Below, piece after piece: positions 1 to 51,832 of a stretch of 51,832 bases of DNA. The stretch spans positions 1,394 to 53,225 of IMG/VR virus record IMGVR_UViG_3300030118_004854. One strand, 5' to 3'. Numbering within the stretch: the first letter of the stretch is position 1; every line of letters begins with the position of its first letter. The DNA is from a virus. The position numbers were made by a program, and so were the translations under genes. The notes beneath the pieces are model-generated. The model was not told the DNA's origin. It saw nothing but the letters and a program-made list of their open reading frames with translations, and did not search any database.

Positions 1-144
1 TCCAAAACTGTTCACGGCGCTATGCGTCCACCTGAGACCTGGGCATGTCACAAAACTGCCTACTGTTTCTACGTAGATCAGCGTGATGAGCAACACGATA
101 AAACGCTCACCTTATCCTTGACTTTTCCTTGTCCCTTGCTATAA
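1..144 (+). CDS. Possible C-terminal end of a gene cut by the window edge
   Basis: A plus-strand frame is open from the first base to a TAA at 142-144, giving 47 residues with no start inside. The other two plus frames close earlier. The product is not recognised. It contains two Cys and ends in a Leu/Thr-rich stretch that partly reads through the TTGACTTTT promoter repeat. The next gene starts 8 bases downstream of its stop. The open frame is short enough to be chance, so this is weakly supported. Confidence 0.3.
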   Translation, partial: SKTVHGAMRPPETWACHKTAYCFYVDQRDEQHDKTLTLSLTFPCPLL

Positions 145-145
145 T
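118..145 (+). promoter_or_regulatory. Sigma-70-type early promoter
   Basis: The -35 TTGACT is at 118-123 and a perfect -10 TATAAT at 140-145, with a 16-base spacer. The predicted start of transcription is about 152, which is the A of the next gene's ATG, so the message would be leaderless. Confidence 0.75.
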
Positions 146-151
146 CTAGCT

Positions 152-319
152 ATGCCAAAGTACCGTATATCGTTCATCCAAGAGCAACTCTATTACGATG
201 AAGTAGAGGCCAACAGTCCTGAGGAGGCACTGATTCAACACGAAGATAACCCCGATTACATTCCAGGTGATTGGAGTCAGGTCCAACCCGATAGTTATGA
301 AGTAGAGGAAATCAAGTAG
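152..319 (+). CDS. Small hypothetical early protein (55 aa)
   Basis: An acidic 55-residue protein beginning MPKYRISFIQ and ending at TAG 317-319. It is not recognised as a named family. The pattern of a short beta-like N-terminus followed by 'SPEEAL' is common in small phage proteins. No Shine-Dalgarno site is visible; the ATG lies 6 bases after the TATAAT box, at the expected transcription start. It is the first of a run of small plus-strand genes, probably early and host-directed (inference). An AGGAGG site overlaps its stop and serves the next gene. Confidence 0.6.
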   Translation: MPKYRISFIQEQLYYDEVEANSPEEALIQHEDNPDYIPGDWSQVQPDSYEVEEIK

Positions 320-333
320 GAGGCTTGACTTTT

Positions 334-564
334 ATGAGATACCATATAGAATGGTGTTACCTTGCCAAGAATAACATCTCTGTCCTCTTCGAGGAGGTTG
401 AGAAAGATTGGAGCTTGACTTTTCCGCAAGCTATCTCTCTTGCTCGTAGGATGGGTAAGAAAAAATACGGTGAGTATGGGTACGAGGTGACCGTAACAGC
501 ATTAGATAAGTGTGGAACTCCCTCAGATAGGGGTAAAATCTACTCCCAGGGCAGGCTATTATAG
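334..564 (+). CDS. Small hypothetical early protein (76 aa)
   Basis: A 76-residue basic protein starting at ATG 334 (MRYHIEWCYL). An in-frame TTG at 325 exists, but AGGAGG at 318-323 is 10 bases from the ATG, which favours 334. The start follows directly on one TTGACTTTT copy, and a second copy lies inside the gene at 414, read as Leu-Thr-Phe. No domain is recognised. The position between early-type promoters suggests an early, dispensable gene. Confidence 0.6.
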   Translation: MRYHIEWCYLAKNNISVLFEEVEKDWSLTFPQAISLARRMGKKKYGEYGYEVTVTALDKCGTPSDRGKIYSQGRLL

Positions 565-582
565 CTTGACTTTTCTACATAT

Positions 583-659
583 GCACCCTTAGCTCAATTG
601 GATAGAGCAACGGCCTTCTAAGCCGTAGGTTATAGGTTCGATTCCTATAGGGTGTACCA
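583..659 (+). tRNA. tRNA-Arg (UCU)
   Basis: A 77-nt cloverleaf with acceptor GCACCCT/AGGGTGT (first pair G-U), a D-arm with AGCTCAATTGG, anticodon stem ACGGC/GCCGT around loop CTTCTAA (anticodon TCT), a T-arm with GGTTCGATTCC, and an encoded CCA at 657-659. It reads AGA, a codon frequent in this AT-rich genome. It is the only tRNA of the window on the plus strand and sits within the early promoter array. Confidence 0.95.
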
Positions 660-699
660 TTTTATACCTTGACTTTTCTTACTAGGGGTTATTTTTACC

Positions 700-726
700 T
701 TGACTTTTATGCTATGTGGGTACAAT
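700..726 (+). promoter_or_regulatory. Probable early promoter
   Basis: The -35 TTGACT is at 700-705 and -10 TACAAT at 721-726, with a 15-base spacer. Transcription would start near 733, inside the small reading frame at 714-797. Confidence 0.45.
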
Positions 727-797
727 TTGGAATTATTGGATATTTTTTGATTGCATTTATAGCTTGGGCTCTGTGTGCAATTTCAAGTGATAATTAG
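714..797 (+). CDS. Possible 27-aa hydrophobic microprotein
   Basis: ATG at 714 opens 27 codons ending at TAG 795-797. The peptide is almost wholly a single membrane-type helix (starts MWVQFGIIGY, then Leu/Ile/Ala/Trp-rich) with a short polar tail SSDN. There is no clear ribosome site. Such micro membrane proteins are common among phage early genes, but the frame is short and could be chance. Confidence 0.35.
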   Translation: MWVQFGIIGYFLIAFIAWALCAISSDN

Positions 798-801
798 AGC
801 C

Positions 802-829
802 TTGACTTTTATTACATAGGCATTAAATT
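802..829 (+). promoter_or_regulatory. Possible early promoter
   Basis: TTGACT at 802-807 and a weak -10 TAAATT at 824-829 (16-base spacer), one of the TTGACTTTT repeat copies. No gene follows before the terminator at 908, so any product would be a short RNA. Confidence 0.35.
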
Positions 830-832
830 AGC

Positions 833-859
833 TTGACTTTTATGCAATTATGTTGTAAT
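833..859 (+). promoter_or_regulatory. Possible early promoter feeding a short untranslated RNA
   Basis: TTGACT at 833-838 and TGTAAT at 854-859 (15-base spacer). A transcript from here would reach the terminator at 908-943 after about 75 nt and holds only a 6-codon frame, so a small noncoding RNA is possible (inference). Confidence 0.35.
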
Positions 860-907
860 TAGGCTTGCGCCATACATATAACTAATAACATCTCTTGTAA
901 ATGATTG

Positions 908-943
908 GACCTCCTACTCTAATATGAATAGGAGGTCTTTTTT
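908..943 (+). terminator. Rho-independent terminator of the early block
   Basis: GACCTCCTA (908-916) pairs perfectly with TAGGAGGTC (929-937) across a 12-base loop, followed by six T. The stem includes an AGGAGG-like sequence. It closes the plus-strand early block before the convergent minus-strand operon. Confidence 0.9.
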
Positions 944-950
944 ATTGACT

Positions 951-999
951 ATATCTCAAATATGGGAAAATGTCTCATAAATGGGAATAGGTGAGATAT
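951..999. repeat. Intergenic inverted repeat
   Basis: ATATCTCA at 951-958 and TGAGATAT at 992-999 are inverted copies. Between them are two similar direct units around 'tctca...atgggaa' (954-968 and 973-988). It lies between the plus-strand terminator and the 3' end of the minus-strand operon. It could be a weak transcript end or an operator; no T-tract follows on the minus strand. Confidence 0.3.
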
Positions 1000-1009
1000 T
1001 GTACCTTTT

Positions 1010-1330
1010 TTATCTCTTTTTGTTCCTAATGGGGTTCTTTTTGATACCTTTGTGGCCTTGCATCTTACCACGACGGCTTCTAATGGAGGGTCTACGAGAT
1101 CTAACTCTACCCTTCTTGATGTGTTCCTTAGCAGCCTTCTTGAGAGCTTCTACTTCCTTCCTCAGAGTAGCTACTTCTCTCTTTAGTTTGGACATTTCCT
1201 TTCTCCAATCCTTTACTATTTCGTAAACAGGTGGAGCTTTAGATACAGGACCTTGAGGTCTTTGTCTTTGTGCTTGTGACGGTGCAGCAAGTACAAGTGC
1301 GGTGAGTAAACCTATGATGATATGTTTCAT
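1010..1330 (-). CDS. Secreted small basic protein with coiled coil
   Basis: A 106-residue protein with a clean signal peptide (residues 1-20, hydrophobic core followed by APSQAQ, predicted cut after SQA), a Pro-rich spacer, a Lys/Glu coiled coil at about 43-70, and a very basic Arg/Lys C-terminus. It should act in the periplasm or at the envelope. No lipobox is present. A spanin-like lysis role is conceivable from signal plus coiled coil, but a partner is not seen. A TATATA box 11 bases before the ATG suggests its own late promoter. Confidence 0.65.
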   Translation of the reverse strand: MKHIIIGLLTALVLAAPSQAQRQRPQGPVSKAPPVYEIVKDWRKEMSKLKREVATLRKEVEALKKAAKEHIKKGRVRSRRPSIRSRRGKMQGHKGIKKNPIRNKKR

Positions 1331-1335
1331 GTTCT

Positions 1336-1341
1336 TATATA
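1336..1341 (-). promoter_or_regulatory. Late-type -10 box before the 1330 gene
   Basis: TATATA on the minus strand (T at 1341), with the ATG beginning 11 bases after the first T. No -35 is visible. It fits the start-codon-at-+1 pattern seen at many operon heads here. Confidence 0.4.
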
Positions 1342-1356
1342 CGTATTCCTTTCTAG

Positions 1357-2022
1357 TTATACACTGGGTATCTTATTACCTTTACTGATATTATCCTTTG
1401 CCCATAGAATTCCTTGTGTTGGTTTATTGTCTTGGGTGTTCTTGTTACCCATCTCTAGTAGTATTTCTCTCAGGTGGTATACTGGTCTTTCTGGGTCTAT
1501 CTTTCTCCCATATTTTACCACATCTGACCAGTTGATTCTTGGGTCATTTAGGGATGCTCCATACTTCTTAAATGAGTATTCTAGTCTGTTTAAGACATCT
1601 TGTGCGAATCCCTCTTGCACATTATTTTTAAGGTGATACCAGTCATCCAGCCCTGCATAGATAGTAGATCCCTTTTGAATCCTACTTCTCTGCTTCTCTA
1701 GCCAGGGTTTTAGATCACTTCCATGTAGAACATAATGTTCCCCTGTGAAATCGAAACCTCTGCTTACCTGATCATTCTTGTAGTACTTGGAGAAGATCCA
1801 CCAAAGATTCTCGTATTCCTCTAACTTCTCCAGGTTCACCACACGAGATGTAGACACAACTCCCTTTTCAGTGTCGGATGTCTTCAACTCAATACGATAC
1901 ACCCTACCATTTAAGTTTAATGTAGCATCGTGAAGGTATTTGTTAGATCTACCTTTTGTTTCTAGTAAATCAAATAGTTCGATTTGAGCCTTCTCTCTCT
2001 TATCGTCTTGAGTCTGAGGCAT
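1357..2022 (-). CDS. Putative PD-(D/E)XK-type endonuclease
   Basis: A 221-residue protein. Near the N-terminus it has E15, then HDATL (D32) and, 13 residues later, IELK (E45, K47), in the order Glu...Asp...Glu-x-Lys typical of PD-(D/E)XK nucleases. A Trp/Tyr-rich segment (WWIFSKYY, about 75) and the Val-Ser-Thr block after the catalytic strand recall type II restriction-like folds. It ends the speD-speE operon. It could degrade host DNA, process phage DNA or act in defence against other phages. The assignment rests on motif order only. Confidence 0.5.
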   Translation of the reverse strand: MPQTQDDKREKAQIELFDLLETKGRSNKYLHDATLNLNGRVYRIELKTSDTEKGVVSTSRVVNLEKLEEYENLWWIFSKYYKNDQVSRGFDFTGEHYVLHGSDLKPWLEKQRSRIQKGSTIYAGLDDWYHLKNNVQEGFAQDVLNRLEYSFKKYGASLNDPRINWSDVVKYGRKIDPERPVYHLREILLEMGNKNTQDNKPTQGILWAKDNISKGNKIPSV

Positions 2023-2031
2023 TACTCATCC

Positions 2032-2622
2032 CTAGTCTTCGTAAGTCCTCTTACTCTTATTACCATTCTCTATGTTCTCTACCGTCCAATCCTGTCTATT
2101 GATATGGTAGTCTCTCCTACCAATGACAGTATCTCCATCTGGGTCTAGCCAGATTATTCTGTTGTTTGGTTGTGCGGCGTAGCATCCATTTTCTAGTGCA
2201 AATATGTGACAATTCTTGTGGATGTCAGGTGCTTCAGATGGGACATTACCATACCAATCTATGGTAAACATGTACCTTCCTTTTTCCTCTTGTCCACCCT
2301 TCATGAAGACTACTGCACGCATGTTTTCTAGGTAGTCGAACTCAGTTACGACAGCATCATAGCTCATGCAGTCGTAGGTCTGTAGCTCATCTAGCTCAAG
2401 CTTAGGTGCCTCTTTTTTGTGTACAAGAGCATGGATTGGGACTCTAGCATACTGTGCTCCATTCTTTAGTAGGACATGGAATAGTAATGCTCTACCCTCG
2501 ATGCTGCACACCGCAAAAACTACGCAGGGCTCGAACTCACCATGACCCTTGGTTAAATTGTATAGAAATTCCTTTCTCATGTAGCATGAAAAATAAGGGA
2601 TATCCACGTTTAGCTCTGCCAT
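2032..2622 (-). CDS. Conserved-looking hypothetical protein (196 aa)
   Basis: A 196-residue mixed alpha/beta protein, rich in Tyr, Cys and aromatic residues, beginning MAELNVDIPYF. No catalytic motif is recognised. AGGAGGG 9 bases before the ATG is one of the best ribosome sites of the region and lies in the last codons of speE. It is co-transcribed with speD and speE, but nothing in the sequence links it to polyamines. Confidence 0.7.
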   Translation of the reverse strand: MAELNVDIPYFSCYMRKEFLYNLTKGHGEFEPCVVFAVCSIEGRALLFHVLLKNGAQYARVPIHALVHKKEAPKLELDELQTYDCMSYDAVVTEFDYLENMRAVVFMKGGQEEKGRYMFTIDWYGNVPSEAPDIHKNCHIFALENGCYAAQPNNRIIWLDPDGDTVIGRRDYHINRQDWTVENIENGNKSKRTYED

Positions 2623-2623
2623 G

Positions 2624-3409
2624 TCACTTCCCTCCTATGCTGGTTTCGAGATACTGATTGCAATCCCCAAGCACCATCTGGTGTCCAAGATTCACCGTAT
2701 CACTAGCCCATACAAAGCTGCTCAGGCCTCCATACGAGTGGACAGGCGTCATGTATGATCCACGCATCTTGAAGTGTTTCTTGATCGTCTTGAGGGTCTG
2801 TTGACGCTGCACGTCCCAATAGAATGGAACGTCAGTCTGGCATACGAAAACGGAGTTTTCAGTCATCACATTCTTCAGGTTAGAGAAGAACTCATCAGTA
2901 AAAACTTTACCAGAGTTCTGATAATTTTCATGTGACTCACAGAAATCCGTAACGTCACAGAATACATAATCGAACTTCTTGTCAGTGTTTTTCACGAACT
3001 CTGCACCGTCACCTATCTCTACTTTGATCTCATCAAAAGAGTCTTTATGCATACCGTAAAGATATCTTCTAGAGACACTCACTACCTTTGGATCTAGCTC
3101 TACCTGAGTGATATCTGTAACTCCGTCATTGATTAGGAATCTGGCTAGCACGCCATCTCCACCCCCAATAATCAGAGCACTCTCACCGCTTCTGAGCTTG
3201 TCTCTAGCAGCACTGATGAAAGCCATATGATAATTGTGATAGTCTTTTGTACATACCTGCACGGTGTCGTCTAAACACAGCACTACCCCAAACTTTTCAG
3301 TATCTACCACCTCAATCTTTTGATACTCACTCTTGTTGGAGTACAAGACTTCTTTTACTGATGTTTTCAAAGAAACACCCTCGTCAATATAAAATTCTTT
3401 GTATGTCAT
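2624..3409 (-). CDS. speE: Spermidine synthase (polyamine aminopropyltransferase)
   Basis: Transfers the aminopropyl group of decarboxylated S-adenosylmethionine to putrescine, giving spermidine. The 261-residue protein has the family N-terminal beta domain, a Rossmann methyltransferase-like core with GGGDGV (about residue 83), the acidic strand VELDPK, IGDGAEF, and DVTD where the family has the catalytic Asp loop. The start is ATG 3409, overlapping the speD stop as ATGA; a longer in-frame start at 3448 would overlap speD more. It probably acts in the host cytoplasm, paired with the SpeD just upstream. Confidence 0.88.
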   Translation of the reverse strand: MTYKEFYIDEGVSLKTSVKEVLYSNKSEYQKIEVVDTEKFGVVLCLDDTVQVCTKDYHNYHMAFISAARDKLRSGESALIIGGGDGVLARFLINDGVTDITQVELDPKVVSVSRRYLYGMHKDSFDEIKVEIGDGAEFVKNTDKKFDYVFCDVTDFCESHENYQNSGKVFTDEFFSNLKNVMTENSVFVCQTDVPFYWDVQRQQTLKTIKKHFKMRGSYMTPVHSYGGLSSFVWASDTVNLGHQMVLGDCNQYLETSIGGK

Positions 3410-3735
3410 CTTTCTACCGTTACTTGAACTATTGGGCGTCCACCCCACATGGATTGAAGGAAGTCTATAATAGGTTGAGTTTCAAAGTCGTTACATGAGA
3501 AAACATCCATGTAATAACCTTCATTCTCTGGATAAGTGTGAACCGAGATGTGAGACTCTCCTAATACCGCAAAGGCAGTCATACCTTGCCCTTCAAACTT
3601 GTGAAAGACGATATCCCTCACCTTTGTGGTGTTACTGAGCTTTACGCACTCATCTATGACAACCTCCCACAAAATGGTGTCGTCTACATCACGTTTGATA
3701 CCATCAGCCCTTAATAATAAATGCTTACCCCTCAT
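3406..3735 (-). CDS. speD: S-adenosylmethionine decarboxylase proenzyme
   Basis: A pyruvoyl enzyme making decarboxylated SAM, the aminopropyl donor. The 109-residue protein matches the short prokaryotic class (about 110-130 residues). ESHISVHTYPE holds the self-cleavage site: Glu60-Ser61, with Ser61 becoming the pyruvoyl group, His66 the processing residue, and Cys81 in FSCND the proton donor. The start overlaps the previous stop as TAATG. Placement directly before speE makes a two-step spermidine route. Some cyanophages carry speD; a speD-speE pair is less usual. Confidence 0.93.
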   Translation of the reverse strand: MRGKHLLLRADGIKRDVDDTILWEVVIDECVKLSNTTKVRDIVFHKFEGQGMTAFAVLGESHISVHTYPENEGYYMDVFSCNDFETQPIIDFLQSMWGGRPIVQVTVER

Positions 3736-3986
3736 TATTCGTCTAGCTCCTTTTGCTCTTGATGATCCTTGATTATAGCATCTCCTAAGGCTGCAATGCG
3801 ATCCTTTTCTAATCTATCTACCTTCCATTGGTAGAGCCTTACCATGGCTTCAGACTGCACAATAAGATCTTCTTGCTTCTTAATATATGCCTTTCTCAGT
3901 GTTTGGATTTCTCTTTCTAGCTCTTCAATTCTAACATCTTTCAACTGTAAATCAGTTAACCTTGGTGCTTTCTTTGGGTTACTCAT
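3735..3986 (-). CDS. Small coiled-coil protein
   Basis: 83 residues, charged, with heptad-like Leu/Ile spacing from about residue 15 to 65 (a predicted coiled coil), no Cys and no membrane segment. The start overlaps the previous stop as ATGA and its stop overlaps the speD start as TAATG, so it is translationally coupled on both sides. Function unknown; perhaps an oligomerising regulator or scaffold. Confidence 0.6.
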   Translation of the reverse strand: MSNPKKAPRLTDLQLKDVRIEELEREIQTLRKAYIKKQEDLIVQSEAMVRLYQWKVDRLEKDRIAALGDAIIKDHQEQKELDE

Positions 3987-4231
3987 TGATTCTCTTTTGG
4001 TTTCGTGCCTACGTAAAGGTTCTTGTACCCCACAATAATAGGATCACCCATGTAGTTTTTCAGAATTTTTTGCGCTGCAATGGGATTATTTTTGATAGCA
4101 AGATCTAATTTGTAGCAGGCATTACACAAACTGGTAGCTTTAGCTCTGGTGGGTTTGCTACAATATTGACAGGTTCCCTTGCTGTCAAACATGGCGGCTT
4201 CTTTATTATCAGCACTCCTGTTTATTGTCAT
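3983..4231 (-). CDS. Small zinc-ribbon protein
   Basis: 82 residues with two CxxC pairs, CQYC (about 20-23) and CNAC (about 36-39), as in zinc ribbons of HNH-like or transcription-related phage proteins; no His-Asn-His motif follows. The C-terminus is basic. The ATG at 4231 overlaps the upstream stop as ATGA; Met14 (4192) is a possible alternative start. Zinc binding and nucleic-acid contact are inferred. Confidence 0.6.
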   Translation of the reverse strand: MTINRSADNKEAAMFDSKGTCQYCSKPTRAKATSLCNACYKLDLAIKNNPIAAQKILKNYMGDPIIVGYKNLYVGTKPKENQ

Positions 4232-4545
4232 TGCTGTGCATTTCTCATCCTGTTTAGGACATCACTCATCTCTTCCTTCAAGGTGATTACAGAACCATCC
4301 GTGAGCTTGATCGAAGTCCACTTTGCGTTCTTTTTAGTCCTCTTTGAATCAGGAATCCTGGGATCCCATGCAGCCTGCATCTTGAGGATCTGACGCATGT
4401 TTAGAACTTCCTCAATGTCTCTGCTTTTCTCTTCAGTATAAAAGAATTCATTTGGTGGGCGAGATGGAGGTGCCTTCACTATGCTCCATGTAGTAGCGGT
4501 AATGAAAGCACCATACACCGCAGTCATTAAACTAGTCGTCTTCAT
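4228..4545 (-). CDS. Hypothetical small protein with hydrophobic N-terminus
   Basis: 105 residues. Residues 1-22 are moderately hydrophobic and could be a signal or anchor, followed by a Pro-rich link (APPSRPP) and a charged helical remainder. Not recognised. It overlaps its upstream neighbour by 14 bases and its downstream neighbour as ATGA. Confidence 0.55.
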   Translation of the reverse strand: MKTTSLMTAVYGAFITATTWSIVKAPPSRPPNEFFYTEEKSRDIEEVLNMRQILKMQAAWDPRIPDSKRTKKNAKWTSIKLTDGSVITLKEEMSDVLNRMRNAQQ

Positions 4546-4753
4546 CTAACAAATCCTTTAACTTCTTTTTTCTCTCTTCTCTTTTCTTGGCTTCAAATGC
4601 AAGATTCTTTTCTTGCAGTTCGCGTGCATTCTTGATGTGGAAAGGTTCAACATCAGACGCATCTATTTCGTCCTCCTTCACTCCAAAGATGCGAGACCAG
4701 TTGTCATTAAAAGCATTAGATTGCGGTCTGCGCTTATCACCCTTACCAGCCAT
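4532..4753 (-). CDS. Small MAGKGDKRRP-type phage protein
   Basis: 73 residues with the N-terminus MAGKGDKRRPQ and NWSRIFG, a pattern seen in many small proteins of T4-like and other phages, then a long Glu/Lys helix ending in an acidic tail. Function of the family is unknown. The start overlaps the preceding stop as TAATG. Confidence 0.65.
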   Translation of the reverse strand: MAGKGDKRRPQSNAFNDNWSRIFGVKEDEIDASDVEPFHIKNARELQEKNLAFEAKKREERKKKLKDLLDEDD

Positions 4754-4914
4754 TACTCCTCCTCCGGCCTTGGATTGTCTTGATTGTTAAGATCAGTTTG
4801 AAGGTCAGTAAGCCGAGACTTGATGTTTCTTGCCTCCTGAGTGTTAACCGCGTCACAGAGACTCTTTAATGACTCCATGGTTTGATAAATATAATCTTGT
4901 GATAATCCATCCAT
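4753..4914 (-). CDS. Hypothetical 53-aa protein
   Basis: A 53-residue polar, helical protein starting MDGLSQDYIY and ending in Glu-Glu-Glu. It exactly fills the space between its neighbours: its ATG overlaps the upstream stop (TAATG) and its TAA overlaps the next ATG (TAATG). That double coupling is the main support. Function unknown. Confidence 0.6.
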   Translation of the reverse strand: MDGLSQDYIYQTMESLKSLCDAVNTQEARNIKSRLTDLQTDLNNQDNPRPEEE

Positions 4915-5075
4915 TATACGCTCCTCACTGTGTATCTAACTTTCTCAGAATTATTAAACTTCCTACGCTTGATGGAGAAAGTACGTCCAGGCATTTCCTT
5001 TTGAAGCTTTTCAACAAGCTTCACGGCCTTTGCCTGATCCTTAAACGTCTTGTGATTTCTATATCTAGTCTTCAT
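4914..5075 (-). CDS. Hypothetical 53-aa basic protein heading the speD-speE operon
   Basis: A 53-residue Lys/Arg-rich protein starting MKTRYRNHKT. ATG 5075 is chosen because a TATAAT box lies 6 bases upstream, as at other operon heads; an open extension to 5132 would run into the tRNA-like gene. No motif is recognised; basic charge suggests nucleic-acid binding. It is the first gene of the leftward operon running to about 1.35 kb. Confidence 0.6.
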   Translation of the reverse strand: MKTRYRNHKTFKDQAKAVKLVEKLQKEMPGRTFSIKRRKFNNSEKVRYTVRSV

Positions 5076-5081
5076 GTCGGT

Positions 5082-5087
5082 ATTATA
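5082..5087 (-). promoter_or_regulatory. Late-type promoter of the speD-speE operon
   Basis: CTATAATA on the minus strand; the first T of TATAAT (5087) is 12 bases before the A of ATG 5075. No convincing -35 is present, as expected for a gp55-type late promoter. Confidence 0.6.
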
Positions 5088-5108
5088 GTCTGTAAAGTGA
5101 ATAAATTG

Positions 5109-5210
5109 TGGCAGTAATTGGATTCGCACCAATATCGCTCCCTAGTCTAAGGTAATTAGGCCATTGGACGGTCAATACGGGAGGTGTAATAACTGTTATA
5201 CGATACTGCC
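5109..5210 (-). tRNA. tRNA-like gene with a 36-nt anticodon loop
   Basis: On the minus strand a perfect 7-bp acceptor GGCAGTA/TACTGCC, a D-arm (TCGTATAACAGTTATTAC) and a T-arm (ATTGG-TGCGAAT-CCAAT) are in tRNA order. The anticodon stem CTCCC/GGGAG (5179-5183 with 5138-5142) encloses 36 nt instead of 7. Removing 29 nt after loop base 37, the canonical intron site, would leave GTATTGA, but other joints are possible, so no isotype is assigned. Inside the loop ATTG/CAAT and CTAA/TTAG can form small hairpins. CCA is not encoded, unlike the other tRNAs here. It is either an interrupted tRNA, a decayed one or a tRNA mimic. Confidence 0.5.
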
Positions 5211-5220
5211 ATGGAGTAGA

Positions 5221-5226
5221 TATATA
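5221..5226 (+). promoter_or_regulatory. Possible late-type -10 box before the HExxH gene
   Basis: TATATA with the first T 10 bases before the ATG at 5231; no -35 and no close Shine-Dalgarno site. Weak because the region is simply AT-rich. Confidence 0.3.
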
Positions 5227-5230
5227 TGCT

Positions 5231-5584
5231 ATGAACGTCAAACAAAAAGATAGGCTTCATCCTTTAGAACTTCGCACAGGAATTAAAACATTTGAGATCA
5301 AGCAACAATCTCTATCAAAAGAGAACTTGCACGGATGCGTGGAACTGCACAAGGGTGTCATCACCGTAGATCCTAACCAAAGTATTGAGGATTACAAGGG
5401 TACCCTGCTGCATGAGATCTGCCATGTTGGACTGGATATGTATGGACTGGGTGAGGACGATCAAATCCCTCAGATGACCAACGAGTATCTTACCTCCGTC
5501 ACATCAAACATGATACAGCAGCTTGCCGGTTTGAATCCTGAATTGTTTAGTTATATATTAGGTGGTGCCCATCACAGGACTTGA
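5231..5584 (+). CDS. HExxH zinc-metallopeptidase-like protein, copy 1
   Basis: A 117-residue protein with LLHEICHVGLD (about 59-69), the HExxH zinc site of compact metallopeptidases, in a helix after a short beta region. It shares with the 25238-25639 protein the HEIxH core, a following GLxE, and 'LTxxxL...LNPxLF' at the C-terminus, so they are paralogs. No signal peptide. It is a lone plus-strand gene among minus-strand tRNAs, and its last 22 bases overlap the 3' end of tRNA-Thr. Substrate unknown; peptidase activity is inferred from the motif. Confidence 0.65.
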   Translation: MNVKQKDRLHPLELRTGIKTFEIKQQSLSKENLHGCVELHKGVITVDPNQSIEDYKGTLLHEICHVGLDMYGLGEDDQIPQMTNEYLTSVTSNMIQQLAGLNPELFSYILGGAHHRT

Positions 5585-5638
5585 ACCTGTAACCTACGGT
5601 TTACAAAACCGTTGCTCTACCAATTGAGCTAGACGGGC
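5563..5638 (-). tRNA. tRNA-Thr (UGU)
   Basis: 76 nt; acceptor GCCCGTC/GATGGGC, anticodon stem ACGGT/ACCGT with loop TTTGTAA (anticodon TGT), T-loop TTCAAGT, encoded CCA. Last of a five-tRNA cluster on this strand. Its 3' end overlaps the convergent HExxH gene by 22 bases. Confidence 0.95.
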
Positions 5639-5641
5639 AAA

Positions 5642-5717
5642 TGGCTCCTCAAGTAGGACTCGAACCTACGACCCGATGATTAACAGTCATCTGCTCTACC
5701 AACTGAGCTATTGAGGA
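5642..5717 (-). tRNA. tRNA-Asn (GUU)
   Basis: 76 nt; acceptor TCCTCAA/TTGAGGA, anticodon stem GATGA/TCATC with loop CTGTTAA (anticodon GTT), T-arm GTAGG-TTCGAGT-CCTAC, encoded CCA. Three bases separate it from tRNA-Thr. Confidence 0.95.
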
Positions 5718-5718
5718 A

Positions 5719-5794
5719 TGGTACCTTCGCAAGGACTTGAACCTTGGACCAATCGGTTAAAAGCCGAATGCTCTACCAACTGAGCTACGAAGGC
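5719..5794 (-). tRNA. tRNA-Lys (UUU)
   Basis: 76 nt; acceptor GCCTTCG/CGAAGGT with a G-U first pair, anticodon loop CTTTTAA (anticodon TTT), one T-T mismatch at the top of the anticodon stem, T-loop TTCAAGT, encoded CCA. Confidence 0.95.
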
Positions 5795-5799
5795 GTGTA

Positions 5800-5887
5800 T
5801 GGTAACAGTGGCGGGACTCGAACCCGCAAGACCGATATGGTCAACAGATTTTAAGTCTGTCGTGTATGCCAATTCCACCACACTGTC
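5800..5887 (-). tRNA. tRNA-Leu (UAA)
   Basis: 88 nt with the long variable arm of class II tRNAs; acceptor GACAGTG/CACTGTT (first pair G-U), anticodon stem ACAGA/TCTGT with loop CTTAAAA (anticodon TAA), T-loop TTCGAGT, encoded CCA. Confidence 0.95.
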
Positions 5888-5891
5888 ATAA

Positions 5892-5968
5892 TGGTAGGGC
5901 AACATGGACTTGAACCATGGACCTGAGGTATATAAGACCCCTGCTCTAACCAACTGAGCTATTGCCCC
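5892..5968 (-). tRNA. tRNA-Ile (UAU)
   Basis: 77 nt; acceptor GGGGCAA/TTGCCCT (first pair G-U), anticodon stem GGGGT/ACCTC with loop CTTATAT (anticodon TAT), T-loop TTCAAGT, encoded CCA. It should read AUA directly. Most bacteria instead use a CAU tRNA modified with lysidine, so a UAU tRNA is less common. Confidence 0.9.
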
Positions 5969-5976
5969 GAACATGC

Positions 5977-6672
5977 CTAGATTATAGCTTCTGATCTCTG
6001 AGGATCAACAGGAACATCGTAAGAAACGTCATTATCTCGATAAGAAATGATACGATCTTTCATTGTTAGGCGCACGTCAACTTTAGGGAATTTCAATTTT
6101 AATACTCCTTTGATCACTGATTTAAGTGTGCTCCTAGCGTTACGAGAAAACACGTCAGCAAGGAGATTACTGTAATCAATAATCTTTACGTCACCATTAC
6201 GCATGACCCTCATATTTTCTTCATGAAAGTCTGCTCCCCACACATTATTGTTGTACTCCTTAAGAAATGAAAAGTGACTTTCAAGTCTGTCTCGCATCTT
6301 TGCAAAGTCTGGGTTGAACCAGTAATACTGACCTCTAGCTTGTGGGAACGGGCGTGGTACAAATTTCATTTCAAGAGCAAATCCATCTTCACTTATTGCG
6401 ACACATGGAGCTAACAGATCTCCAAGCACAGAGCATTCTAGCGACTTGTAGGCAGCATACTCAGCGCGATTGTGATATGGATATCCAAGCTTTATAACTG
6501 TTCGAGAGCCTTTCTTTTTAAAGACAATTCTCGTGCTTCCTGAGATATCTACAACATCTAATTTAAACTTACGGGATATATCCTCGCTATACCCCCACAA
6601 CTCCTGAACTTCATCAGTTATAAGACTCTGTGCGTTACGACAAATGTCATTCAGTAGGCTTATTGAAACCAT
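5977..6672 (-). CDS. Protein-kinase-fold (APH-like) phosphotransferase
   Basis: 231 residues. TVIKLG (Lys61), an Arg-Ala-Glu helix (Glu71), GADFHEEN (Asp148, Asn153) and VKIIDYS (Asp166) come in the order and spacing of the ATP-binding Lys, alpha-C Glu, catalytic loop and metal-binding Asp of the kinase/aminoglycoside-phosphotransferase fold. The catalytic loop 'HEEN' resembles APH-type enzymes more than eukaryotic-type kinases. It lies upstream of the tRNA cluster in the same direction. It could modify host proteins, like T7 gp0.7, or a small molecule; the substrate is unknown. The start overlaps the preceding gene by 26 bases. Confidence 0.6.
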   Translation of the reverse strand: MVSISLLNDICRNAQSLITDEVQELWGYSEDISRKFKLDVVDISGSTRIVFKKKGSRTVIKLGYPYHNRAEYAAYKSLECSVLGDLLAPCVAISEDGFALEMKFVPRPFPQARGQYYWFNPDFAKMRDRLESHFSFLKEYNNNVWGADFHEENMRVMRNGDVKIIDYSNLLADVFSRNARSTLKSVIKGVLKLKFPKVDVRLTMKDRIISYRDNDVSYDVPVDPQRSEAII

Positions 6673-6853
6673 ATTGCTTACGCATTCTAAGAGCCATCAA
6701 CTCATATTGAAACATCTCTAGTGCGTCCCATTCAGGGTCCATCATTGTTTGATGGATGTAATCACCTAAATGCTCATACTTAGGCTTGAAGTCTTTCCAG
6801 ACAACCTTGTACACAGCATCATCTATGATCTTTTCAATGTGCTCAGGCCTCAT
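6647..6853 (-). CDS. Hypothetical 68-aa protein
   Basis: A helical, charged 68-residue protein starting MRPEHIEKII. No motif. It overlaps the end of the sigma-like gene by 11 bases and the kinase-like gene by 26 bases, so the three are probably co-translated. Confidence 0.6.
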   Translation of the reverse strand: MRPEHIEKIIDDAVYKVVWKDFKPKYEHLGDYIHQTMMDPEWDALEMFQYELMALRMRKQYGFNKPTE

Positions 6854-7436
6854 AATCCTTCCTTAAAGAATTCTTAAGATTATCTATTGCTTTGTTAGTA
6901 AAGTGGACAGACAAGCCCGTGTCACGCCTGACGGCAGCGTAGTTAAATATACCGTCTCTAGATAATATCTTAGGATTTTTAATTATTGCGTTGATAACTT
7001 TTTTAACATCATCCGTCTGAGATCTAGTGAAATCTTCCAAATCTACGGCTGATGCGTCGAACTGTGCTCTACAATCAGCAATCTTATCTACCGAGCGATC
7101 ACCATCGCTGTTAGGATATTCTTGATCAATAGAATACTGCTTGTTTCTAAAGTCCATCTTTTTAGAAAGAGGAATTCCTTTCTTTGCTTTACGATTCCAA
7201 AGAACAGTTTTGGTATACTGATCAAAAAGCTTATTATTTATAGCTGTCTTAAACTTTTCTCCCGTTTTCTTTTCAAAGCCCTCTATCGATTCAAGGGCAG
7301 CAATGCATAAGTCCGCATAGTTGTCTTCGTGGCTGGCGATGGCATCATCGCCAGAAATCTTCATAGCGATGGTGTGCATCAGCTTGCCGTAACGCTCTTC
7401 ATAGAGAGCCCACTCTTTATCAGTTAATTCTACCAT
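6843..7436 (-). CDS. Sigma-70-like RNA polymerase factor
   Basis: 197 residues. The N-terminal half (about 8-75) has a region-2-like pattern, including 'YxDLxxAALESIEGFEKKTG' and a basic helix, and the C-terminal part (about 160-195) looks like a region-4 helix-turn-helix (GLSVHFTNKAIDNLK). It would redirect host RNA polymerase to a subset of phage promoters. ATG 7436 follows a TATAAT box; ATG 7460, overlapping the upstream stop as TAATG, is the alternative and would add 8 residues. It is distinct from the gp55-like factor at 37873. The fold call is by eye. Confidence 0.5.
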   Translation of the reverse strand: MVELTDKEWALYEERYGKLMHTIAMKISGDDAIASHEDNYADLCIAALESIEGFEKKTGEKFKTAINNKLFDQYTKTVLWNRKAKKGIPLSKKMDFRNKQYSIDQEYPNSDGDRSVDKIADCRAQFDASAVDLEDFTRSQTDDVKKVINAIIKNPKILSRDGIFNYAAVRRDTGLSVHFTNKAIDNLKNSLRKDYEA

Positions 7437-7443
7437 GTAAGAC

Positions 7444-7449
7444 ATTATA
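7444..7449 (-). promoter_or_regulatory. Late-type promoter of the sigma-like gene
   Basis: CTATAATG on the minus strand, with the first T 13 bases before ATG 7436. It lies within the TAATG junction with the upstream gene, so coupled and leaderless translation could both be used. Confidence 0.5.
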
Positions 7450-7459
7450 GCACAGGACA

Positions 7460-7771
7460 TTACGAATTTTCATCTAATCTGATAGATTCTTCTCTAGAAG
7501 ACTCACGCGCATCCTTACCCATACTAAGAAGGCTGTAACCGCAGATATCCCTCCAGGGAGACTCATCACCATAAGTGGGATCAGTAGCCAATCTAAAAAG
7601 CTTGTCCACAACTCTACAAATAGTAAGCACATCTAAATATTGATCTGGCTTTATGCCATCTGGAAATAAGACCTTAAGAATCTTATGAGCTTTACCAAAA
7701 GAATCACCATACGCAGCTTGCTTCTCAGCAACCAGCTTACCAACGTTTTTTCCTAGATCTTCGTAGTTCAT
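7460..7771 (-). CDS. Phage protein of possible NTP-pyrophosphatase (DUF1599/Nmad1-like) type
   Basis: 103 residues. 'EKQAAYGDSFGKA', 'VVDKLFRLATD' and 'PWRDICGYSLL' make an all-helical pattern seen in small phage proteins related to the MazG/dUTPase-like superfamily or DUF1599. This family has been linked to nucleotide modification in some phages (established only in general terms). ATG 7771 is preferred over an in-frame TTG at 7783. It is coupled to the following sigma-like gene. Confidence 0.5.
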   Translation of the reverse strand: MNYEDLGKNVGKLVAEKQAAYGDSFGKAHKILKVLFPDGIKPDQYLDVLTICRVVDKLFRLATDPTYGDESPWRDICGYSLLSMGKDARESSREESIRLDENS

Positions 7772-7961
7772 CTCTTTTACCAATAATTTTGTTTAATATA
7801 GACTCTCTTTTTTTACCCCTAACATCCATGCCTAGGCAAGCTGCACAGGTTTTTGCTTTATTGTATTCGTACAACAAAGCCTTATCACCACACGATTGAC
7901 ACTTGCCTGTTTCTGCAAGCTTACGCAAGCTCACCCTCCAACCATTGAATAATGGGATCAT
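7737..7961 (-). CDS. Small zinc-ribbon protein
   Basis: About 74 residues with CQSC and CAAC pairs 15 residues apart, forming a probable zinc ribbon, and a strongly basic C-terminus. The start is uncertain. ATG 7961 overlaps the upstream gene by 41 bases. A TTG at 7928 follows GGAGG by 6 bases and would give 63 residues without losing the ribbon. Nucleic-acid binding is inferred. Confidence 0.55.
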   Translation of the reverse strand: MIPLFNGWRVSLRKLAETGKCQSCGDKALLYEYNKAKTCAACLGMDVRGKKRESILNKIIGKRDELRRSRKKRW

Positions 7962-8178
7962 ACATTTGCTGCTGTATGATTATAGAGAAATCAGAGTGGC
8001 CACCTGCCCTCACGTATTGATACGTTGCATTCGCACGACTCATAACAATTGTTATGGTAGAAGCAATAGCCTTAATTCTCTTTGTCTTGTTACGTTTAGA
8101 AGTTCTATTCTCAAGAATTTTCAGTTGATGAAGAACATCGGCGAGATATCTAGTGAGTTCTGTTTGTTCTGGTTCCAT
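7921..8178 (-). CDS. Hypothetical 85-aa protein
   Basis: An 85-residue mostly helical protein starting MEPEQTELTR, basic in the middle. ATG 8178 is chosen because TATAAT lies 6 bases upstream; an open extension to 8205 overlaps the end of the AAA+ gene. No motif is recognised. Confidence 0.6.
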   Translation of the reverse strand: MEPEQTELTRYLADVLHQLKILENRTSKRNKTKRIKAIASTITIVMSRANATYQYVRAGGHSDFSIIIQQQMYDPIIQWLEGELA

Positions 8179-8184
8179 GTTAGC

Positions 8185-8190
8185 ATTATA
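8185..8190 (-). promoter_or_regulatory. Late-type promoter
   Basis: CTATAATG on the minus strand, first T 12 bases before ATG 8178, without a -35. The box lies in the last codons of the upstream AAA+ gene. Confidence 0.6.
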
Positions 8191-9571
8191 GCGAAGAACT
8201 ACCAAAGGTATTTATAATTTCTAACTTATTTTCTCTAACCTCTGCATCATACTTACCTGTGCCGTTGCTAGGCTGTCGATTAGCCAAGATTTCGTCAGCA
8301 AGCGGTAAGCCCACCAATCTTTTAAGTACACGCTGAATATCTCTAGCTCCAAACTCTTCAGAATAACCATGTTTAATTACGTAATTTACTATTTGGGGTG
8401 TTGCCTTTACAGGGTATTTTGCCAGTGCTAATTTTGCAATCTCTTTGATATCATCCTGAGTTAGGTCATTGAAGAAGACAAACTCGTCTACCCTCCCACG
8501 AAACTCAGGAGAGAAAGTTACCTCAATAGACTTCATAATCTGCTCTTTGTCACCAGCAGAACTTATTCCATTTCTGAAACCCACTGACTCAGTCTTAAGA
8601 TCCTGAAGACCGCAATTAGAAGTCATAATGAAAATTGAGTCTGTGAGATCAATTTCATTGCCAGAATTATCAGTAAGAGTACCTGTATCCAACAAACTAA
8701 GTAGGATGTTGTATAGCTTGGGATGTGCTTTTTCGATTTCATCAAATACGATTGTCCATCTGTTAGATTTATCAGCCTTTTCTTTTATGAGAGAACTTTC
8801 AGAGTGCCCAATGTAACCCGGTGGTGAGCCTAATAGTCTACTAACCTCATGACCATTAGTAAACTCAGCGCAGTTGATTACCCAAAAGTTTTTTGAATAT
8901 TTTTCTCCAAGCTTTCTGGCTAACTGTGTCTTACCACGACCAGTTTTTCCGATGAAGAATAAATTCATGTGCGTGCTGAAGTCAGCAGCTTTTAACTTTA
9001 CAGCGTCTCGAACAGCACGAATTGCGGCGTCCTGCCCAATGATATTCTTTTTTAGAAACTTTTCTAGATCCTCAATAGCACTTAACGTACTAAGAGGCTT
9101 GCTGTTTGAGGCTTTCTTTTTTTTACTAGTTTTTTCTTCTAGCTTCTTTTTAAACTCCTCATCTTGTTTTGCATCGCTTACCAAAGATTCTAATAAGAAA
9201 GATTCAGGAAGAACCTCATTAATTTCATAACAAACGTATTCAATTCTGAAGTCTGGGTAGTACTCAATGATGGCGCTGTAATATGCCCCTAAAAGCTTAT
9301 ACTCCAGTAACGGATCTTTAATTGTATCTTTTACTTTAGAGGCTTCTTCCATTCTTGATAAGAACATCTTTTTCTCATCAGGTGTAACTGTGCCCGCAAT
9401 AACAATTTGAACATACTTAACAAAATCAAACTCCCCAGAAGGAGCAGATTTAATATACTTAGTAAGCTTATTAAATATAATTTTGCCCTGACGTTCGGTC
9501 AGTCTTTTTATGTGAATAATAGAATTAATTTCGGCTGAGAAAGCCTTAATACTGTTAGTCTTCCTGGGCAT
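8186..9571 (-). CDS. ClpA/ClpB-type AAA+ unfoldase
   Basis: 461 residues, one AAA+ module of the Clp D2 type after a unique N-terminal region (about 1-160) with a Lys/Glu-rich linker. GKTGRGKT (208-215) is Walker A, GYIG (252-255) the substrate-gripping pore loop, VFDEIEKAH (275-283) Walker B, TSNCG sensor 1, PEFRGRVD the arginine-finger region, and GARDIQR sensor 2. SVGFRNG (329-335) sits where ClpA has its ClpP-docking IGL loop. It may unfold proteins for host ClpP or remodel phage complexes. The start overlaps the upstream gene. Confidence 0.85.
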   Translation of the reverse strand: MPRKTNSIKAFSAEINSIIHIKRLTERQGKIIFNKLTKYIKSAPSGEFDFVKYVQIVIAGTVTPDEKKMFLSRMEEASKVKDTIKDPLLEYKLLGAYYSAIIEYYPDFRIEYVCYEINEVLPESFLLESLVSDAKQDEEFKKKLEEKTSKKKKASNSKPLSTLSAIEDLEKFLKKNIIGQDAAIRAVRDAVKLKAADFSTHMNLFFIGKTGRGKTQLARKLGEKYSKNFWVINCAEFTNGHEVSRLLGSPPGYIGHSESSLIKEKADKSNRWTIVFDEIEKAHPKLYNILLSLLDTGTLTDNSGNEIDLTDSIFIMTSNCGLQDLKTESVGFRNGISSAGDKEQIMKSIEVTFSPEFRGRVDEFVFFNDLTQDDIKEIAKLALAKYPVKATPQIVNYVIKHGYSEEFGARDIQRVLKRLVGLPLADEILANRQPSNGTGKYDAEVRENKLEIINTFGSSSL

Positions 9572-9962
9572 TCTTATCCTTACTTAGCATTGCGTTAAGA
9601 TTACTAAATACAGACCCCTTGAGTTCCTGTGATGAGCCAGATTTGCCTTCCAAGTCCATTTCTTTAAGTTGGTACTTCTGCATTGTCTGTGCTAACTTCA
9701 GGAGCTTCTCATTCGCAACGCCCATCTGTCCAAGTGCATTGGTTGATGCGGCAATAATTTTAGCAAAGGCATCAACATTTGGATTTCCATTATCATCAAA
9801 AACCACTCGGTTACCTGCCAAGTCTTCCATGGCGGTCTTGCAGTTTTCAAACAATTGCAGAGCGGCATCACGATCCGCTTTAGCATTATCCTTAATCTCT
9901 TTGACCAGTCGGTTCATCTTTGTGTCCGACCACATCTTGTTCTTCAGAATATAGTTTGCCAT
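9555..9962 (-). CDS. Hypothetical 135-aa helical protein
   Basis: An all-helical, moderately basic protein starting MANYILKNKM. GAGGAG 7 bases before the ATG is a good ribosome site. It lies between a small acidic protein and the AAA+ ATPase, overlapping the latter by 17 bases. A small-terminase or AAA+ adaptor role is possible from size and helicity but has no motif support. Confidence 0.6.
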   Translation of the reverse strand: MANYILKNKMWSDTKMNRLVKEIKDNAKADRDAALQLFENCKTAMEDLAGNRVVFDDNGNPNVDAFAKIIAASTNALGQMGVANEKLLKLAQTMQKYQLKEMDLEGKSGSSQELKGSVFSNLNAMLSKDKNAQED

Positions 9963-10098
9963 TTATAAACTCCTCATCGTCGTAAAATAAATCGTCATCA
10001 TCTAATATGTCGTCCTGATAATCAGGGAGATCCCTATGACTATTTAGTCTTGGACGGCGTGAACCATACGTTTTCTCTCGTCTAAATGTCCTGCCCAT
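9892..10098 (-). CDS. Small protein with acidic Asp-rich core
   Basis: 68 residues: basic N-terminus (MGRTFRREKT...) followed by a run of Asp/Glu from about residue 26 to 43. ATG 10098 overlaps the previous gene's stop by 17 bases, and its end overlaps the next gene by 71 bases in another frame, unusually long for this region. A longer frame upstream (to 10272) is only the shadow of the membrane protein gene. Function unknown. Confidence 0.5.
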   Translation of the reverse strand: MGRTFRREKTYGSRRPRLNSHRDLPDYQDDILDDDDLFYDDEEFINGKLYSEEQDVVGHKDEPTGQRD

Positions 10099-10294
10099 TT
10101 GTTTTTTTGAGGTTAGATATATAACCACCCTTAAGAAACTTGTTAGTATACCAAAAATAAAAAGGAACAGCCCAGTCAACAGGCTTGATAATGAAATCGA
10201 GATGTGTGAAGTAAATGGAGATGTTCGCCACCGATTCGAGTAATGATACGACACCATAAGAAATAAGTCCAAGTCTTTTAATTATATATCTCAT
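10082..10294 (-). CDS. Small membrane protein
   Basis: 70 residues with hydrophobic stretches at about 9-28 and 38-50, so probably one or two membrane segments, and a Lys-rich tail. The ATG overlaps the preceding stop as ATGA. Not recognised. Confidence 0.5.
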   Translation of the reverse strand: MRYIIKRLGLISYGVVSLLESVANISIYFTHLDFIIKPVDWAVPFYFWYTNKFLKGGYISNLKKTNGQDI

Positions 10295-10506
10295 CCTTTT
10301 TCAACCATGTTCTCCATGAATTCTTGAAAAGCCTGCTCTCTAGTAAGCCCAGACTCTCTTTGAGCCTTAGTCATCCTGAAGCGTTTACCTGTTTTTTTCT
10401 TATAATCGTCAATATCAATAAACGGAGCGTTTATGTCATTACTATTCGACAACTGTTTCTTCAAAGCCTCGTCGATGATAATACTAAGTCTGTCTTCTAT
10501 ACCCAT
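10291..10506 (-). CDS. Hypothetical 71-aa protein
   Basis: A polar helical protein starting MGIEDRLSII, with 'LTREQAFQEFMENM' near the end. First gene of the leftward group after uvsX; TATAAT lies 5 bases before its ATG. Function unknown. Confidence 0.6.
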   Translation of the reverse strand: MGIEDRLSIIIDEALKKQLSNSNDINAPFIDIDDYKKKTGKRFRMTKAQRESGLTREQAFQEFMENMVEKG

Positions 10507-10511
10507 ATCAC

Positions 10512-10517
10512 ATTATA
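10512..10517 (-). promoter_or_regulatory. Late-type promoter
   Basis: CTATAATG on the minus strand; first T 11 bases before ATG 10506. No -35. Confidence 0.6.
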
Positions 10518-10524
10518 GTATCTA

Positions 10525-11499
10525 TCATTCTTCGTTTAGAAGATCAATAATAGGACGCACACCCTCGTCTTCAGATTCAATGAGATCCTTTAGGTGAGCG
10601 GACTGGAACTTCTTACCTGTCGATTTGACAGTGTACCATGACCCTCCACGCTCCACAATACCATCACGTTCCAAATGGGGCAAGAGCCCGTAGTAGGGAT
10701 TCAGACCTTCATTGAACATGAGTTCAAACTCACAGACCTTGAAGGGCTCGATAAGCTTGTTCTTCTTGTTTACGACCTTACCACGAATGCCCGTAGGACT
10801 CTCCTTATCACCTACAACATCACTCTTTGATGTTTGTAAGTTTACTCCAAGATAGTAATCCAAGGCATTGCCACCAGCAGCAGCAGTTCTAGGATCTCCG
10901 TACATCACACCAACCTTAGTCCTGACCTGATTAACGATAACAAAAGCAACATTCTTAGGTCTAAGAATAGGATTAATCTTTCTAAGTGCTGCGCCTATTT
11001 GCTTTGCTCTCTGGGCTCCAATCATGTTATTGCCTTCATAGCCCTCAGCCTCCATCTCAACTTTTGACGGTGATACAGCTAGGCTATCGTAGAATACCAC
11101 GATAGGCGTATCAGAATCGTCGGTGCGAATTGAATTGATGATCTTTTCAATCGTATCAAAGCAATCCTCTACACAGGGAGGTGCAGCATAAATAAGTTTA
11201 TTAGGATCGATACCTAAAGTCCTTGCGAACACAGGGTTGTATGCGTTCTCGGAATCAATGATGACGGTGTAGTAGCCTTTCTTTTGAGCGTTTCTCAGGA
11301 TGTGAGTGCCGAAAACAGTCTTAGCAGTTGATGCAGCACCAATAAATTGGGTAATCATGCCAATGGGCACACCGCCATTATACTTACCAGAAATGACCTT
11401 ATTCAGGGCGTAAGATCCAGTAGAGATAAGTTCTGGTGTAAGCTCCTGCTCCGAAAGCATCGAAGCGTTTTTAAGTTTCAGTATGATATCGCTGGTCAT
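10525..11499 (-). CDS. uvsX: UvsX/RecA-type recombinase
   Basis: 324 residues; catalyses DNA strand exchange in phage recombination and recombination-dependent replication. The core has Walker A GAASTAKT (54-61), the catalytic Glu region IDSENAYNP (about 80), Walker B VVFYDS (about 130) and VIVNQVR with a Gly-rich loop 2 (about 190-205) ending AAAGGNAL. Length is shorter than T4 UvsX (about 390) and bacterial RecA (about 350), mainly at the ends. Preceded by TATAAT 5 bases from the ATG. Confidence 0.93.
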   Translation of the reverse strand: MTSDIILKLKNASMLSEQELTPELISTGSYALNKVISGKYNGGVPIGMITQFIGAASTAKTVFGTHILRNAQKKGYYTVIIDSENAYNPVFARTLGIDPNKLIYAAPPCVEDCFDTIEKIINSIRTDDSDTPIVVFYDSLAVSPSKVEMEAEGYEGNNMIGAQRAKQIGAALRKINPILRPKNVAFVIVNQVRTKVGVMYGDPRTAAAGGNALDYYLGVNLQTSKSDVVGDKESPTGIRGKVVNKKNKLIEPFKVCEFELMFNEGLNPYYGLLPHLERDGIVERGGSWYTVKSTGKKFQSAHLKDLIESEDEGVRPIIDLLNEE

Positions 11500-11504
11500 G
11501 TATT

Positions 11505-11510
11505 ATTATA
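11505..11510 (-). promoter_or_regulatory. Late-type promoter of uvsX
   Basis: CTATAATA on the minus strand; first T 11 bases before ATG 11499. The box overlaps the stop codon of the upstream gene. Confidence 0.6.
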
Positions 11511-11928
11511 GCTCTACAGGCCAAAAATACTCGATATTATCTGGTTCAGTCCAGCCATGCACAGAATAATAAGAAGGATCCTTACGAAGAAGGTTAGAAC
11601 GATGGCTAGCATGGACTCTATCGTCGCCAATCCAGTCGGGCATTTGAATATCATCAGGAAGGTCATAGTACTTCATCGTGTTGTTATAGCCTCGATCAAT
11701 CCACTCTTGGATGCAGACATTGTGGTATAGCTTAAGAGCAGGTAGATAACCGCGCCACATAGTGCGAGCAGGGTGATTAGCCCAACCAACCTTGGCACTA
11801 GGATTAGCGGCAAGCTTGTTGGTGCTATTAACCAATTGCATGGCTTCAACACGCTGCTTGCCCAGACGGCGGTAGTCTAGAGCTTTGACAGAGGATACAA
11901 AGTCGGGATAGGGTAGGAATGTTTGCAT
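11506..11928 (-). CDS. Pyrimidine-dimer DNA glycosylase-like protein (Pyr_excise family)
   Basis: 140 residues. 'MQTFLPYPDF', 'LDYRRLGKQRVEAMQL' and 'HPARTMWRGY' are hallmarks of the family that includes T4 endonuclease V-like repair enzymes and many uncharacterised bacterial proteins. T4 DenV cuts UV-damaged DNA; here the N-terminal catalytic residue equivalent and activity are unproved. It sits next to uvsX, consistent with repair. Expressed from a TATAAT box 7 bases before the ATG. Confidence 0.75.
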   Translation of the reverse strand: MQTFLPYPDFVSSVKALDYRRLGKQRVEAMQLVNSTNKLAANPSAKVGWANHPARTMWRGYLPALKLYHNVCIQEWIDRGYNNTMKYYDLPDDIQMPDWIGDDRVHASHRSNLLRKDPSYYSVHGWTEPDNIEYFWPVEL

Positions 11929-11935
11929 GGCCTAA

Positions 11936-11941
11936 ATTATA
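11936..11941 (-). promoter_or_regulatory. Late-type promoter
   Basis: TATAAT on the minus strand, first T 13 bases before ATG 11928. The divergent plus-strand gene at 11984 has only a loose TATATA nearby. Confidence 0.5.
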
Positions 11942-11983
11942 CCAACCATTTCAAAATTTTCCATAACTAAATACTTATATACC

Positions 11984-12262
11984 ATGGCTATCGTAGATCC
12001 CAACCCCAACGACACAGTGACCAGAGCAGATCTCAACCAGCAATTGGAGATTCACGCTAAAACTATTGAGCTTCAGGTTCTGCTCTCACAGCAACAAGAG
12101 GATATTTTGAAAAAACTATCTGATTGTGTGGATGATCACAAAAAAATGAATAAAGCCCTGGACACACTAGAAAGAAGATCCTGGAAGCAAGGCTGGCTTT
12201 TCTGGGGAATGATATTCTCTCTAATCACCACCGCAGCGACTTTTATAACAAAGGCAAACTAA
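11984..12262 (+). CDS. Small membrane protein with coiled coil
   Basis: 92 residues: a polar helical region with heptad pattern (about 15-65), then one membrane helix (about 70-88, WLFWGMIFSLITTA). This layout is similar to small holin-like or anchor proteins of the XhlA type, but short size and the membrane segment at the C-terminus are the only support. It is followed by a second small plus-strand gene overlapping as TAATG. Confidence 0.6.
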   Translation: MAIVDPNPNDTVTRADLNQQLEIHAKTIELQVLLSQQQEDILKKLSDCVDDHKKMNKALDTLERRSWKQGWLFWGMIFSLITTAATFITKAN

Positions 12263-12426
12263 TGAATGACGTTCACAGGGAGCTTCTCGACAAGATTAAC
12301 ACCATCCAAAGTGATGAAAGACCCTGCACCTCTTACGAGGACACAGAAACTTATCAGAGGAGTCTCGCGAATGCCTCAACTATGCTAGAAGATGAGATTA
12401 GAAAACTCAAAAGCAGAATAGCTTAG
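12262..12426 (+). CDS. Hypothetical 54-aa protein
   Basis: 54 residues starting MNDVHRELLD, helical and charged, with one Cys. The ATG overlaps the preceding stop as TAATG and the end overlaps the convergent HAD gene by 4 bases. It completes a two-gene plus-strand island. Function unknown. Confidence 0.6.
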   Translation: MNDVHRELLDKINTIQSDERPCTSYEDTETYQRSLANASTMLEDEIRKLKSRIA

Positions 12427-12782
12427 ATATCAATGATATCTTGAGATAGCCCCTCATTTCTGGCAACTTCAAACGATTTCGCTGATGTGTGGTCGTCTAC
12501 GAAGGGATTATGATCATTAATTAAAATCCTCTCACCCCCGGCATCCAACCCCATCAGCAGATGGTCCCAAAACAATCCCGCTCGTCTTAACGCTGTCTCT
12601 GTGGCATACCTAGTGCTTTCTTTACGACCAGTAGTTATTACAATTTTGTAACCCTTCCAATTCCAAGAATCAAATGCTTCTTTCACTCCAGGAAGTAAGA
12701 CTAGTCTTTCTCTGTAGATGTCAGACAGATTTTCTTTTTGTTTGAAAATCGTACCGTCAATATCAATAAATATAGTTTTCAT
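12423..12782 (-). CDS. HAD-superfamily phosphatase
   Basis: 119 residues with IDIDGTIF (Asp7, Asp9: the HAD nucleophile and acid/base), ITTGR as motif II, and NDHNPF as the motif III/IV region. No large cap domain, as in small phosphatases acting on sugar- or nucleotide-phosphates. ATG 12782 is chosen over 12803 because it begins directly at the first HAD strand. Last gene of the glycan operon and next to mazG; it may hydrolyse a sugar phosphate intermediate or a nucleotide. Confidence 0.8.
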   Translation of the reverse strand: MKTIFIDIDGTIFKQKENLSDIYRERLVLLPGVKEAFDSWNWKGYKIVITTGRKESTRYATETALRRAGLFWDHLLMGLDAGGERILINDHNPFVDDHTSAKSFEVARNEGLSQDIIDI

Positions 12783-12789
12783 GAAAACC

Positions 12790-13140
12790 CTAACAGCCGT
12801 CATCTTCGTGATCGTTGTTTATGTGGCGGATGCCGCCTCCGCTCTTAAAGCCTTCTGGGTATCTCGCCGTTAGCTTGTCCACGTTAGCTTGAGCAACTGA
12901 TTCTAAATCAATGCTTAAGTTAGTAGCTGCCATAGCAACATAATACAAGATATCTCCTAACTCTTTCTTGGCGTGATCTTTGTTAAGCATCTTGCCGTGA
13001 AACTCACTCTTCTTAATGAGTTCACAATACTCTCCAGCTTCGCCTGCAATCCCTAAGGCCCAATTCATTGCAGCCTCTGAGTAAGTAAGATTAGGGTTAG
13101 CAGTTCTCTTACACGCTTCTTGAAATTTATTAAAATTCAT
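12790..13140 (-). CDS. mazG: MazG-like nucleoside triphosphate pyrophosphohydrolase
   Basis: 116 residues. GEAGEYCE (Glu34, Glu37, Glu40) and KELGDILYY (Glu60, Asp63) form the ExxE...ExxD metal site of MazG-type all-alpha NTP pyrophosphatases. Cyanophages carry MazG relatives thought to influence nucleotide pools or (p)ppGpp, though activity of those proteins is debated. It overlaps the epimerase gene by 11 bases. Confidence 0.85.
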   Translation of the reverse strand: MNFNKFQEACKRTANPNLTYSEAAMNWALGIAGEAGEYCELIKKSEFHGKMLNKDHAKKELGDILYYVAMAATNLSIDLESVAQANVDKLTARYPEGFKSGGGIRHINNDHEDDGC

Positions 13141-14131
13141 CTAACAACTCTTTAATTTTTTCTGAGGATTTACCATCACCAAAAGGACATGTACTATCAA
13201 CCTGATAGTTGTTGAGCATATCCCCTACACTACTAGACAAATCACTAGGCTTGGTACACAAGACTACGTGACCAGACATTATAGCCTCTTGCCTCTCAGT
13301 ATTCTTACGACAAACAATGGCTCTTTTGTTAAAGAAAGAAGCTTCCTCTTGAATGCCACCACTGTCTGTAATGCAGAACTTACACTCTGTAAGAAGCTTC
13401 ATTGTATCATCATGGCTGAGAGGTTCAACTACATTTACATGCTGTAGAATACTTCTATGCTTTGATACGCTGGGGTTGGGATGGATCGGAAGAATAAACT
13501 CTAAATTTTCTTTATACTTTTTAGCGATATCGTCTAAGTCTCTAAACCACTGATCCATAATCACATGATTTTCTCTACGATGCAAGGTTACTAAAACTTT
13601 ATTACCGTATGACTCAGATCCCTTGTATTTGATTAAATTATCGAGAACAGTGTTCCCCACAACGTGAGAGTTTTCAATACCCTCATGCTTCAAGTTCTGA
13701 GCAGCCAGGGTAGTGGGGCACAGATTGATAGAGGTTATGCGAGAGATCATTTGACGATAACCCTCTTCTGGGTAGGGGTTGTCTAAATCATTTGTACGCA
13801 GCCCAGCCTCCAAGTGGATTACCCTGAGCTTCAAGTTGAAAGCAGCCAACGCACAAGCAAAGGCAGTTGCAGTATCCCCCTGAACCAAAACATAATCAAA
13901 ATACTTGGAGTCGTATGATGGGAACTGAGCTAGGCAATCCTCCATAACAGCATTTAGCCGCATGGAGCTAGAGTTGTGAGATTTAGCGTTAGGATACAGC
14001 CTGTAGTCTACGTCTATCTCATCTAAGAGATCCTGATGTTGTCCTGTAAACAAGAGCTTACAATCTAACTTTTCAACGAGAGGTTTAATCTTTAACCACT
14101 CTGGTCTAGTTCCAAAGCAGATGAGAATCAT
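13130..14131 (-). CDS. wecB: UDP-N-acetylglucosamine 2-epimerase
   Basis: 333 residues; interconverts UDP-GlcNAc and UDP-ManNAc through a GT-B-like fold. Seen are the N-terminal GTRPEWLK, 'VQGDTATAFA', 'HLEAGLRTND' with the following PEEGYR block, 'VTLHRREN', and 'ITDSGGIQEEASFF', all family signatures. Slightly shorter than WecB (about 375). In this operon it likely supplies ManNAc for one of the glycosyltransferases or a later sugar-modifying enzyme. Confidence 0.93.
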   Translation of the reverse strand: MILICFGTRPEWLKIKPLVEKLDCKLLFTGQHQDLLDEIDVDYRLYPNAKSHNSSSMRLNAVMEDCLAQFPSYDSKYFDYVLVQGDTATAFACALAAFNLKLRVIHLEAGLRTNDLDNPYPEEGYRQMISRITSINLCPTTLAAQNLKHEGIENSHVVGNTVLDNLIKYKGSESYGNKVLVTLHRRENHVIMDQWFRDLDDIAKKYKENLEFILPIHPNPSVSKHRSILQHVNVVEPLSHDDTMKLLTECKFCITDSGGIQEEASFFNKRAIVCRKNTERQEAIMSGHVVLCTKPSDLSSSVGDMLNNYQVDSTCPFGDGKSSEKIKELLDEF

Positions 14132-14137
14132 ATTGAA

Positions 14138-14908
14138 TTATTTAAGCCCTATGTGATAGAAAAAGTTCTTATCTTTTATATCTAATTTATTTTTAGATTG
14201 CCAAACCCTCTGAGGGGAAAAATCAATCCAATTATCAGCTAAGGGTACAAAGTTTAAGTTATTAGGTATCCTCACATTGTAGTCTAACCGTATGAAACAA
14301 TTTGTAAAAAGCTGTTCGCTAGTTCCAAATTGTCCATAACCTCCACCGCTTTTATCATAGGGCAAGAAACCAAACTTATCCTTTACTTTTTCTAGACTTT
14401 CCCTATTAGCAATTCCAAACCCTCCTGAGACATGCTTTCTTCTGAAATCGCTCTCAAAGTTTATATTAGTTAAAGCTAAAAAGCCTAGTTTAGGATCTTC
14501 TTCAAATTCGTTAACAGCTAATTGATAGTACCCTGGTCGATAAACTCGGATATCGTCTTCACAGAAGAACCAGTAATCATACTGGCCTTCAAAATGATCG
14601 TAGGCATAACTGTAAGCGCCCAAGGAGGCACCTAGCCTTTCGTGCCTATCTAATACCGTAATACTACCCCAATCTGTTTTTGTATCATTAACTTCATTCA
14701 GAAAATCTAAACACTCTTTAGGGATATCACCTTCAAAAACATTATGAACGATAATAGTATCCAAACTCTCCACACCAGGGTCGGTATTGGAATCTGTATC
14801 TAATATATACTTAAATAACTCAAGAGTTTTTAATGGTCCATCGGGGCTACAGGACACGGAACCTCTTTTAGGACCGAAGTAAACACAAAAAACTTTACAA
14901 GCCTTCAT
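14138..14908 (-). CDS. GT-A-type glycosyltransferase
   Basis: 256 residues. An N-terminal nucleotide-binding half with a conserved-looking 'CEDDIRVY' (Asp118-Asp119) in the position of the metal-binding DxD motif, then 'GGFGIANRESL', typical of acceptor loops in these enzymes. No membrane segment or signal. The donor is not predictable. Its start overlaps the aminotransferase end by 14 bases. Confidence 0.7.
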   Translation of the reverse strand: MKACKVFCVYFGPKRGSVSCSPDGPLKTLELFKYILDTDSNTDPGVESLDTIIVHNVFEGDIPKECLDFLNEVNDTKTDWGSITVLDRHERLGASLGAYSYAYDHFEGQYDYWFFCEDDIRVYRPGYYQLAVNEFEEDPKLGFLALTNINFESDFRRKHVSGGFGIANRESLEKVKDKFGFLPYDKSGGGYGQFGTSEQLFTNCFIRLDYNVRIPNNLNFVPLADNWIDFSPQRVWQSKNKLDIKDKNFFYHIGLK

Positions 14909-15992
14909 AGTTATTCACGACTTGCGTAATATGATTCAGATCGCCCTCTGATAGCCACCAACCACAGGGTATATTCATTAACCTTTTATCAAAATACTTT
15001 AGGTTAGTTAAGGATTCATCTTGATACTCTTTAAATACAGAATAGCGTAGATTGTTAACATGCGCCTGATCAGACGCAATACCGTTATCTGCTAAATAAT
15101 TTCTGAAGTGTTCCTTATCTTCAACCAAGACGCTAAAGAGCCAAGATGCAGACACGCGGTCTGCCTTCGATTTAGTAACCTTAACATGAGGATTACTAAT
15201 GTTTTTCCTTAAGAAGGCTGCGTTTTCAATGTGACTATCGATAAGGCCATCAATGTATTTCATCTGCTCCAACCCCACAACAGCATTAGTGTTGTTCATA
15301 TGGAACTTAAAACCATACTCAGGAATATCTTGATCCCATCTAGAGGAGCATTTAAACTTCCTATCTAAGCCAAACCAACGAAGCTTCCTAGCTCTAATCG
15401 CATCTTCTTCAGATTTACAAACAAGAGCACCCCCGTCAGCAGTTGTTAAGTGCTTTACTGCCTGGAAAGAGAAGCAAACGAAATCTCCGTGGTTCCCAAT
15501 ACGAACACCTTTGTAGGTAGAGCGTAATGCATGGGCTGCATCTTCAACGACCTTAACATTGTGCTCCTTCGCAATAGCTAGAATCTCATCGAGGTCACAT
15601 GGTTGTCCTCCCCAATGAACTAAAACAATTGCTTTAGTTCTTTCTGTGATCTTTTGCTTAACGCTCTCGGGGTCGATGTTTCCTGTCTCTGGGTCAATAT
15701 CTGCAAAGACCAACTTAGCACCCGTGTTATGGAAAGGTCCATTGGTAGCCATACAGGTCATAGCGGTTGAGATGACCTCATCCCCCTCCCTCAAACCGAT
15801 CAACCGACCAGCAAGAACTAAAGAGTTAGTGCAAGCGTTAGTGAGGACAGTGTTTGGATTTCCAATGTAGTCAGCAAATTCCTTTTCAAACCTATCAGAA
15901 TATTCACCTTCAGTTACAAAGCCGGAATCCCAAACACTTTGCAGTGTCTCACCGATATTTGGCGGTGAGTGTACTTTCATTAATGGTATCAT
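14895..15992 (-). CDS. DegT/DnrJ/EryC1 sugar aminotransferase
   Basis: 365 residues; PLP-dependent transfer of an amino group to a keto-sugar nucleotide. Visible are 'TNACTNSL' (cofactor phosphate), VVEDAAHA (Asp151), and FSFQAVKHLTTADGG with Lys180 as the PLP Schiff-base lysine. Normal family length. Paired with the SDR and the acetyltransferase it fits a classical route: keto-sugar formation, amination and N-acetylation. ATG 15992 overlaps the SDR stop as TAATG; Met5 is an alternative. Confidence 0.93.
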   Translation of the reverse strand: MIPLMKVHSPPNIGETLQSVWDSGFVTEGEYSDRFEKEFADYIGNPNTVLTNACTNSLVLAGRLIGLREGDEVISTAMTCMATNGPFHNTGAKLVFADIDPETGNIDPESVKQKITERTKAIVLVHWGGQPCDLDEILAIAKEHNVKVVEDAAHALRSTYKGVRIGNHGDFVCFSFQAVKHLTTADGGALVCKSEEDAIRARKLRWFGLDRKFKCSSRWDQDIPEYGFKFHMNNTNAVVGLEQMKYIDGLIDSHIENAAFLRKNISNPHVKVTKSKADRVSASWLFSVLVEDKEHFRNYLADNGIASDQAHVNNLRYSVFKEYQDESLTNLKYFDKRLMNIPCGWWLSEGDLNHITQVVNNYEGL

Positions 15993-16909
15993 TATTTAGA
16001 GTTCCTGTTAAAGTAATCAAGCATCTTCAACAAACCGTCTTGAAGAGTAACTGTAGGCTGTATAGAGGTATCCTTAACGACCTTGTCGATGTTTGCACAT
16101 CTCCTCAGTGGTTCATCCTTAGGGTAGTAGTCGGGGTAATCCTTAATAACGTATCTGCCTTCGTAGTTTAAAACGTCACAGAATACCTCAGCAAGCTCGA
16201 CCATCGTGAGTTCAGGGGTGGGGTTTCCAACATTATAAACTTCCCCGTTCTTACCATTAACTAAAACACCGAGGCACATACTAATACCATCGCCTGCATA
16301 GCAGAAGGTCCTGGTCTGTTTCCCGTTACCATACACAACAATGTCTTCATCGTTAAGATAATTTCTCATCCAGTTGGATAAAACACGGTTGTCATTAATG
16401 CCCATATAAGGTCCATAGAAATTAAAAGGTCTAATCACCTTTACATTAACACCGTATGTATTGAAATAAATATGGCACAGAGTCTCCAACACTTGCTTGC
16501 CAATATCATAACAACTTCTACTATTTCTGGTTGGGATTGTACCTATGTATGATTCCTTAGTAGGGATGTTACCCTTAGTAGGCGTCCCGTAAACCTCGCT
16601 GGAGCTATACATGATGACACTTTCGACTTTGTGCTTTACGCAATAATCCAACACATTTTTAGTCCCAACATAAGAAACATCTAACGTTTCCACTGGCTTT
16701 TTCATGTATTTCTCAGGGCTAGCGATGCCAGCACAATTGATTACATAATCATACCGTGGCAAATCGTTCAAAGGCTTACAAATATCGTCTCCGTTTTGGA
16801 TATCGTAACATCTAAAGTCATTTCCGTTCTTAATAAGAAAGTCTTTGAACCAATTACCTAAAAAGCCATCTGAGCCTATTAACAATACTTTTTTATTTTT
16901 ATCTAACAT
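15992..16909 (-). CDS. NAD-dependent nucleotide-sugar epimerase/dehydratase (SDR)
   Basis: 305 residues. GSDGFLG (12-18) is the NAD loop, SSSEVYG (102-108) holds the active-site Ser/Glu region, and Tyr134-x3-Lys138 (YDIGK) the catalytic pair. 'FNFYGPYMG' and 'TRTFCYAGD' resemble UDP-glucuronate decarboxylase and dTDP-glucose dehydratase relatives. It probably makes the keto or epimerised sugar used by the aminotransferase encoded just downstream. Confidence 0.9.
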   Translation of the reverse strand: MLDKNKKVLLIGSDGFLGNWFKDFLIKNGNDFRCYDIQNGDDICKPLNDLPRYDYVINCAGIASPEKYMKKPVETLDVSYVGTKNVLDYCVKHKVESVIMYSSSEVYGTPTKGNIPTKESYIGTIPTRNSRSCYDIGKQVLETLCHIYFNTYGVNVKVIRPFNFYGPYMGINDNRVLSNWMRNYLNDEDIVVYGNGKQTRTFCYAGDGISMCLGVLVNGKNGEVYNVGNPTPELTMVELAEVFCDVLNYEGRYVIKDYPDYYPKDEPLRRCANIDKVVKDTSIQPTVTLQDGLLKMLDYFNRNSK

Positions 16910-17474
16910 TATTTTTGGGAGTATATGATTTGTTACAAATATTTTTGTAGTTCTTAAGTCTGTCTAGATTCATCCATTCTTCTCGGATTAAACCTAAGCA
17001 TATACTGTCGAGATAAGTGCTACACTTGTAAACAGCTTTTCTCCTGATTCCTTCCTCTTTAAATCCCACCCACAAAGCAGTTTTTAAGCTAGCTAGATTA
17101 TTTTCTAAGACTTCAGTATCTAGTCTATGCATATTTAAAACTTCAAATCCAAAGTCAACTCCAGCCTCTAAAACAGGCTTAGATAATCCCTTACCTCTGT
17201 GCTCTTTAAAAACGTCGTGGGCCGACTGATAACTCCTGGATACCCAATCTATGTCGGATATTTTATATGTACCTACAGGCACCTGATCCTGGTAGACTAT
17301 GAAAAACATAGAGTCTTTGTTGTTCATAGTCTCAAACCACTTTTTTTGTTGATTTAAATTGTTAATAGTAATATGATGAGTTCCAAACCAGGATTCATCT
17401 TTCAACTCTTTCATCATTTGAAGATCTTTCTCTTCAAGAGATGCTAGTCGTAAACCATTCTTATGCTCATACAT
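16899..17474 (-). CDS. GNAT-family N-acetyltransferase
   Basis: 191 residues. 'VFKEHRGKGLSKPVLEAG' is the acetyl-CoA-binding motif A of GNAT enzymes, followed by 'LNMHRLDTEVLENN' and 'FKEEGIRRKAVY', as in RimJ/RimL-type and sugar-amine acetyltransferases. GGTGAGG 6 bases before ATG 17474 supports this start over ATG 17495. Likely acetylates the amino sugar made by the two following enzymes (inference). Confidence 0.85.
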   Translation of the reverse strand: MYEHKNGLRLASLEEKDLQMMKELKDESWFGTHHITINNLNQQKKWFETMNNKDSMFFIVYQDQVPVGTYKISDIDWVSRSYQSAHDVFKEHRGKGLSKPVLEAGVDFGFEVLNMHRLDTEVLENNLASLKTALWVGFKEEGIRRKAVYKCSTYLDSICLGLIREEWMNLDRLKNYKNICNKSYTPKNNVR

Positions 17475-17482
17475 AAAATACC

Positions 17483-18184
17483 TCACCATATGCATGTCTT
17501 AGACAAGGTAGGGGCACCTCGTAAATACCCTCTATTCGCCCCAACACCAATATCAATATTTAAAACACTACCCAAATCAATTATAGTATGATTAGGGTAT
17601 TTTTCGTAGAGTTTCTTGCAAAGTATATTTGCAAAAGGACCTGCACATAATAGAATTAAATTATGCTCTATTGCCTGATCTAGCTTACTCCCCAGATAAG
17701 GATAAACATCTTTGTTATTAATCCAAGCATCAGGACCAATTTTGTAGTGGTCATCCACTTTAAAATTTAAATTAGAGGCATCGCCGGGGGAGATCAAGGT
17801 CGTTTTATAATTGTTGAATAATGGAATAACACTTTCCCTAAAGTAATTATAGTTTGAGTTAACGAATATGTTAGCCCAAGTTAATCTCTCTTCTACTACA
17901 CTAGTAACCTCCTTCATTGACTGATGTTTCGAGTCTCCAACGCAACAACGACAGGCAATACCGATAAAGTAGTTATCCTGGTTATGCTGAAAGGAATCTA
18001 GTAAGTCTTTTCTAAGATCTTTTTGACCATCAAAGTTAAACTCTCCTTTGTGAAGTAAGTTTAACTTGTTATTGTTGATAATTGCCATCTCACCATCACC
18101 AAACCTAGCAATAGAAAATGGTTCTTTATTTTTGAGCTTCTCAGACAAATACTCAATATCACCTCTGAAGTTACTAGTTAGCAT
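17483..18184 (-). CDS. GT-D-fold glycosyltransferase (DUF1792-like)
   Basis: 233 residues. FSIARFGDGE (23-32) carries the Asp-Gly-Glu metal/donor motif of GT-D enzymes such as the streptococcal DUF1792 glucosyltransferase. 'LISPGDASNLN' and the C-terminal 'IIDLGSVLNIDIG' also fit. Overlaps the upstream GT by 11 bases. It would transfer a hexose onto a glycan or glycoprotein. Confidence 0.75.
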   Translation of the reverse strand: MLTSNFRGDIEYLSEKLKNKEPFSIARFGDGEMAIINNNKLNLLHKGEFNFDGQKDLRKDLLDSFQHNQDNYFIGIACRCCVGDSKHQSMKEVTSVVEERLTWANIFVNSNYNYFRESVIPLFNNYKTTLISPGDASNLNFKVDDHYKIGPDAWINNKDVYPYLGSKLDQAIEHNLILLCAGPFANILCKKLYEKYPNHTIIDLGSVLNIDIGVGANRGYLRGAPTLSKTCIW

Positions 18185-18908
18185 CCTTCACCAATTTCCA
18201 ACCATTATTTAAGTATTGATTGACACAAGCATCTCTCTCCATGTAGAAGGAATGATCAGATCCGTTAGCACCTTTAGAACTTGCCTTAGAGTCTTCACCG
18301 ACATGACCCTTAGTTGATGACCACATATCCGTTTTCTCTTTTGGATGCGGAGGGACATAAGTCTTAAGACCAACCATGTGTGCAGCATAACTCAACTGCA
18401 TATCTTCGCAGTTATCTAAACTTAGGGTTGCGTTCCAGAAAACCCTCATAACATTAGAAGGGAAGAACCAACAGTGACCGGCAAGATCAACCTGTTCAAT
18501 GGATTCGTTAGGGTGGCTCCAGCCTATTCTGGTGTGTGGGCGATAAGAAGGGCCTTCAAGTCTAACACCTACACCTCCAAGTATACAAGGGCCTAACTCG
18601 TCCATCGTGTTAACACAGTTCTTAAACCACTCAGAACCTGGGATGGTATCATCGTCAAATAAAACCACGTAATTAGTCTTAACTAGATTGGCCAGTGCAA
18701 ATCTTCCGTGGAACTTAAAGTTATGACTAGACTTTACAATTTTATCTACCGACAGTTTTTCAAAGTCAAAACTCTCATTATCTGGGTGATGATTTATCCA
18801 TAGCCAGATCTCAGCAGGCTTTACGCTTTGCGAGCGTATAGCTTCAATCTGCTCTTCGAGATACTCAGGCCTCCTAAAGCAATTTAGTATGACAGTAATA
18901 TCACTCAT
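18174..18908 (-). CDS. GT2-family glycosyltransferase
   Basis: 244 residues. Starts with the GT2 strand ITVILNCFRRPEYL, then FDDD at 84-87 as the metal-binding DxD region, and a C-terminal acceptor half with 'DMWSSTKGHVGED'. Soluble, no membrane helix. Overlaps both neighbours. Confidence 0.82.
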   Translation of the reverse strand: MSDITVILNCFRRPEYLEEQIEAIRSQSVKPAEIWLWINHHPDNESFDFEKLSVDKIVKSSHNFKFHGRFALANLVKTNYVVLFDDDTIPGSEWFKNCVNTMDELGPCILGGVGVRLEGPSYRPHTRIGWSHPNESIEQVDLAGHCWFFPSNVMRVFWNATLSLDNCEDMQLSYAAHMVGLKTYVPPHPKEKTDMWSSTKGHVGEDSKASSKGANGSDHSFYMERDACVNQYLNNGWKLVKDAN

Positions 18909-19536
18909 ACTTCTCAGCCACCACTGATAAAACGTTTGGAAGGTTATCGACAGGTGTTCTCAAGCTATCTTCAAAAGAAGAGACACAACGAACTTTGAAT
19001 CCTGATTCTTCTAAGAAGGTGCAGAGAGCATTTTCAGAAAAGTGCCAGATATGCTCTCCATACTTTCTATGCTTCCACTTATCAAACCATTCATCAGATA
19101 GGTAGTGACACCAAGGCAAGGAGATAAGCAGATGCTTGCACTTCAAACTTTTTACAAAGTCTATATCCTTAAAATGCTCTAACGAGTCAAAGAAAGTGAT
19201 CACATCATACTCCCAACTCAAATCACCCTGTGATGCAAACTCTGAAATGTCATGACCATTCACCTCATGTCCGTAGCTCTGCATACCTGCATTAGAGCAG
19301 ACATTTAAGAAATGTCCAAACCCATAACCAACATCCAACACAGACAAGCCCTTAACATTTTTGTAGCCCGCTTTTGACAAGTACCCAGCTAGGAATCCAT
19401 ACCTTAAGTATGAGATATTTTTCATAGCCTCCTCAGAGTATGAGGACTTTATGTAATCCTGGTCGTAATTCATTGTGATCTTTCGATCTTCCTGAACAAT
19501 GACACCATTATCTAATTTTTTATAATTATCCAGCAT
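18901..19536 (-). CDS. SAM-dependent methyltransferase
   Basis: 211 residues of class I fold. 'LSVLDVGYGFGHFL' (65-78) is the SAM-binding motif I and 'DVITFFDSLEHF' motif II, typical of sugar or polysaccharide O-methyltransferases in glycan loci. The C-terminal 'WHFSENALCTFLEESGF' is a common feature of this subgroup. Acceptor unknown; likely a glycan sugar because of its neighbours. Confidence 0.85.
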   Translation of the reverse strand: MLDNYKKLDNGVIVQEDRKITMNYDQDYIKSSYSEEAMKNISYLRYGFLAGYLSKAGYKNVKGLSVLDVGYGFGHFLNVCSNAGMQSYGHEVNGHDISEFASQGDLSWEYDVITFFDSLEHFKDIDFVKSLKCKHLLISLPWCHYLSDEWFDKWKHRKYGEHIWHFSENALCTFLEESGFKVRCVSSFEDSLRTPVDNLPNVLSVVAEKYE

Positions 19537-20407
19537 ATTGTTTTAAGTACTTCTCTATGAGCGGTAGTGCATAATTATAGTTCAAGTTCTCGACTGTATC
19601 TATTAAATCATTACCAGATTGGGTAAACCATTCGGAGGTGCTTGCACCATAGTTCTGACTCGTCAATACGTTAAGACCCAACATCTTAGCCTCCATAACG
19701 AACCTACAGCAAGACTCTGGACTTAGCGGGAAGAAGACTAGTGTAGAGTATTTTGATAGGTTTCTAAGAAACTCTTCTCTTGATGATGACTCAGGAAGAA
19801 GGTCATACTCAAGCTTATTTCCTTTGCAGAAATCCACGGCTTGAGCGGTTCCCTTAAGCCAAACATTAGAGTTATGAACGCATATCTTTCTAGAAGACGG
19901 AGAGCTATCCTTACTTATACTCCTTATCAGATCTAAGTCTTGTCTACTGAAAAGGGAGCACTTTATGTTCTCCAGATTACACTCTATGTTATTTTTCTCA
20001 AACATGGACTTGTGAAAATCTGTTAGGACAAAAACAACTTTTGCATTCTTGTAAAAATCCAATTGCTGCTTGTGCTCGTCAGGGACTAGACCTTCCATGT
20101 TATGAATCCAAGGATTTCTACCATCTGTCCCTGGCTTACCCTTATCATACTGGTGGTCATGCTCAAATATAATATACTTTGAGCCTATGAATGAGTTAAG
20201 GTATGTTTCAGGATACAAAGATCTATTACCAAAGATAAACAGGTCTTCTTCGTTCGGTTGTGGTGGCCGATCTTTGTGAGTGTAGATATGAAGTCTATCC
20301 CCATATAGGCTACGTATAAAGTCTAGGTAGACCTCGCCTGTCATGGCGGCTCCACCAAAGTCCTCTTGCTTTTTAATAAAATCAGTAATAAAATGAATCT
20401 TAGACAT
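19526..20407 (-). CDS. GT-B-type glycosyltransferase (GT4-like)
   Basis: 293 residues. The N-terminal half begins with a Rossmann strand and a Gly-Gly-Ala-Ala loop; the C-terminal half has 'SSREEFLRNLSKYSTLVFFPLSPESCCRFVMEAKMLG', the layout of the E-x7-E donor-binding region of GT4 enzymes. Shorter than usual GT4 (about 350), so the N-terminal domain is reduced. Confidence 0.65.
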   Translation of the reverse strand: MSKIHFITDFIKKQEDFGGAAMTGEVYLDFIRSLYGDRLHIYTHKDRPPQPNEEDLFIFGNRSLYPETYLNSFIGSKYIIFEHDHQYDKGKPGTDGRNPWIHNMEGLVPDEHKQQLDFYKNAKVVFVLTDFHKSMFEKNNIECNLENIKCSLFSRQDLDLIRSISKDSSPSSRKICVHNSNVWLKGTAQAVDFCKGNKLEYDLLPESSSREEFLRNLSKYSTLVFFPLSPESCCRFVMEAKMLGLNVLTSQNYGASTSEWFTQSGNDLIDTVENLNYNYALPLIEKYLKQYAG

Positions 20408-21140
20408 ATGTTGCTCCTTCTCGTTGAATTATGGAGGATGGGTGAACCCTGTAGACCTCCAACATCAGTTTCTTTTTCATAGCTTCTGCTAAACAATATA
20501 CAAAACTTTGATTAGTTATAATCATGTCAGCAGATTTAATATAACCAGCTAGACTAAGCGCATCTGAGGTATCAAGCCTTTCAACTCTACCCTGATATCT
20601 TGGGAAAGTTTTCATAAAGTATTCATATTCCCAATCAAGTGATACAAAGACAGAAGAATCAATAACGCTGTCGTCCAGTGTTTCCCAAAAAGTGTAGTTG
20701 GAGTGATATCTACAACTTCTACTCAGAATATACTTCTTGCCTTCAGGAAGTTCAAGAGAGGGAACATCTATCCAAGGGGTACCACTCCACTTACCCCTAG
20801 TCGAAAGCTTGCCTACAGAATCTAAATGTGCAGACATGAGACAGTTATACTTATTGTGCATTCTAAATTTGTCTAGATTTACATCAACTTTCTCTTCACC
20901 CCAATAGCCAATCGAGTCAATATAAGACTGTCTCTCTAGTAACGGAGTTATAAAATCTATTGATCCCTTATTTAGTTTTGTATGGTTGTAGTTAGCCCAA
21001 CGCACAAGAGGTTCCCTTAATCCTCCCTCTGGGTCCAGCAGTAAAGACCCTCCCCCTGATTCACACATAGCGGGTAGACTTAGAATAATATCTCCTAAAT
21101 CTCCACTGTGTTTAAAGATTAAGCTGTTCTCGTTGCTCAT
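20400..21140 (-). CDS. GT9/heptosyltransferase-like glycosyltransferase
   Basis: 246 residues. 'HSGDLGDIILSLPA' (11-24) is the N-terminal signature of heptosyltransferase-type GT-B enzymes; 'KSADMIITNQSFVYCLAEAM' matches the C-terminal donor site, where the family has Asp/Thr-x2-His-Ala. Shorter than WaaC/WaaF. A role on host LPS core or on a phage glycan is possible. Confidence 0.65.
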   Translation of the reverse strand: MSNENSLIFKHSGDLGDIILSLPAMCESGGGSLLLDPEGGLREPLVRWANYNHTKLNKGSIDFITPLLERQSYIDSIGYWGEEKVDVNLDKFRMHNKYNCLMSAHLDSVGKLSTRGKWSGTPWIDVPSLELPEGKKYILSRSCRYHSNYTFWETLDDSVIDSSVFVSLDWEYEYFMKTFPRYQGRVERLDTSDALSLAGYIKSADMIITNQSFVYCLAEAMKKKLMLEVYRVHPSSIIQREGATYV

Positions 21141-21879
21141 AATGATTATTAAAATCCTCTATTAATTTCTCTTCACTGGCTAAAAACTGTTTATTAATTC
21201 CCACTTTAAGCATTTCATGCCCAAGCTGACTTAAATTTCTTTTAGTTTTTTTGATGGATTCAATGCGATGGTCTACATTGATATACTTGTAGTGTAGTAA
21301 CATAAAGCCAGAGCCTTCTAATGCAGTAATTTTTTCATTAAGATCATCATAGTGCTCACTGATGTGCATACCAAAAGCTATAGAAAGATTTAGATTAGAG
21401 GAGAAGCAACTCTTTTTGGAAAAAGCCTCCGAAGGTGCTCCTTCAGTAATGATGTCAGTCAGCTTCACATCAGAATACTCAGGGAAGGATTTGCTAACCA
21501 TTTGGTAGCCATAAGGTTTAATGGCAAACTTTTCGTGCTTACCAAGAACTTCTTCTAGCCTGTCTCTCGTGCCCTGTGGGTGGTGAAAGAACTCATCAGC
21601 ATCCACCACTATTATCACGTCAAAGTCGCTCCTAAAGCTCTTGTAGGCGTTCTCCTTAACGTTCTTGAGCATTACCTCGTCGTAACCGTCATTTCGCATG
21701 GTGAAGACATCAAGGCTAACACCTGTATCCTCAGACACTTTCTTAGCTACTTCAACAGTATTATCACTAGACTCATGGTCTATTAAAACAATTTTATCTG
21801 CAATATCAGAATAGTGATGTATGAAGTAAGGAATTATCCTCTCTTCATTCCTAACTAAGGTTGTTACTAAAACTTTCAT
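21112..21879 (-). CDS. GT2-like glycosyltransferase
   Basis: 255 residues. 'LVRNEERIIPYFIHHY' and 'IDHESSDNT' are the N-terminal features of GT2 relatives acting as glycosyltransferases with a NEE motif; VVDADEF (92-98) is the DxD. The C-terminal half holds a conserved-type 'LLHYKYINVDHRIESI'. Overlaps neighbours by about 30 bases at each end. Confidence 0.8.
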   Translation of the reverse strand: MKVLVTTLVRNEERIIPYFIHHYSDIADKIVLIDHESSDNTVEVAKKVSEDTGVSLDVFTMRNDGYDEVMLKNVKENAYKSFRSDFDVIIVVDADEFFHHPQGTRDRLEEVLGKHEKFAIKPYGYQMVSKSFPEYSDVKLTDIITEGAPSEAFSKKSCFSSNLNLSIAFGMHISEHYDDLNEKITALEGSGFMLLHYKYINVDHRIESIKKTKRNLSQLGHEMLKVGINKQFLASEEKLIEDFNNHYEQREQLNL

Positions 21880-23032
21880 ATAGCTTGTGTTTTGTGTCCC
21901 TCATAGCCTGAAGGTAAAGATTGTAACGCATCAGGCATTGCTTACGACCATCGAACAACTCTTTGGTTTTTTCATGAAGATTTTGACCAAGTTCAATGCG
22001 ATGCTTCTTGTCTTTGCAAAGTTTGCTTAAGACTTTAACCCATTCACTCTTAGGAGCATCAGGATCAATGAGGTACCCAGTCTCTCCATTAACTATAGTC
22101 TCGTCATAGCAACCCACATTACTTGCGACCAACGGTATTCTATACCTGGAGCACTCCGCTACCTTAATATCAGATTTGGAATCATTGAAGTCATTCATCT
22201 GGAGCGGAGCTATTGCAACATCCATATCTGCGTAGTATCTGCCGTAATCATTAGGAGGTAGGGCATAATGAATATTGTAATTCTTTTGACCCTTAAACCC
22301 TCTTAATAGTTGCGACATATACTCAGGCCAAACTTTGGCTTCCCATGTTCCTTTCTTCTTAGGGTCCGGTGGTGGATGTCCATAAAAATTCCATTGAACA
22401 TTTTCCCTGCCTACTTTCTGGTTCACTAGGTGAGGGATAGCATTAAATACCTTAACATCTCCTCTGTGGTGAATACCCGCAGCGTAACCTATTCTTGTAA
22501 ATTTCCTCTTTGTCTTAGGGTGATTCCAAGCGGGAAGGCTGTAATCAATTACATTTTTCACAACAGCTAAACACCTCCCTACGAAGGGTTTGATTCTATC
22601 AGCAAACTTTAATTGAGTAACAGTAACAAGATCTGCGTGATGGTAACAGAACTTTGTTATCTCGTCTAATTTATTGTCTTTATAAGTTTCGTACAGATGA
22701 TGCTCTTCATACAATCCAGTTAGTAGGTCATCAGTATCAAAGTGTACAAACTTACCAAGCTCTTTGGCGATACCCACCACACGAGCGGTATAAGGACCTC
22801 CATACTTTAGTATGTTAGCTGCGAAAACAACGTCGGCCCAATTCATGTCTGTTAGCTTATCATTAGGCGGCGCATAATTCTTCTCGACATCAACCTCTAG
22901 AGGATTATCATTGTATCTAATCTCAACTTTATCAGCTAACTCCTCTTGCATCATCTTCATGGGAGATAATTGACGATAGTAACTACAGCCTCCATGATTT
23001 GCAAAAACGACTAATATCTTCAATTTACGCAT
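21851..23032 (-). CDS. GT4-family glycosyltransferase heading the glycan operon
   Basis: 393 residues of GT-B fold. N-terminal 'ANHGGCSYYRQLSPMKMM', central 'RIGYAAGIHHRGDV', and the donor site 'KSDIKVAECSRYRIPLVASNVG...ETIVNGETGYLI' with the E-x7-E pattern. First gene of the 14-gene operon, preceded by a TATTAT box 12 bases from its ATG. Donor and acceptor unknown. Confidence 0.87.
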   Translation of the reverse strand: MRKLKILVVFANHGGCSYYRQLSPMKMMQEELADKVEIRYNDNPLEVDVEKNYAPPNDKLTDMNWADVVFAANILKYGGPYTARVVGIAKELGKFVHFDTDDLLTGLYEEHHLYETYKDNKLDEITKFCYHHADLVTVTQLKFADRIKPFVGRCLAVVKNVIDYSLPAWNHPKTKRKFTRIGYAAGIHHRGDVKVFNAIPHLVNQKVGRENVQWNFYGHPPPDPKKKGTWEAKVWPEYMSQLLRGFKGQKNYNIHYALPPNDYGRYYADMDVAIAPLQMNDFNDSKSDIKVAECSRYRIPLVASNVGCYDETIVNGETGYLIDPDAPKSEWVKVLSKLCKDKKHRIELGQNLHEKTKELFDGRKQCLMRYNLYLQAMRDTKHKLYESFSNNLS

Positions 23033-23038
23033 GAGAAT

Positions 23039-23044
23039 ATAATA
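23039..23044 (-). promoter_or_regulatory. Late-type promoter of the glycan operon
   Basis: CTATTATA on the minus strand; the first T is 12 bases before ATG 23032. Lies 14 bases beyond a strong terminator of the upstream transcript, so this operon has its own control. Confidence 0.6.
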
Positions 23045-23057
23045 GTCCCATGGGTAT

Positions 23058-23091
23058 AAAAAAACTACCTCAGGTTATAAACCTGAGGTAG
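23058..23091 (-). terminator. Rho-independent terminator
   Basis: A perfect 12-bp stem CTACCTCAGGTT (23065-23076) with AACCTGAGGTAG (23080-23091), a 3-base loop, and seven T on the minus strand (23058-23064). It ends the SSB-membrane-protein transcript just before the glycan operon promoter. Confidence 0.93.
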
Positions 23092-23119
23092 AAACATATG
23101 AATCTTCGTATTAGTTTTT

Positions 23120-23218
23120 TTATGGCTTACGGTTGTTTGAAATAATAAGCGTAGCCAATCCAGAACCCACGATGACTGTCACGCACAGTCCAAAAATGAA
23201 AATAACGTAATCAACCAT
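23120..23218 (-). CDS. 32-aa single-pass membrane protein
   Basis: A 32-residue peptide that is nearly all membrane helix (VIFIFGLCVTVIVGSGLATL) with a short basic tail SNNRKP. The ATG overlaps the stop of the preceding membrane protein, which supports real translation. Could be a holin-like or envelope-modifying peptide; no family recognised. Confidence 0.55.
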   Translation of the reverse strand: MVDYVIFIFGLCVTVIVGSGLATLIISNNRKP

Positions 23219-23396
23219 CGCGGCACAATACCAAGTTTCCAAGTCCCAAGATAGAGGGAACCCACAAACCAACGAACAATCCTTCATCCCTCATCCCATA
23301 GAACCATAGGCTCACAGAGAATAAGAAGGAAAGACCCGCACCAACGAGCACCAACATGCGTGCCCGTTGGATTTCTTTTTGTTGAGAATCACTCAT
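23211..23396 (-). CDS. 61-aa two-helix membrane protein
   Basis: Charged N-terminus, then two hydrophobic helices (about 13-31 and 40-57) separated by YGMRDEG. The size and topology are those of many class II holins, but this is by resemblance only. Lies between a lipoprotein-like gene and a 32-residue membrane peptide. Confidence 0.55.
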   Translation of the reverse strand: MSDSQQKEIQRARMLVLVGAGLSFLFSVSLWFYGMRDEGLFVGLWVPSILGLGNLVLCRDG

Positions 23397-23401
23397 GTTT
23401 T

Positions 23402-23959
23402 TTACGCCGAAGCCGTAGGTTTCTTAACTTCGTCCTCAAAGACCTTTTTAGATCCATCAGAACTGTGGGCAGCGCCAATCGCCTTGCCGATAGACATCAC
23501 GGCATCCTTTAGCTCCATCTTTCCATTACCAGGAACAGCAGCCTTTACAGCAGCACCGTAGTGCTTACGCTTACGCTTAGAAAAGAGAAGTCCAAGACCC
23601 TCTAGAGCAGCAACACCGGGGAAGACTGTGTTCAGACCTCCAAGGGCCATGCTGATAGCCGAATCTAGAGCCTCTGCACCTGGATCCATAACATCAACAA
23701 CATCTGCCATTGGATCAAGCACAAATTGCTTATCCACCAAGACAACTGTCTCTCCTGTAGCTGCCATTTTACCCGCAACCTCTGGAGGAAGCATGCCAAG
23801 GTCAGCCGGAACTGCCTCAGCACGACCCGCAGGAGTCACATTGCCAATGGTTGTAACTACCTTGTCAGCGAAAAGACTCTCCGCTAACGCGCAACCAGTA
23901 CAAAGAAGGCCAAATACTGTAACGAAAAAGCCTGTCAACCAAAAATTCTTACTCATCAT
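23402..23959 (-). CDS. Putative lipoprotein or secreted protein
   Basis: 185 residues. N-terminal signal (about 5-22) ending in LLCTGC, a near-lipobox with Cys at about 22 followed by ALAES, so either lipidated or cut after ALA. The mature part is Ala/Val-rich with one further hydrophobic stretch (about 100-125) followed by KRKRKH. Function unknown; it should be at the inner membrane or periplasm. Overlaps the SSB stop as ATGA, an odd neighbour for a DNA-binding protein. Confidence 0.6.
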   Translation of the reverse strand: MMSKNFWLTGFFVTVFGLLCTGCALAESLFADKVVTTIGNVTPAGRAEAVPADLGMLPPEVAGKMAATGETVVLVDKQFVLDPMADVVDVMDPGAEALDSAISMALGGLNTVFPGVAALEGLGLLFSKRKRKHYGAAVKAAVPGNGKMELKDAVMSIGKAIGAAHSSDGSKKVFEDEVKKPTASA

Positions 23960-24777
23960 ACTTGCAAATCTCCCTTATCATCACTCCAGGGTGGAGCTTC
24001 CGAGGTGGTCTCGGTCTTAACGGGGTTGAGAGAGGCTTCAAGGTTCATTACAAGTTCCTTGCCCTCCTCATAGCTACCAATCTCAACGAGAGATTGAAGG
24101 TTCAACTCATTATCCATCCACTCAGCAACCTGAGCAGGATTTCCAGCGCGAGTCTTCTTGTACTTAGCATTAGACTCGATAAAGCTAGGCCATTGACCCT
24201 GCTTAGTAATACGAATGTTGAAGTCGTTACCACGCTCCAAGTCAATGATCGTGCTGTTATCAGGATCATCCTCATCTTGGAAGTCCTCGTTGATCATAGC
24301 TGACATCACGCGATCGAACAACTGCTTGCTCATGGCGATGTACTTGACTGGATCTTCACCAGCCTCTTCAAGCGAACGAACCACACCAATCGAGTAGAAT
24401 CGAGGCTTGGCCTTAAGCTGCGTCGCTAAATCACCAAACTTAGACTTAACGTTCTTACCAGTCGAGTCCTTTCCTAGGTTCAACTCCTTGTGACGACGCC
24501 AAAGGTCAAAGTAGTAATCGCACACAGGACACTTTTCACCCTGAGTCTTACGGCACTTGAAGTTCCGCCACTGACCCTCGCTGTTTTGATACTTGTGAAC
24601 AGCGCCCTCTACAAAGAATTCCAAAGGGTCATCCTTGCCGGGAAGAAAACGAACGAAGTTATCTCCGTCCTGAAACGTCGCCCAGTTGGATGCACCCTGA
24701 CCGCCACCACCCTGTGGCTTATCTTCGTGCATGATCTTCTTGTGCATCTCTCGTAGTTCTGCTAGTGTTTTTGCCAT
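23956..24777 (-). CDS. 32: ssDNA-binding protein (gp32-like)
   Basis: 273 residues; coats single-stranded DNA in replication and recombination. A basic N-terminal arm (MAKTLAELREMHKK) like the cooperativity region of gp32, a central OB-type domain with a zinc site (His61, Cys75, Cys83, Cys86 in KCPVCDYYF), and an acidic C-terminal tail for partner contacts. AAAGGAG before the ATG is a strong ribosome site, fitting a protein needed in quantity. First gene of its transcript with the membrane proteins. Confidence 0.9.
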   Translation of the reverse strand: MAKTLAELREMHKKIMHEDKPQGGGGQGASNWATFQDGDNFVRFLPGKDDPLEFFVEGAVHKYQNSEGQWRNFKCRKTQGEKCPVCDYYFDLWRRHKELNLGKDSTGKNVKSKFGDLATQLKAKPRFYSIGVVRSLEEAGEDPVKYIAMSKQLFDRVMSAMINEDFQDEDDPDNSTIIDLERGNDFNIRITKQGQWPSFIESNAKYKKTRAGNPAQVAEWMDNELNLQSLVEIGSYEEGKELVMNLEASLNPVKTETTSEAPPWSDDKGDLQV

Positions 24778-24822
24778 TGTATTCTCCTTTAGGCTATCGA
24801 TTGCAATTGAGTTGCTAACAAG

Positions 24823-25245
24823 TTATTGGTAAAGCTTGGATTCCTGCCGACTGTTAGCGGAAAGCTGGACAAGCATATCTTTCTTCATGTCCAAGGTGCT
24901 ACAGATGCCTTTAGCATAGCCATAGCATTCCTTGAGACGTAGAACTTCATTATGTAGTTCACCAGTCAATTCAAGAGACTGGACATAATCCTCCGCTGCG
25001 ACTGCGGTCAGCTTCACACCCTCACTACGTTTTTCAGTGCGAGCAGAGGCCTTGTAGTTTTCCAGGGCAGCTTCAGCGTTATCCAGAAGTCTCTTGGACT
25101 TAATCATGATTCCATAATAATAGCCGTAGAGTGCTGAAATTTTACGAAGTTGATCAGCAACTTCATTAGGATCCTGAGCTACTTGGCCCATTCCCTTAAT
25201 AATGTTCTGATAAGTTTCCTGTGTAATATCGTTAGGATCAAGCAT
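24823..25245 (-). CDS. Hypothetical helical protein (140 aa)
   Basis: 140 residues, almost wholly helical, with 'LDNAEAALENYKASARTEKRSEGVKLTAVAAEDYVQS' and C-terminal 'KKDMLVQLSANSRQE', a pattern seen in small phage recombination-region proteins without a known role. ATG 25245 overlaps the upstream stop; a TTG 4 codons earlier is in frame. Its place between helicase and SSB suggests a replication accessory role. Confidence 0.6.
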   Translation of the reverse strand: MLDPNDITQETYQNIIKGMGQVAQDPNEVADQLRKISALYGYYYGIMIKSKRLLDNAEAALENYKASARTEKRSEGVKLTAVAAEDYVQSLELTGELHNEVLRLKECYGYAKGICSTLDMKKDMLVQLSANSRQESKLYQ

Positions 25246-25639
25246 AAATTGTTGCAAATAGTTTAGGGTTGAGATGATGCAGAGTCATAGTCTGCTTCGA
25301 TAATGCTACCACAAGTTGTTCGTTTGTCAAAAACATTCTTTGCTGATCAAAGTGTTTTTCATCAAGACCTACACTCTCCAGCATGCAATGATAAATCTCA
25401 TGAATTATAGTCTCTCTTGCGTCAATATCATCAAGATTCATTTCTAATTTAATCTTACGCTCGTCCCAAATACATAGACCATCTACTTTTTGGTCAGCTT
25501 CGTAAAGATCAGAGTGAAGCTCAAATACAAAGGTCGCCCACCCCAGATTGACCTCTCCAATCTCTTTGTCTATAAGTTTATTGTAGACATGCTTTTTATC
25601 CTTTATAAAGGGAAAATCACTCGGCTTGTTGTTCTTCAT
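25238..25639 (-). CDS. HExxH zinc-metallopeptidase-like protein, copy 2
   Basis: 133 residues. Beta-rich N-terminal half, then ETIIHEIYHCMLE (about 81-92) with the zinc-binding HExxH, and C-terminal 'LTNEQLVVALSKQ' and 'HLNPKLF' shared with the 5231-5584 paralog. The layout resembles small SprT/ImmA-like metallopeptidase folds, without signal peptide. Located between the helicase and SSB genes. The substrate is unknown; it may also be a non-catalytic zinc protein. Confidence 0.65.
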   Translation of the reverse strand: MKNNKPSDFPFIKDKKHVYNKLIDKEIGEVNLGWATFVFELHSDLYEADQKVDGLCIWDERKIKLEMNLDDIDARETIIHEIYHCMLESVGLDEKHFDQQRMFLTNEQLVVALSKQTMTLHHLNPKLFATIYA

Positions 25640-26927
25640 GGGAGGGTTCTCTCATCTGAAGGGTCGTGTAGTCGATCCCAATATTAATTAGATAGTGTTG
25701 TTTGGAGTCGCGAGCCTTGATAACGAAGACCCGCATCTGCCCCTCATCATACTCCTCTTGAGTCTGATTTAAAGAGATAACCCAGTCTGCTGGTCTAATT
25801 TTTCCATAGGAATCACCAAGCTCTGCATCTGTGATGATGTTAACGCGGCGAGCTTGACGATTAGTTTGAGAAGCTGTCCAAACTAGGCATTTATGCTCCA
25901 CCGCAAGACCCCGAAGCTCTTCAGCGATTCTTTGTTGAGCCTGATATTCAGAGTCGATGATGCGATTGGGACGAAGAAGCTCCAGGTAGTCTACAATAAT
26001 TAGATCAGGCACAAAGTCCTTGTGAAGGCGTAGCTGCACAAGCAAGGCTCGCAACTGATTCACATTGGAGGCTCCTGTTGGGAACTCCTTAATAATCAAT
26101 CTACCGTTAGTTTTAGTCTTAACCTCCCTGAGTCGATCCTTAAGCTTCAACTGGGCATGAGGCTTTTTAAGATCAGAGTTGCGAATCTCTGTAAGTACCG
26201 AGTCGAAACGTCCTGCAATCTTGTCTTGGCTCATCTCTAAGGAAAGATACAAAACGTTCTTACCCTCGTAAATAGCGTGAGCACCTTGATTAACAAGATA
26301 CAAAGACTTGCCAACTCCTGGAGGTGCAACAACGATTGCAAGCTCTTTAGCAGCTAACCCACCCTCAAGGTGCCTATCATGCGTAGCAAATACGGTAGAA
26401 ATTTTTCGCTCGCTGTTATCCTGATAAGACCGTAGAAGTCGAGCTTGAACTTCTTCAAAATAGTCCTGGCCGACATCCACGTTACGATTAACTAATAGAG
26501 CATTCTTTACAAGCTCTTCAACTTCAGCAATCTCGCCCTCCTCATTGAGGATCACCATCGCCTTGCGGACAGCAACATCCATGGCCTTCTGGCGAGCAAA
26601 CTCCTCTACCGTATCTAAAAGGAACTCACGGTCGCCGAGACAGGACTTATCAATTGTATTGATTTCAGCCAGTGTGTTCTCGTAGTCAATTCCAGCCTCT
26701 GCTGCTCCAGACACACTAGCATTAATAAAATCTGGTAAGACTGAGTCAGACGGTAGCTTGCGGTACTTGTCGTAGTAGTTCCTTACCCCCAAGAATACAT
26801 TCTTGTAGGCAGGAAAGTCGAAGTAGTCCGACTTCAACAGTGGTACAATCTCAGAGAAGAACTCAATATCCTTCTTGAGTAGATACAGACAACCCCGCTT
26901 GGTGTTGTCGCTAATGTGGTAGGGCAT
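25617..26927 (-). CDS. 41: Replicative DNA helicase (gp41/DnaB family)
   Basis: 436 residues. N-terminal helical domain (about 1-150), then a RecA-like core with APPGVGKS (201-208, Walker A), 'LYLSLEMSQDKIAGR' (H1a), 'LIIVDYLELL' (Walker B), 'LRGLAVEHKCLVWTASQTNR' (H3) and 'GSYGK/ADWVISL' (H4). It unwinds DNA 5' to 3' as a hexamer ahead of the polymerase. Preceded by a TATCAT box 5 bases from the ATG. Confidence 0.93.
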   Translation of the reverse strand: MPYHISDNTKRGCLYLLKKDIEFFSEIVPLLKSDYFDFPAYKNVFLGVRNYYDKYRKLPSDSVLPDFINASVSGAAEAGIDYENTLAEINTIDKSCLGDREFLLDTVEEFARQKAMDVAVRKAMVILNEEGEIAEVEELVKNALLVNRNVDVGQDYFEEVQARLLRSYQDNSERKISTVFATHDRHLEGGLAAKELAIVVAPPGVGKSLYLVNQGAHAIYEGKNVLYLSLEMSQDKIAGRFDSVLTEIRNSDLKKPHAQLKLKDRLREVKTKTNGRLIIKEFPTGASNVNQLRALLVQLRLHKDFVPDLIIVDYLELLRPNRIIDSEYQAQQRIAEELRGLAVEHKCLVWTASQTNRQARRVNIITDAELGDSYGKIRPADWVISLNQTQEEYDEGQMRVFVIKARDSKQHYLINIGIDYTTLQMREPSHEEQQAE

Positions 26928-26932
26928 ATACT

Positions 26933-26938
26933 ATGATA
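26933..26938 (-). promoter_or_regulatory. Late-type promoter of the helicase gene
   Basis: CTATCATAG on the minus strand, first T 11 bases before ATG 26927; same 9-base near-palindrome as at 37860. Confidence 0.55.
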
Positions 26939-26948
26939 GGATCGGGGT

Positions 26949-27506
26949 TTACTTTTTCCTAGCTGCTTTTCCAATAGTACCGTCTTTGGTCAAAACACGG
27001 TTGTTGTCTTTAAGTCTCTGAGCCATCTCACTCGCATCATTTTGTTTACGGCGTTTTACAAGACCTTGTTTTTCAAGATTTTTCCAATTGGGCAAGACTC
27101 TCTTATAGTGCTGATCTCCAGACTTTACCCTTTCTTTGGATGCGTTGCAAGATTCTTCATAAAACTTTTCGGCTTGTTTTTTATCCATGCCATAGTGATG
27201 AAATCTCTGCCTCTCCTTTAAAGCATGGTATGAGTTTCTTCCATGCTTAATGCTAGGAGCACCATCAACTATCCTCTCGCCCATGCCTCCACAGTGACAA
27301 TCCACCACGTCGGGAGGCATATCACCATACTTAACTTCCTTGTAAAGTTCGTAATCCCTAGGGTCATCCCAATCAGGAAGAGCGTCAATCTCTTCCTGGC
27401 TGAGGCTACTGACTAAGACTTGCTCAGTAAATACATCGTCTATTAAAGGAATGTGACGCAGTTCCTCTTTGTCACATTCCTCGCAGTAATAGTTATAGTA
27501 AGGCAT
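26949..27506 (-). CDS. FmdB-like zinc-ribbon phage protein
   Basis: 185 residues. N-terminal MPYYNYYCEECDKEE is an FmdB-type zinc ribbon, completed by CHCGG at about 86-90. The rest is basic and helical with 'RKQNDASEMAQRLKDN' near the end. Widespread in T4-like marine phages without a known role; possibly a transcription or DNA-binding accessory. ATG 27506 overlaps the RNR stop as TAATG. Confidence 0.7.
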   Translation of the reverse strand: MPYYNYYCEECDKEELRHIPLIDDVFTEQVLVSSLSQEEIDALPDWDDPRDYELYKEVKYGDMPPDVVDCHCGGMGERIVDGAPSIKHGRNSYHALKERQRFHHYGMDKKQAEKFYEESCNASKERVKSGDQHYKRVLPNWKNLEKQGLVKRRKQNDASEMAQRLKDNNRVLTKDGTIGKAARKK

Positions 27507-29410
27507 TAAGCGCCACACTCCCCGCCAATTTTGCAAGCCTCAACAACCATCTCAGCCTCAGCTTGCTCACTTGCAACAAGCTCCTTAGCTTTAGCAATGT
27601 TTTCGTCGGTTAGTGGGAGTGCTTTAAGAGGCTCCATACCTTTTGAACCAGCACGATAAACAGTCATGCCCTTAAGGTATGGAGCATACTTCAAAGCCAT
27701 CTTAGAGACAACTTTATGGTCAGCATCTTCAGGAAGATTAATAGTCTTGCTGATTGCATTATCCACATACTTCTGAATACAGGCTTGAACTGCCATGTGT
27801 TGCTCAGGAGTAATATCGTAAGATCCTACGATGTGACGACCATTGCCGCCAGATTCAAGATCTTTTTTGAACAGAGGATCTAGAACCATTTGAGACTTCC
27901 AAGTATTTCCCTCACGATAACGGCGGTCATACATAGGAGCAAAGATAGGCTCAATACCCGTAGATGCACCGTGAATCATGCCGACAGTTCCCGTGGGAGC
28001 GGCAGTAAGCATGACTGCATTACGGATACCATGCTCCTTGATGAGCATTCTGATGCGAGCCGGAAGTGTCTTAGCAAACTCTTCATTAAGATACTTCCTG
28101 GCGTTGAACTCAGGGAAGGAGCCACGCTCGCGAGCGATGTAAACCGAGGCAAGGTAAGACTCATTGCGAATCGTAGTGTAAAGACGATCAATGAATTCGA
28201 TGCACTTGTCAGTACCATACTTGATGCCGAGCTTAATCAGCATGTGGTGCAGACCCATCGTGCCAAGGCCAATACGACGCGATCGATCACCCGCAATCTT
28301 ACACTCCTCAATCGGGTAATGGTTTGCAGTCAGGGTGTTGTCCAGGAATCGAATGCCAGTGCGAATAGTTCTAGCAAGTCGGTTCCAATCTAAATCACTA
28401 GCATCCTCGTTTACCATGTTAGAAAGGTTAACGTGACCCAGACAGCAGTTAGCATACGAGTCCAAGGGAATCTCACCACAAGGGTTGGTGGCATTCATGC
28501 GAAGGAAGTATGACATGTTGGTGTATCGATTGGTCAGCGACAGGTTGAAAATACCCGGCTCACCAGACTTGACCGCATTTTCCCACAAACGATTCCACAG
28601 ATCAATGGCCTTGAACTGAACTTCCTGAACATCTTCAAACTGATCGTCCCAACCGCGAAGATGGTGTTGCTTTGCACGGCCCAGGGCATCCTCTTCTGAC
28701 AATCCAACAATGTTGATAACTTCACTGTGGCCGTCGCTAGAGATTCTATTTGCTGAGTAGACCTTGTAGTCTCTGTTGCCAAACTTGAACTGCCAGTTGT
28801 CGTCATTCTCACAAGCTTCAATAAACTTATCAGTAATTGCAACTGAGATGTTGAAGTTCGTTAGCTGAGAAAGATCCAGCTTAATATGCAAAAAGTCCAA
28901 TAGATCAGGGTGATCCACATTAAGTTCCGCCATAAGTGCGGTCCTTCTGTTTTTACCTGCTTTAACATGATTTCCTACCTCATTAATCATTTGCATCACT
29001 GACACTGAGCCAGGAGCGGAGTTCTTTACATTACCAATATCATCGCCCTTCGGACGAATCTTAGAAAAGTTGAAGCCAATGCCACCGCCTCCACAGGAGA
29101 TGCGATACATATCTTGAATGGTTTTACCGATAGATTCTACACTGTCTTCAGGCTCAATGGCATAACAATTTAGAAGATTCTGCTGGCTACGACCAGCACC
29201 ATAAATGATTCTACCACCAGGGACGAGATCACCTGTGCTCAAAGCATCGTAGAACTTCTTCTCATACTTTTCAATTTCTTCTTCACTCTCAACAGAGGCG
29301 ATGTGCTTCGCCATCGACTTGCATCTCTCAGAGTATTTCGTTTCGCCTGGGTAAGCGTAACGAGACATGAAGATTTCTTGACCCATACTATCTAATTGTT
29401 TAATTGCCAT
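27506..29410 (-). CDS. nrdJ: Class II (adenosylcobalamin-dependent) ribonucleotide reductase
   Basis: 634 residues; reduces ribonucleotides for DNA synthesis. 'LLNCYAI', 'SCGGGGIGFNFSKIRPKG', NPCGE (309-313, catalytic Cys311 and Glu313), 'RRIGLGTMGLHHML', 'TAAPTGTVGMIHGASTGIEP', and a C-terminal CKIGGEC pair that re-reduces the active site. Length and absence of a small subunit gene fit the monomeric B12-dependent class. The host must supply cobalamin. Overlaps gp46 by 11 bases. Confidence 0.93.
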   Translation of the reverse strand: MAIKQLDSMGQEIFMSRYAYPGETKYSERCKSMAKHIASVESEEEIEKYEKKFYDALSTGDLVPGGRIIYGAGRSQQNLLNCYAIEPEDSVESIGKTIQDMYRISCGGGGIGFNFSKIRPKGDDIGNVKNSAPGSVSVMQMINEVGNHVKAGKNRRTALMAELNVDHPDLLDFLHIKLDLSQLTNFNISVAITDKFIEACENDDNWQFKFGNRDYKVYSANRISSDGHSEVINIVGLSEEDALGRAKQHHLRGWDDQFEDVQEVQFKAIDLWNRLWENAVKSGEPGIFNLSLTNRYTNMSYFLRMNATNPCGEIPLDSYANCCLGHVNLSNMVNEDASDLDWNRLARTIRTGIRFLDNTLTANHYPIEECKIAGDRSRRIGLGTMGLHHMLIKLGIKYGTDKCIEFIDRLYTTIRNESYLASVYIARERGSFPEFNARKYLNEEFAKTLPARIRMLIKEHGIRNAVMLTAAPTGTVGMIHGASTGIEPIFAPMYDRRYREGNTWKSQMVLDPLFKKDLESGGNGRHIVGSYDITPEQHMAVQACIQKYVDNAISKTINLPEDADHKVVSKMALKYAPYLKGMTVYRAGSKGMEPLKALPLTDENIAKAKELVASEQAEAEMVVEACKIGGECGA

Positions 29411-31001
29411 TGCTAATCTTACTGATTCCTTTGTGTTTTCTAACTGTAACTGCGTTTGTATCTCCCAGAAGTTCCTGTAAATAATTATTATGTGTAATCA
29501 CTAAAACCTTCCTCTCAGGATTCTGGGATTCTAAAGTGCGAAGAAGATTACTGACGGCCAAGATACCAGGATTGTCGATATTATCACAAACCTCATCGAA
29601 GAACAATAGGTTGCAATCAGTTCTCGAAATCTTAGAGCTAAGATCTTGAAGAGCTAACATGATAGCCAAGTTAACCTTTCTTTTCTCACCACCAGATAAA
29701 GAAATATACTTGGTCTCTACGTTGTTGTTACGAATGGTTTCTGACAACTCATCATTGAACTCCAAAGAGAACTGTCCACCAGTTAGGATTGAAGCATACT
29801 CGTTAGACCTTAAGTTGAAGTAATCCAAAATGTTCCTAATAATGTAACGAATAAGTCCTTTTTCTGAGAAAGCAATCTCCCAGAACTTCATAACCTCAAG
29901 TAAAGAATCAAGCTCCAGCCTTTTGGCCTCGTATTCCTCTAACTGTGCTGATACTTGGGATAGTCTATGTATGCTACTTTGAGCATTTTCAATCTGTTTA
30001 TTTTTTTTATTGTATTTGGCCCACTCAGACGAAGAAATTTTAGGAACTAATGTCTCATTGATGTCTCTAAGATCCTTAATCAAGATCTCTTTTTCTTTGA
30101 TTTGCTGTGAGAGTTCATCCGCGTCCCCGCTAAGACTGATAACATCTTGTTTGGTTTGAGACTTGGTGTATTTGCTTTTACATACGTGGCACTCTTTCTC
30201 ATCCTCGTAGACTCCTTCTTTAATTGCATCGTTAATTCTACGAAGTCGGTCACGCTCTTTTTTTATTGCCCTCTGATATTCTCGAATGTGTTTCTCATTC
30301 TCACTAATCTTAGATTCATCTTTTAGAATCTTTTCTAGGCTGGGTAACTTAATCAACTTATACTTATCATCAGGAACTTCAGCCTGCAACTTATCTTTCT
30401 CATTGATAAGGTTAGCTAACAGGGTTCCAATCACTTTCAACTCACCTTGATACGAAGACTTTAATTGCTTAACGGATGCACGCTTTGAAAAGATGTCGTC
30501 TAGGTTGAAACAGTTCTTAATAATTTTACGCTTATCCTCTGGGGTCGAGTCGAGGAAGGTAAACGTGGAATGCTGACCGAATACTACAGACGCAAGGAAA
30601 GACTTGTAATCACTCTCAAGCAACTCCTCCAACGCATCTTGAGTCTGAGTCGCGTTAGCCTTGTTTATCAGGGTTCCGTTAACCTCCACGTCCAAACCAG
30701 TGGGCCTCTTAGACCTTGTAATTATGATGGTACCAATGCCCTTTTTCTCAATTTCAACGCATACAGAGCAATCCTTACCAGCCTGAGAGTTAACTAGAGC
30801 CGCTTCAGTAGACTTACGAATTGTGGTACCGTAAATACCCCAAGTGACGGCCTCAAACAGAACACTCTTGCCAGCGCCATTAGATCCTCCACTATCTTTA
30901 TTTCGACCTAGGATCCTGGTGATGCCGTCGAATTCGGAAAAGTTTAGATCTAAACGTCTGAATGAATAAAAGTTCTTAGCCGTGATCTTCTTGATCTGCA
31001 T
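29400..31001 (-). CDS. 46: Recombination nuclease ATPase subunit (gp46/SbcC/Rad50-like)
   Basis: 533 residues. 'GGSNGAGKS' (38-46) is Walker A in an ABC-type head, followed by two coiled-coil arms with CHVC (about 273) as the zinc-hook CxxC, then 'LSGGEKRKVNLAIMLAL' (signature) and 'NLLFFDEVCDNID' (Walker B). With gp47 it resects DNA ends for recombination and degrades DNA. Size is close to T4 gp46 (560). Overlaps gp47 by 26 bases. Confidence 0.93.
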   Translation of the reverse strand: MQIKKITAKNFYSFRRLDLNFSEFDGITRILGRNKDSGGSNGAGKSVLFEAVTWGIYGTTIRKSTEAALVNSQAGKDCSVCVEIEKKGIGTIIITRSKRPTGLDVEVNGTLINKANATQTQDALEELLESDYKSFLASVVFGQHSTFTFLDSTPEDKRKIIKNCFNLDDIFSKRASVKQLKSSYQGELKVIGTLLANLINEKDKLQAEVPDDKYKLIKLPSLEKILKDESKISENEKHIREYQRAIKKERDRLRRINDAIKEGVYEDEKECHVCKSKYTKSQTKQDVISLSGDADELSQQIKEKEILIKDLRDINETLVPKISSSEWAKYNKKNKQIENAQSSIHRLSQVSAQLEEYEAKRLELDSLLEVMKFWEIAFSEKGLIRYIIRNILDYFNLRSNEYASILTGGQFSLEFNDELSETIRNNNVETKYISLSGGEKRKVNLAIMLALQDLSSKISRTDCNLLFFDEVCDNIDNPGILAVSNLLRTLESQNPERKVLVITHNNYLQELLGDTNAVTVRKHKGISKISNGN

Positions 31002-32028
31002 AATCTTTGATGAGGTTTAGGCCTGACTCTAGCCTATCTTTTGGTATCGTTGAACATTGTTCATCAATATACTTGCTGATAATATCCGTATCAATTACCG
31101 TTAAAGGGACATTAGGATCATAGCCCGACAACCTTTCATTTAAAGTATCGTCGTAAACGGGTTGAAATTTCAAATCAACATGAGCCACTTTAAATTTATC
31201 AGCAATGTCGGCCCGTAGTAGTGAGGGTGGTTCATCTGCAAACTTATCAATGGTTACGCGCAGAAGAGTGAAATAATTTGGATCTGATATTTCGTCTCTC
31301 ATTGCTTCAAGAGCATCATAAGGAGCTTCATAAAAACGTGGCCCAAATCCTACTTTAAATTTATTAAGAGGCCCCCAGCCGTTAGAATTTTCCTCCAAGA
31401 TACCAACGTAGTGTTCATTATCAGCTTCTCCAAAGTTAGTGGACCAAGGAGTTCCTAGAATAGTTACATGCTCATCCTCAAGATACTTATGAATATGCCC
31501 AAGAATTGTCCTGCATCCAAAGTCTTTTAACTTAAGGTCAGAATCAAAGCCACGGATGCCAAGGTGAGCAGGGCAATAGCTGAAATGGCCGAAAGCGATA
31601 TAATTATCATCAGATCCTCGATGTAAGTGCTCCTTAATCGTCTCTTCATTCTCATAATGCGGTATCAATAAAAATTTAAGATCAGTATCAGTTAAGGTCT
31701 GCTGGACAAGCCGCACTTTCGACCCTGGGTAGCAAAGTGTTTCCAGCGCAGTCAACCCGTCATCGTTTCTATTTTGCGAGTCATGGTTTCCTCTAAGCAC
31801 ATACATGAATTTCAGACCTGGGGTAAGAGCCAGCTTCTGAAACATTTTATGAGTTGCTACAATTACCTCAGGGGAAGGTTTTCTATGATGATAAATGTCA
31901 CCTAGAAAAACAACATGAGTAGGCTTGTGCTCATTAACAAGCCTGATCGTAGATTCTATTTGGCTTTGGAGATAGCCTTCACATTTAGTGTCGTAGTGCG
32001 TGTCTCCAATAATGAGACATTTCTTCAC
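30976..32028 (-). CDS. 47: Recombination nuclease subunit (gp47/SbcD/Mre11-like)
   Basis: 350 residues; metallophosphoesterase. 'IIGDTHYD' (7-14), 'VVFLGDIYHH', 'LRGNHDS', 'FGHFSY' and 'ILGHIHKY' are the metal-binding motifs in order. GTG 32028 is taken as start: it overlaps the ThyX stop (GTGA) and has GGAG 6 bases upstream; ATG 32058 would add 10 residues of ThyX-overlapping sequence. Works with gp46. Confidence 0.92.
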   Translation of the reverse strand: MKKCLIIGDTHYDTKCEGYLQSQIESTIRLVNEHKPTHVVFLGDIYHHRKPSPEVIVATHKMFQKLALTPGLKFMYVLRGNHDSQNRNDDGLTALETLCYPGSKVRLVQQTLTDTDLKFLLIPHYENEETIKEHLHRGSDDNYIAFGHFSYCPAHLGIRGFDSDLKLKDFGCRTILGHIHKYLEDEHVTILGTPWSTNFGEADNEHYVGILEENSNGWGPLNKFKVGFGPRFYEAPYDALEAMRDEISDPNYFTLLRVTIDKFADEPPSLLRADIADKFKVAHVDLKFQPVYDDTLNERLSGYDPNVPLTVIDTDIISKYIDEQCSTIPKDRLESGLNLIKDYADQEDHG

Positions 32029-32801
32029 AGACTCTCCTTCGTAATCCCAAGCTTGCACAAGTCATCCCTCATTAGCTCATAGATCCCCTCAGCTAACATT
32101 CTAATTTCATACTGAGCATCGGGCTTCAAGCGTTGATGTAAAAACCAAATCACGCTTTGTAGGCTGAGAGTCCAGTAAGCTTTAGTATACATGCACTGAG
32201 GGAGAATCCCTCTAGCTTGCTCTTTTGCTACGCCATTCTTTAACATACGATTATATGTGTGCAAAGCATTGGTGCATAGTTGTTCCATGTATTCAATGAC
32301 CTCCCCAGGATACATGTAGCCCATGGTATTCTCATCCATTGGATTCTCATATTCACCAGAAGACTGTTTGTTCCCATGTGGGGGATTGGACCTCAACTCC
32401 GCAGGAATATAGTAATCCTCTGATGTCTGAGTATATCGACCGCTAACCTCATTCCAAGAGCAGCCCTTGTCAATGTCATACAAGTGATCAAACTCTTCAA
32501 TAAATATCTCCCTTCCGTCAGCCTCTACTGACCTAAACCCCGAACCCACTTGATATTTCATCAACTGCCTTGCCACAAAAATAGGCAGTTTCACTTGAAA
32601 TGTATAGTAGCTGTGACGGAAGGGAGATGTGTGTTCATGCTTCCAGAGAAACCTAGTCAGTCTTTGATCCTTTTCATCAAACTCATCTTTTTCAAAGTCG
32701 TATGAACACCTAGCTGCGTTTACAGTCTTTAAGGCTGAATCAGCGATCATACGGTCAACCAAAGAAACTGAACTCTTTTTATCTTTAAGAAAGTCTATCA
32801 T
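32025..32801 (-). CDS. thyX: Flavin-dependent thymidylate synthase
   Basis: 258 residues; makes dTMP using FAD, NADPH and methylene-tetrahydrofolate. 'HTSPFRHSYYTFQVKLPIFVARQL' and 'SWNEVSGRY' are ThyX features. Between KYQVG and SWNEVSGRY, where the family motif RHRxxSxNExS is continuous, about 28 extra residues (87-114) are inserted. The first Arg-His-Arg is replaced by Lys-Tyr-Gln, a change near those of other phage ThyX proteins. ATG 32801 matches the normal N-terminus; a TATAAT box lies 27 bases upstream. Confidence 0.9.
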   Translation of the reverse strand: MIDFLKDKKSSVSLVDRMIADSALKTVNAARCSYDFEKDEFDEKDQRLTRFLWKHEHTSPFRHSYYTFQVKLPIFVARQLMKYQVGSGFRSVEADGREIFIEEFDHLYDIDKGCSWNEVSGRYTQTSEDYYIPAELRSNPPHGNKQSSGEYENPMDENTMGYMYPGEVIEYMEQLCTNALHTYNRMLKNGVAKEQARGILPQCMYTKAYWTLSLQSVIWFLHQRLKPDAQYEIRMLAEGIYELMRDDLCKLGITKESL

Positions 32802-32821
32802 AGGGGTAAATAGGTTAGGAG

Positions 32822-32829
32822 TATTATAG
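32822..32829. promoter_or_regulatory. Divergent late-type promoter between thyX and a plus-strand gene
   Basis: TATTATAG: read on plus, the first T is 10 bases before ATG 32832; read on minus (CTATAATA), it lies 27 bases before thyX ATG 32801. A single box could serve both. Confidence 0.55.
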
Positions 32830-32831
32830 CC

Positions 32832-33731
32832 ATGGTTGGAAGGTTTAAGCAAGCTTTGTTAGAAAAAGGTAAGATGCCTAAAAAGTTCTCTGTTAAGAGT
32901 GGAGACAAGTCTGCCAAGGGAGGCCTCACGGCTAAAGGAGTTAAAAGGTATAGAGCAGCCAACCCTGGGTCAAAGCTTAAGACTGCTGTAACCACAAAGC
33001 CCTCTAAACTTAAAAAAGGCAGTAAATCTGCTAAACGTCGCAAGTCCTTCTGTGCTAGAATGGGTGGTATGAAAAAAAGAATGACCTCTGCTAAGACTGC
33101 AAGAGATCCTGACAGCCGTATCAACAAGGCTCTCCGCAAGTGGAACTGCTCCACGGATGCTAACCCCAACACTCTTCAAAAAATGTCTGAGATGTTGGCT
33201 GAAAAATGCTGGGTTGGTTGGACTCAAAAAGGTTTAAAAAAGAAGGGTAATAAAATGGTTCCCAACTGTGTCAGAGAAGGTGACGATCCAAGAATGAAAA
33301 CCACTCCTTCATCTATTCAGCAGGCAGGCGGTGATCCTGACGCATACAAGAGTGAAAAGGCTAAGAAAGACCCAAAGCCCGTGAGCAAGAAAGCAAGTCC
33401 TGCTCGCAGAGACACACTAGGCAGAAGTGGAGGCAAGTTCCGTAGAGAAAGAATTCAACCCGCCAAGGGTGCAGAGGGTCCAAGTGCTCCTACTCGTCAA
33501 GTTCCGGCGAAGAGTGATGTAAAGGGCGGTAAGGAAAACTTTAAAAAGGGCACCACTGAAAAGCCAATGTCTAGAAGAGATGTAAACAAAATGGGTGTTA
33601 GAGGGCAGGAATCCAAAATAGCTGCTAAGAAGAGAGCGATGGGTAAGAAGATTGGAGCGGCTAATATCCAACTGATGAAGGATATGGGTGCTCTTAAGTT
33701 CGACAAGCAAGGTAAGAGGATTAGAAAGTAG
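32832..33731 (+). CDS. Basic Cys-containing protein (DUF6321-like)
   Basis: 299 residues with about one third Lys/Arg. 'KGGLTAKGVKRYRAANPGSKLKTAVT', 'KSAKRRKSFCARMGGM' (Cys about 76) and 'RKWNCSTDANPN' recall the DUF6321 pattern present in T4-like marine phages. 'MLAEKCWVGWTQKGLKKKGNKMVPNCV' adds further Cys. The C-terminal half is low-complexity Lys/Ser/Pro. Charge suggests binding DNA in the cell or virion. Begins a plus-strand island with the glycoside hydrolase. Confidence 0.7.
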   Translation: MVGRFKQALLEKGKMPKKFSVKSGDKSAKGGLTAKGVKRYRAANPGSKLKTAVTTKPSKLKKGSKSAKRRKSFCARMGGMKKRMTSAKTARDPDSRINKALRKWNCSTDANPNTLQKMSEMLAEKCWVGWTQKGLKKKGNKMVPNCVREGDDPRMKTTPSSIQQAGGDPDAYKSEKAKKDPKPVSKKASPARRDTLGRSGGKFRRERIQPAKGAEGPSAPTRQVPAKSDVKGGKENFKKGTTEKPMSRRDVNKMGVRGQESKIAAKKRAMGKKIGAANIQLMKDMGALKFDKQGKRIRK

Positions 33732-33738
33732 TAACACC

Positions 33739-33744
33739 TATATA
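33739..33744 (+). promoter_or_regulatory. Late-type -10 box before the glycoside hydrolase
   Basis: TATATA with the first T 11 bases before ATG 33750; AAGGG also lies between. No -35. Confidence 0.45.
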
Positions 33745-33749
33745 AGGGT

Positions 33750-35243
33750 ATGCTACTTTCGATGCTATTAGCTCTCGCCCCACAAGGGCCTGTTGGTGTA
33801 AATTTAGAAACAGTCACAGACTGGCACCAGCAAACTCCTTTTGTAGACGCCTTTAAAAGTTCTCGCGAGTGGGTAAGTCATCAAGCTAGCCCTTTCTCTT
33901 GGGGTGGCGGTCCTGCAATCAACACAGATGATCTAGGATGGCCTCAAAGTCTTGAGCCTAATCAATGGATTGAATCTATCATCTTTTCTGATGGGTCTCC
34001 TAATTATCCTGATGGTATCTATAACATTCGTTACGATGGTATCGGAACTCTCAAGCCTTTAGCAGGTGGTAACGGATCTGTTACAATCGTAGAGCAGAAT
34101 CCAGGTCACATTAAAATTAATTTACAGGTTCCGAGCGATGGGTATTTTACTCTTAGGATTACAGACATCGTGCAGCCCATTGAAAATATTAGAGTGTATC
34201 TGCCTGGGTATGACAACTCCAACAGAATCTTCCATCCTGATTTTATGAAAAGCTTAGAGCCTTTCGATACTATCAGGTTTATGAACTGGGGTAGAACAAA
34301 CGATAACCCTGTGATTCACTGGTATGAAGCTACTAACTTTTTTAATTATACTCAGGCTACGTCAGAGGGAGTTCACCCTCTTTACATGATCGACCTGTGC
34401 AATAAAACAAAGAAGCACATGTGGATCTGTGTGCCTCACATGGCAAACGACCTATATGTTCAGTATCTTGCACTTCTATGTCGCATAGCCTTAGATCCAT
34501 CACTTACAATTTATTTGGAGTACAGCAACGAAGTTTGGAATGGCATCTTTGATCAGTGTCAGTATGCTCAAAACGAGGGAACAGCATTGGGACTACACCC
34601 TCAACCTTGGCATGCTGGGTGGCGTTACTATTCTCAGAGATCAGTTGAAGTGTTTAACTTATTCTCTAACATATACAGTCCCTTAAATCAAAGAAGACTT
34701 GTTCGCACCTTGGCAGGTCAGAGTGTCAATCCTTGGATTAATAGACAAATCATGGACTGGCAAAACGCCTATGAGAATGCAGATGCTTTTGCAGTGGCCC
34801 CTTATTTTGGCGGAGCATTAGGTAATCCCAGTAACTACCCACAAGCTTCTACGTTCTCCGTTTCCCACATCCTGTCGCTGTGTCAGTTAGATCTTGACGA
34901 CAATCATAATGTATACACTAGACAAAATAGAATTGATACCACACAAAGAGGCTTACAGCTATTAGCTTACGAAGGTGGTCAACACTTAGTGGGAGTAGGG
35001 TCCGCACAAAACAATCAGGCTCTTACAAACTTATTTGTGCAAGCTAACAGAGACGCGGGTATGCGTCAGTTATATTACAATGATTTAGATCGTTGGTTTG
35101 GCGAGGGCGGAGACCTGTTTATGCTTTACAGAGCAACAGGTAATTATGGTAGGTATGGATCATTTGGATTGCTTGAGTGGCAAACACAACCTAGAGCCAC
35201 AGCACCTAAATGGATGGGTGTGATGGACTATCTTGGTCGTTAG
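33750..35243 (+). CDS. Clan GH-A-like glycoside hydrolase, probably secreted or virion-borne
   Basis: 497 residues. A short hydrophobic start (MLLSMLLALA) may be a weak signal. A beta-rich region (about 75-150) is followed by a TIM-barrel-like domain with 'LEYSNEVWN' (Glu261, acid/base in the Asn-Glu pair) and 'LAYEGGQH' (Glu408, nucleophile), as in clan GH-A enzymes, and conserved Trp at 180, 230s and 290. Similar to bacterial 'cellulose-binding' hydrolase-like proteins. It could cut capsular or matrix polysaccharide, as a depolymerase or an exported enzyme. Convergent with the polymerase genes, ends 4 bases into their 3' end. Confidence 0.65.
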   Translation: MLLSMLLALAPQGPVGVNLETVTDWHQQTPFVDAFKSSREWVSHQASPFSWGGGPAINTDDLGWPQSLEPNQWIESIIFSDGSPNYPDGIYNIRYDGIGTLKPLAGGNGSVTIVEQNPGHIKINLQVPSDGYFTLRITDIVQPIENIRVYLPGYDNSNRIFHPDFMKSLEPFDTIRFMNWGRTNDNPVIHWYEATNFFNYTQATSEGVHPLYMIDLCNKTKKHMWICVPHMANDLYVQYLALLCRIALDPSLTIYLEYSNEVWNGIFDQCQYAQNEGTALGLHPQPWHAGWRYYSQRSVEVFNLFSNIYSPLNQRRLVRTLAGQSVNPWINRQIMDWQNAYENADAFAVAPYFGGALGNPSNYPQASTFSVSHILSLCQLDLDDNHNVYTRQNRIDTTQRGLQLLAYEGGQHLVGVGSAQNNQALTNLFVQANRDAGMRQLYYNDLDRWFGEGGDLFMLYRATGNYGRYGSFGLLEWQTQPRATAPKWMGVMDYLGR

Positions 35244-36304
35244 AGTTTATATTCCACACCATTACCAAAACTAGAACCGACTTCGACATCCACACCTAGG
35301 GGAACTTTCAAATGGATATTGAAATTGTCTTTTAGGTAGTGATAATTTTCAAGCTCGTCACTGACAATCTCAACGACCTTTCTAGTTTCTCCCTTGGGAG
35401 CTATAAGTTCAATTGAGTCGTGAACCGTAGCTACAACCTTAGCCTTCATGCCTTTGAGCTTTTCAATCACACCAAGCATACCACACAATAGAATGTCACT
35501 AGCGGCAGATTGGATTGTAAAGTTTAGACCTTGTCGGAACGCTTCCCTACGCACACCCTTGAAGGGTGATCGAACATTAGGTAGGTGACGATAGCGACCG
35601 AAGATGGTCTTAGCGTAACCAAACTGTTTAATGTAATCATCAATAGTGTTCATGTAGCGGCTCACACCTGGGAAAGCGGCTAGCCAGCTATTGATGATCT
35701 CTTCAGCGCGGTCCTCAGGAATGTTACGCTTTGAAGCAAGGGTATATGCAGTCCCACCATACACTGTTAAGAAGCTCACTTCCTTTGCGATTTGCCGTTC
35801 AAGTTTGCTCACATCCTTAGGGTCCTTATTGAAGGTCAATCCAGCAGAATAACTGTGCAGATCAACGCCAGACTTGAAAGCGTGAATCATATTCTCTTCA
35901 TTAGCAACGTGAGCAAGAACTCTTAGCTCCATCGCCTTCATGTCAATCGTGATAAAGTCGTGTCCTTCTGGGGCTACCACATAATCACGAATGTTTACAT
36001 CAAGCGATTCGCGAGGAAGAGTGTGGAAGGACACACCAATCTTATCAGTCTTCTTCCTGCCGACGTTGGCACCTGAGTTTGAGATACGACCCGTAACGGT
36101 GCCATCAATATTATACTTCACATACATTCGGCTGTTGCCGGTATTCTGTAATGCAGTGCGAGCACCTTCAATATAAACAGAGTGTAGCTTGGTCAGCTTC
36201 TTATACTCTGAGAAGCGATCAAAGAACTTCTTAGCAGCCTTCAACTGACCATCGGACATGTTGTTCAAAACCGCCTTAGCGATGCTTACTTCCTCGTTAT
36301 TCAA
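35240..36304 (-). CDS. polA: DNA polymerase A, C-terminal piece (palm and fingers)
   Basis: 354 residues. 'DGTVTGRISNSGAN' is the conserved region before motif A; motif A is TIDMKAMELR (Asp121, Glu126), motif B RQIAKEVSFLTVYGG (170-184; Lys174, Tyr182), motif C TVHDSIEL (His295, Asp296; the usual Glu is Ser297). It lacks the exonuclease and thumb, which are in the two genes upstream. The start is TTG 36304, with AGAGG 8 bases before, overlapping the upstream stop by 8 bases; Met16 is an alternative. It needs its partners to work (inference). Confidence 0.88.
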   Translation of the reverse strand: MNNEEVSIAKAVLNNMSDGQLKAAKKFFDRFSEYKKLTKLHSVYIEGARTALQNTGNSRMYVKYNIDGTVTGRISNSGANVGRKKTDKIGVSFHTLPRESLDVNIRDYVVAPEGHDFITIDMKAMELRVLAHVANEENMIHAFKSGVDLHSYSAGLTFNKDPKDVSKLERQIAKEVSFLTVYGGTAYTLASKRNIPEDRAEEIINSWLAAFPGVSRYMNTIDDYIKQFGYAKTIFGRYRHLPNVRSPFKGVRREAFRQGLNFTIQSAASDILLCGMLGVIEKLKGMKAKVVATVHDSIELIAPKGETRKVVEIVSDELENYHYLKDNFNIHLKVPLGVDVEVGSSFGNGVEYKL

Positions 36305-36821
36305 CCTTCAAGCCTCTTGCTGTGAACTCTTCTTCGACCATGGCCTTAACCTTGGTCAGCGTTTCTTCATTGGTAGAAGGAGCACCCTTCTTAGTGAACT
36401 CGAAAGGATACAATCCAAGACCAAAGTCGTCAACTTGAATCCACTCGCCTTCCTCACTCTTCTCGAATGAGTAGATAATCTTTACAAGTTGATTAGTAGA
36501 GTTAAGATTGGCATCCTCATCCAAACCGGCAGCTTCCCGCAAGGCAATGTCTGCCAGTTTGAGTTTGTCTTGAAGTTGCTGGTCCAATTCATTCAGCTTA
36601 TCCTCATCAATAAGCAAACCCTCAAACTCCATGTCACGGAAGGCAACTGTCAAGGGTGCAATCAACTTCTCATACAGGTGCTCTAGCTTCTTGTGTCGAA
36701 CCTCTTCAAGTAGTTTTACATACACCTTTGCGGTGGCGTAAGTATCCTTTGCGTTACCCTCAACGCATTGAATCAATGAAATGTTCTTCCAATCGAACTT
36801 TTTACCTTCAACTGTAAGCAT
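36297..36821 (-). CDS. polA: DNA polymerase A, middle piece (end of exonuclease, thumb)
   Basis: 174 residues. 'AKDTYATAKVYVKLLEE' is the exonuclease motif III region, 'PLTVAFRDMEFEGLLIDEDKL' the thumb start seen in all PolA enzymes, and 'NLNSTNQLVKII' with 'KKGAPSTNEETL' the segment before the palm. It is in a different frame from both neighbours. Its ATG overlaps the upstream stop as TAATG; its TAA lies 8 bases inside the next gene. Coupled reinitiation would make three subunits in equal amounts. Confidence 0.85.
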   Translation of the reverse strand: MLTVEGKKFDWKNISLIQCVEGNAKDTYATAKVYVKLLEEVRHKKLEHLYEKLIAPLTVAFRDMEFEGLLIDEDKLNELDQQLQDKLKLADIALREAAGLDEDANLNSTNQLVKIIYSFEKSEEGEWIQVDDFGLGLYPFEFTKKGAPSTNEETLTKVKAMVEEEFTARGLKVE

Positions 36822-37855
36822 TAGAACTTTTCTTCTGGGAAGTAGTAGTAGACAAGATCAGCCAAAGATTTTGGCACATCCTCTTTGTAGAGGTGTTGCA
36901 GCAGCTTCGTATCATATACATTATATACATCTTCGACACCATAACGCTTCAAGAACTTAAGGTCGAACCCAGCATTCTGCAATATCTTTCTATTTTTTTT
37001 GTTTGCCATGGCCTTGCAGATAAATCGCATGAAAGCACCCTTCACCTTGTAACCAAGTTTAGCCTCCTTATGATCAATAGGCAACACTAAAGTCCTACCA
37101 AGATCTCCAGTGTCACGATTAACGAGTGTCATAGAGACTGTATGAATTGTGTCTTCAAGAAAATTAAGACCCGTTGTTTCAATGTCTACAGCGAGGTCCA
37201 TCTCGGTGTCGATAAACTCTCCGCTCAACTCATCCAGTTCACCTATACTCATGGCAAGAGTGTGATCTACCTGAGCTTCTGAGGCCTTTCCTAAAAGCTC
37301 GTTATTTAATGCGTTCTCTAGGTCGGTTCGGAAGAGATAGGCGTTCTTAGGCTCTGCTACGACCTGGAACGGGTGGATGATAGGCACTACCTGGAAATTT
37401 GTCCCTGCCTCTGTGATAAGGTCATCAACCTTACCGCGAATCTTGCTTTCCTCCCTTGCTTTTCCATACAAAAGGGTGGTAGCGACCTTGCCACAAGCGA
37501 ATACAAGTCGAGGCTTGTAGTGATCAATAGTATCGTGCAAGTGAGTCTTACAGGATTTCTTGATGCCAGTGCTCAGATTCTCAGAAGTAATATTAGGACA
37601 TTTAACTGCGGTTGTGTAGCCAACCTCCCAATCCTGTGAAAACCTAGCAAGCTCTCTTTGAATTACGTTATACTCCTGAGGTCTAAAAGCAGTGAACTCA
37701 CCTTCAAACATCTTTGCTGAATCAGATATAAAAAGAATGTCTACTGGAGTAGATTTGTACTCATAATCTATAATCGTATGTGTGGGTAGATTCATCCTCA
37801 AAGCAGGGCAACCCTCACACTTTGGGTTTGCACCTTGAAAACTTAGTTGCGGCAT
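36821..37855 (-). CDS. polA: Uracil-DNA-glycosylase domain fused to DNA polymerase A exonuclease (N-terminal piece)
   Basis: 344 residues. Residues about 1-195 resemble family 4/5 uracil-DNA glycosylases: Cys13 and Cys16 (CEGC) of the iron-sulfur site, 'DILFISDSAK', 'KKSCKTHLHDTIDHYKPRLVFACGKVA' and IHPF. Residues about 215-344 are the start of a PolA 3'-5' exonuclease: LAVDIETTGLN (Exo I), LQNAGFDLKFL (Exo II), 'YDTKLLQHLY'. Exo III is in the next gene. Expressed from a divergent TATCAT box 6 bases from the ATG. Confidence 0.88.
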   Translation of the reverse strand: MPQLSFQGANPKCEGCPALRMNLPTHTIIDYEYKSTPVDILFISDSAKMFEGEFTAFRPQEYNVIQRELARFSQDWEVGYTTAVKCPNITSENLSTGIKKSCKTHLHDTIDHYKPRLVFACGKVATTLLYGKAREESKIRGKVDDLITEAGTNFQVVPIIHPFQVVAEPKNAYLFRTDLENALNNELLGKASEAQVDHTLAMSIGELDELSGEFIDTEMDLAVDIETTGLNFLEDTIHTVSMTLVNRDTGDLGRTLVLPIDHKEAKLGYKVKGAFMRFICKAMANKKNRKILQNAGFDLKFLKRYGVEDVYNVYDTKLLQHLYKEDVPKSLADLVYYYFPEEKF

Positions 37856-37859
37856 AGGA

Positions 37860-37868
37860 CTATGATAG
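37860..37868. promoter_or_regulatory. Bidirectional late-type promoter between polA and gp55
   Basis: CTATGATAG, a 9-base near-palindrome. Read right, its first T (37861) is 12 bases before GTG 37873; read left, its first T (37867) is 12 bases before ATG 37855. Both start codons thus sit at the predicted +1. Confidence 0.7.
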
Positions 37869-37872
37869 GTAG

Positions 37873-38226
37873 GTGAGTTACTATATCGACAACAAAAGAT
37901 TTGAGGAGTTAATCCAAGAGTTCAAAAACAATAATCGAGCAAATGAAGATGAGTTGTTTGCTATGTTCGATATACTAATTAGTAGACTCATGGTATCCTT
38001 TAAATTTAATGTTGATCACGAGGAGGCCAAGCAGGAATGTTTCCTACTTATACTAAAGGTTCTCAATAATTTCAACAGAGAATCAGGACAAGCGTTCAAC
38101 TACTTCACTACAGTGATACTGAACAATCTTCGTCTACTATACTCTAAGAATAAAAAGTATAATGAAAAGCTTGAATCCTACAAGAATTACAAATTAGGTA
38201 TTCCTAAGGATCCAAGCTCTATTTAA
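37873..38226 (+). CDS. 55: Late-transcription sigma factor (gp55-like)
   Basis: 117 residues starting at GTG. 'YYIDNKRFEELIQEFKNN' and 'DHEEAKQECFLLILKVLNNFNRESGQAFNYFTTVILNNLRLLY' align by eye with the N-terminus and region-2 core of T4 gp55, followed by a basic helix. It would direct host RNA polymerase core to the TATAAT-like late boxes. T4 gp55 is 185 residues and ends in a clamp-binding SLDFLYE; this protein stops before that and lacks the motif. Confidence 0.75.
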   Translation: MSYYIDNKRFEELIQEFKNNNRANEDELFAMFDILISRLMVSFKFNVDHEEAKQECFLLILKVLNNFNRESGQAFNYFTTVILNNLRLLYSKNKKYNEKLESYKNYKLGIPKDPSSI

Positions 38227-38594
38227 ATTCCTATCTCCGCACCTACAGAGCCATTATAAGCTACGACTCTGGGGAAAGATTTGTGGATTACCACAAGCAT
38301 GGGAAGTTGATCATACTTGGAGAGACATGCGGTTGATATTGTCTCTCTCTGAGATTTAATAGCTGACTTGATTATATCAAGAGCATTAGGCACATTGAAA
38401 ATATCCACAACATTTAAATTTGTTGTGCCCTCAATTGGCAGTCTCTCATTAAAGTAATTACAGACTTTATCCCAAGTATTAGTTATTAGATAGTAAGAGT
38501 TCTGCTTTGCCTCAATATTAGAGGTGACTATAGAGTCCAGATGCTTAGAGTTGTAAACCCTATTAGCCTTGAAATTATTCTTCTGTTTGCTCAT
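38223..38594 (-). CDS. Hypothetical 123-aa protein
   Basis: 123 residues starting MSKQKNNFKA; basic N-terminus then alpha/beta with 'LPMLVVIHKSFPRVVAYNG'. Not recognised. ATG 38594 is chosen over an upstream TTG in the same frame; it overlaps the preceding gene by 20 bases. Ends 4 bases into the convergent gp55-like gene. Confidence 0.6.
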   Translation of the reverse strand: MSKQKNNFKANRVYNSKHLDSIVTSNIEAKQNSYYLITNTWDKVCNYFNERLPIEGTTNLNVVDIFNVPNALDIIKSAIKSQRETISTACLSKYDQLPMLVVIHKSFPRVVAYNGSVGAEIGI

Positions 38595-38883
38595 TTGAAT
38601 CTTCGGTCTTGTCAAGCTCTTCTACTTTCGCGTTCTCCTCACTTAAAGAATTTTTGTGAGCTTCAACCAAAGCTTGAATTTGCTCTGTCATCACGTTACA
38701 GCCTGCGAAGAAAATCTGCTTGTAGAAGTCATCGTCAGCTAATTCAGGTGGCTTCACTTTGCAAAAATTCTTGAAGCCTTCAGCTTCTTCCTTGGAAAAT
38801 TTAATTTGGATTTTCATACGTCCTCTACTCCTCTCAATTAATTTAATCTTAGTATCTTTAAAATTCAATGATACATTATCCAT
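38575..38883 (-). CDS. Hypothetical 102-aa protein
   Basis: 102 residues. 'MKIQIKFSKEEAEGFKNFCK' and 'DDDFYKQIFFAGCNVM' recall a small conserved protein of T4-like marine phages; the C-terminus is very acidic. ATG 38883 has a TATAAT box 12 bases upstream (first T). Proximity to gp55 might hint at a transcription role, but there is no motif. Confidence 0.6.
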   Translation of the reverse strand: MDNVSLNFKDTKIKLIERSRGRMKIQIKFSKEEAEGFKNFCKVKPPELADDDFYKQIFFAGCNVMTEQIQALVEAHKNSLSEENAKVEELDKTEDSNEQTEE

Positions 38884-38887
38884 ATGC

Positions 38888-38896
38888 CTATTATAG
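38888..38896. promoter_or_regulatory. Divergent late-type promoter
   Basis: CTATTATAG. On minus, the first T (38895) is 12 bases before ATG 38883. On plus, the first T (38889) is 23 bases before ATG 38912, which has AAGGA as a ribosome site. Confidence 0.6.
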
Positions 38897-38911
38897 TCTA
38901 AAGGATTAAAT

Positions 38912-39433
38912 ATGAAAGACGATTTTGATGTATCACCATTGAGAAAGAAAAAGAAAGTAAACTCTAGAGCAAAAGGTAATAGGTTTGAAAACAAGATTGC
39001 TAAAACTCTTAATGATAGATTTGATACTAAAGAGTTTTGTAGAACTCCTGGATCAGGTGCATTTGCTACAACTCATACATTACCTGAATACTTAAAAGTG
39101 TATGGAGACTTAATTACACCAGAAAAGTTTAAGTTCATTATTGAGTGTAAGAAAGGATATGATAATGAACAAGTAAGTGATTTATTAAATCCTAAATCAA
39201 CAATTTCAAAAATGATAGCTCAAGCTCATCGAGATTCCAAGAAATCTTCTAGAAAGTTTTTATTATTTATCGGTCAGAATCGTAAGGAACCCATGGCTAT
39301 AACCAATGAGTTGGATCTTCCAGTAAAGGGTCCAAGCTTTGCAGGTTCATCCGGGGATGTTCAGGTTGCGATGTTTAGACTTTGTGATTTAGTCTGTATT
39401 GATGACTCTTACTTTTTCTTTGATGATGCCTAG
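38912..39433 (+). CDS. PD-(D/E)XK nuclease, Holliday-junction-resolvase-like
   Basis: 173 residues. RFENKIA (Glu26), a Gly-Ser-Gly-Ala loop, YGDLI (Asp66) and FIIECKKG (Glu78, Lys80) follow the arrangement of Hjc-type and related phage nucleases. The N-terminus is basic, and the C-terminus ends in an Asp/Phe-rich tail. It could resolve junctions before packaging, replacing T4 gp49. AAGGA precedes the ATG. Convergent with the next gene and overlapping it by 45 bases. Confidence 0.72.
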   Translation: MKDDFDVSPLRKKKKVNSRAKGNRFENKIAKTLNDRFDTKEFCRTPGSGAFATTHTLPEYLKVYGDLITPEKFKFIIECKKGYDNEQVSDLLNPKSTISKMIAQAHRDSKKSSRKFLLFIGQNRKEPMAITNELDLPVKGPSFAGSSGDVQVAMFRLCDLVCIDDSYFFFDDA

Positions 39434-41620
39434 AGCTTCTTGAAGCGTATTAAGTGCTGTCCAGATAGTGCTAGAATCTTCTCGGGAAGGCTTACCACCC
39501 AGGAATCTTTTCTGTTTACCTTCTCTAGTCATAGCATTAGATTTACGAGATTGCAAAGTACCCTTTACTCTTTTTAAAGTTATGGATGAATTTCGATTGT
39601 CAGACCTTTTAAAAGATAAACCTGTGTCTGTTATTTCAAGAAAAAAAGCACCAGTCTCATTTTTGATTGAGTTAGCTATCTCTTGATAAGCTTTATTTTG
39701 AGTAGTAATAAAAGATACCCCTTCATTAAGCATGTTCGTCTGTAGAATAGTGTCATTGCTCTGAGAAGCACCAGGAGCATAATTCAGAGCTAATGCATAA
39801 GCTTGAACGGCTTTGGGATTATCTGCTCGATTTGATTGCAGATTACTCATTAAGGCAGGCATGAGTAATGCATCTTTTATTTCATTTTCTATTTTCTTTC
39901 TATCTGAAGGTTTAGCATTATTGTAAGCCTTTACTTTACTTTTTAGTTTCTTTGCAAGTTCGTTTTTCTGAACCTCATCAAAGCTAGAATTCTTTTGAAT
40001 GTTTTCCAAGTAGCCATCAACGACGGTATTCAAAGCATTAACTTGAACTTTCTTACCGTCAACCATTGTAGATATCTCATTAGAAAGTGAATCCACCTGC
40101 TTCCTAATCTCCATCTGTTGTCTGTTGATCTCATCAAACTCACTACGGATTTCTTTAAGATTGACAGCCTCAGAGAATCTCTTCCAAACGGGATTACCAG
40201 ACCTTCCCGACATAAACTCGGCAGTGTTCTTATCCGAAAAGCTACCCATTACTGTCTCAGCAGACTTTGCAATGTAGTTTTTGTAGCTAATTTCACCGAT
40301 ATAAATCTCTTGCCCAGGCGTAAGATACTTTGCATCTACTAACTCCTTGTAGTAATCCTCTTTACCTAGACTCTTAAAAAGCTCTTCAGCGTTAACAGGT
40401 TTAACTTTTTTTGTACCTAAGGCTTTTTTAGCATCATTCTCATCATACCAAATTTCAACTGAGTCTTGTTTTCTACCTTTTCCGACAACTTCACCACTAC
40501 GCACGGACAAGTTGGGCAATCTATCTATATTTGATACCGAAGCTACATGAAAAGCTGCTTTAATATTCTCACCCTCATCTCCCAACAGAGCCACTATCTT
40601 ATCAAACTCAGCTTGGCTCTCTAAAGGGATAGCTGAATCTCTAGCCATCTTTAACCATGCTTCTCTATTTTCGTTCAAAGACCTAATGCCCTTTTCAATT
40701 TTAAGAGCTACATCTTTAATCATACGCAAAGCCTTTTTGGATTCGTTCTTAGAAAGCGAGTCTTTGTTCTTAAGATATGTCCTAGCTAGTGCAAACAAGT
40801 CTGGCGGGTACTCTAGGACATTCCCACGAATGTTACTCTCACCTCCTATATTGTCTGAGGCTTCCTGAATGACATTGATTACCTCGGGATCTTCACAATC
40901 CCCTGTCATCCTATTTAATACCGTAGCTTGAGATCTACTAAAGACAGTGCCATTACTACCCTCGCCAAAGTCAGTATAAACTACAACATCACCCTTATCA
41001 GTCTTTTTGAATCTGCCACAAAATTCATCTGATCCTTTATCATTTATGACATTGGCAAGTTGAGTAGCTCGCTCTATATTAGACTGTCTAGGTTCAATTC
41101 TATAAAATTCTCCGTCCTTAACAACCACCGGATAATCAGCGACCAGAGATCTCACGAGCCTCTTTGCATAACCCTTATCAGATACTCTAGCTGCCTCATC
41201 GTATAGCTCCTTGAACGGTGCTGCGGCAGCAGGATCACTCACATCAATACCTAATTCCGAAAGCTCAGAATCCAACTCCTCATCAATTACAGGTTGAACT
41301 TCTTGAGACGCATCTTCATCAAATAGTTTGTAGAAACCTTGCAATCCATCAGATGTGTCTAAGTTAAACTGACCTGAGCCACCAACTACACGACCATCTC
41401 CCCCTAATTTACCACCTTTAGTAACTCCTTTGGCCGTGATAAATACACCCACAGGCTCTCCGGTGGGAGTCTGTCCTGTTACGGGAGATCCAAACGTGAA
41501 GCGACTGGGGTCGCTTTTCGCTTGAGATATTAAAGAGTCGGCCTCACCCGTTTGCTCCAGTATTAGAAGGCTCTTATTATGAACCCTGCTAAAGCTTTTT
41601 AATAAATCTCTCTTATCCAT
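39389..41620 (-). CDS. Large hypothetical, possibly virion-associated protein (743 aa)
   Basis: 743 residues, not recognised. N-terminal Gly-rich region (about 40-90), an acidic stretch near 105-135, alpha/beta middle, and a long helical C-terminal half with coiled coil at about 470-590. 'TPTGEPVGVF' and similar turns suggest a beta domain early on. It follows the tail tube gene but is cut off from it by a terminator and has its own TATTAT box, so it may be a late structural or injected protein. No enzyme motif seen. Confidence 0.6.
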   Translation of the reverse strand: MDKRDLLKSFSRVHNKSLLILEQTGEADSLISQAKSDPSRFTFGSPVTGQTPTGEPVGVFITAKGVTKGGKLGGDGRVVGGSGQFNLDTSDGLQGFYKLFDEDASQEVQPVIDEELDSELSELGIDVSDPAAAAPFKELYDEAARVSDKGYAKRLVRSLVADYPVVVKDGEFYRIEPRQSNIERATQLANVINDKGSDEFCGRFKKTDKGDVVVYTDFGEGSNGTVFSRSQATVLNRMTGDCEDPEVINVIQEASDNIGGESNIRGNVLEYPPDLFALARTYLKNKDSLSKNESKKALRMIKDVALKIEKGIRSLNENREAWLKMARDSAIPLESQAEFDKIVALLGDEGENIKAAFHVASVSNIDRLPNLSVRSGEVVGKGRKQDSVEIWYDENDAKKALGTKKVKPVNAEELFKSLGKEDYYKELVDAKYLTPGQEIYIGEISYKNYIAKSAETVMGSFSDKNTAEFMSGRSGNPVWKRFSEAVNLKEIRSEFDEINRQQMEIRKQVDSLSNEISTMVDGKKVQVNALNTVVDGYLENIQKNSSFDEVQKNELAKKLKSKVKAYNNAKPSDRKKIENEIKDALLMPALMSNLQSNRADNPKAVQAYALALNYAPGASQSNDTILQTNMLNEGVSFITTQNKAYQEIANSIKNETGAFFLEITDTGLSFKRSDNRNSSITLKRVKGTLQSRKSNAMTREGKQKRFLGGKPSREDSSTIWTALNTLQEALGIIKEKVRVINTD

Positions 41621-41625
41621 AACTT

Positions 41626-41631
41626 ATAATA
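41626..41631 (-). promoter_or_regulatory. Late-type promoter of the 743-aa protein gene
   Basis: CTATTATAA on the minus strand; first T 11 bases before ATG 41620; no -35. Confidence 0.55.
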
Positions 41632-41636
41632 GACAA

Positions 41637-41669
41637 ATAGCCCTCTCTCTTATTTAGAGAGAAGGCTAT
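41637..41669 (-). terminator. Hairpin terminator after the tail tube gene
   Basis: ATAGCC-TCTCTC pairs with GAGAGA-GGCTAT with one mismatch and a 7-base loop (41637-41649 with 41657-41669). On the minus strand only three T follow, so termination may be partial. Confidence 0.65.
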
Positions 41670-41688
41670 CCGAATTAGATCTAAGAGG

Positions 41689-42285
41689 TTAGAAGCCAGC
41701 GTCAATCTTGTCGTAGTTCAGGAAGTCGTAGCGGAATGTAACTTCGACAGTGGAGAAATCGTTTGTAGCGTAATTTTTCTCCGAGAACCTAACACCTGTT
41801 GGATACACGCCATACATTTCAATAAAGGCATGTGGATCATTGGTATTATCAAGCTCAAGAATGGTCATTTTTGAAGCTTTAAACGACTTGTTTCCCGCAC
41901 CTCCAGGAGCAGCCAACTTTGTCATATCACCCGTTATTGGATCATAAATGGTCTTAAACCAATTCCAGAGAGTTGGAGTCGTCAATGATAATAACTGATT
42001 ATCAAAAGTGACGGTTACAGCCTCAGGAGAGAACTTACCAGGGTAGTACATCTTATCATTAAGACGATCCACAACGATGTCATCAACAGCACCACCTACA
42101 GGGCTTACCTGTTTTGCAGCAGCGGTAAGAATTGGTTGAGTGTTGATAAACTCAGACGGAACTCCGAAGAATTTAATCTCGAATTGATACGAGCGAACAG
42201 AGTCGAGCTTGGTAGAAATCTTGGGAAGACTCCTACCCGGCTCAAAGTTTGCTCTGTACTCATTTTTTAAGTAACTATCTACCAT
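41689..42285 (-). CDS. 19: Tail tube protein (gp19-like)
   Basis: 198 residues; forms the inner tail tube. 'SYQFEIKFFGVPSEF', 'DRLNDKMYYPGKFSPEAVTVTFDNQLLSLTTPTLWNWFKTIYDP' and the C-terminal 'FSTVEVTFRYDFLNYD' match the beta-sandwich tube proteins of T4-like phages. Somewhat longer than T4 gp19 (163). Directly downstream of the sheath gene, as in T4. Confidence 0.88.
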   Translation of the reverse strand: MVDSYLKNEYRANFEPGRSLPKISTKLDSVRSYQFEIKFFGVPSEFINTQPILTAAAKQVSPVGGAVDDIVVDRLNDKMYYPGKFSPEAVTVTFDNQLLSLTTPTLWNWFKTIYDPITGDMTKLAAPGGAGNKSFKASKMTILELDNTNDPHAFIEMYGVYPTGVRFSEKNYATNDFSTVEVTFRYDFLNYDKIDAGF

Positions 42286-42293
42286 GATTATTT

Positions 42294-44282
42294 TTAGTTA
42301 ATGGTTGCCGATTGGTTAGTGAGGTTAACCTCAAAGACAATCGTTTCAGCAGCCTTGGTGGGTTTAATTGTAACCGAAACCCAAAGCTCGTTTCTATCGA
42401 CTCTTGCAGGAGTGTTCGTGGTGGAGTCACACTTGACAGCGCCTTCAAGAATGGCTCTCCTAGCCAGGAGATCATCAAGGAATGGATTAATTGATTCCTC
42501 AACAAGCTCCCACGTAAATTGATCATTAGGTTCAAACTGGAATGGTTTACCAAGCTCAAGAAGCACCTTGCGAATGTAAATCATCAGTCTACGAACGTTA
42601 ACTCGGTCAAGGGCAGTAGGCGCTCTCTGCGTTGTTTTTTGACCAAATATTGTTATGCCCGTGCTAGGATCATTGGTTATTGGGTTAATTGCATTAGCAT
42701 ACAGAGAATCTTTATCCCCCTGGTTAAGCTTTAACTCTGTGTCTGTTGGTTTAGTAAGTCGGCCTCTTCTAAAGCCAGCAGGAGCGAACCAGGGATCCGA
42801 CACAGCGTCAGTAAAGACATACTGCCTAGCTGCAAATATCGAAGGATCATAGAACTGCTCGGCACCAGCAAATGCGTTGAATACTTGCACATGAGGCCAG
42901 TAAACAGCAGCGTAAGACGAATTTAAAGCAGCCGCTCTAACATCTTGGGATGCACCGTTTATCCAATTGATAGCATCTTGAACCTCATCAAGACCAAAAG
43001 GAGGCGCAACAAGAGCGATGAAGTTTTTAGAGCTTTCAGCTAAAGTAATAAATGCATTCTGAACCGAATCATCAGTCACTCCCGGCACAAGGCCTATGGA
43101 GATGTTTAAACCATCATCGTCAAGAGCATAAATACCAGTCTTTTTAGCAGCACTTCCGATCAAGTCGGTCTCTGTTGTGCCACCACTTCGACCACCCGCA
43201 AAGTTGTACGTGCCTTCAATGGTCTTAACAAATCTTGGAGTAGCTGCGGCATTGCTTTCAAAGTGTTTGCCACCTGCAAAGTGAGTTGCAGTGGCCTTAG
43301 ATCCGAATCGGTTAGGAGCAGCGTAATCAACCCCCGCGCTTGTTTCTAGCTCTGCATAAACATACTCAGATTGATTGTTAGCTGGCGTAATGTTTAAAAC
43401 AAATTCAACAGAATCATTACTGGAGGGACTAAGCTCCAAAGCGTTGAAAGATTCTACTTGACCGCCGTCGTTATTGATCGCAAATTGATCTCTAACCGAA
43501 AGGTTATTAACTTCAACAGAAACACCGCGAGTGCTGCCATCTCTCAAACCGCTGAGGTTATAACCGGCGCCTGGGTAAATTGAATATAGGTTGAGACCAA
43601 CGTTGTTGGAAACGAATCCCCTTGTAGTAACATTTGAGGTGATGTCGCCGGAACCACTAGGATTACCACTAGAATCAAGACCTGAGAATGATAATCCTCC
43701 GGTAGAGGAAACTTGAAGTGTGGCGCCTGAACCAGCAAACTTGGACGCTAAGAAAATATCATTTCCATCTACATGAGCAAAAACGTTCTGATTACCTAAT
43801 ACATCTGGATTAAAAGCGTTCTTAATAATTTCAGCCGCTGTCGTAAACTCAGCAGTCTGAACCAAATTGACTGTAGCTGTGACTTCTGTGTTCGTGGTGT
43901 TGTCAGTGATAGCGTAGTAAATCGAAGATGTTTCGGTGCTTGGCACATAACCACTTACAAATACAGCGGGGCAAGCTCCAACTGTCGCGATAGCCGAGGC
44001 GTAAGCCGATGCGTCAGAACTTTTAATTCCTCTGACAAAGTAAAGCTGGTTAGTAGCCTCAAGAATCTCCAGAGCACCCTCTATACCTTGACCAGCGAGG
44101 GCTGTATCGGGAGTGCCAAAAAGTCTAAGCAAGTTTTCTTGGCTGGTGATGAGTGTAGGTGTGTTAACTGGGCCTTTATTGGCAAAGCCAACTAGGCCTA
44201 CAACGCTTGAATTAATGTTCGGTGTGTAAATCGAAACATCATTTTCAAGAACTACAACGGATGGACTGGTGGGAATTGCCAT
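42294..44282 (-). CDS. 18: Tail sheath protein (gp18-like)
   Basis: 662 residues, close to T4 gp18 (659). N-terminal 'SPSVVVLENDVSIYTPNINSSVVGLVGFANKGPVNTPTLITS' is typical of contractile sheaths. Middle variable beta domains at about 100-350, then 'DPWFAPAGFRRGRL', 'NINPITxxPSTGITIFGQKTT'-like block and C-terminal 'WVSVTIKPTKAAETIVFEV'. Contracts to drive the tube into the host. Confidence 0.95.
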   Translation of the reverse strand: MAIPTSPSVVVLENDVSIYTPNINSSVVGLVGFANKGPVNTPTLITSQENLLRLFGTPDTALAGQGIEGALEILEATNQLYFVRGIKSSDASAYASAIATVGACPAVFVSGYVPSTETSSIYYAITDNTTNTEVTATVNLVQTAEFTTAAEIIKNAFNPDVLGNQNVFAHVDGNDIFLASKFAGSGATLQVSSTGGLSFSGLDSSGNPSGSGDITSNVTTRGFVSNNVGLNLYSIYPGAGYNLSGLRDGSTRGVSVEVNNLSVRDQFAINNDGGQVESFNALELSPSSNDSVEFVLNITPANNQSEYVYAELETSAGVDYAAPNRFGSKATATHFAGGKHFESNAAATPRFVKTIEGTYNFAGGRSGGTTETDLIGSAAKKTGIYALDDDGLNISIGLVPGVTDDSVQNAFITLAESSKNFIALVAPPFGLDEVQDAINWINGASQDVRAAALNSSYAAVYWPHVQVFNAFAGAEQFYDPSIFAARQYVFTDAVSDPWFAPAGFRRGRLTKPTDTELKLNQGDKDSLYANAINPITNDPSTGITIFGQKTTQRAPTALDRVNVRRLMIYIRKVLLELGKPFQFEPNDQFTWELVEESINPFLDDLLARRAILEGAVKCDSTTNTPARVDRNELWVSVTIKPTKAAETIVFEVNLTNQSATIN

Positions 44283-44294
44283 AATGAACTACTC

Positions 44295-44528
44295 TTATTT
44301 TTTTATCTTCTTAGCAGGCTTTCTAATCTGAGGTGCGGGAGTTTGAGGATCTTCGACAATCAAGATTTTGATCATACGACGACTAACTAAATTTTCCGCA
44401 ACCCTACAACTCCAAGCATTAGGAATTTCAGCCTGCCCTTTAGGAGCTAAGAAAATAGTTTTAGGACCTTCTGGTGTACCAAAAGGAAGGCTAAGACCTT
44501 GCATGCTAGTATTTTTTATGATTTTCAT
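44295..44528 (-). CDS. Small virion-region protein (77 aa)
   Basis: 77 residues: 'SLPFGTPEGPKTIFLAPKGQAEIP' then a basic Pro/Lys tail. The short beta-type sequence resembles small head- or tail-fastening proteins found beside sheath genes, without a known role. AGGAG lies 8 bases before the ATG. Confidence 0.6.
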   Translation of the reverse strand: MKIIKNTSMQGLSLPFGTPEGPKTIFLAPKGQAEIPNAWSCRVAENLVSRRMIKILIVEDPQTPAPQIRKPAKKIKK

Positions 44529-44578
44529 ATAAAAGCTCCTACTATATTTACTATTTTTAAAATGGAAAGTTAATTAAT

Positions 44579-45079
44579 TTACTGCCCTTGCAAGGATAAG
44601 TTAGTGATAGTAAGAGTATTGCCCGTTGCTATATTAGTATCAGTTCCTATATCCCACCACGCATAAATTTCTTTGTTATCAGAATAAGTAAAGGCTGAAC
44701 CTACAGCCCCTGCCTCTACCAATGCAACATATCTAGCATTACTAAATGCCCCAGAAAATTGGAAAGAATTGTTTGAGGTTTGTAAGACAGCCCTTGCTGC
44801 GCTAGCACTTAGTTGTGAAGCACTTGAAACATCAAAGTTAGCTTGATCTCCCGTGCCATCTCTTAAAACCACAAGACCTGAGGTTCCCCCTAGATTGCCT
44901 GTAGGCAATGAAGATACTACGGCACCACTGAGGGAGGATTGAGCAGTTGAGCTAGTATCAGCATTAAGGGCGGAAGTCGCGGTGTTATCTAATAGAACTA
45001 CTCTAAAAGTAGCATCCACTGCACCTGAGCAGAAGAACTCTTCAAACATTCTTTGCTTACCTAAATTTGTCCAAACCAT
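44579..45079 (-). CDS. Putative small structural protein (166 aa)
   Basis: 166 residues, Ser/Thr/Ala/Gly-rich, probably all beta, starting MVWTNLGKQR and including 'YVALVEAGAVGSAFTYSDNKEIYAWWDIG'. Such composition and location before the sheath gene suggest a neck, tail-decorating or fibre-like protein. ATG 45079 has GGAG 9 bases upstream; an earlier start at 45094 is possible. Not recognised. Confidence 0.6.
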   Translation of the reverse strand: MVWTNLGKQRMFEEFFCSGAVDATFRVVLLDNTATSALNADTSSTAQSSLSGAVVSSLPTGNLGGTSGLVVLRDGTGDQANFDVSSASQLSASAARAVLQTSNNSFQFSGAFSNARYVALVEAGAVGSAFTYSDNKEIYAWWDIGTDTNIATGNTLTITNLSLQGQ

Positions 45080-45136
45080 TATATGAAACTCCACTAATAT
45101 TTAGCTTTAACTGTATTCAAAACTAACCTTAAAACA

Positions 45137-45538
45137 TTAAGCATCAAAGTCAGAAGACGTTGACATGCCAGAAGGTAGTCCTAAATTAATACCCACATCC
45201 TGTGTTGCAATTCTTGAAAGAGTTAGATTCACTCGTCCTGCTCTCATTCCTCTATCTAGTCCAACATCGTTACCAGGAATTTCGCCGTCTAACCCAGGAT
45301 TAATAGTAGCAATGTATTGATTAGTTAATTGTGTTATTACAGGAGATACAGACAAGTTGGTGTTAGCAGATGGGCCTGATGATTCTGAATCTTTATCTTG
45401 CGTACCCTGAGTAGATTCAGCCGAACGAGCGGCGGCATTTCTTGCTGCATCACTTGTAGCATTCACGCCCCTAGTTAAGTTTCTAGTGATGTTAGGACGA
45501 CCGTCTTGTAATATTGTTACGTTAAAAGTAAGAACCAT
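45137..45538 (-). CDS. Putative small structural protein (133 aa)
   Basis: 133 residues. A short N-terminal beta strand, a low-complexity Ala/Ser/Asn/Asp region (about 30-65), then a beta-rich part ending SDFDA. Not recognised. ATG overlaps the gp15-like stop as TAATG, so it is made together with the neck and tail-completion proteins. Confidence 0.55.
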   Translation of the reverse strand: MVLTFNVTILQDGRPNITRNLTRGVNATSDAARNAAARSAESTQGTQDKDSESSGPSANTNLSVSPVITQLTNQYIATINPGLDGEIPGNDVGLDRGMRAGRVNLTLSRIATQDVGINLGLPSGMSTSSDFDA

Positions 45539-46191
45539 TAAACGTTAAACTCCTTTATCTCGCCAGTATTTGTAAATGCAAATTTAGGACTTGGGATGTA
45601 TGTTTCCAATGTGACACTAATAGTTTTCTGCAAAACTCTGTCTCCAGTGTCAGACGCTGTAGCACTGCCAATTTCCCTCTCACTTGCTATGAATGCTTTG
45701 TTGTGAACTGAGAATTGAGTCTCTATATTCAAATCAGGACTAAACAAAGAGAAAATGCTAGATCTTAGCATGTCCATGTCAGCCTTGTATTTACACCAAA
45801 TATTTACATCATAAGTAATGTTCACAGGTCTGGGTGGTAAACTTAAAACACGAGTAGCTCGTCTTTTGTCAGAATCGTAAACACTCTCACTAACTATGTT
45901 TTGATACCTCATACGATTAGAGTCGCTTTCAGTTTCTGTCTCAACGATTGTAATCATTGGTAATATCAGAGTGTTGTCTGCTTTAAGACGACCCGCTATC
46001 CTTTCAGGATTTCCATGAGAACATTTTACTTTTACACGATTAGTATTGCCGTCAATGTAATACAGGTTACCAAAGATATGCAGCATACTTCTCAGGCTTT
46101 CCTTATAAACATTATCAATGACTGGTAAGAGTCTAGTTTTCGTTAGTTTAAATATTTGATTTCTAACGTTTAAGTTGTAGTTCTCACCCAT
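45538..46191 (-). CDS. 15: Tail completion / sheath stabiliser (gp15-like)
   Basis: 217 residues. 'RPVNITYDVNIWCKYKADMDMLRSSIFSLFSPDLNIET' and 'TISVTLETYIPSPKF' recall gp15-type tail terminators of T4-like phages (T4: 272). It would cap the sheath and tube and join the neck. The start overlaps the gp14-like stop as TAATG. Confidence 0.65.
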   Translation of the reverse strand: MGENYNLNVRNQIFKLTKTRLLPVIDNVYKESLRSMLHIFGNLYYIDGNTNRVKVKCSHGNPERIAGRLKADNTLILPMITIVETETESDSNRMRYQNIVSESVYDSDKRRATRVLSLPPRPVNITYDVNIWCKYKADMDMLRSSIFSLFSPDLNIETQFSVHNKAFIASEREIGSATASDTGDRVLQKTISVTLETYIPSPKFAFTNTGEIKEFNV

Positions 46192-46736
46192 TAGAATCTA
46201 CCTCCTACTTGATCAGGTCGATCAAAGAAGTCTTGATTATGGGTGTCTTGAGTATCTCTCAGCAGCTTGGCATGAACCATTAAATGATAAACACCATAAG
46301 CTTCAAAGCTATCTTCTTGAACTTCAAAAACTTCAAACTTCATCTCTTGAAACTCAGGTTGTAGCACATCTCCAATGGCAATAGCTCGACCCAACAAATT
46401 CTCAGTGTAGGATTTGTTAAAAACAAACACCTGATCTATCTGCATCTCAACACCAAATTGCGATAAATTCTCTTCTATTGGGCGAGGATCATAGTGTGCC
46501 CATAAAGTTACAGGCTCAGGTGCTATGGTTTTTTGCCTGGACTCTTGATAGATATCATCAATGTCATCTGATATAACGTATTCAAATACTTTAATACGAG
46601 ACCCTGATAACTTAATGTTTTCATAGTCCACCATGTTAAACAAGTTCTTGTCGTTCTTCTTTTTGAACAACGATAGTCTTGTGTCTCTCTCCTCAGGAAA
46701 GTTGGTGGGAGGAGTATTTACCTTAAATCTAGACAT
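46191..46736 (-). CDS. 14: Neck protein (gp14-like)
   Basis: 181 residues with beta-strand pattern ('VTLWAHYDPRPIEENLSQFGVEMQIDQVFVFNKSYTENLLGRAIAIGDVLQPEFQEMKFEVFEVQEDSFEAYGVYHLMVHAKLLRDTQ' shortened here by position 70-155). Order between gp13- and gp15-like genes supports the call; shorter than T4 gp14 (256). The start overlaps the preceding stop as TGATG. Confidence 0.55.
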   Translation of the reverse strand: MSRFKVNTPPTNFPEERDTRLSLFKKKNDKNLFNMVDYENIKLSGSRIKVFEYVISDDIDDIYQESRQKTIAPEPVTLWAHYDPRPIEENLSQFGVEMQIDQVFVFNKSYTENLLGRAIAIGDVLQPEFQEMKFEVFEVQEDSFEAYGVYHLMVHAKLLRDTQDTHNQDFFDRPDQVGGRF

Positions 46737-47608
46737 CAGAATATATCAAATAATGCAGGAGGTTCTATCTCACTGGTAAGCTCCTCCACTAACATCTCTT
46801 TCTCTTTTTGAGCTTCAGAAATTAATTCAGAACCGTTTAATCTAGTTCCACCCCCAGGACCGGGCAAGGTTGCATACTTACCTCGTATACCTCCCAAGAT
46901 TTCTTTAGACAATGCTAAGGTGTATCTTTGAAGCCAACTCTTATAAGCATGATGTAGAGTCTCTGGATCAAAAGCTCTAAACTCTACAAGAACACATTCA
47001 TCATTGTCCTCAGGCACTGGGAATATATGAAGAAACTTGTTATTAACAAGTTGCCATGTGGACATTTGACCCAAGACATTTTTGACTTGCTTTAGGTACT
47101 GCTGCATAAGTAGATACTGACTAACGTTATAATTGTTAAATAAGCCAGTATTCGTAAAGAACATTACAGCAAAATCAAACTCAAGTGATCCAGGGTTTGC
47201 GCCAAACTTAAAAAAGTCTCTTCGATACCAAACATCATTAAGATTATCTGCTATTTCAGGAGGAAGCTCATATACGTTTACACCAGCAGACGTATCAAAT
47301 GTAGCGTATTGAGTCATCCAATCAGGAGCATGATACTCTAACTTTGAGATGGCTTCGTCAATACAAATTTGAATTTGAAAGTCGTCAAGTTCAACATCGA
47401 TAACAGGGTGACCTAACTTAGCTAAAACGTAATCTTTAATAGTTCGATTAAACGTTTTAAACTCGTTTACATCCTTGAAATCTTTATTATTAAGATCAGT
47501 ATCCTTTGGGCTCTTATAGTCTTTTAATCTATTACCACCATAAGTGCCATAAGACGATCCGTAAGATTTAACAATTGGTATCCCTACCTTGTCTCCGTAT
47601 TCAGGCAT
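46736..47608 (-). CDS. 13: Neck protein (gp13-like)
   Basis: 290 residues (T4 gp13: 309). After a Gly/Tyr-rich start, 'KDYVLAKLGHPVIDVELDDFQIQICIDEAISKLEYHAPDW' is the helical pattern of T4-type neck and head-completion proteins, then 'YELPPEIADNLNDVW' and a C-terminal part with Gly-Pro-Gly-Gly-Gly. Head of the neck-tail transcript, after the capsid terminator; TATATT box 10 bases from the ATG. Confidence 0.65.
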   Translation of the reverse strand: MPEYGDKVGIPIVKSYGSSYGTYGGNRLKDYKSPKDTDLNNKDFKDVNEFKTFNRTIKDYVLAKLGHPVIDVELDDFQIQICIDEAISKLEYHAPDWMTQYATFDTSAGVNVYELPPEIADNLNDVWYRRDFFKFGANPGSLEFDFAVMFFTNTGLFNNYNVSQYLLMQQYLKQVKNVLGQMSTWQLVNNKFLHIFPVPEDNDECVLVEFRAFDPETLHHAYKSWLQRYTLALSKEILGGIRGKYATLPGPGGGTRLNGSELISEAQKEKEMLVEELTSEIEPPALFDIF

Positions 47609-47612
47609 ATCA

Positions 47613-47618
47613 AATATA
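47613..47618 (-). promoter_or_regulatory. Late-type promoter of the neck-tail transcript
   Basis: TATATT on the minus strand, first T 10 bases before ATG 47608; it follows the capsid terminator, so the neck-tail genes start anew here. Confidence 0.45.
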
Positions 47619-47633
47619 TTTACCCCAGAAATG

Positions 47634-47664
47634 AAAAAAGGACTCAGTATAAACTGAGCCCTTT
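47634..47664 (-). terminator. Rho-independent terminator after the capsid gene
   Basis: GGaCTCAGT and ACTGAGcCC (47640-47648 with 47653-47661) form a stem with one mismatch and loop ATAA, extended by A-T pairs; six T follow on the minus strand. Confidence 0.9.
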
Positions 47665-47687
47665 CTTCCGTTGTTAGTCGTTAACTA

Positions 47688-49358
47688 CTAGTTAATCGGA
47701 CCCTTCGTATCATACAGGCCCGGAGCCTGGAACGTCGTGCCATCAATCGAGAACTGTCTGAAGATCTCCGGCGTCAGGTAATCAGCACCCGTGCCAACGA
47801 GTCGAATGACTCTGTAGAATCTCGAAGCAGGCTGAACCGCAACCTTGCCATAGCGAGTCAGGATGCCCTTTCTCGGCTGGAAGGTCTCAGGATCGACCAC
47901 CGTGTCCAGCGGCTGGACCGGGATGTACGGGCAGTAGAAGAAGCCAGCGTCCATCGCGTTGTTGCCCTTGTAGCCAACAATGATCTCGTCTTCGGGGAAC
48001 ATCGGGTCAACCACGAGGTCATACTTGCCAGCGAACTTGCCAACGTATTGGATTTGGTTGCCAACAGTCTGTGTGGTCGGACCATCACCAGCAGCAAGAC
48101 CACCTTCAAGCTTCGCAGCCGACTCAAGCATCGACGCAATAACCGGCGATGTGATGAGGACGTTACCGGCACCACGCAGGGTCGTGCGGTAGATGTCCGT
48201 GCTCGCAAAGTTAATCAGAGCCAGAACGTTCGAGTAGATGTGACCGAGGTGTTGAGCACCTTGGGTCGGCGTCGTCTGCGAGGTGAAACGCTTCAGGTCC
48301 ATGATGTAGACGTTCGAGTAGCGACGGTTGATACCGTTGCCAGCCGTAGTCCCAACAGCAGCCTCTTCGTCGTTGAGGGCGTCCGAGAAGTCATACTCGT
48401 ATTGACCACCGATAAATGTACCGCCAGGGACAGCGCCGCTGTTGGTTCCACCCGTGCCAGGGAAGTTATCAGCATTGCCTTGGTACAGCGACTCCAGGTA
48501 CCAACCGGCGAAACCACCACCGAGAGCGGCAGGGCCATAGGCGATCATGCGGATGTCCTCAATCAGTTCACGGTCAATCTCAAGGTTCATTTCCTTAGAG
48601 AGCAGATCCGTCAACTCAGCTTCCATGTCCAAGTTGTGATAAGCCTTAAGGTCTTGAGCAGCTTCCAGGGTCCAAAGGGCTCTCATCTTACGCTCACGCG
48701 CTTGAACCGTTTGCTTCTGAATGTGCATGTTGACTTCAGGAATTTCAGTGTTCTTGAGTCTTTCAGCGGAGGAGACCGAGTAACCCAGGATGGAATCCTT
48801 ATCAGGGAACGCAGCGAGTCTACCACCCATCGAGGAGGTCGGAGCACCTTGCGAGTTGGCAGCGATGACAGCAGAAAGGTCAACTCTGTCAAGACCACCT
48901 TCGAAGGTCAACGCACTCGCACCAGTCGCAGGGTCAAACGCAGGCGTGTTACCAGTTCCCGTATCACTGATCGATCCAATGCGACCAGCAACGAGGTTCT
49001 TCGGTGTGATGTTGAACTTCGAGTACATCACCTGCTCGGCGGTCCCTAGAGCACGGGAGTTACCCATGTAGAAGATCTGCGACACAGGGCCGTCCATCGC
49101 CTGAGTGGCGCCGATCTTGTTGAACATAAGTTCCGGGTAGGTTCGGCGAATAAGCGGGAAGGCAAACTTTTGGAAGGTGCCAATCTTACCTGTGGTTGTC
49201 GGACTGCCGTCTAAGGCTTCGTTCAGATTCGACTTCGTAAATTCTTTGGCTTGGTTTTCAAAGAGACGAGCCGTCTGGTACGCGATGTGATCATCCCCGA
49301 TACCTTCAAGGAGTGGTTCCCAACGCTTCAGTAATTCGTTTCTATCTAATGCGGTCAT
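47688..49358 (-). CDS. 23: Major capsid protein (gp23-like)
   Basis: 556 residues (T4 gp23: 521). 'RNELLKRWEPLLEGIGDDHIAYQTARLFENQAKEF' is the N-terminal pattern of T4-type capsid precursors, and 'FPLIRRTYPELMFNKIGATQAMDGPVSQIFYM' the conserved core entry. Codon use is visibly more GC-rich and regular than the neighbours, as expected of the most abundant protein. AAGAGG precedes the ATG. In T4 the precursor is trimmed by gp21, not seen in this window. Confidence 0.95.
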   Translation of the reverse strand: MTALDRNELLKRWEPLLEGIGDDHIAYQTARLFENQAKEFTKSNLNEALDGSPTTTGKIGTFQKFAFPLIRRTYPELMFNKIGATQAMDGPVSQIFYMGNSRALGTAEQVMYSKFNITPKNLVAGRIGSISDTGTGNTPAFDPATGASALTFEGGLDRVDLSAVIAANSQGAPTSSMGGRLAAFPDKDSILGYSVSSAERLKNTEIPEVNMHIQKQTVQARERKMRALWTLEAAQDLKAYHNLDMEAELTDLLSKEMNLEIDRELIEDIRMIAYGPAALGGGFAGWYLESLYQGNADNFPGTGGTNSGAVPGGTFIGGQYEYDFSDALNDEEAAVGTTAGNGINRRYSNVYIMDLKRFTSQTTPTQGAQHLGHIYSNVLALINFASTDIYRTTLRGAGNVLITSPVIASMLESAAKLEGGLAAGDGPTTQTVGNQIQYVGKFAGKYDLVVDPMFPEDEIIVGYKGNNAMDAGFFYCPYIPVQPLDTVVDPETFQPRKGILTRYGKVAVQPASRFYRVIRLVGTGADYLTPEIFRQFSIDGTTFQAPGLYDTKGPIN

Positions 49359-49359
49359 T

Positions 49360-50013
49360 TTAACCTCTTAAACTGTTGAGTTTTTCTAACACGCCTTGAT
49401 TGATCCACTCGTTACCGTGGTTAGCGTGGTTTTCATTTAACTTTTCATCAGCTTCCTTCACTTTGAAGTTATCTTCACTGATGACTAGTGCCGAGTCTGA
49501 GAGTTTTCTCTCAGCGTTAGCCGATTCTTGCAGGTTCTCCATTTCATTGTGGACAGTCTGCAAAGCCTCTTCTAACTTTTGGTTCTTATCACTTGCAACC
49601 TTGGACTGACGCTTCAGATTGACGTTCTCCTTAAGGAGCTTATCAACTTGACGAAGAAGAGCTTGATTTTTCTCTTCCTGTTGCTCACCAAGAGATGCGA
49701 GAACTTCCATGCCGTTCATTTCGTCTTGGTTGGTGTTCTCTAATGCAAACATCGAACGGACAGTTTCAAACATTTGTGCGTTACGGAACGTCTCGTTTTC
49801 AAGCTCAAGCTCCTTAAGTGCTTGCTCTTTCAACTTTTCGATGTTGCCACGAATAAAAGATTGGACCTTCGTGGACAGGTCACTAACTTGCTCCTCGACG
49901 CGCTGTTGAATAATAACAGCGACAAGTTCAGAGACCTTCTCAAGGGTGCTCTCATCAAGACCCTCAGGAAGATACTCTGCAACCGAGTCTAAAATTTCCT
50001 TGTTCTGCGACAT
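49360..50013 (-). CDS. 22: Prohead scaffold protein (gp22-like)
   Basis: 217 residues, nearly all helical, with Gln/Glu/Lys coiled coil (about 60-175), starting MSQNKEILDSVAEYLPEG. The position just before gp23 and the composition match T4 gp22 (269), the core protein digested during maturation. AGAGG before the ATG; TATATA overlaps it upstream. Confidence 0.82.
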   Translation of the reverse strand: MSQNKEILDSVAEYLPEGLDESTLEKVSELVAVIIQQRVEEQVSDLSTKVQSFIRGNIEKLKEQALKELELENETFRNAQMFETVRSMFALENTNQDEMNGMEVLASLGEQQEEKNQALLRQVDKLLKENVNLKRQSKVASDKNQKLEEALQTVHNEMENLQESANAERKLSDSALVISEDNFKVKEADEKLNENHANHGNEWINQGVLEKLNSLRG

Positions 50014-50061
50014 AATAACCTCTATATAGGTATTTAGCTGATTGTATTAATTTAATACTAA

Positions 50062-50907
50062 TTATTTTTTCTTACCCTTTTTCTTACCACCGGGCTTAAC
50101 TTTTCCACTACAAACAGCAGACGCATACATGTTGGCATAAGCTGAGGGATAGACATCGAACTTACGCTTTGCAGCAGCCTTACCCTTGGGGCATAACTTT
50201 CCTTCAATTATTTGACCAAGCCTCTCAAAGGCTTCTCTTTTCTTAGCTCTTTTCTTAAATGTAGATACCATAGTTGGTTTACCTCCTGGATTACCTGCTG
50301 CCCTTTTACGCTTTACAGCAGACCTCCTTTGACCTTTACTCATACTTGCAGCCTTTGCAGCAGGCACACATTTCGGATAACCTTTACGTTTTTCGCCTTT
50401 AGAGCGACCGCAGGGTTTGAAACCACCTCCTTTTTTAGGGGCGCCGATATCAACCCATCGCTGTTGAACCCACTTACGCAGGTCCTCATTAATGTTTTTT
50501 GTTTTCTTTTTCATGCTATCAATAAATTTTCTATAAATAGCAGCTTCTGAAGATTTGCCCATTTCTCGTGCTCGCTGTTCCATAGCGACGGCTGCTTGAA
50601 TTTTATGAGCATGAGATCTAGATGAGTTACGAATCTTAGAAACAGATGACTTTGCGGTAGCAGTATCTTTAAACCCTAAGCCATGGATAGTTCCTTTTGG
50701 ATTCTCGTCTGTGTATAGATCAGAGTGCTTTTTAGAACCAGCAGGCTGTCCAGGCTTTCTAGGTATTCTTGGGTTAGACTTATTGGAGCCCTCGTTAGTG
50801 GAAAGAAGATTTCTAATCTTGTCAGCCTGCCCAGCGTGAAGTCTAGAAGACTTGTCTAGTTGTTTAGACATCTTCTTTAGAACTTTTTTGCTGGACTTGG
50901 ATTTCAT
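50062..50907 (-). CDS. Very basic Cys-containing protein (DUF5872-like)
   Basis: 281 residues, about 30% Lys/Arg. 'LRKWVQQRWVDIGAPKKGG', 'PCGRS...GYPKCVPAAKA' and C-terminal 'LCPKGKAAAKRKFDVYPSAYANMYASAVC' recall DUF5872-type proteins of aquatic viruses. It may bind DNA in the head or be a substrate of the maturation protease; no catalytic motif. The ATG overlaps the previous stop as ATGA, and it lies next to the scaffold gene. Confidence 0.7.
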   Translation of the reverse strand: MKSKSSKKVLKKMSKQLDKSSRLHAGQADKIRNLLSTNEGSNKSNPRIPRKPGQPAGSKKHSDLYTDENPKGTIHGLGFKDTATAKSSVSKIRNSSRSHAHKIQAAVAMEQRAREMGKSSEAAIYRKFIDSMKKKTKNINEDLRKWVQQRWVDIGAPKKGGGFKPCGRSKGEKRKGYPKCVPAAKAASMSKGQRRSAVKRKRAAGNPGGKPTMVSTFKKRAKKREAFERLGQIIEGKLCPKGKAAAKRKFDVYPSAYANMYASAVCSGKVKPGGKKKGKKK

Positions 50908-51389
50908 TTCTTAGATTCCTTAGATTTCTTATCCTCATGACCATTGGCATTACCATTAGCATCTGATGCATCAGCAGCACCCTCGGACACGATAGAACGT
51001 AAATTTTGCATTAAAGCTGTTGCTACAAGAGTTAACAATGCTGAAGCAACTGATACTTGATCATCAGGAATGGAGCCTGTGCCAAGCATCGCAATGAAAC
51101 CACCAATCAACAGAACAAGAAGAGCAGGCGTTGTAAGAGCGATGTTAGTACGAGCTTTCTCACTCGCACTTTGAGACAGCTTTAACTTAGTTAATTCAAG
51201 CTGAATCTGATCTCTTTTAATTGCACGTTCAGCAGCCTTCTCCTCTCTCTCGCGAGCGACGACAGCTTTGTATTTTTCACGGGCGGCTCTAGCCTCCTCG
51301 CGTTTCATCTTCAATGCTGCTTTTTCGTCTTTCACAATAAATGTCTGCTTTGCGTTGTTGTAATCGTCATAGTCTTCATGTTTTGACAT
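50904..51389 (-). CDS. Coiled-coil membrane protein
   Basis: 161 residues: long charged Lys/Glu/Arg helix (about 15-75), two membrane helices (about 88-106 and 113-130), and a hydrophilic Ala/Asp/Lys tail. AAGGA lies 8 bases before the ATG. It could tether the growing prohead to the membrane, since the neighbours are head genes, but this is inference. Confidence 0.65.
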   Translation of the reverse strand: MSKHEDYDDYNNAKQTFIVKDEKAALKMKREEARAAREKYKAVVAREREEKAAERAIKRDQIQLELTKLKLSQSASEKARTNIALTTPALLVLLIGGFIAMLGTGSIPDDQVSVASALLTLVATALMQNLRSIVSEGAADASDANGNANGHEDKKSKESKK

Positions 51390-51418
51390 GGTTCATTCCT
51401 TGGGTTTAATTGTTTGTT

Positions 51419-51832
51419 TTAAGGCTGAGATTGATCTCGGCCCGCTCCACCTTTTCGGAGTCGCTCTTTTTCATTATCTTTGACCGCTTTAGCGGCGCCT
51501 TGGGGGTTGAGGGCTGCGGGCTTTCCAGCCGCCACTCGTTTAGCACGCGCTTTCTGAGCCATTGCAACTTTTTGCTCAGGTGTCAGATCTTCGTATTTAA
51601 TTTCGTCATAACGATCACCCCAACAAACCTTTTTGAAGCCTTCCAGGACAGCCGCTCTAATGTCGATTGAGCTATCCTCACGGGGCGCACCAGCTTGCTG
51701 TGCGGTAGGTTGATTCGCAAATGTTCTAAGAGCGTCTTGTCTTTTTCTTCTAGCTTCTGCGTCCGCTGCTGCTTTTGCTTTTCTCTTCGCTTCTTCCTTT
51801 GCTCTTATGTCTCTTGTAAGCTTTCTCCTAGC
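51419..51832 (-). CDS. C-terminal part of an Ala/Lys/Arg-rich protein, cut by the window edge
   Basis: A minus-strand frame is open from the right edge for 137 codons to TAA at 51419-51421. The visible part starts with a highly charged helix (Arg/Lys/Ala repeats, about 35 residues), then 'SSIDIRAAVLEGFKKVCWGDRYDEIKYEDLTPEQK', and a basic tail. Composition, length and lack of stops support a real gene; the start lies outside. Not recognised; it may belong with the basic head-region proteins that follow it. Confidence 0.7.
   Translation of the reverse strand, partial: ARRKLTRDIRAKEEAKRKAKAAADAEARRKRQDALRTFANQPTAQQAGAPREDSSIDIRAAVLEGFKKVCWGDRYDEIKYEDLTPEQKVAMAQKARAKRVAAGKPAALNPQGAAKAVKDNEKERLRKGGAGRDQSQP

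Follow-up and report, generated by a model that had tools for sequence, protein, structure and literature searches.

For its replication, the phage sequenced here very probably uses a DNA polymerase of family A built from three subunits, each translated separately, that would assemble non-covalently, the assembly and the activities being inferred. The window, that is the whole stretch of DNA analysed, has 51,832 nt and covers positions 1,394-53,225 of IMGVR_UViG_3300030118_004854, an IMG/VR record of 53,225 bases from an uncultivated virus. It contains three consecutive genes on the minus strand, all three ORFs lying where a first-pass annotation of this DNA had placed them. Gene 1 (36821..37855) codes for 344 aa, with a uracil-DNA glycosylase (UDG) domain at residues 1-190 and the N-terminal part of a 3'-5' exonuclease at residues 193-344. 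Gene 2 (36297..36821) codes for 174 aa and comprises the C-terminal end of the exonuclease, in which the Exo III Asp lies, followed by most of the thumb, and gene 3 (35240..36304) codes for 354 aa from a TTG start and carries the end of the thumb, the palm and the fingers with motifs A, B and C. Together they cover the phage DNA polymerase profile phrog_17 of PHROG consecutively (profile positions 547-785, 794-919 and 929-1237).

Both joints described in the first-pass annotation are seen in the window sequence. At joint 1 (36819..36823, minus strand), the stop of gene 1 and the start of gene 2 overlap by one base in TAATG. At joint 2 (36297..36304, minus strand), the TTG start of gene 3 lies inside the end of gene 2 in an 8-base overlap, TTGAATAA, with a GAGG ribosome-binding-like motif (36313..36316, minus strand) 8 nt upstream. 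The same kind of coupling is indeed shared with unrelated genes, 1-base overlaps being present also at, for example, 45538, 46191 and 46736. The three genes of the window would thus form one cluster with coupled or re-initiated translation (through TAATG at joint 1, and GAGG with the TTG overlap at joint 2), a coupling mechanism that is inferred.

The domain content was determined from sequence profiles and structural models. Gene 1 matches UDG (PF03167) and DNA_pol_A_exo1 (PF01612) in Pfam, and its AlphaFold2 model (pLDDT 89.8) matches both a family 4 UDG (4zbx, Z 18.5) and residues 324-471 of the Klenow fragment (Z 13.8), the phiLo polymerase (9qhs) being its top Foldseek match. Cysteines C13, C16, C86 and C102, which we take to be the ligands of an iron-sulphur cluster, are invariant in 98/98 sequences (here and below, 97 distinct protein triples from relatives plus the window), and gene 1 thus has both the fold and the four Cys of a family 4 / UdgX-type uracil-DNA glycosylase. 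The HP motif of UDG is kept in nearly all relatives; the first, catalytic motif could not be recognised with confidence. Gene 2 gives only a weak N-terminal DNA_pol_A match in Pfam (E 1.3e-3), below the cut-off, and would be labelled hypothetical by annotation pipelines that see it alone; an INPHARED search with gene 2 alone likewise returned no match. However, a profile built from 54 relatives matches positions 159-294 of the Klenow chain, that is residues 482-617 (chain position + 323), with an E of 7e-16. In the AlphaFold2 model of gene 2 (pLDDT 84.4; pTM 0.50 for gene 2 alone), residues 71-163 match the thumb of Pol I at 547-622; the Z of 6.3, rising to 7.3 at best against Taq, is modest for a helical piece, but the sequence profile agrees. 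Gene 3 matches DNA_pol_A (PF00476, E 1.4e-71) and the palm and fingers of Pol I in the PDB (E 2e-48), and its identity to the best phage records among the matches listed does not exceed about 33%. It holds the family A signature residues, namely the catalytic Asp of motif A (D121, 35942..35944), R170 and K174 of motif B (35783..35797) and H295-D296 of motif C (35417..35422), all on the minus strand and invariant in 98/98, while the thumb and the 3'-5' exonuclease expected of such an enzyme come from gene 1 (matching Klenow 324-471) and gene 2 (matching 482-617).

Because gene 1 aligns with Klenow 324-471 and gene 2 from 482 onwards, the first break separates Exo II from Exo III within the exonuclease domain, at about Klenow 471-482; the second lies near the end of the thumb, both positions being supported by sequence profile and model. 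The assignment of Exo I and II to gene 1, Exo III to gene 2 and motifs A, B and C to gene 3, which had been proposed from the letters alone, is borne out by the alignment and the Klenow profile match. The four acidic metal ligands of a DEDDy exonuclease are distributed over the break: D224 and E226 of Exo I (codons within 37178..37186) and D298 of Exo II (36962..36964) are on gene 1, and D26, which aligns to the Exo III Asp of Klenow (D501), is on gene 2 in the GNAKD region (G22-D26, 36744..36758; all minus strand). All four are invariant in 98/98, as are G22 and N23. However, the Tyr of the YxxxD motif, four residues before the last Asp, is replaced by Gly22 in 98/98 (aligned to Klenow Y497), whereas single-chain relatives retain it. 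The claim that one active site needs two polypeptides therefore stands for the four metal-ligand acids. With the Exo III Tyr changed to Gly throughout the family, proofreading activity cannot be presumed, and it may be lowered or altered. That the acids of the exonuclease are conserved both before and after the break is an argument for the two halves coming together.

In the proposed enzyme, gene 1 would give the iron-sulphur-type UDG domain, with a putative glycosylase activity, along with the larger part of the 3'-5' exonuclease domain; the rest of the exonuclease, where the fourth metal ligand lies, and the bulk of the thumb would come from gene 2; and gene 3 would contribute the end of the thumb with the palm and fingers. 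The three proteins are predicted to bind non-covalently in the ancestral single-chain layout and to act as one polymerase, although no complex has been measured or modelled, and polymerase and exonuclease activity are both inferred. As three separate proteins are encoded, the enzyme and its proofreading site must be assembled from parts which form a single chain in the related phage enzymes examined.

The first-pass annotation had called for a survey of relatives with the same breakpoints, and this gave a clear answer. A first scan found 39 relatives (gene 3 72-99% identical), and all those with enough sequence have the same three genes. Profile scans extended the split arrangement down to a gene 3 identity of ~44%, with three separate ORFs in 146/156 distant loci and, in another scan, in 63/70 viral loci, the remaining loci of both being mostly cut by contig ends. 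The complete sets amount to 97 distinct protein triples with the same two breaks (gene 3 identity from 99% down to about 44%), a recurrence that excludes chance. As a positive control for the detection of unbroken genes by the same method, 21/22 genome_contigs loci, all cellular-type PolA (at most 34% identical), came out single-chain. Judging from these sequences, the split appears to be shared by a whole widespread clade of uncultivated T4-like phages, a scale that the first-pass annotation did not see. In a quick tree, all 70 split sequences fall on one side of a single branch and 11 single-chain ones on the other; the split polymerases are likely monophyletic, which is not firmly established given the quick tree and its long branches. 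Two loci depart from the usual structure. An internal frame change interrupts gene 2 in L189 (L189:5554-5832), probably through an error in the sequence or recent damage to the gene, and genes 2 and 3 lie in one ORF at a contig edge in L223 (L223:5998-6846), the only fused joint seen.

We looked at the joints across these relatives for start signals and inserted genes. Among 74 unique DNA triples with the spacing of the window at joint 1, 69 have TAATG, three TAGTG and two TGATG, the start being kept. For the 58 sets with an 8-base overlap at joint 2, the gene 3 start codon begins with G in 36, T in 14 and A in eight, although this base is a second codon position of gene 2, and the following TG is fixed in 58/58, partly by construction since starts were chosen as start codons. 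SD-like motifs are present ahead of 84% of the starts of gene 3 and 38% of those of gene 2, against 14% of internal start-type codons used as control; none was seen upstream of gene 1. More than 60 bases, usually a whole gene, separate genes 1 and 2 in 24/97 sets, and the quick tree requires 10 or more changes to explain which sequences have an insert at joint 1. These inserts, named by eye, include a small membrane-type protein (L148 and others), a glycosyltransferase-like protein (L231) and an oxygenase-like protein (L199), and several lie on the opposite strand (L141, L142, L154, L168 and others). A lipoprotein-like opposite-strand gene with a STIKHAVGG motif recurs at this joint in L141, L142, L149, L168, L172, L181 and L219. 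Inserts between genes 2 and 3 were found in L199, L243 and L351, the same unknown gene of about 205 aa being present in L199 and L351.

An HNH endonuclease at joint 1 was seen in only one relative, L077, where it sits precisely between the two genes, and in L076 one lies directly upstream of gene 1; the window itself has no endonuclease gene at a break. This suggests, without demonstrating it, that a homing endonuclease made the first break and was later lost; it is equally possible that the endonuclease of L077 entered an already existing joint. The same doubt has been raised for Aeromonas phage 25 (PMC2988022).

One extension of the three-subunit reading, doubtful on present evidence yet possible, is that gene 1 is a detachable proofreading module: genes 2 and 3 would form a core that polymerises alone, and the binding of gene 1 would complete in trans the exonuclease site altered by the Tyr to Gly change, so that, by expressing gene 1 separately, the phage could adjust its proofreading in the course of infection. 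A more radical separation, in which gene 1 is a free glycosylase/nuclease and genes 2 and 3 are the polymerase, without any stable three-part complex, seems improbable to us. It would agree with the loss of the Exo III Tyr, with the single ORF for genes 2 and 3 in L223, and with the difference between the joints: other genes often come between genes 1 and 2, whereas the overlap of genes 2 and 3 is almost always kept. However, gene 1 stops before the Exo III segment, and the invariance of its D224, E226 and D298 together with D26 of gene 2 makes best sense if the halves meet.

Programmed ribosomal frameshifts at both joints, which would yield one long polymerase with the stops having a regulatory role, are a still weaker explanation, to which we attach very little weight. 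In its favour, most relatives share the usual frame pattern (-1 then +1) and have short overlaps; however, L032 at joint 1 and L037 at joint 2 are non-overlapping and have another frame relation. Joint 2 varies widely in spacing, with overlaps of 8, 4, 11, 14, 23 and 44 bases and gaps of 14, 16, 125 and 585, and the gene 3 start swaps between TTG, GTG and ATG behind a conserved SD motif. The inserts at joint 1 are the strongest evidence against it: where an opposite-strand gene intervenes, it is not plausible that a ribosome passes from gene 1 to gene 2. No canonical slippery heptamer was seen by eye at joint 1.

Sequencing or assembly error, or a decaying pseudogene, could be entertained for the window, which is one contig of an uncultivated virus, but this reading is refuted by the relatives: the same breaks occur in the 97 distinct triples from many assemblies, including a contig of a Prochlorococcus single-cell genome, all catalytic acids are invariant, and comparison with close relatives gives dN/dS values of 0.01-0.07 in each of the three genes (a rough estimate, dS being often near saturation). 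The earlier judgement that sequencing error was unlikely is thus strengthened by these shared breaks and by the genes inserted at the joints. Joining of the pieces by introns or split inteins, after transcription or translation, can be set aside, even though both elements are common in phage polymerase genes and the single-chain polymerase of phage RcKickapoo holds an intein-like insert, since genes 1 and 2 share a base and leave no room for either at joint 1 of the window, the proteins end without an extra domain, and no Rfam intron family (only tRNAs) was found in the window, L077, L158, L142 or L199.

The closest architecture among known enzymes is the single-chain UDG-exonuclease-PolA of PHROG 17 (Lysinibacillus phage LysYB1, Myoviridae ctfzr933), which has the same domain order and the same UDG type; however, these are one polypeptide with the Exo III Tyr present, whereas the window has three ORFs. 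In the single-chain UDG-PolA of Rhodobacter phage RcKickapoo (L290), the intein-like insert follows TGRSA and has an HNH-like segment. Split phage polymerases are already known. OM43 phage MEP401 and its relatives are marine phages with a family A polymerase in two genes (PMC10580990), but there the palm is interrupted immediately ahead of motif A, a small ORF separates the two genes and a UDG piece is absent, whereas the window is broken in the exonuclease and the thumb. The family B polymerase gp43 is split in the T4-related Aeromonas phages 25 and 44RR, with a homing endonuclease at the break in phage 25, whose products co-purify and polymerise; the split NrdA of phage Aeh1 is also fully active (PMC2988022). 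The phage 25 case and ours are alike in having the polymerase of a T4-related phage in separate cistrons, but gp43 is in two pieces in few phages, and the present enzyme is of family A, in three pieces and found in a whole clade. A split PolB with an intein has been described in MIJ3 (PMC6892783). The first-pass annotation had drawn a parallel with Rhodothermus phage RM378, a far-T4 phage with exonuclease and polymerase on separate genes. The separate genes hold; however, the RM378 enzyme is of family B (motifs DFTSLYPS and YSHTDS), so that it is an analogy and not a relative. It was rejected as a relative of the split PolA, p024 and p092 both being family B and the profiles of genes 1, 2 and 3 giving no match in RM378. 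A three-part family A polymerase is undescribed in the open-access literature searched, and what is new here, with respect to that literature and to INPHARED records only, is the combination of family A, three parts and fixation across a clade.

A replicative polymerase tolerating two permanent breaks, one in the proofreading site and one in the thumb, makes assembly from parts directly testable and offers naturally evolved split points for engineering. It can also serve to study how splits in essential genes reach fixation, by the scar of a homing endonuclease or otherwise, and whether separated proofreading serves regulation.

The three-piece enzyme appears to be the only recognisable DNA polymerase of these phages. 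In eight relatives of 91-130 kb and in the 53 kb record of the window, PF00476 was matched once per record and neither PF00136 nor PF07733 was matched, and no second polymerase of families A, B or C was found in the eight relatives, although the 91-130 kb records may be incomplete, which limits this count. Other genes of the window place the phage, on present similarity, among T4-like myoviruses: they code for a tail sheath (phrog_23), a major head protein (phrog_138) matching T4-type heads and ~28% identical to the best phage records among the matches listed, a UvsX-like recombinase, a T4-type SSB, SbcC/SbcD-like proteins, a DnaB-like helicase and a ribonucleotide reductase.

A phage of the split-polymerase group is also represented by QCKN01000003.1 (L364 / L158), a contig of 130,604 bases in the Prochlorococcus single-cell genome AG-409-P03, with the order gene 1, opposite-strand gene, genes 2 and 3. 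A search of INPHARED for DNA near this 130 kb relative gave no match. The contig may come from an infecting phage or from a co-sorted particle, and a Prochlorococcus (cyanobacterial) host is possible.

In the window, gene 3 is convergent with a gene for a 497 aa protein (33750-35243, plus strand), the two stops overlapping by 4 bases; this protein has no PHROG match, and EYSNEVWN inside it looks glycoside-hydrolase-like. A cluster of sugar genes (aminotransferase, epimerase, glycosyltransferase) is present at 14895-23032 on the minus strand, and six tRNA genes lie at 5566-5968 (minus strand) and 583-656 (plus strand).
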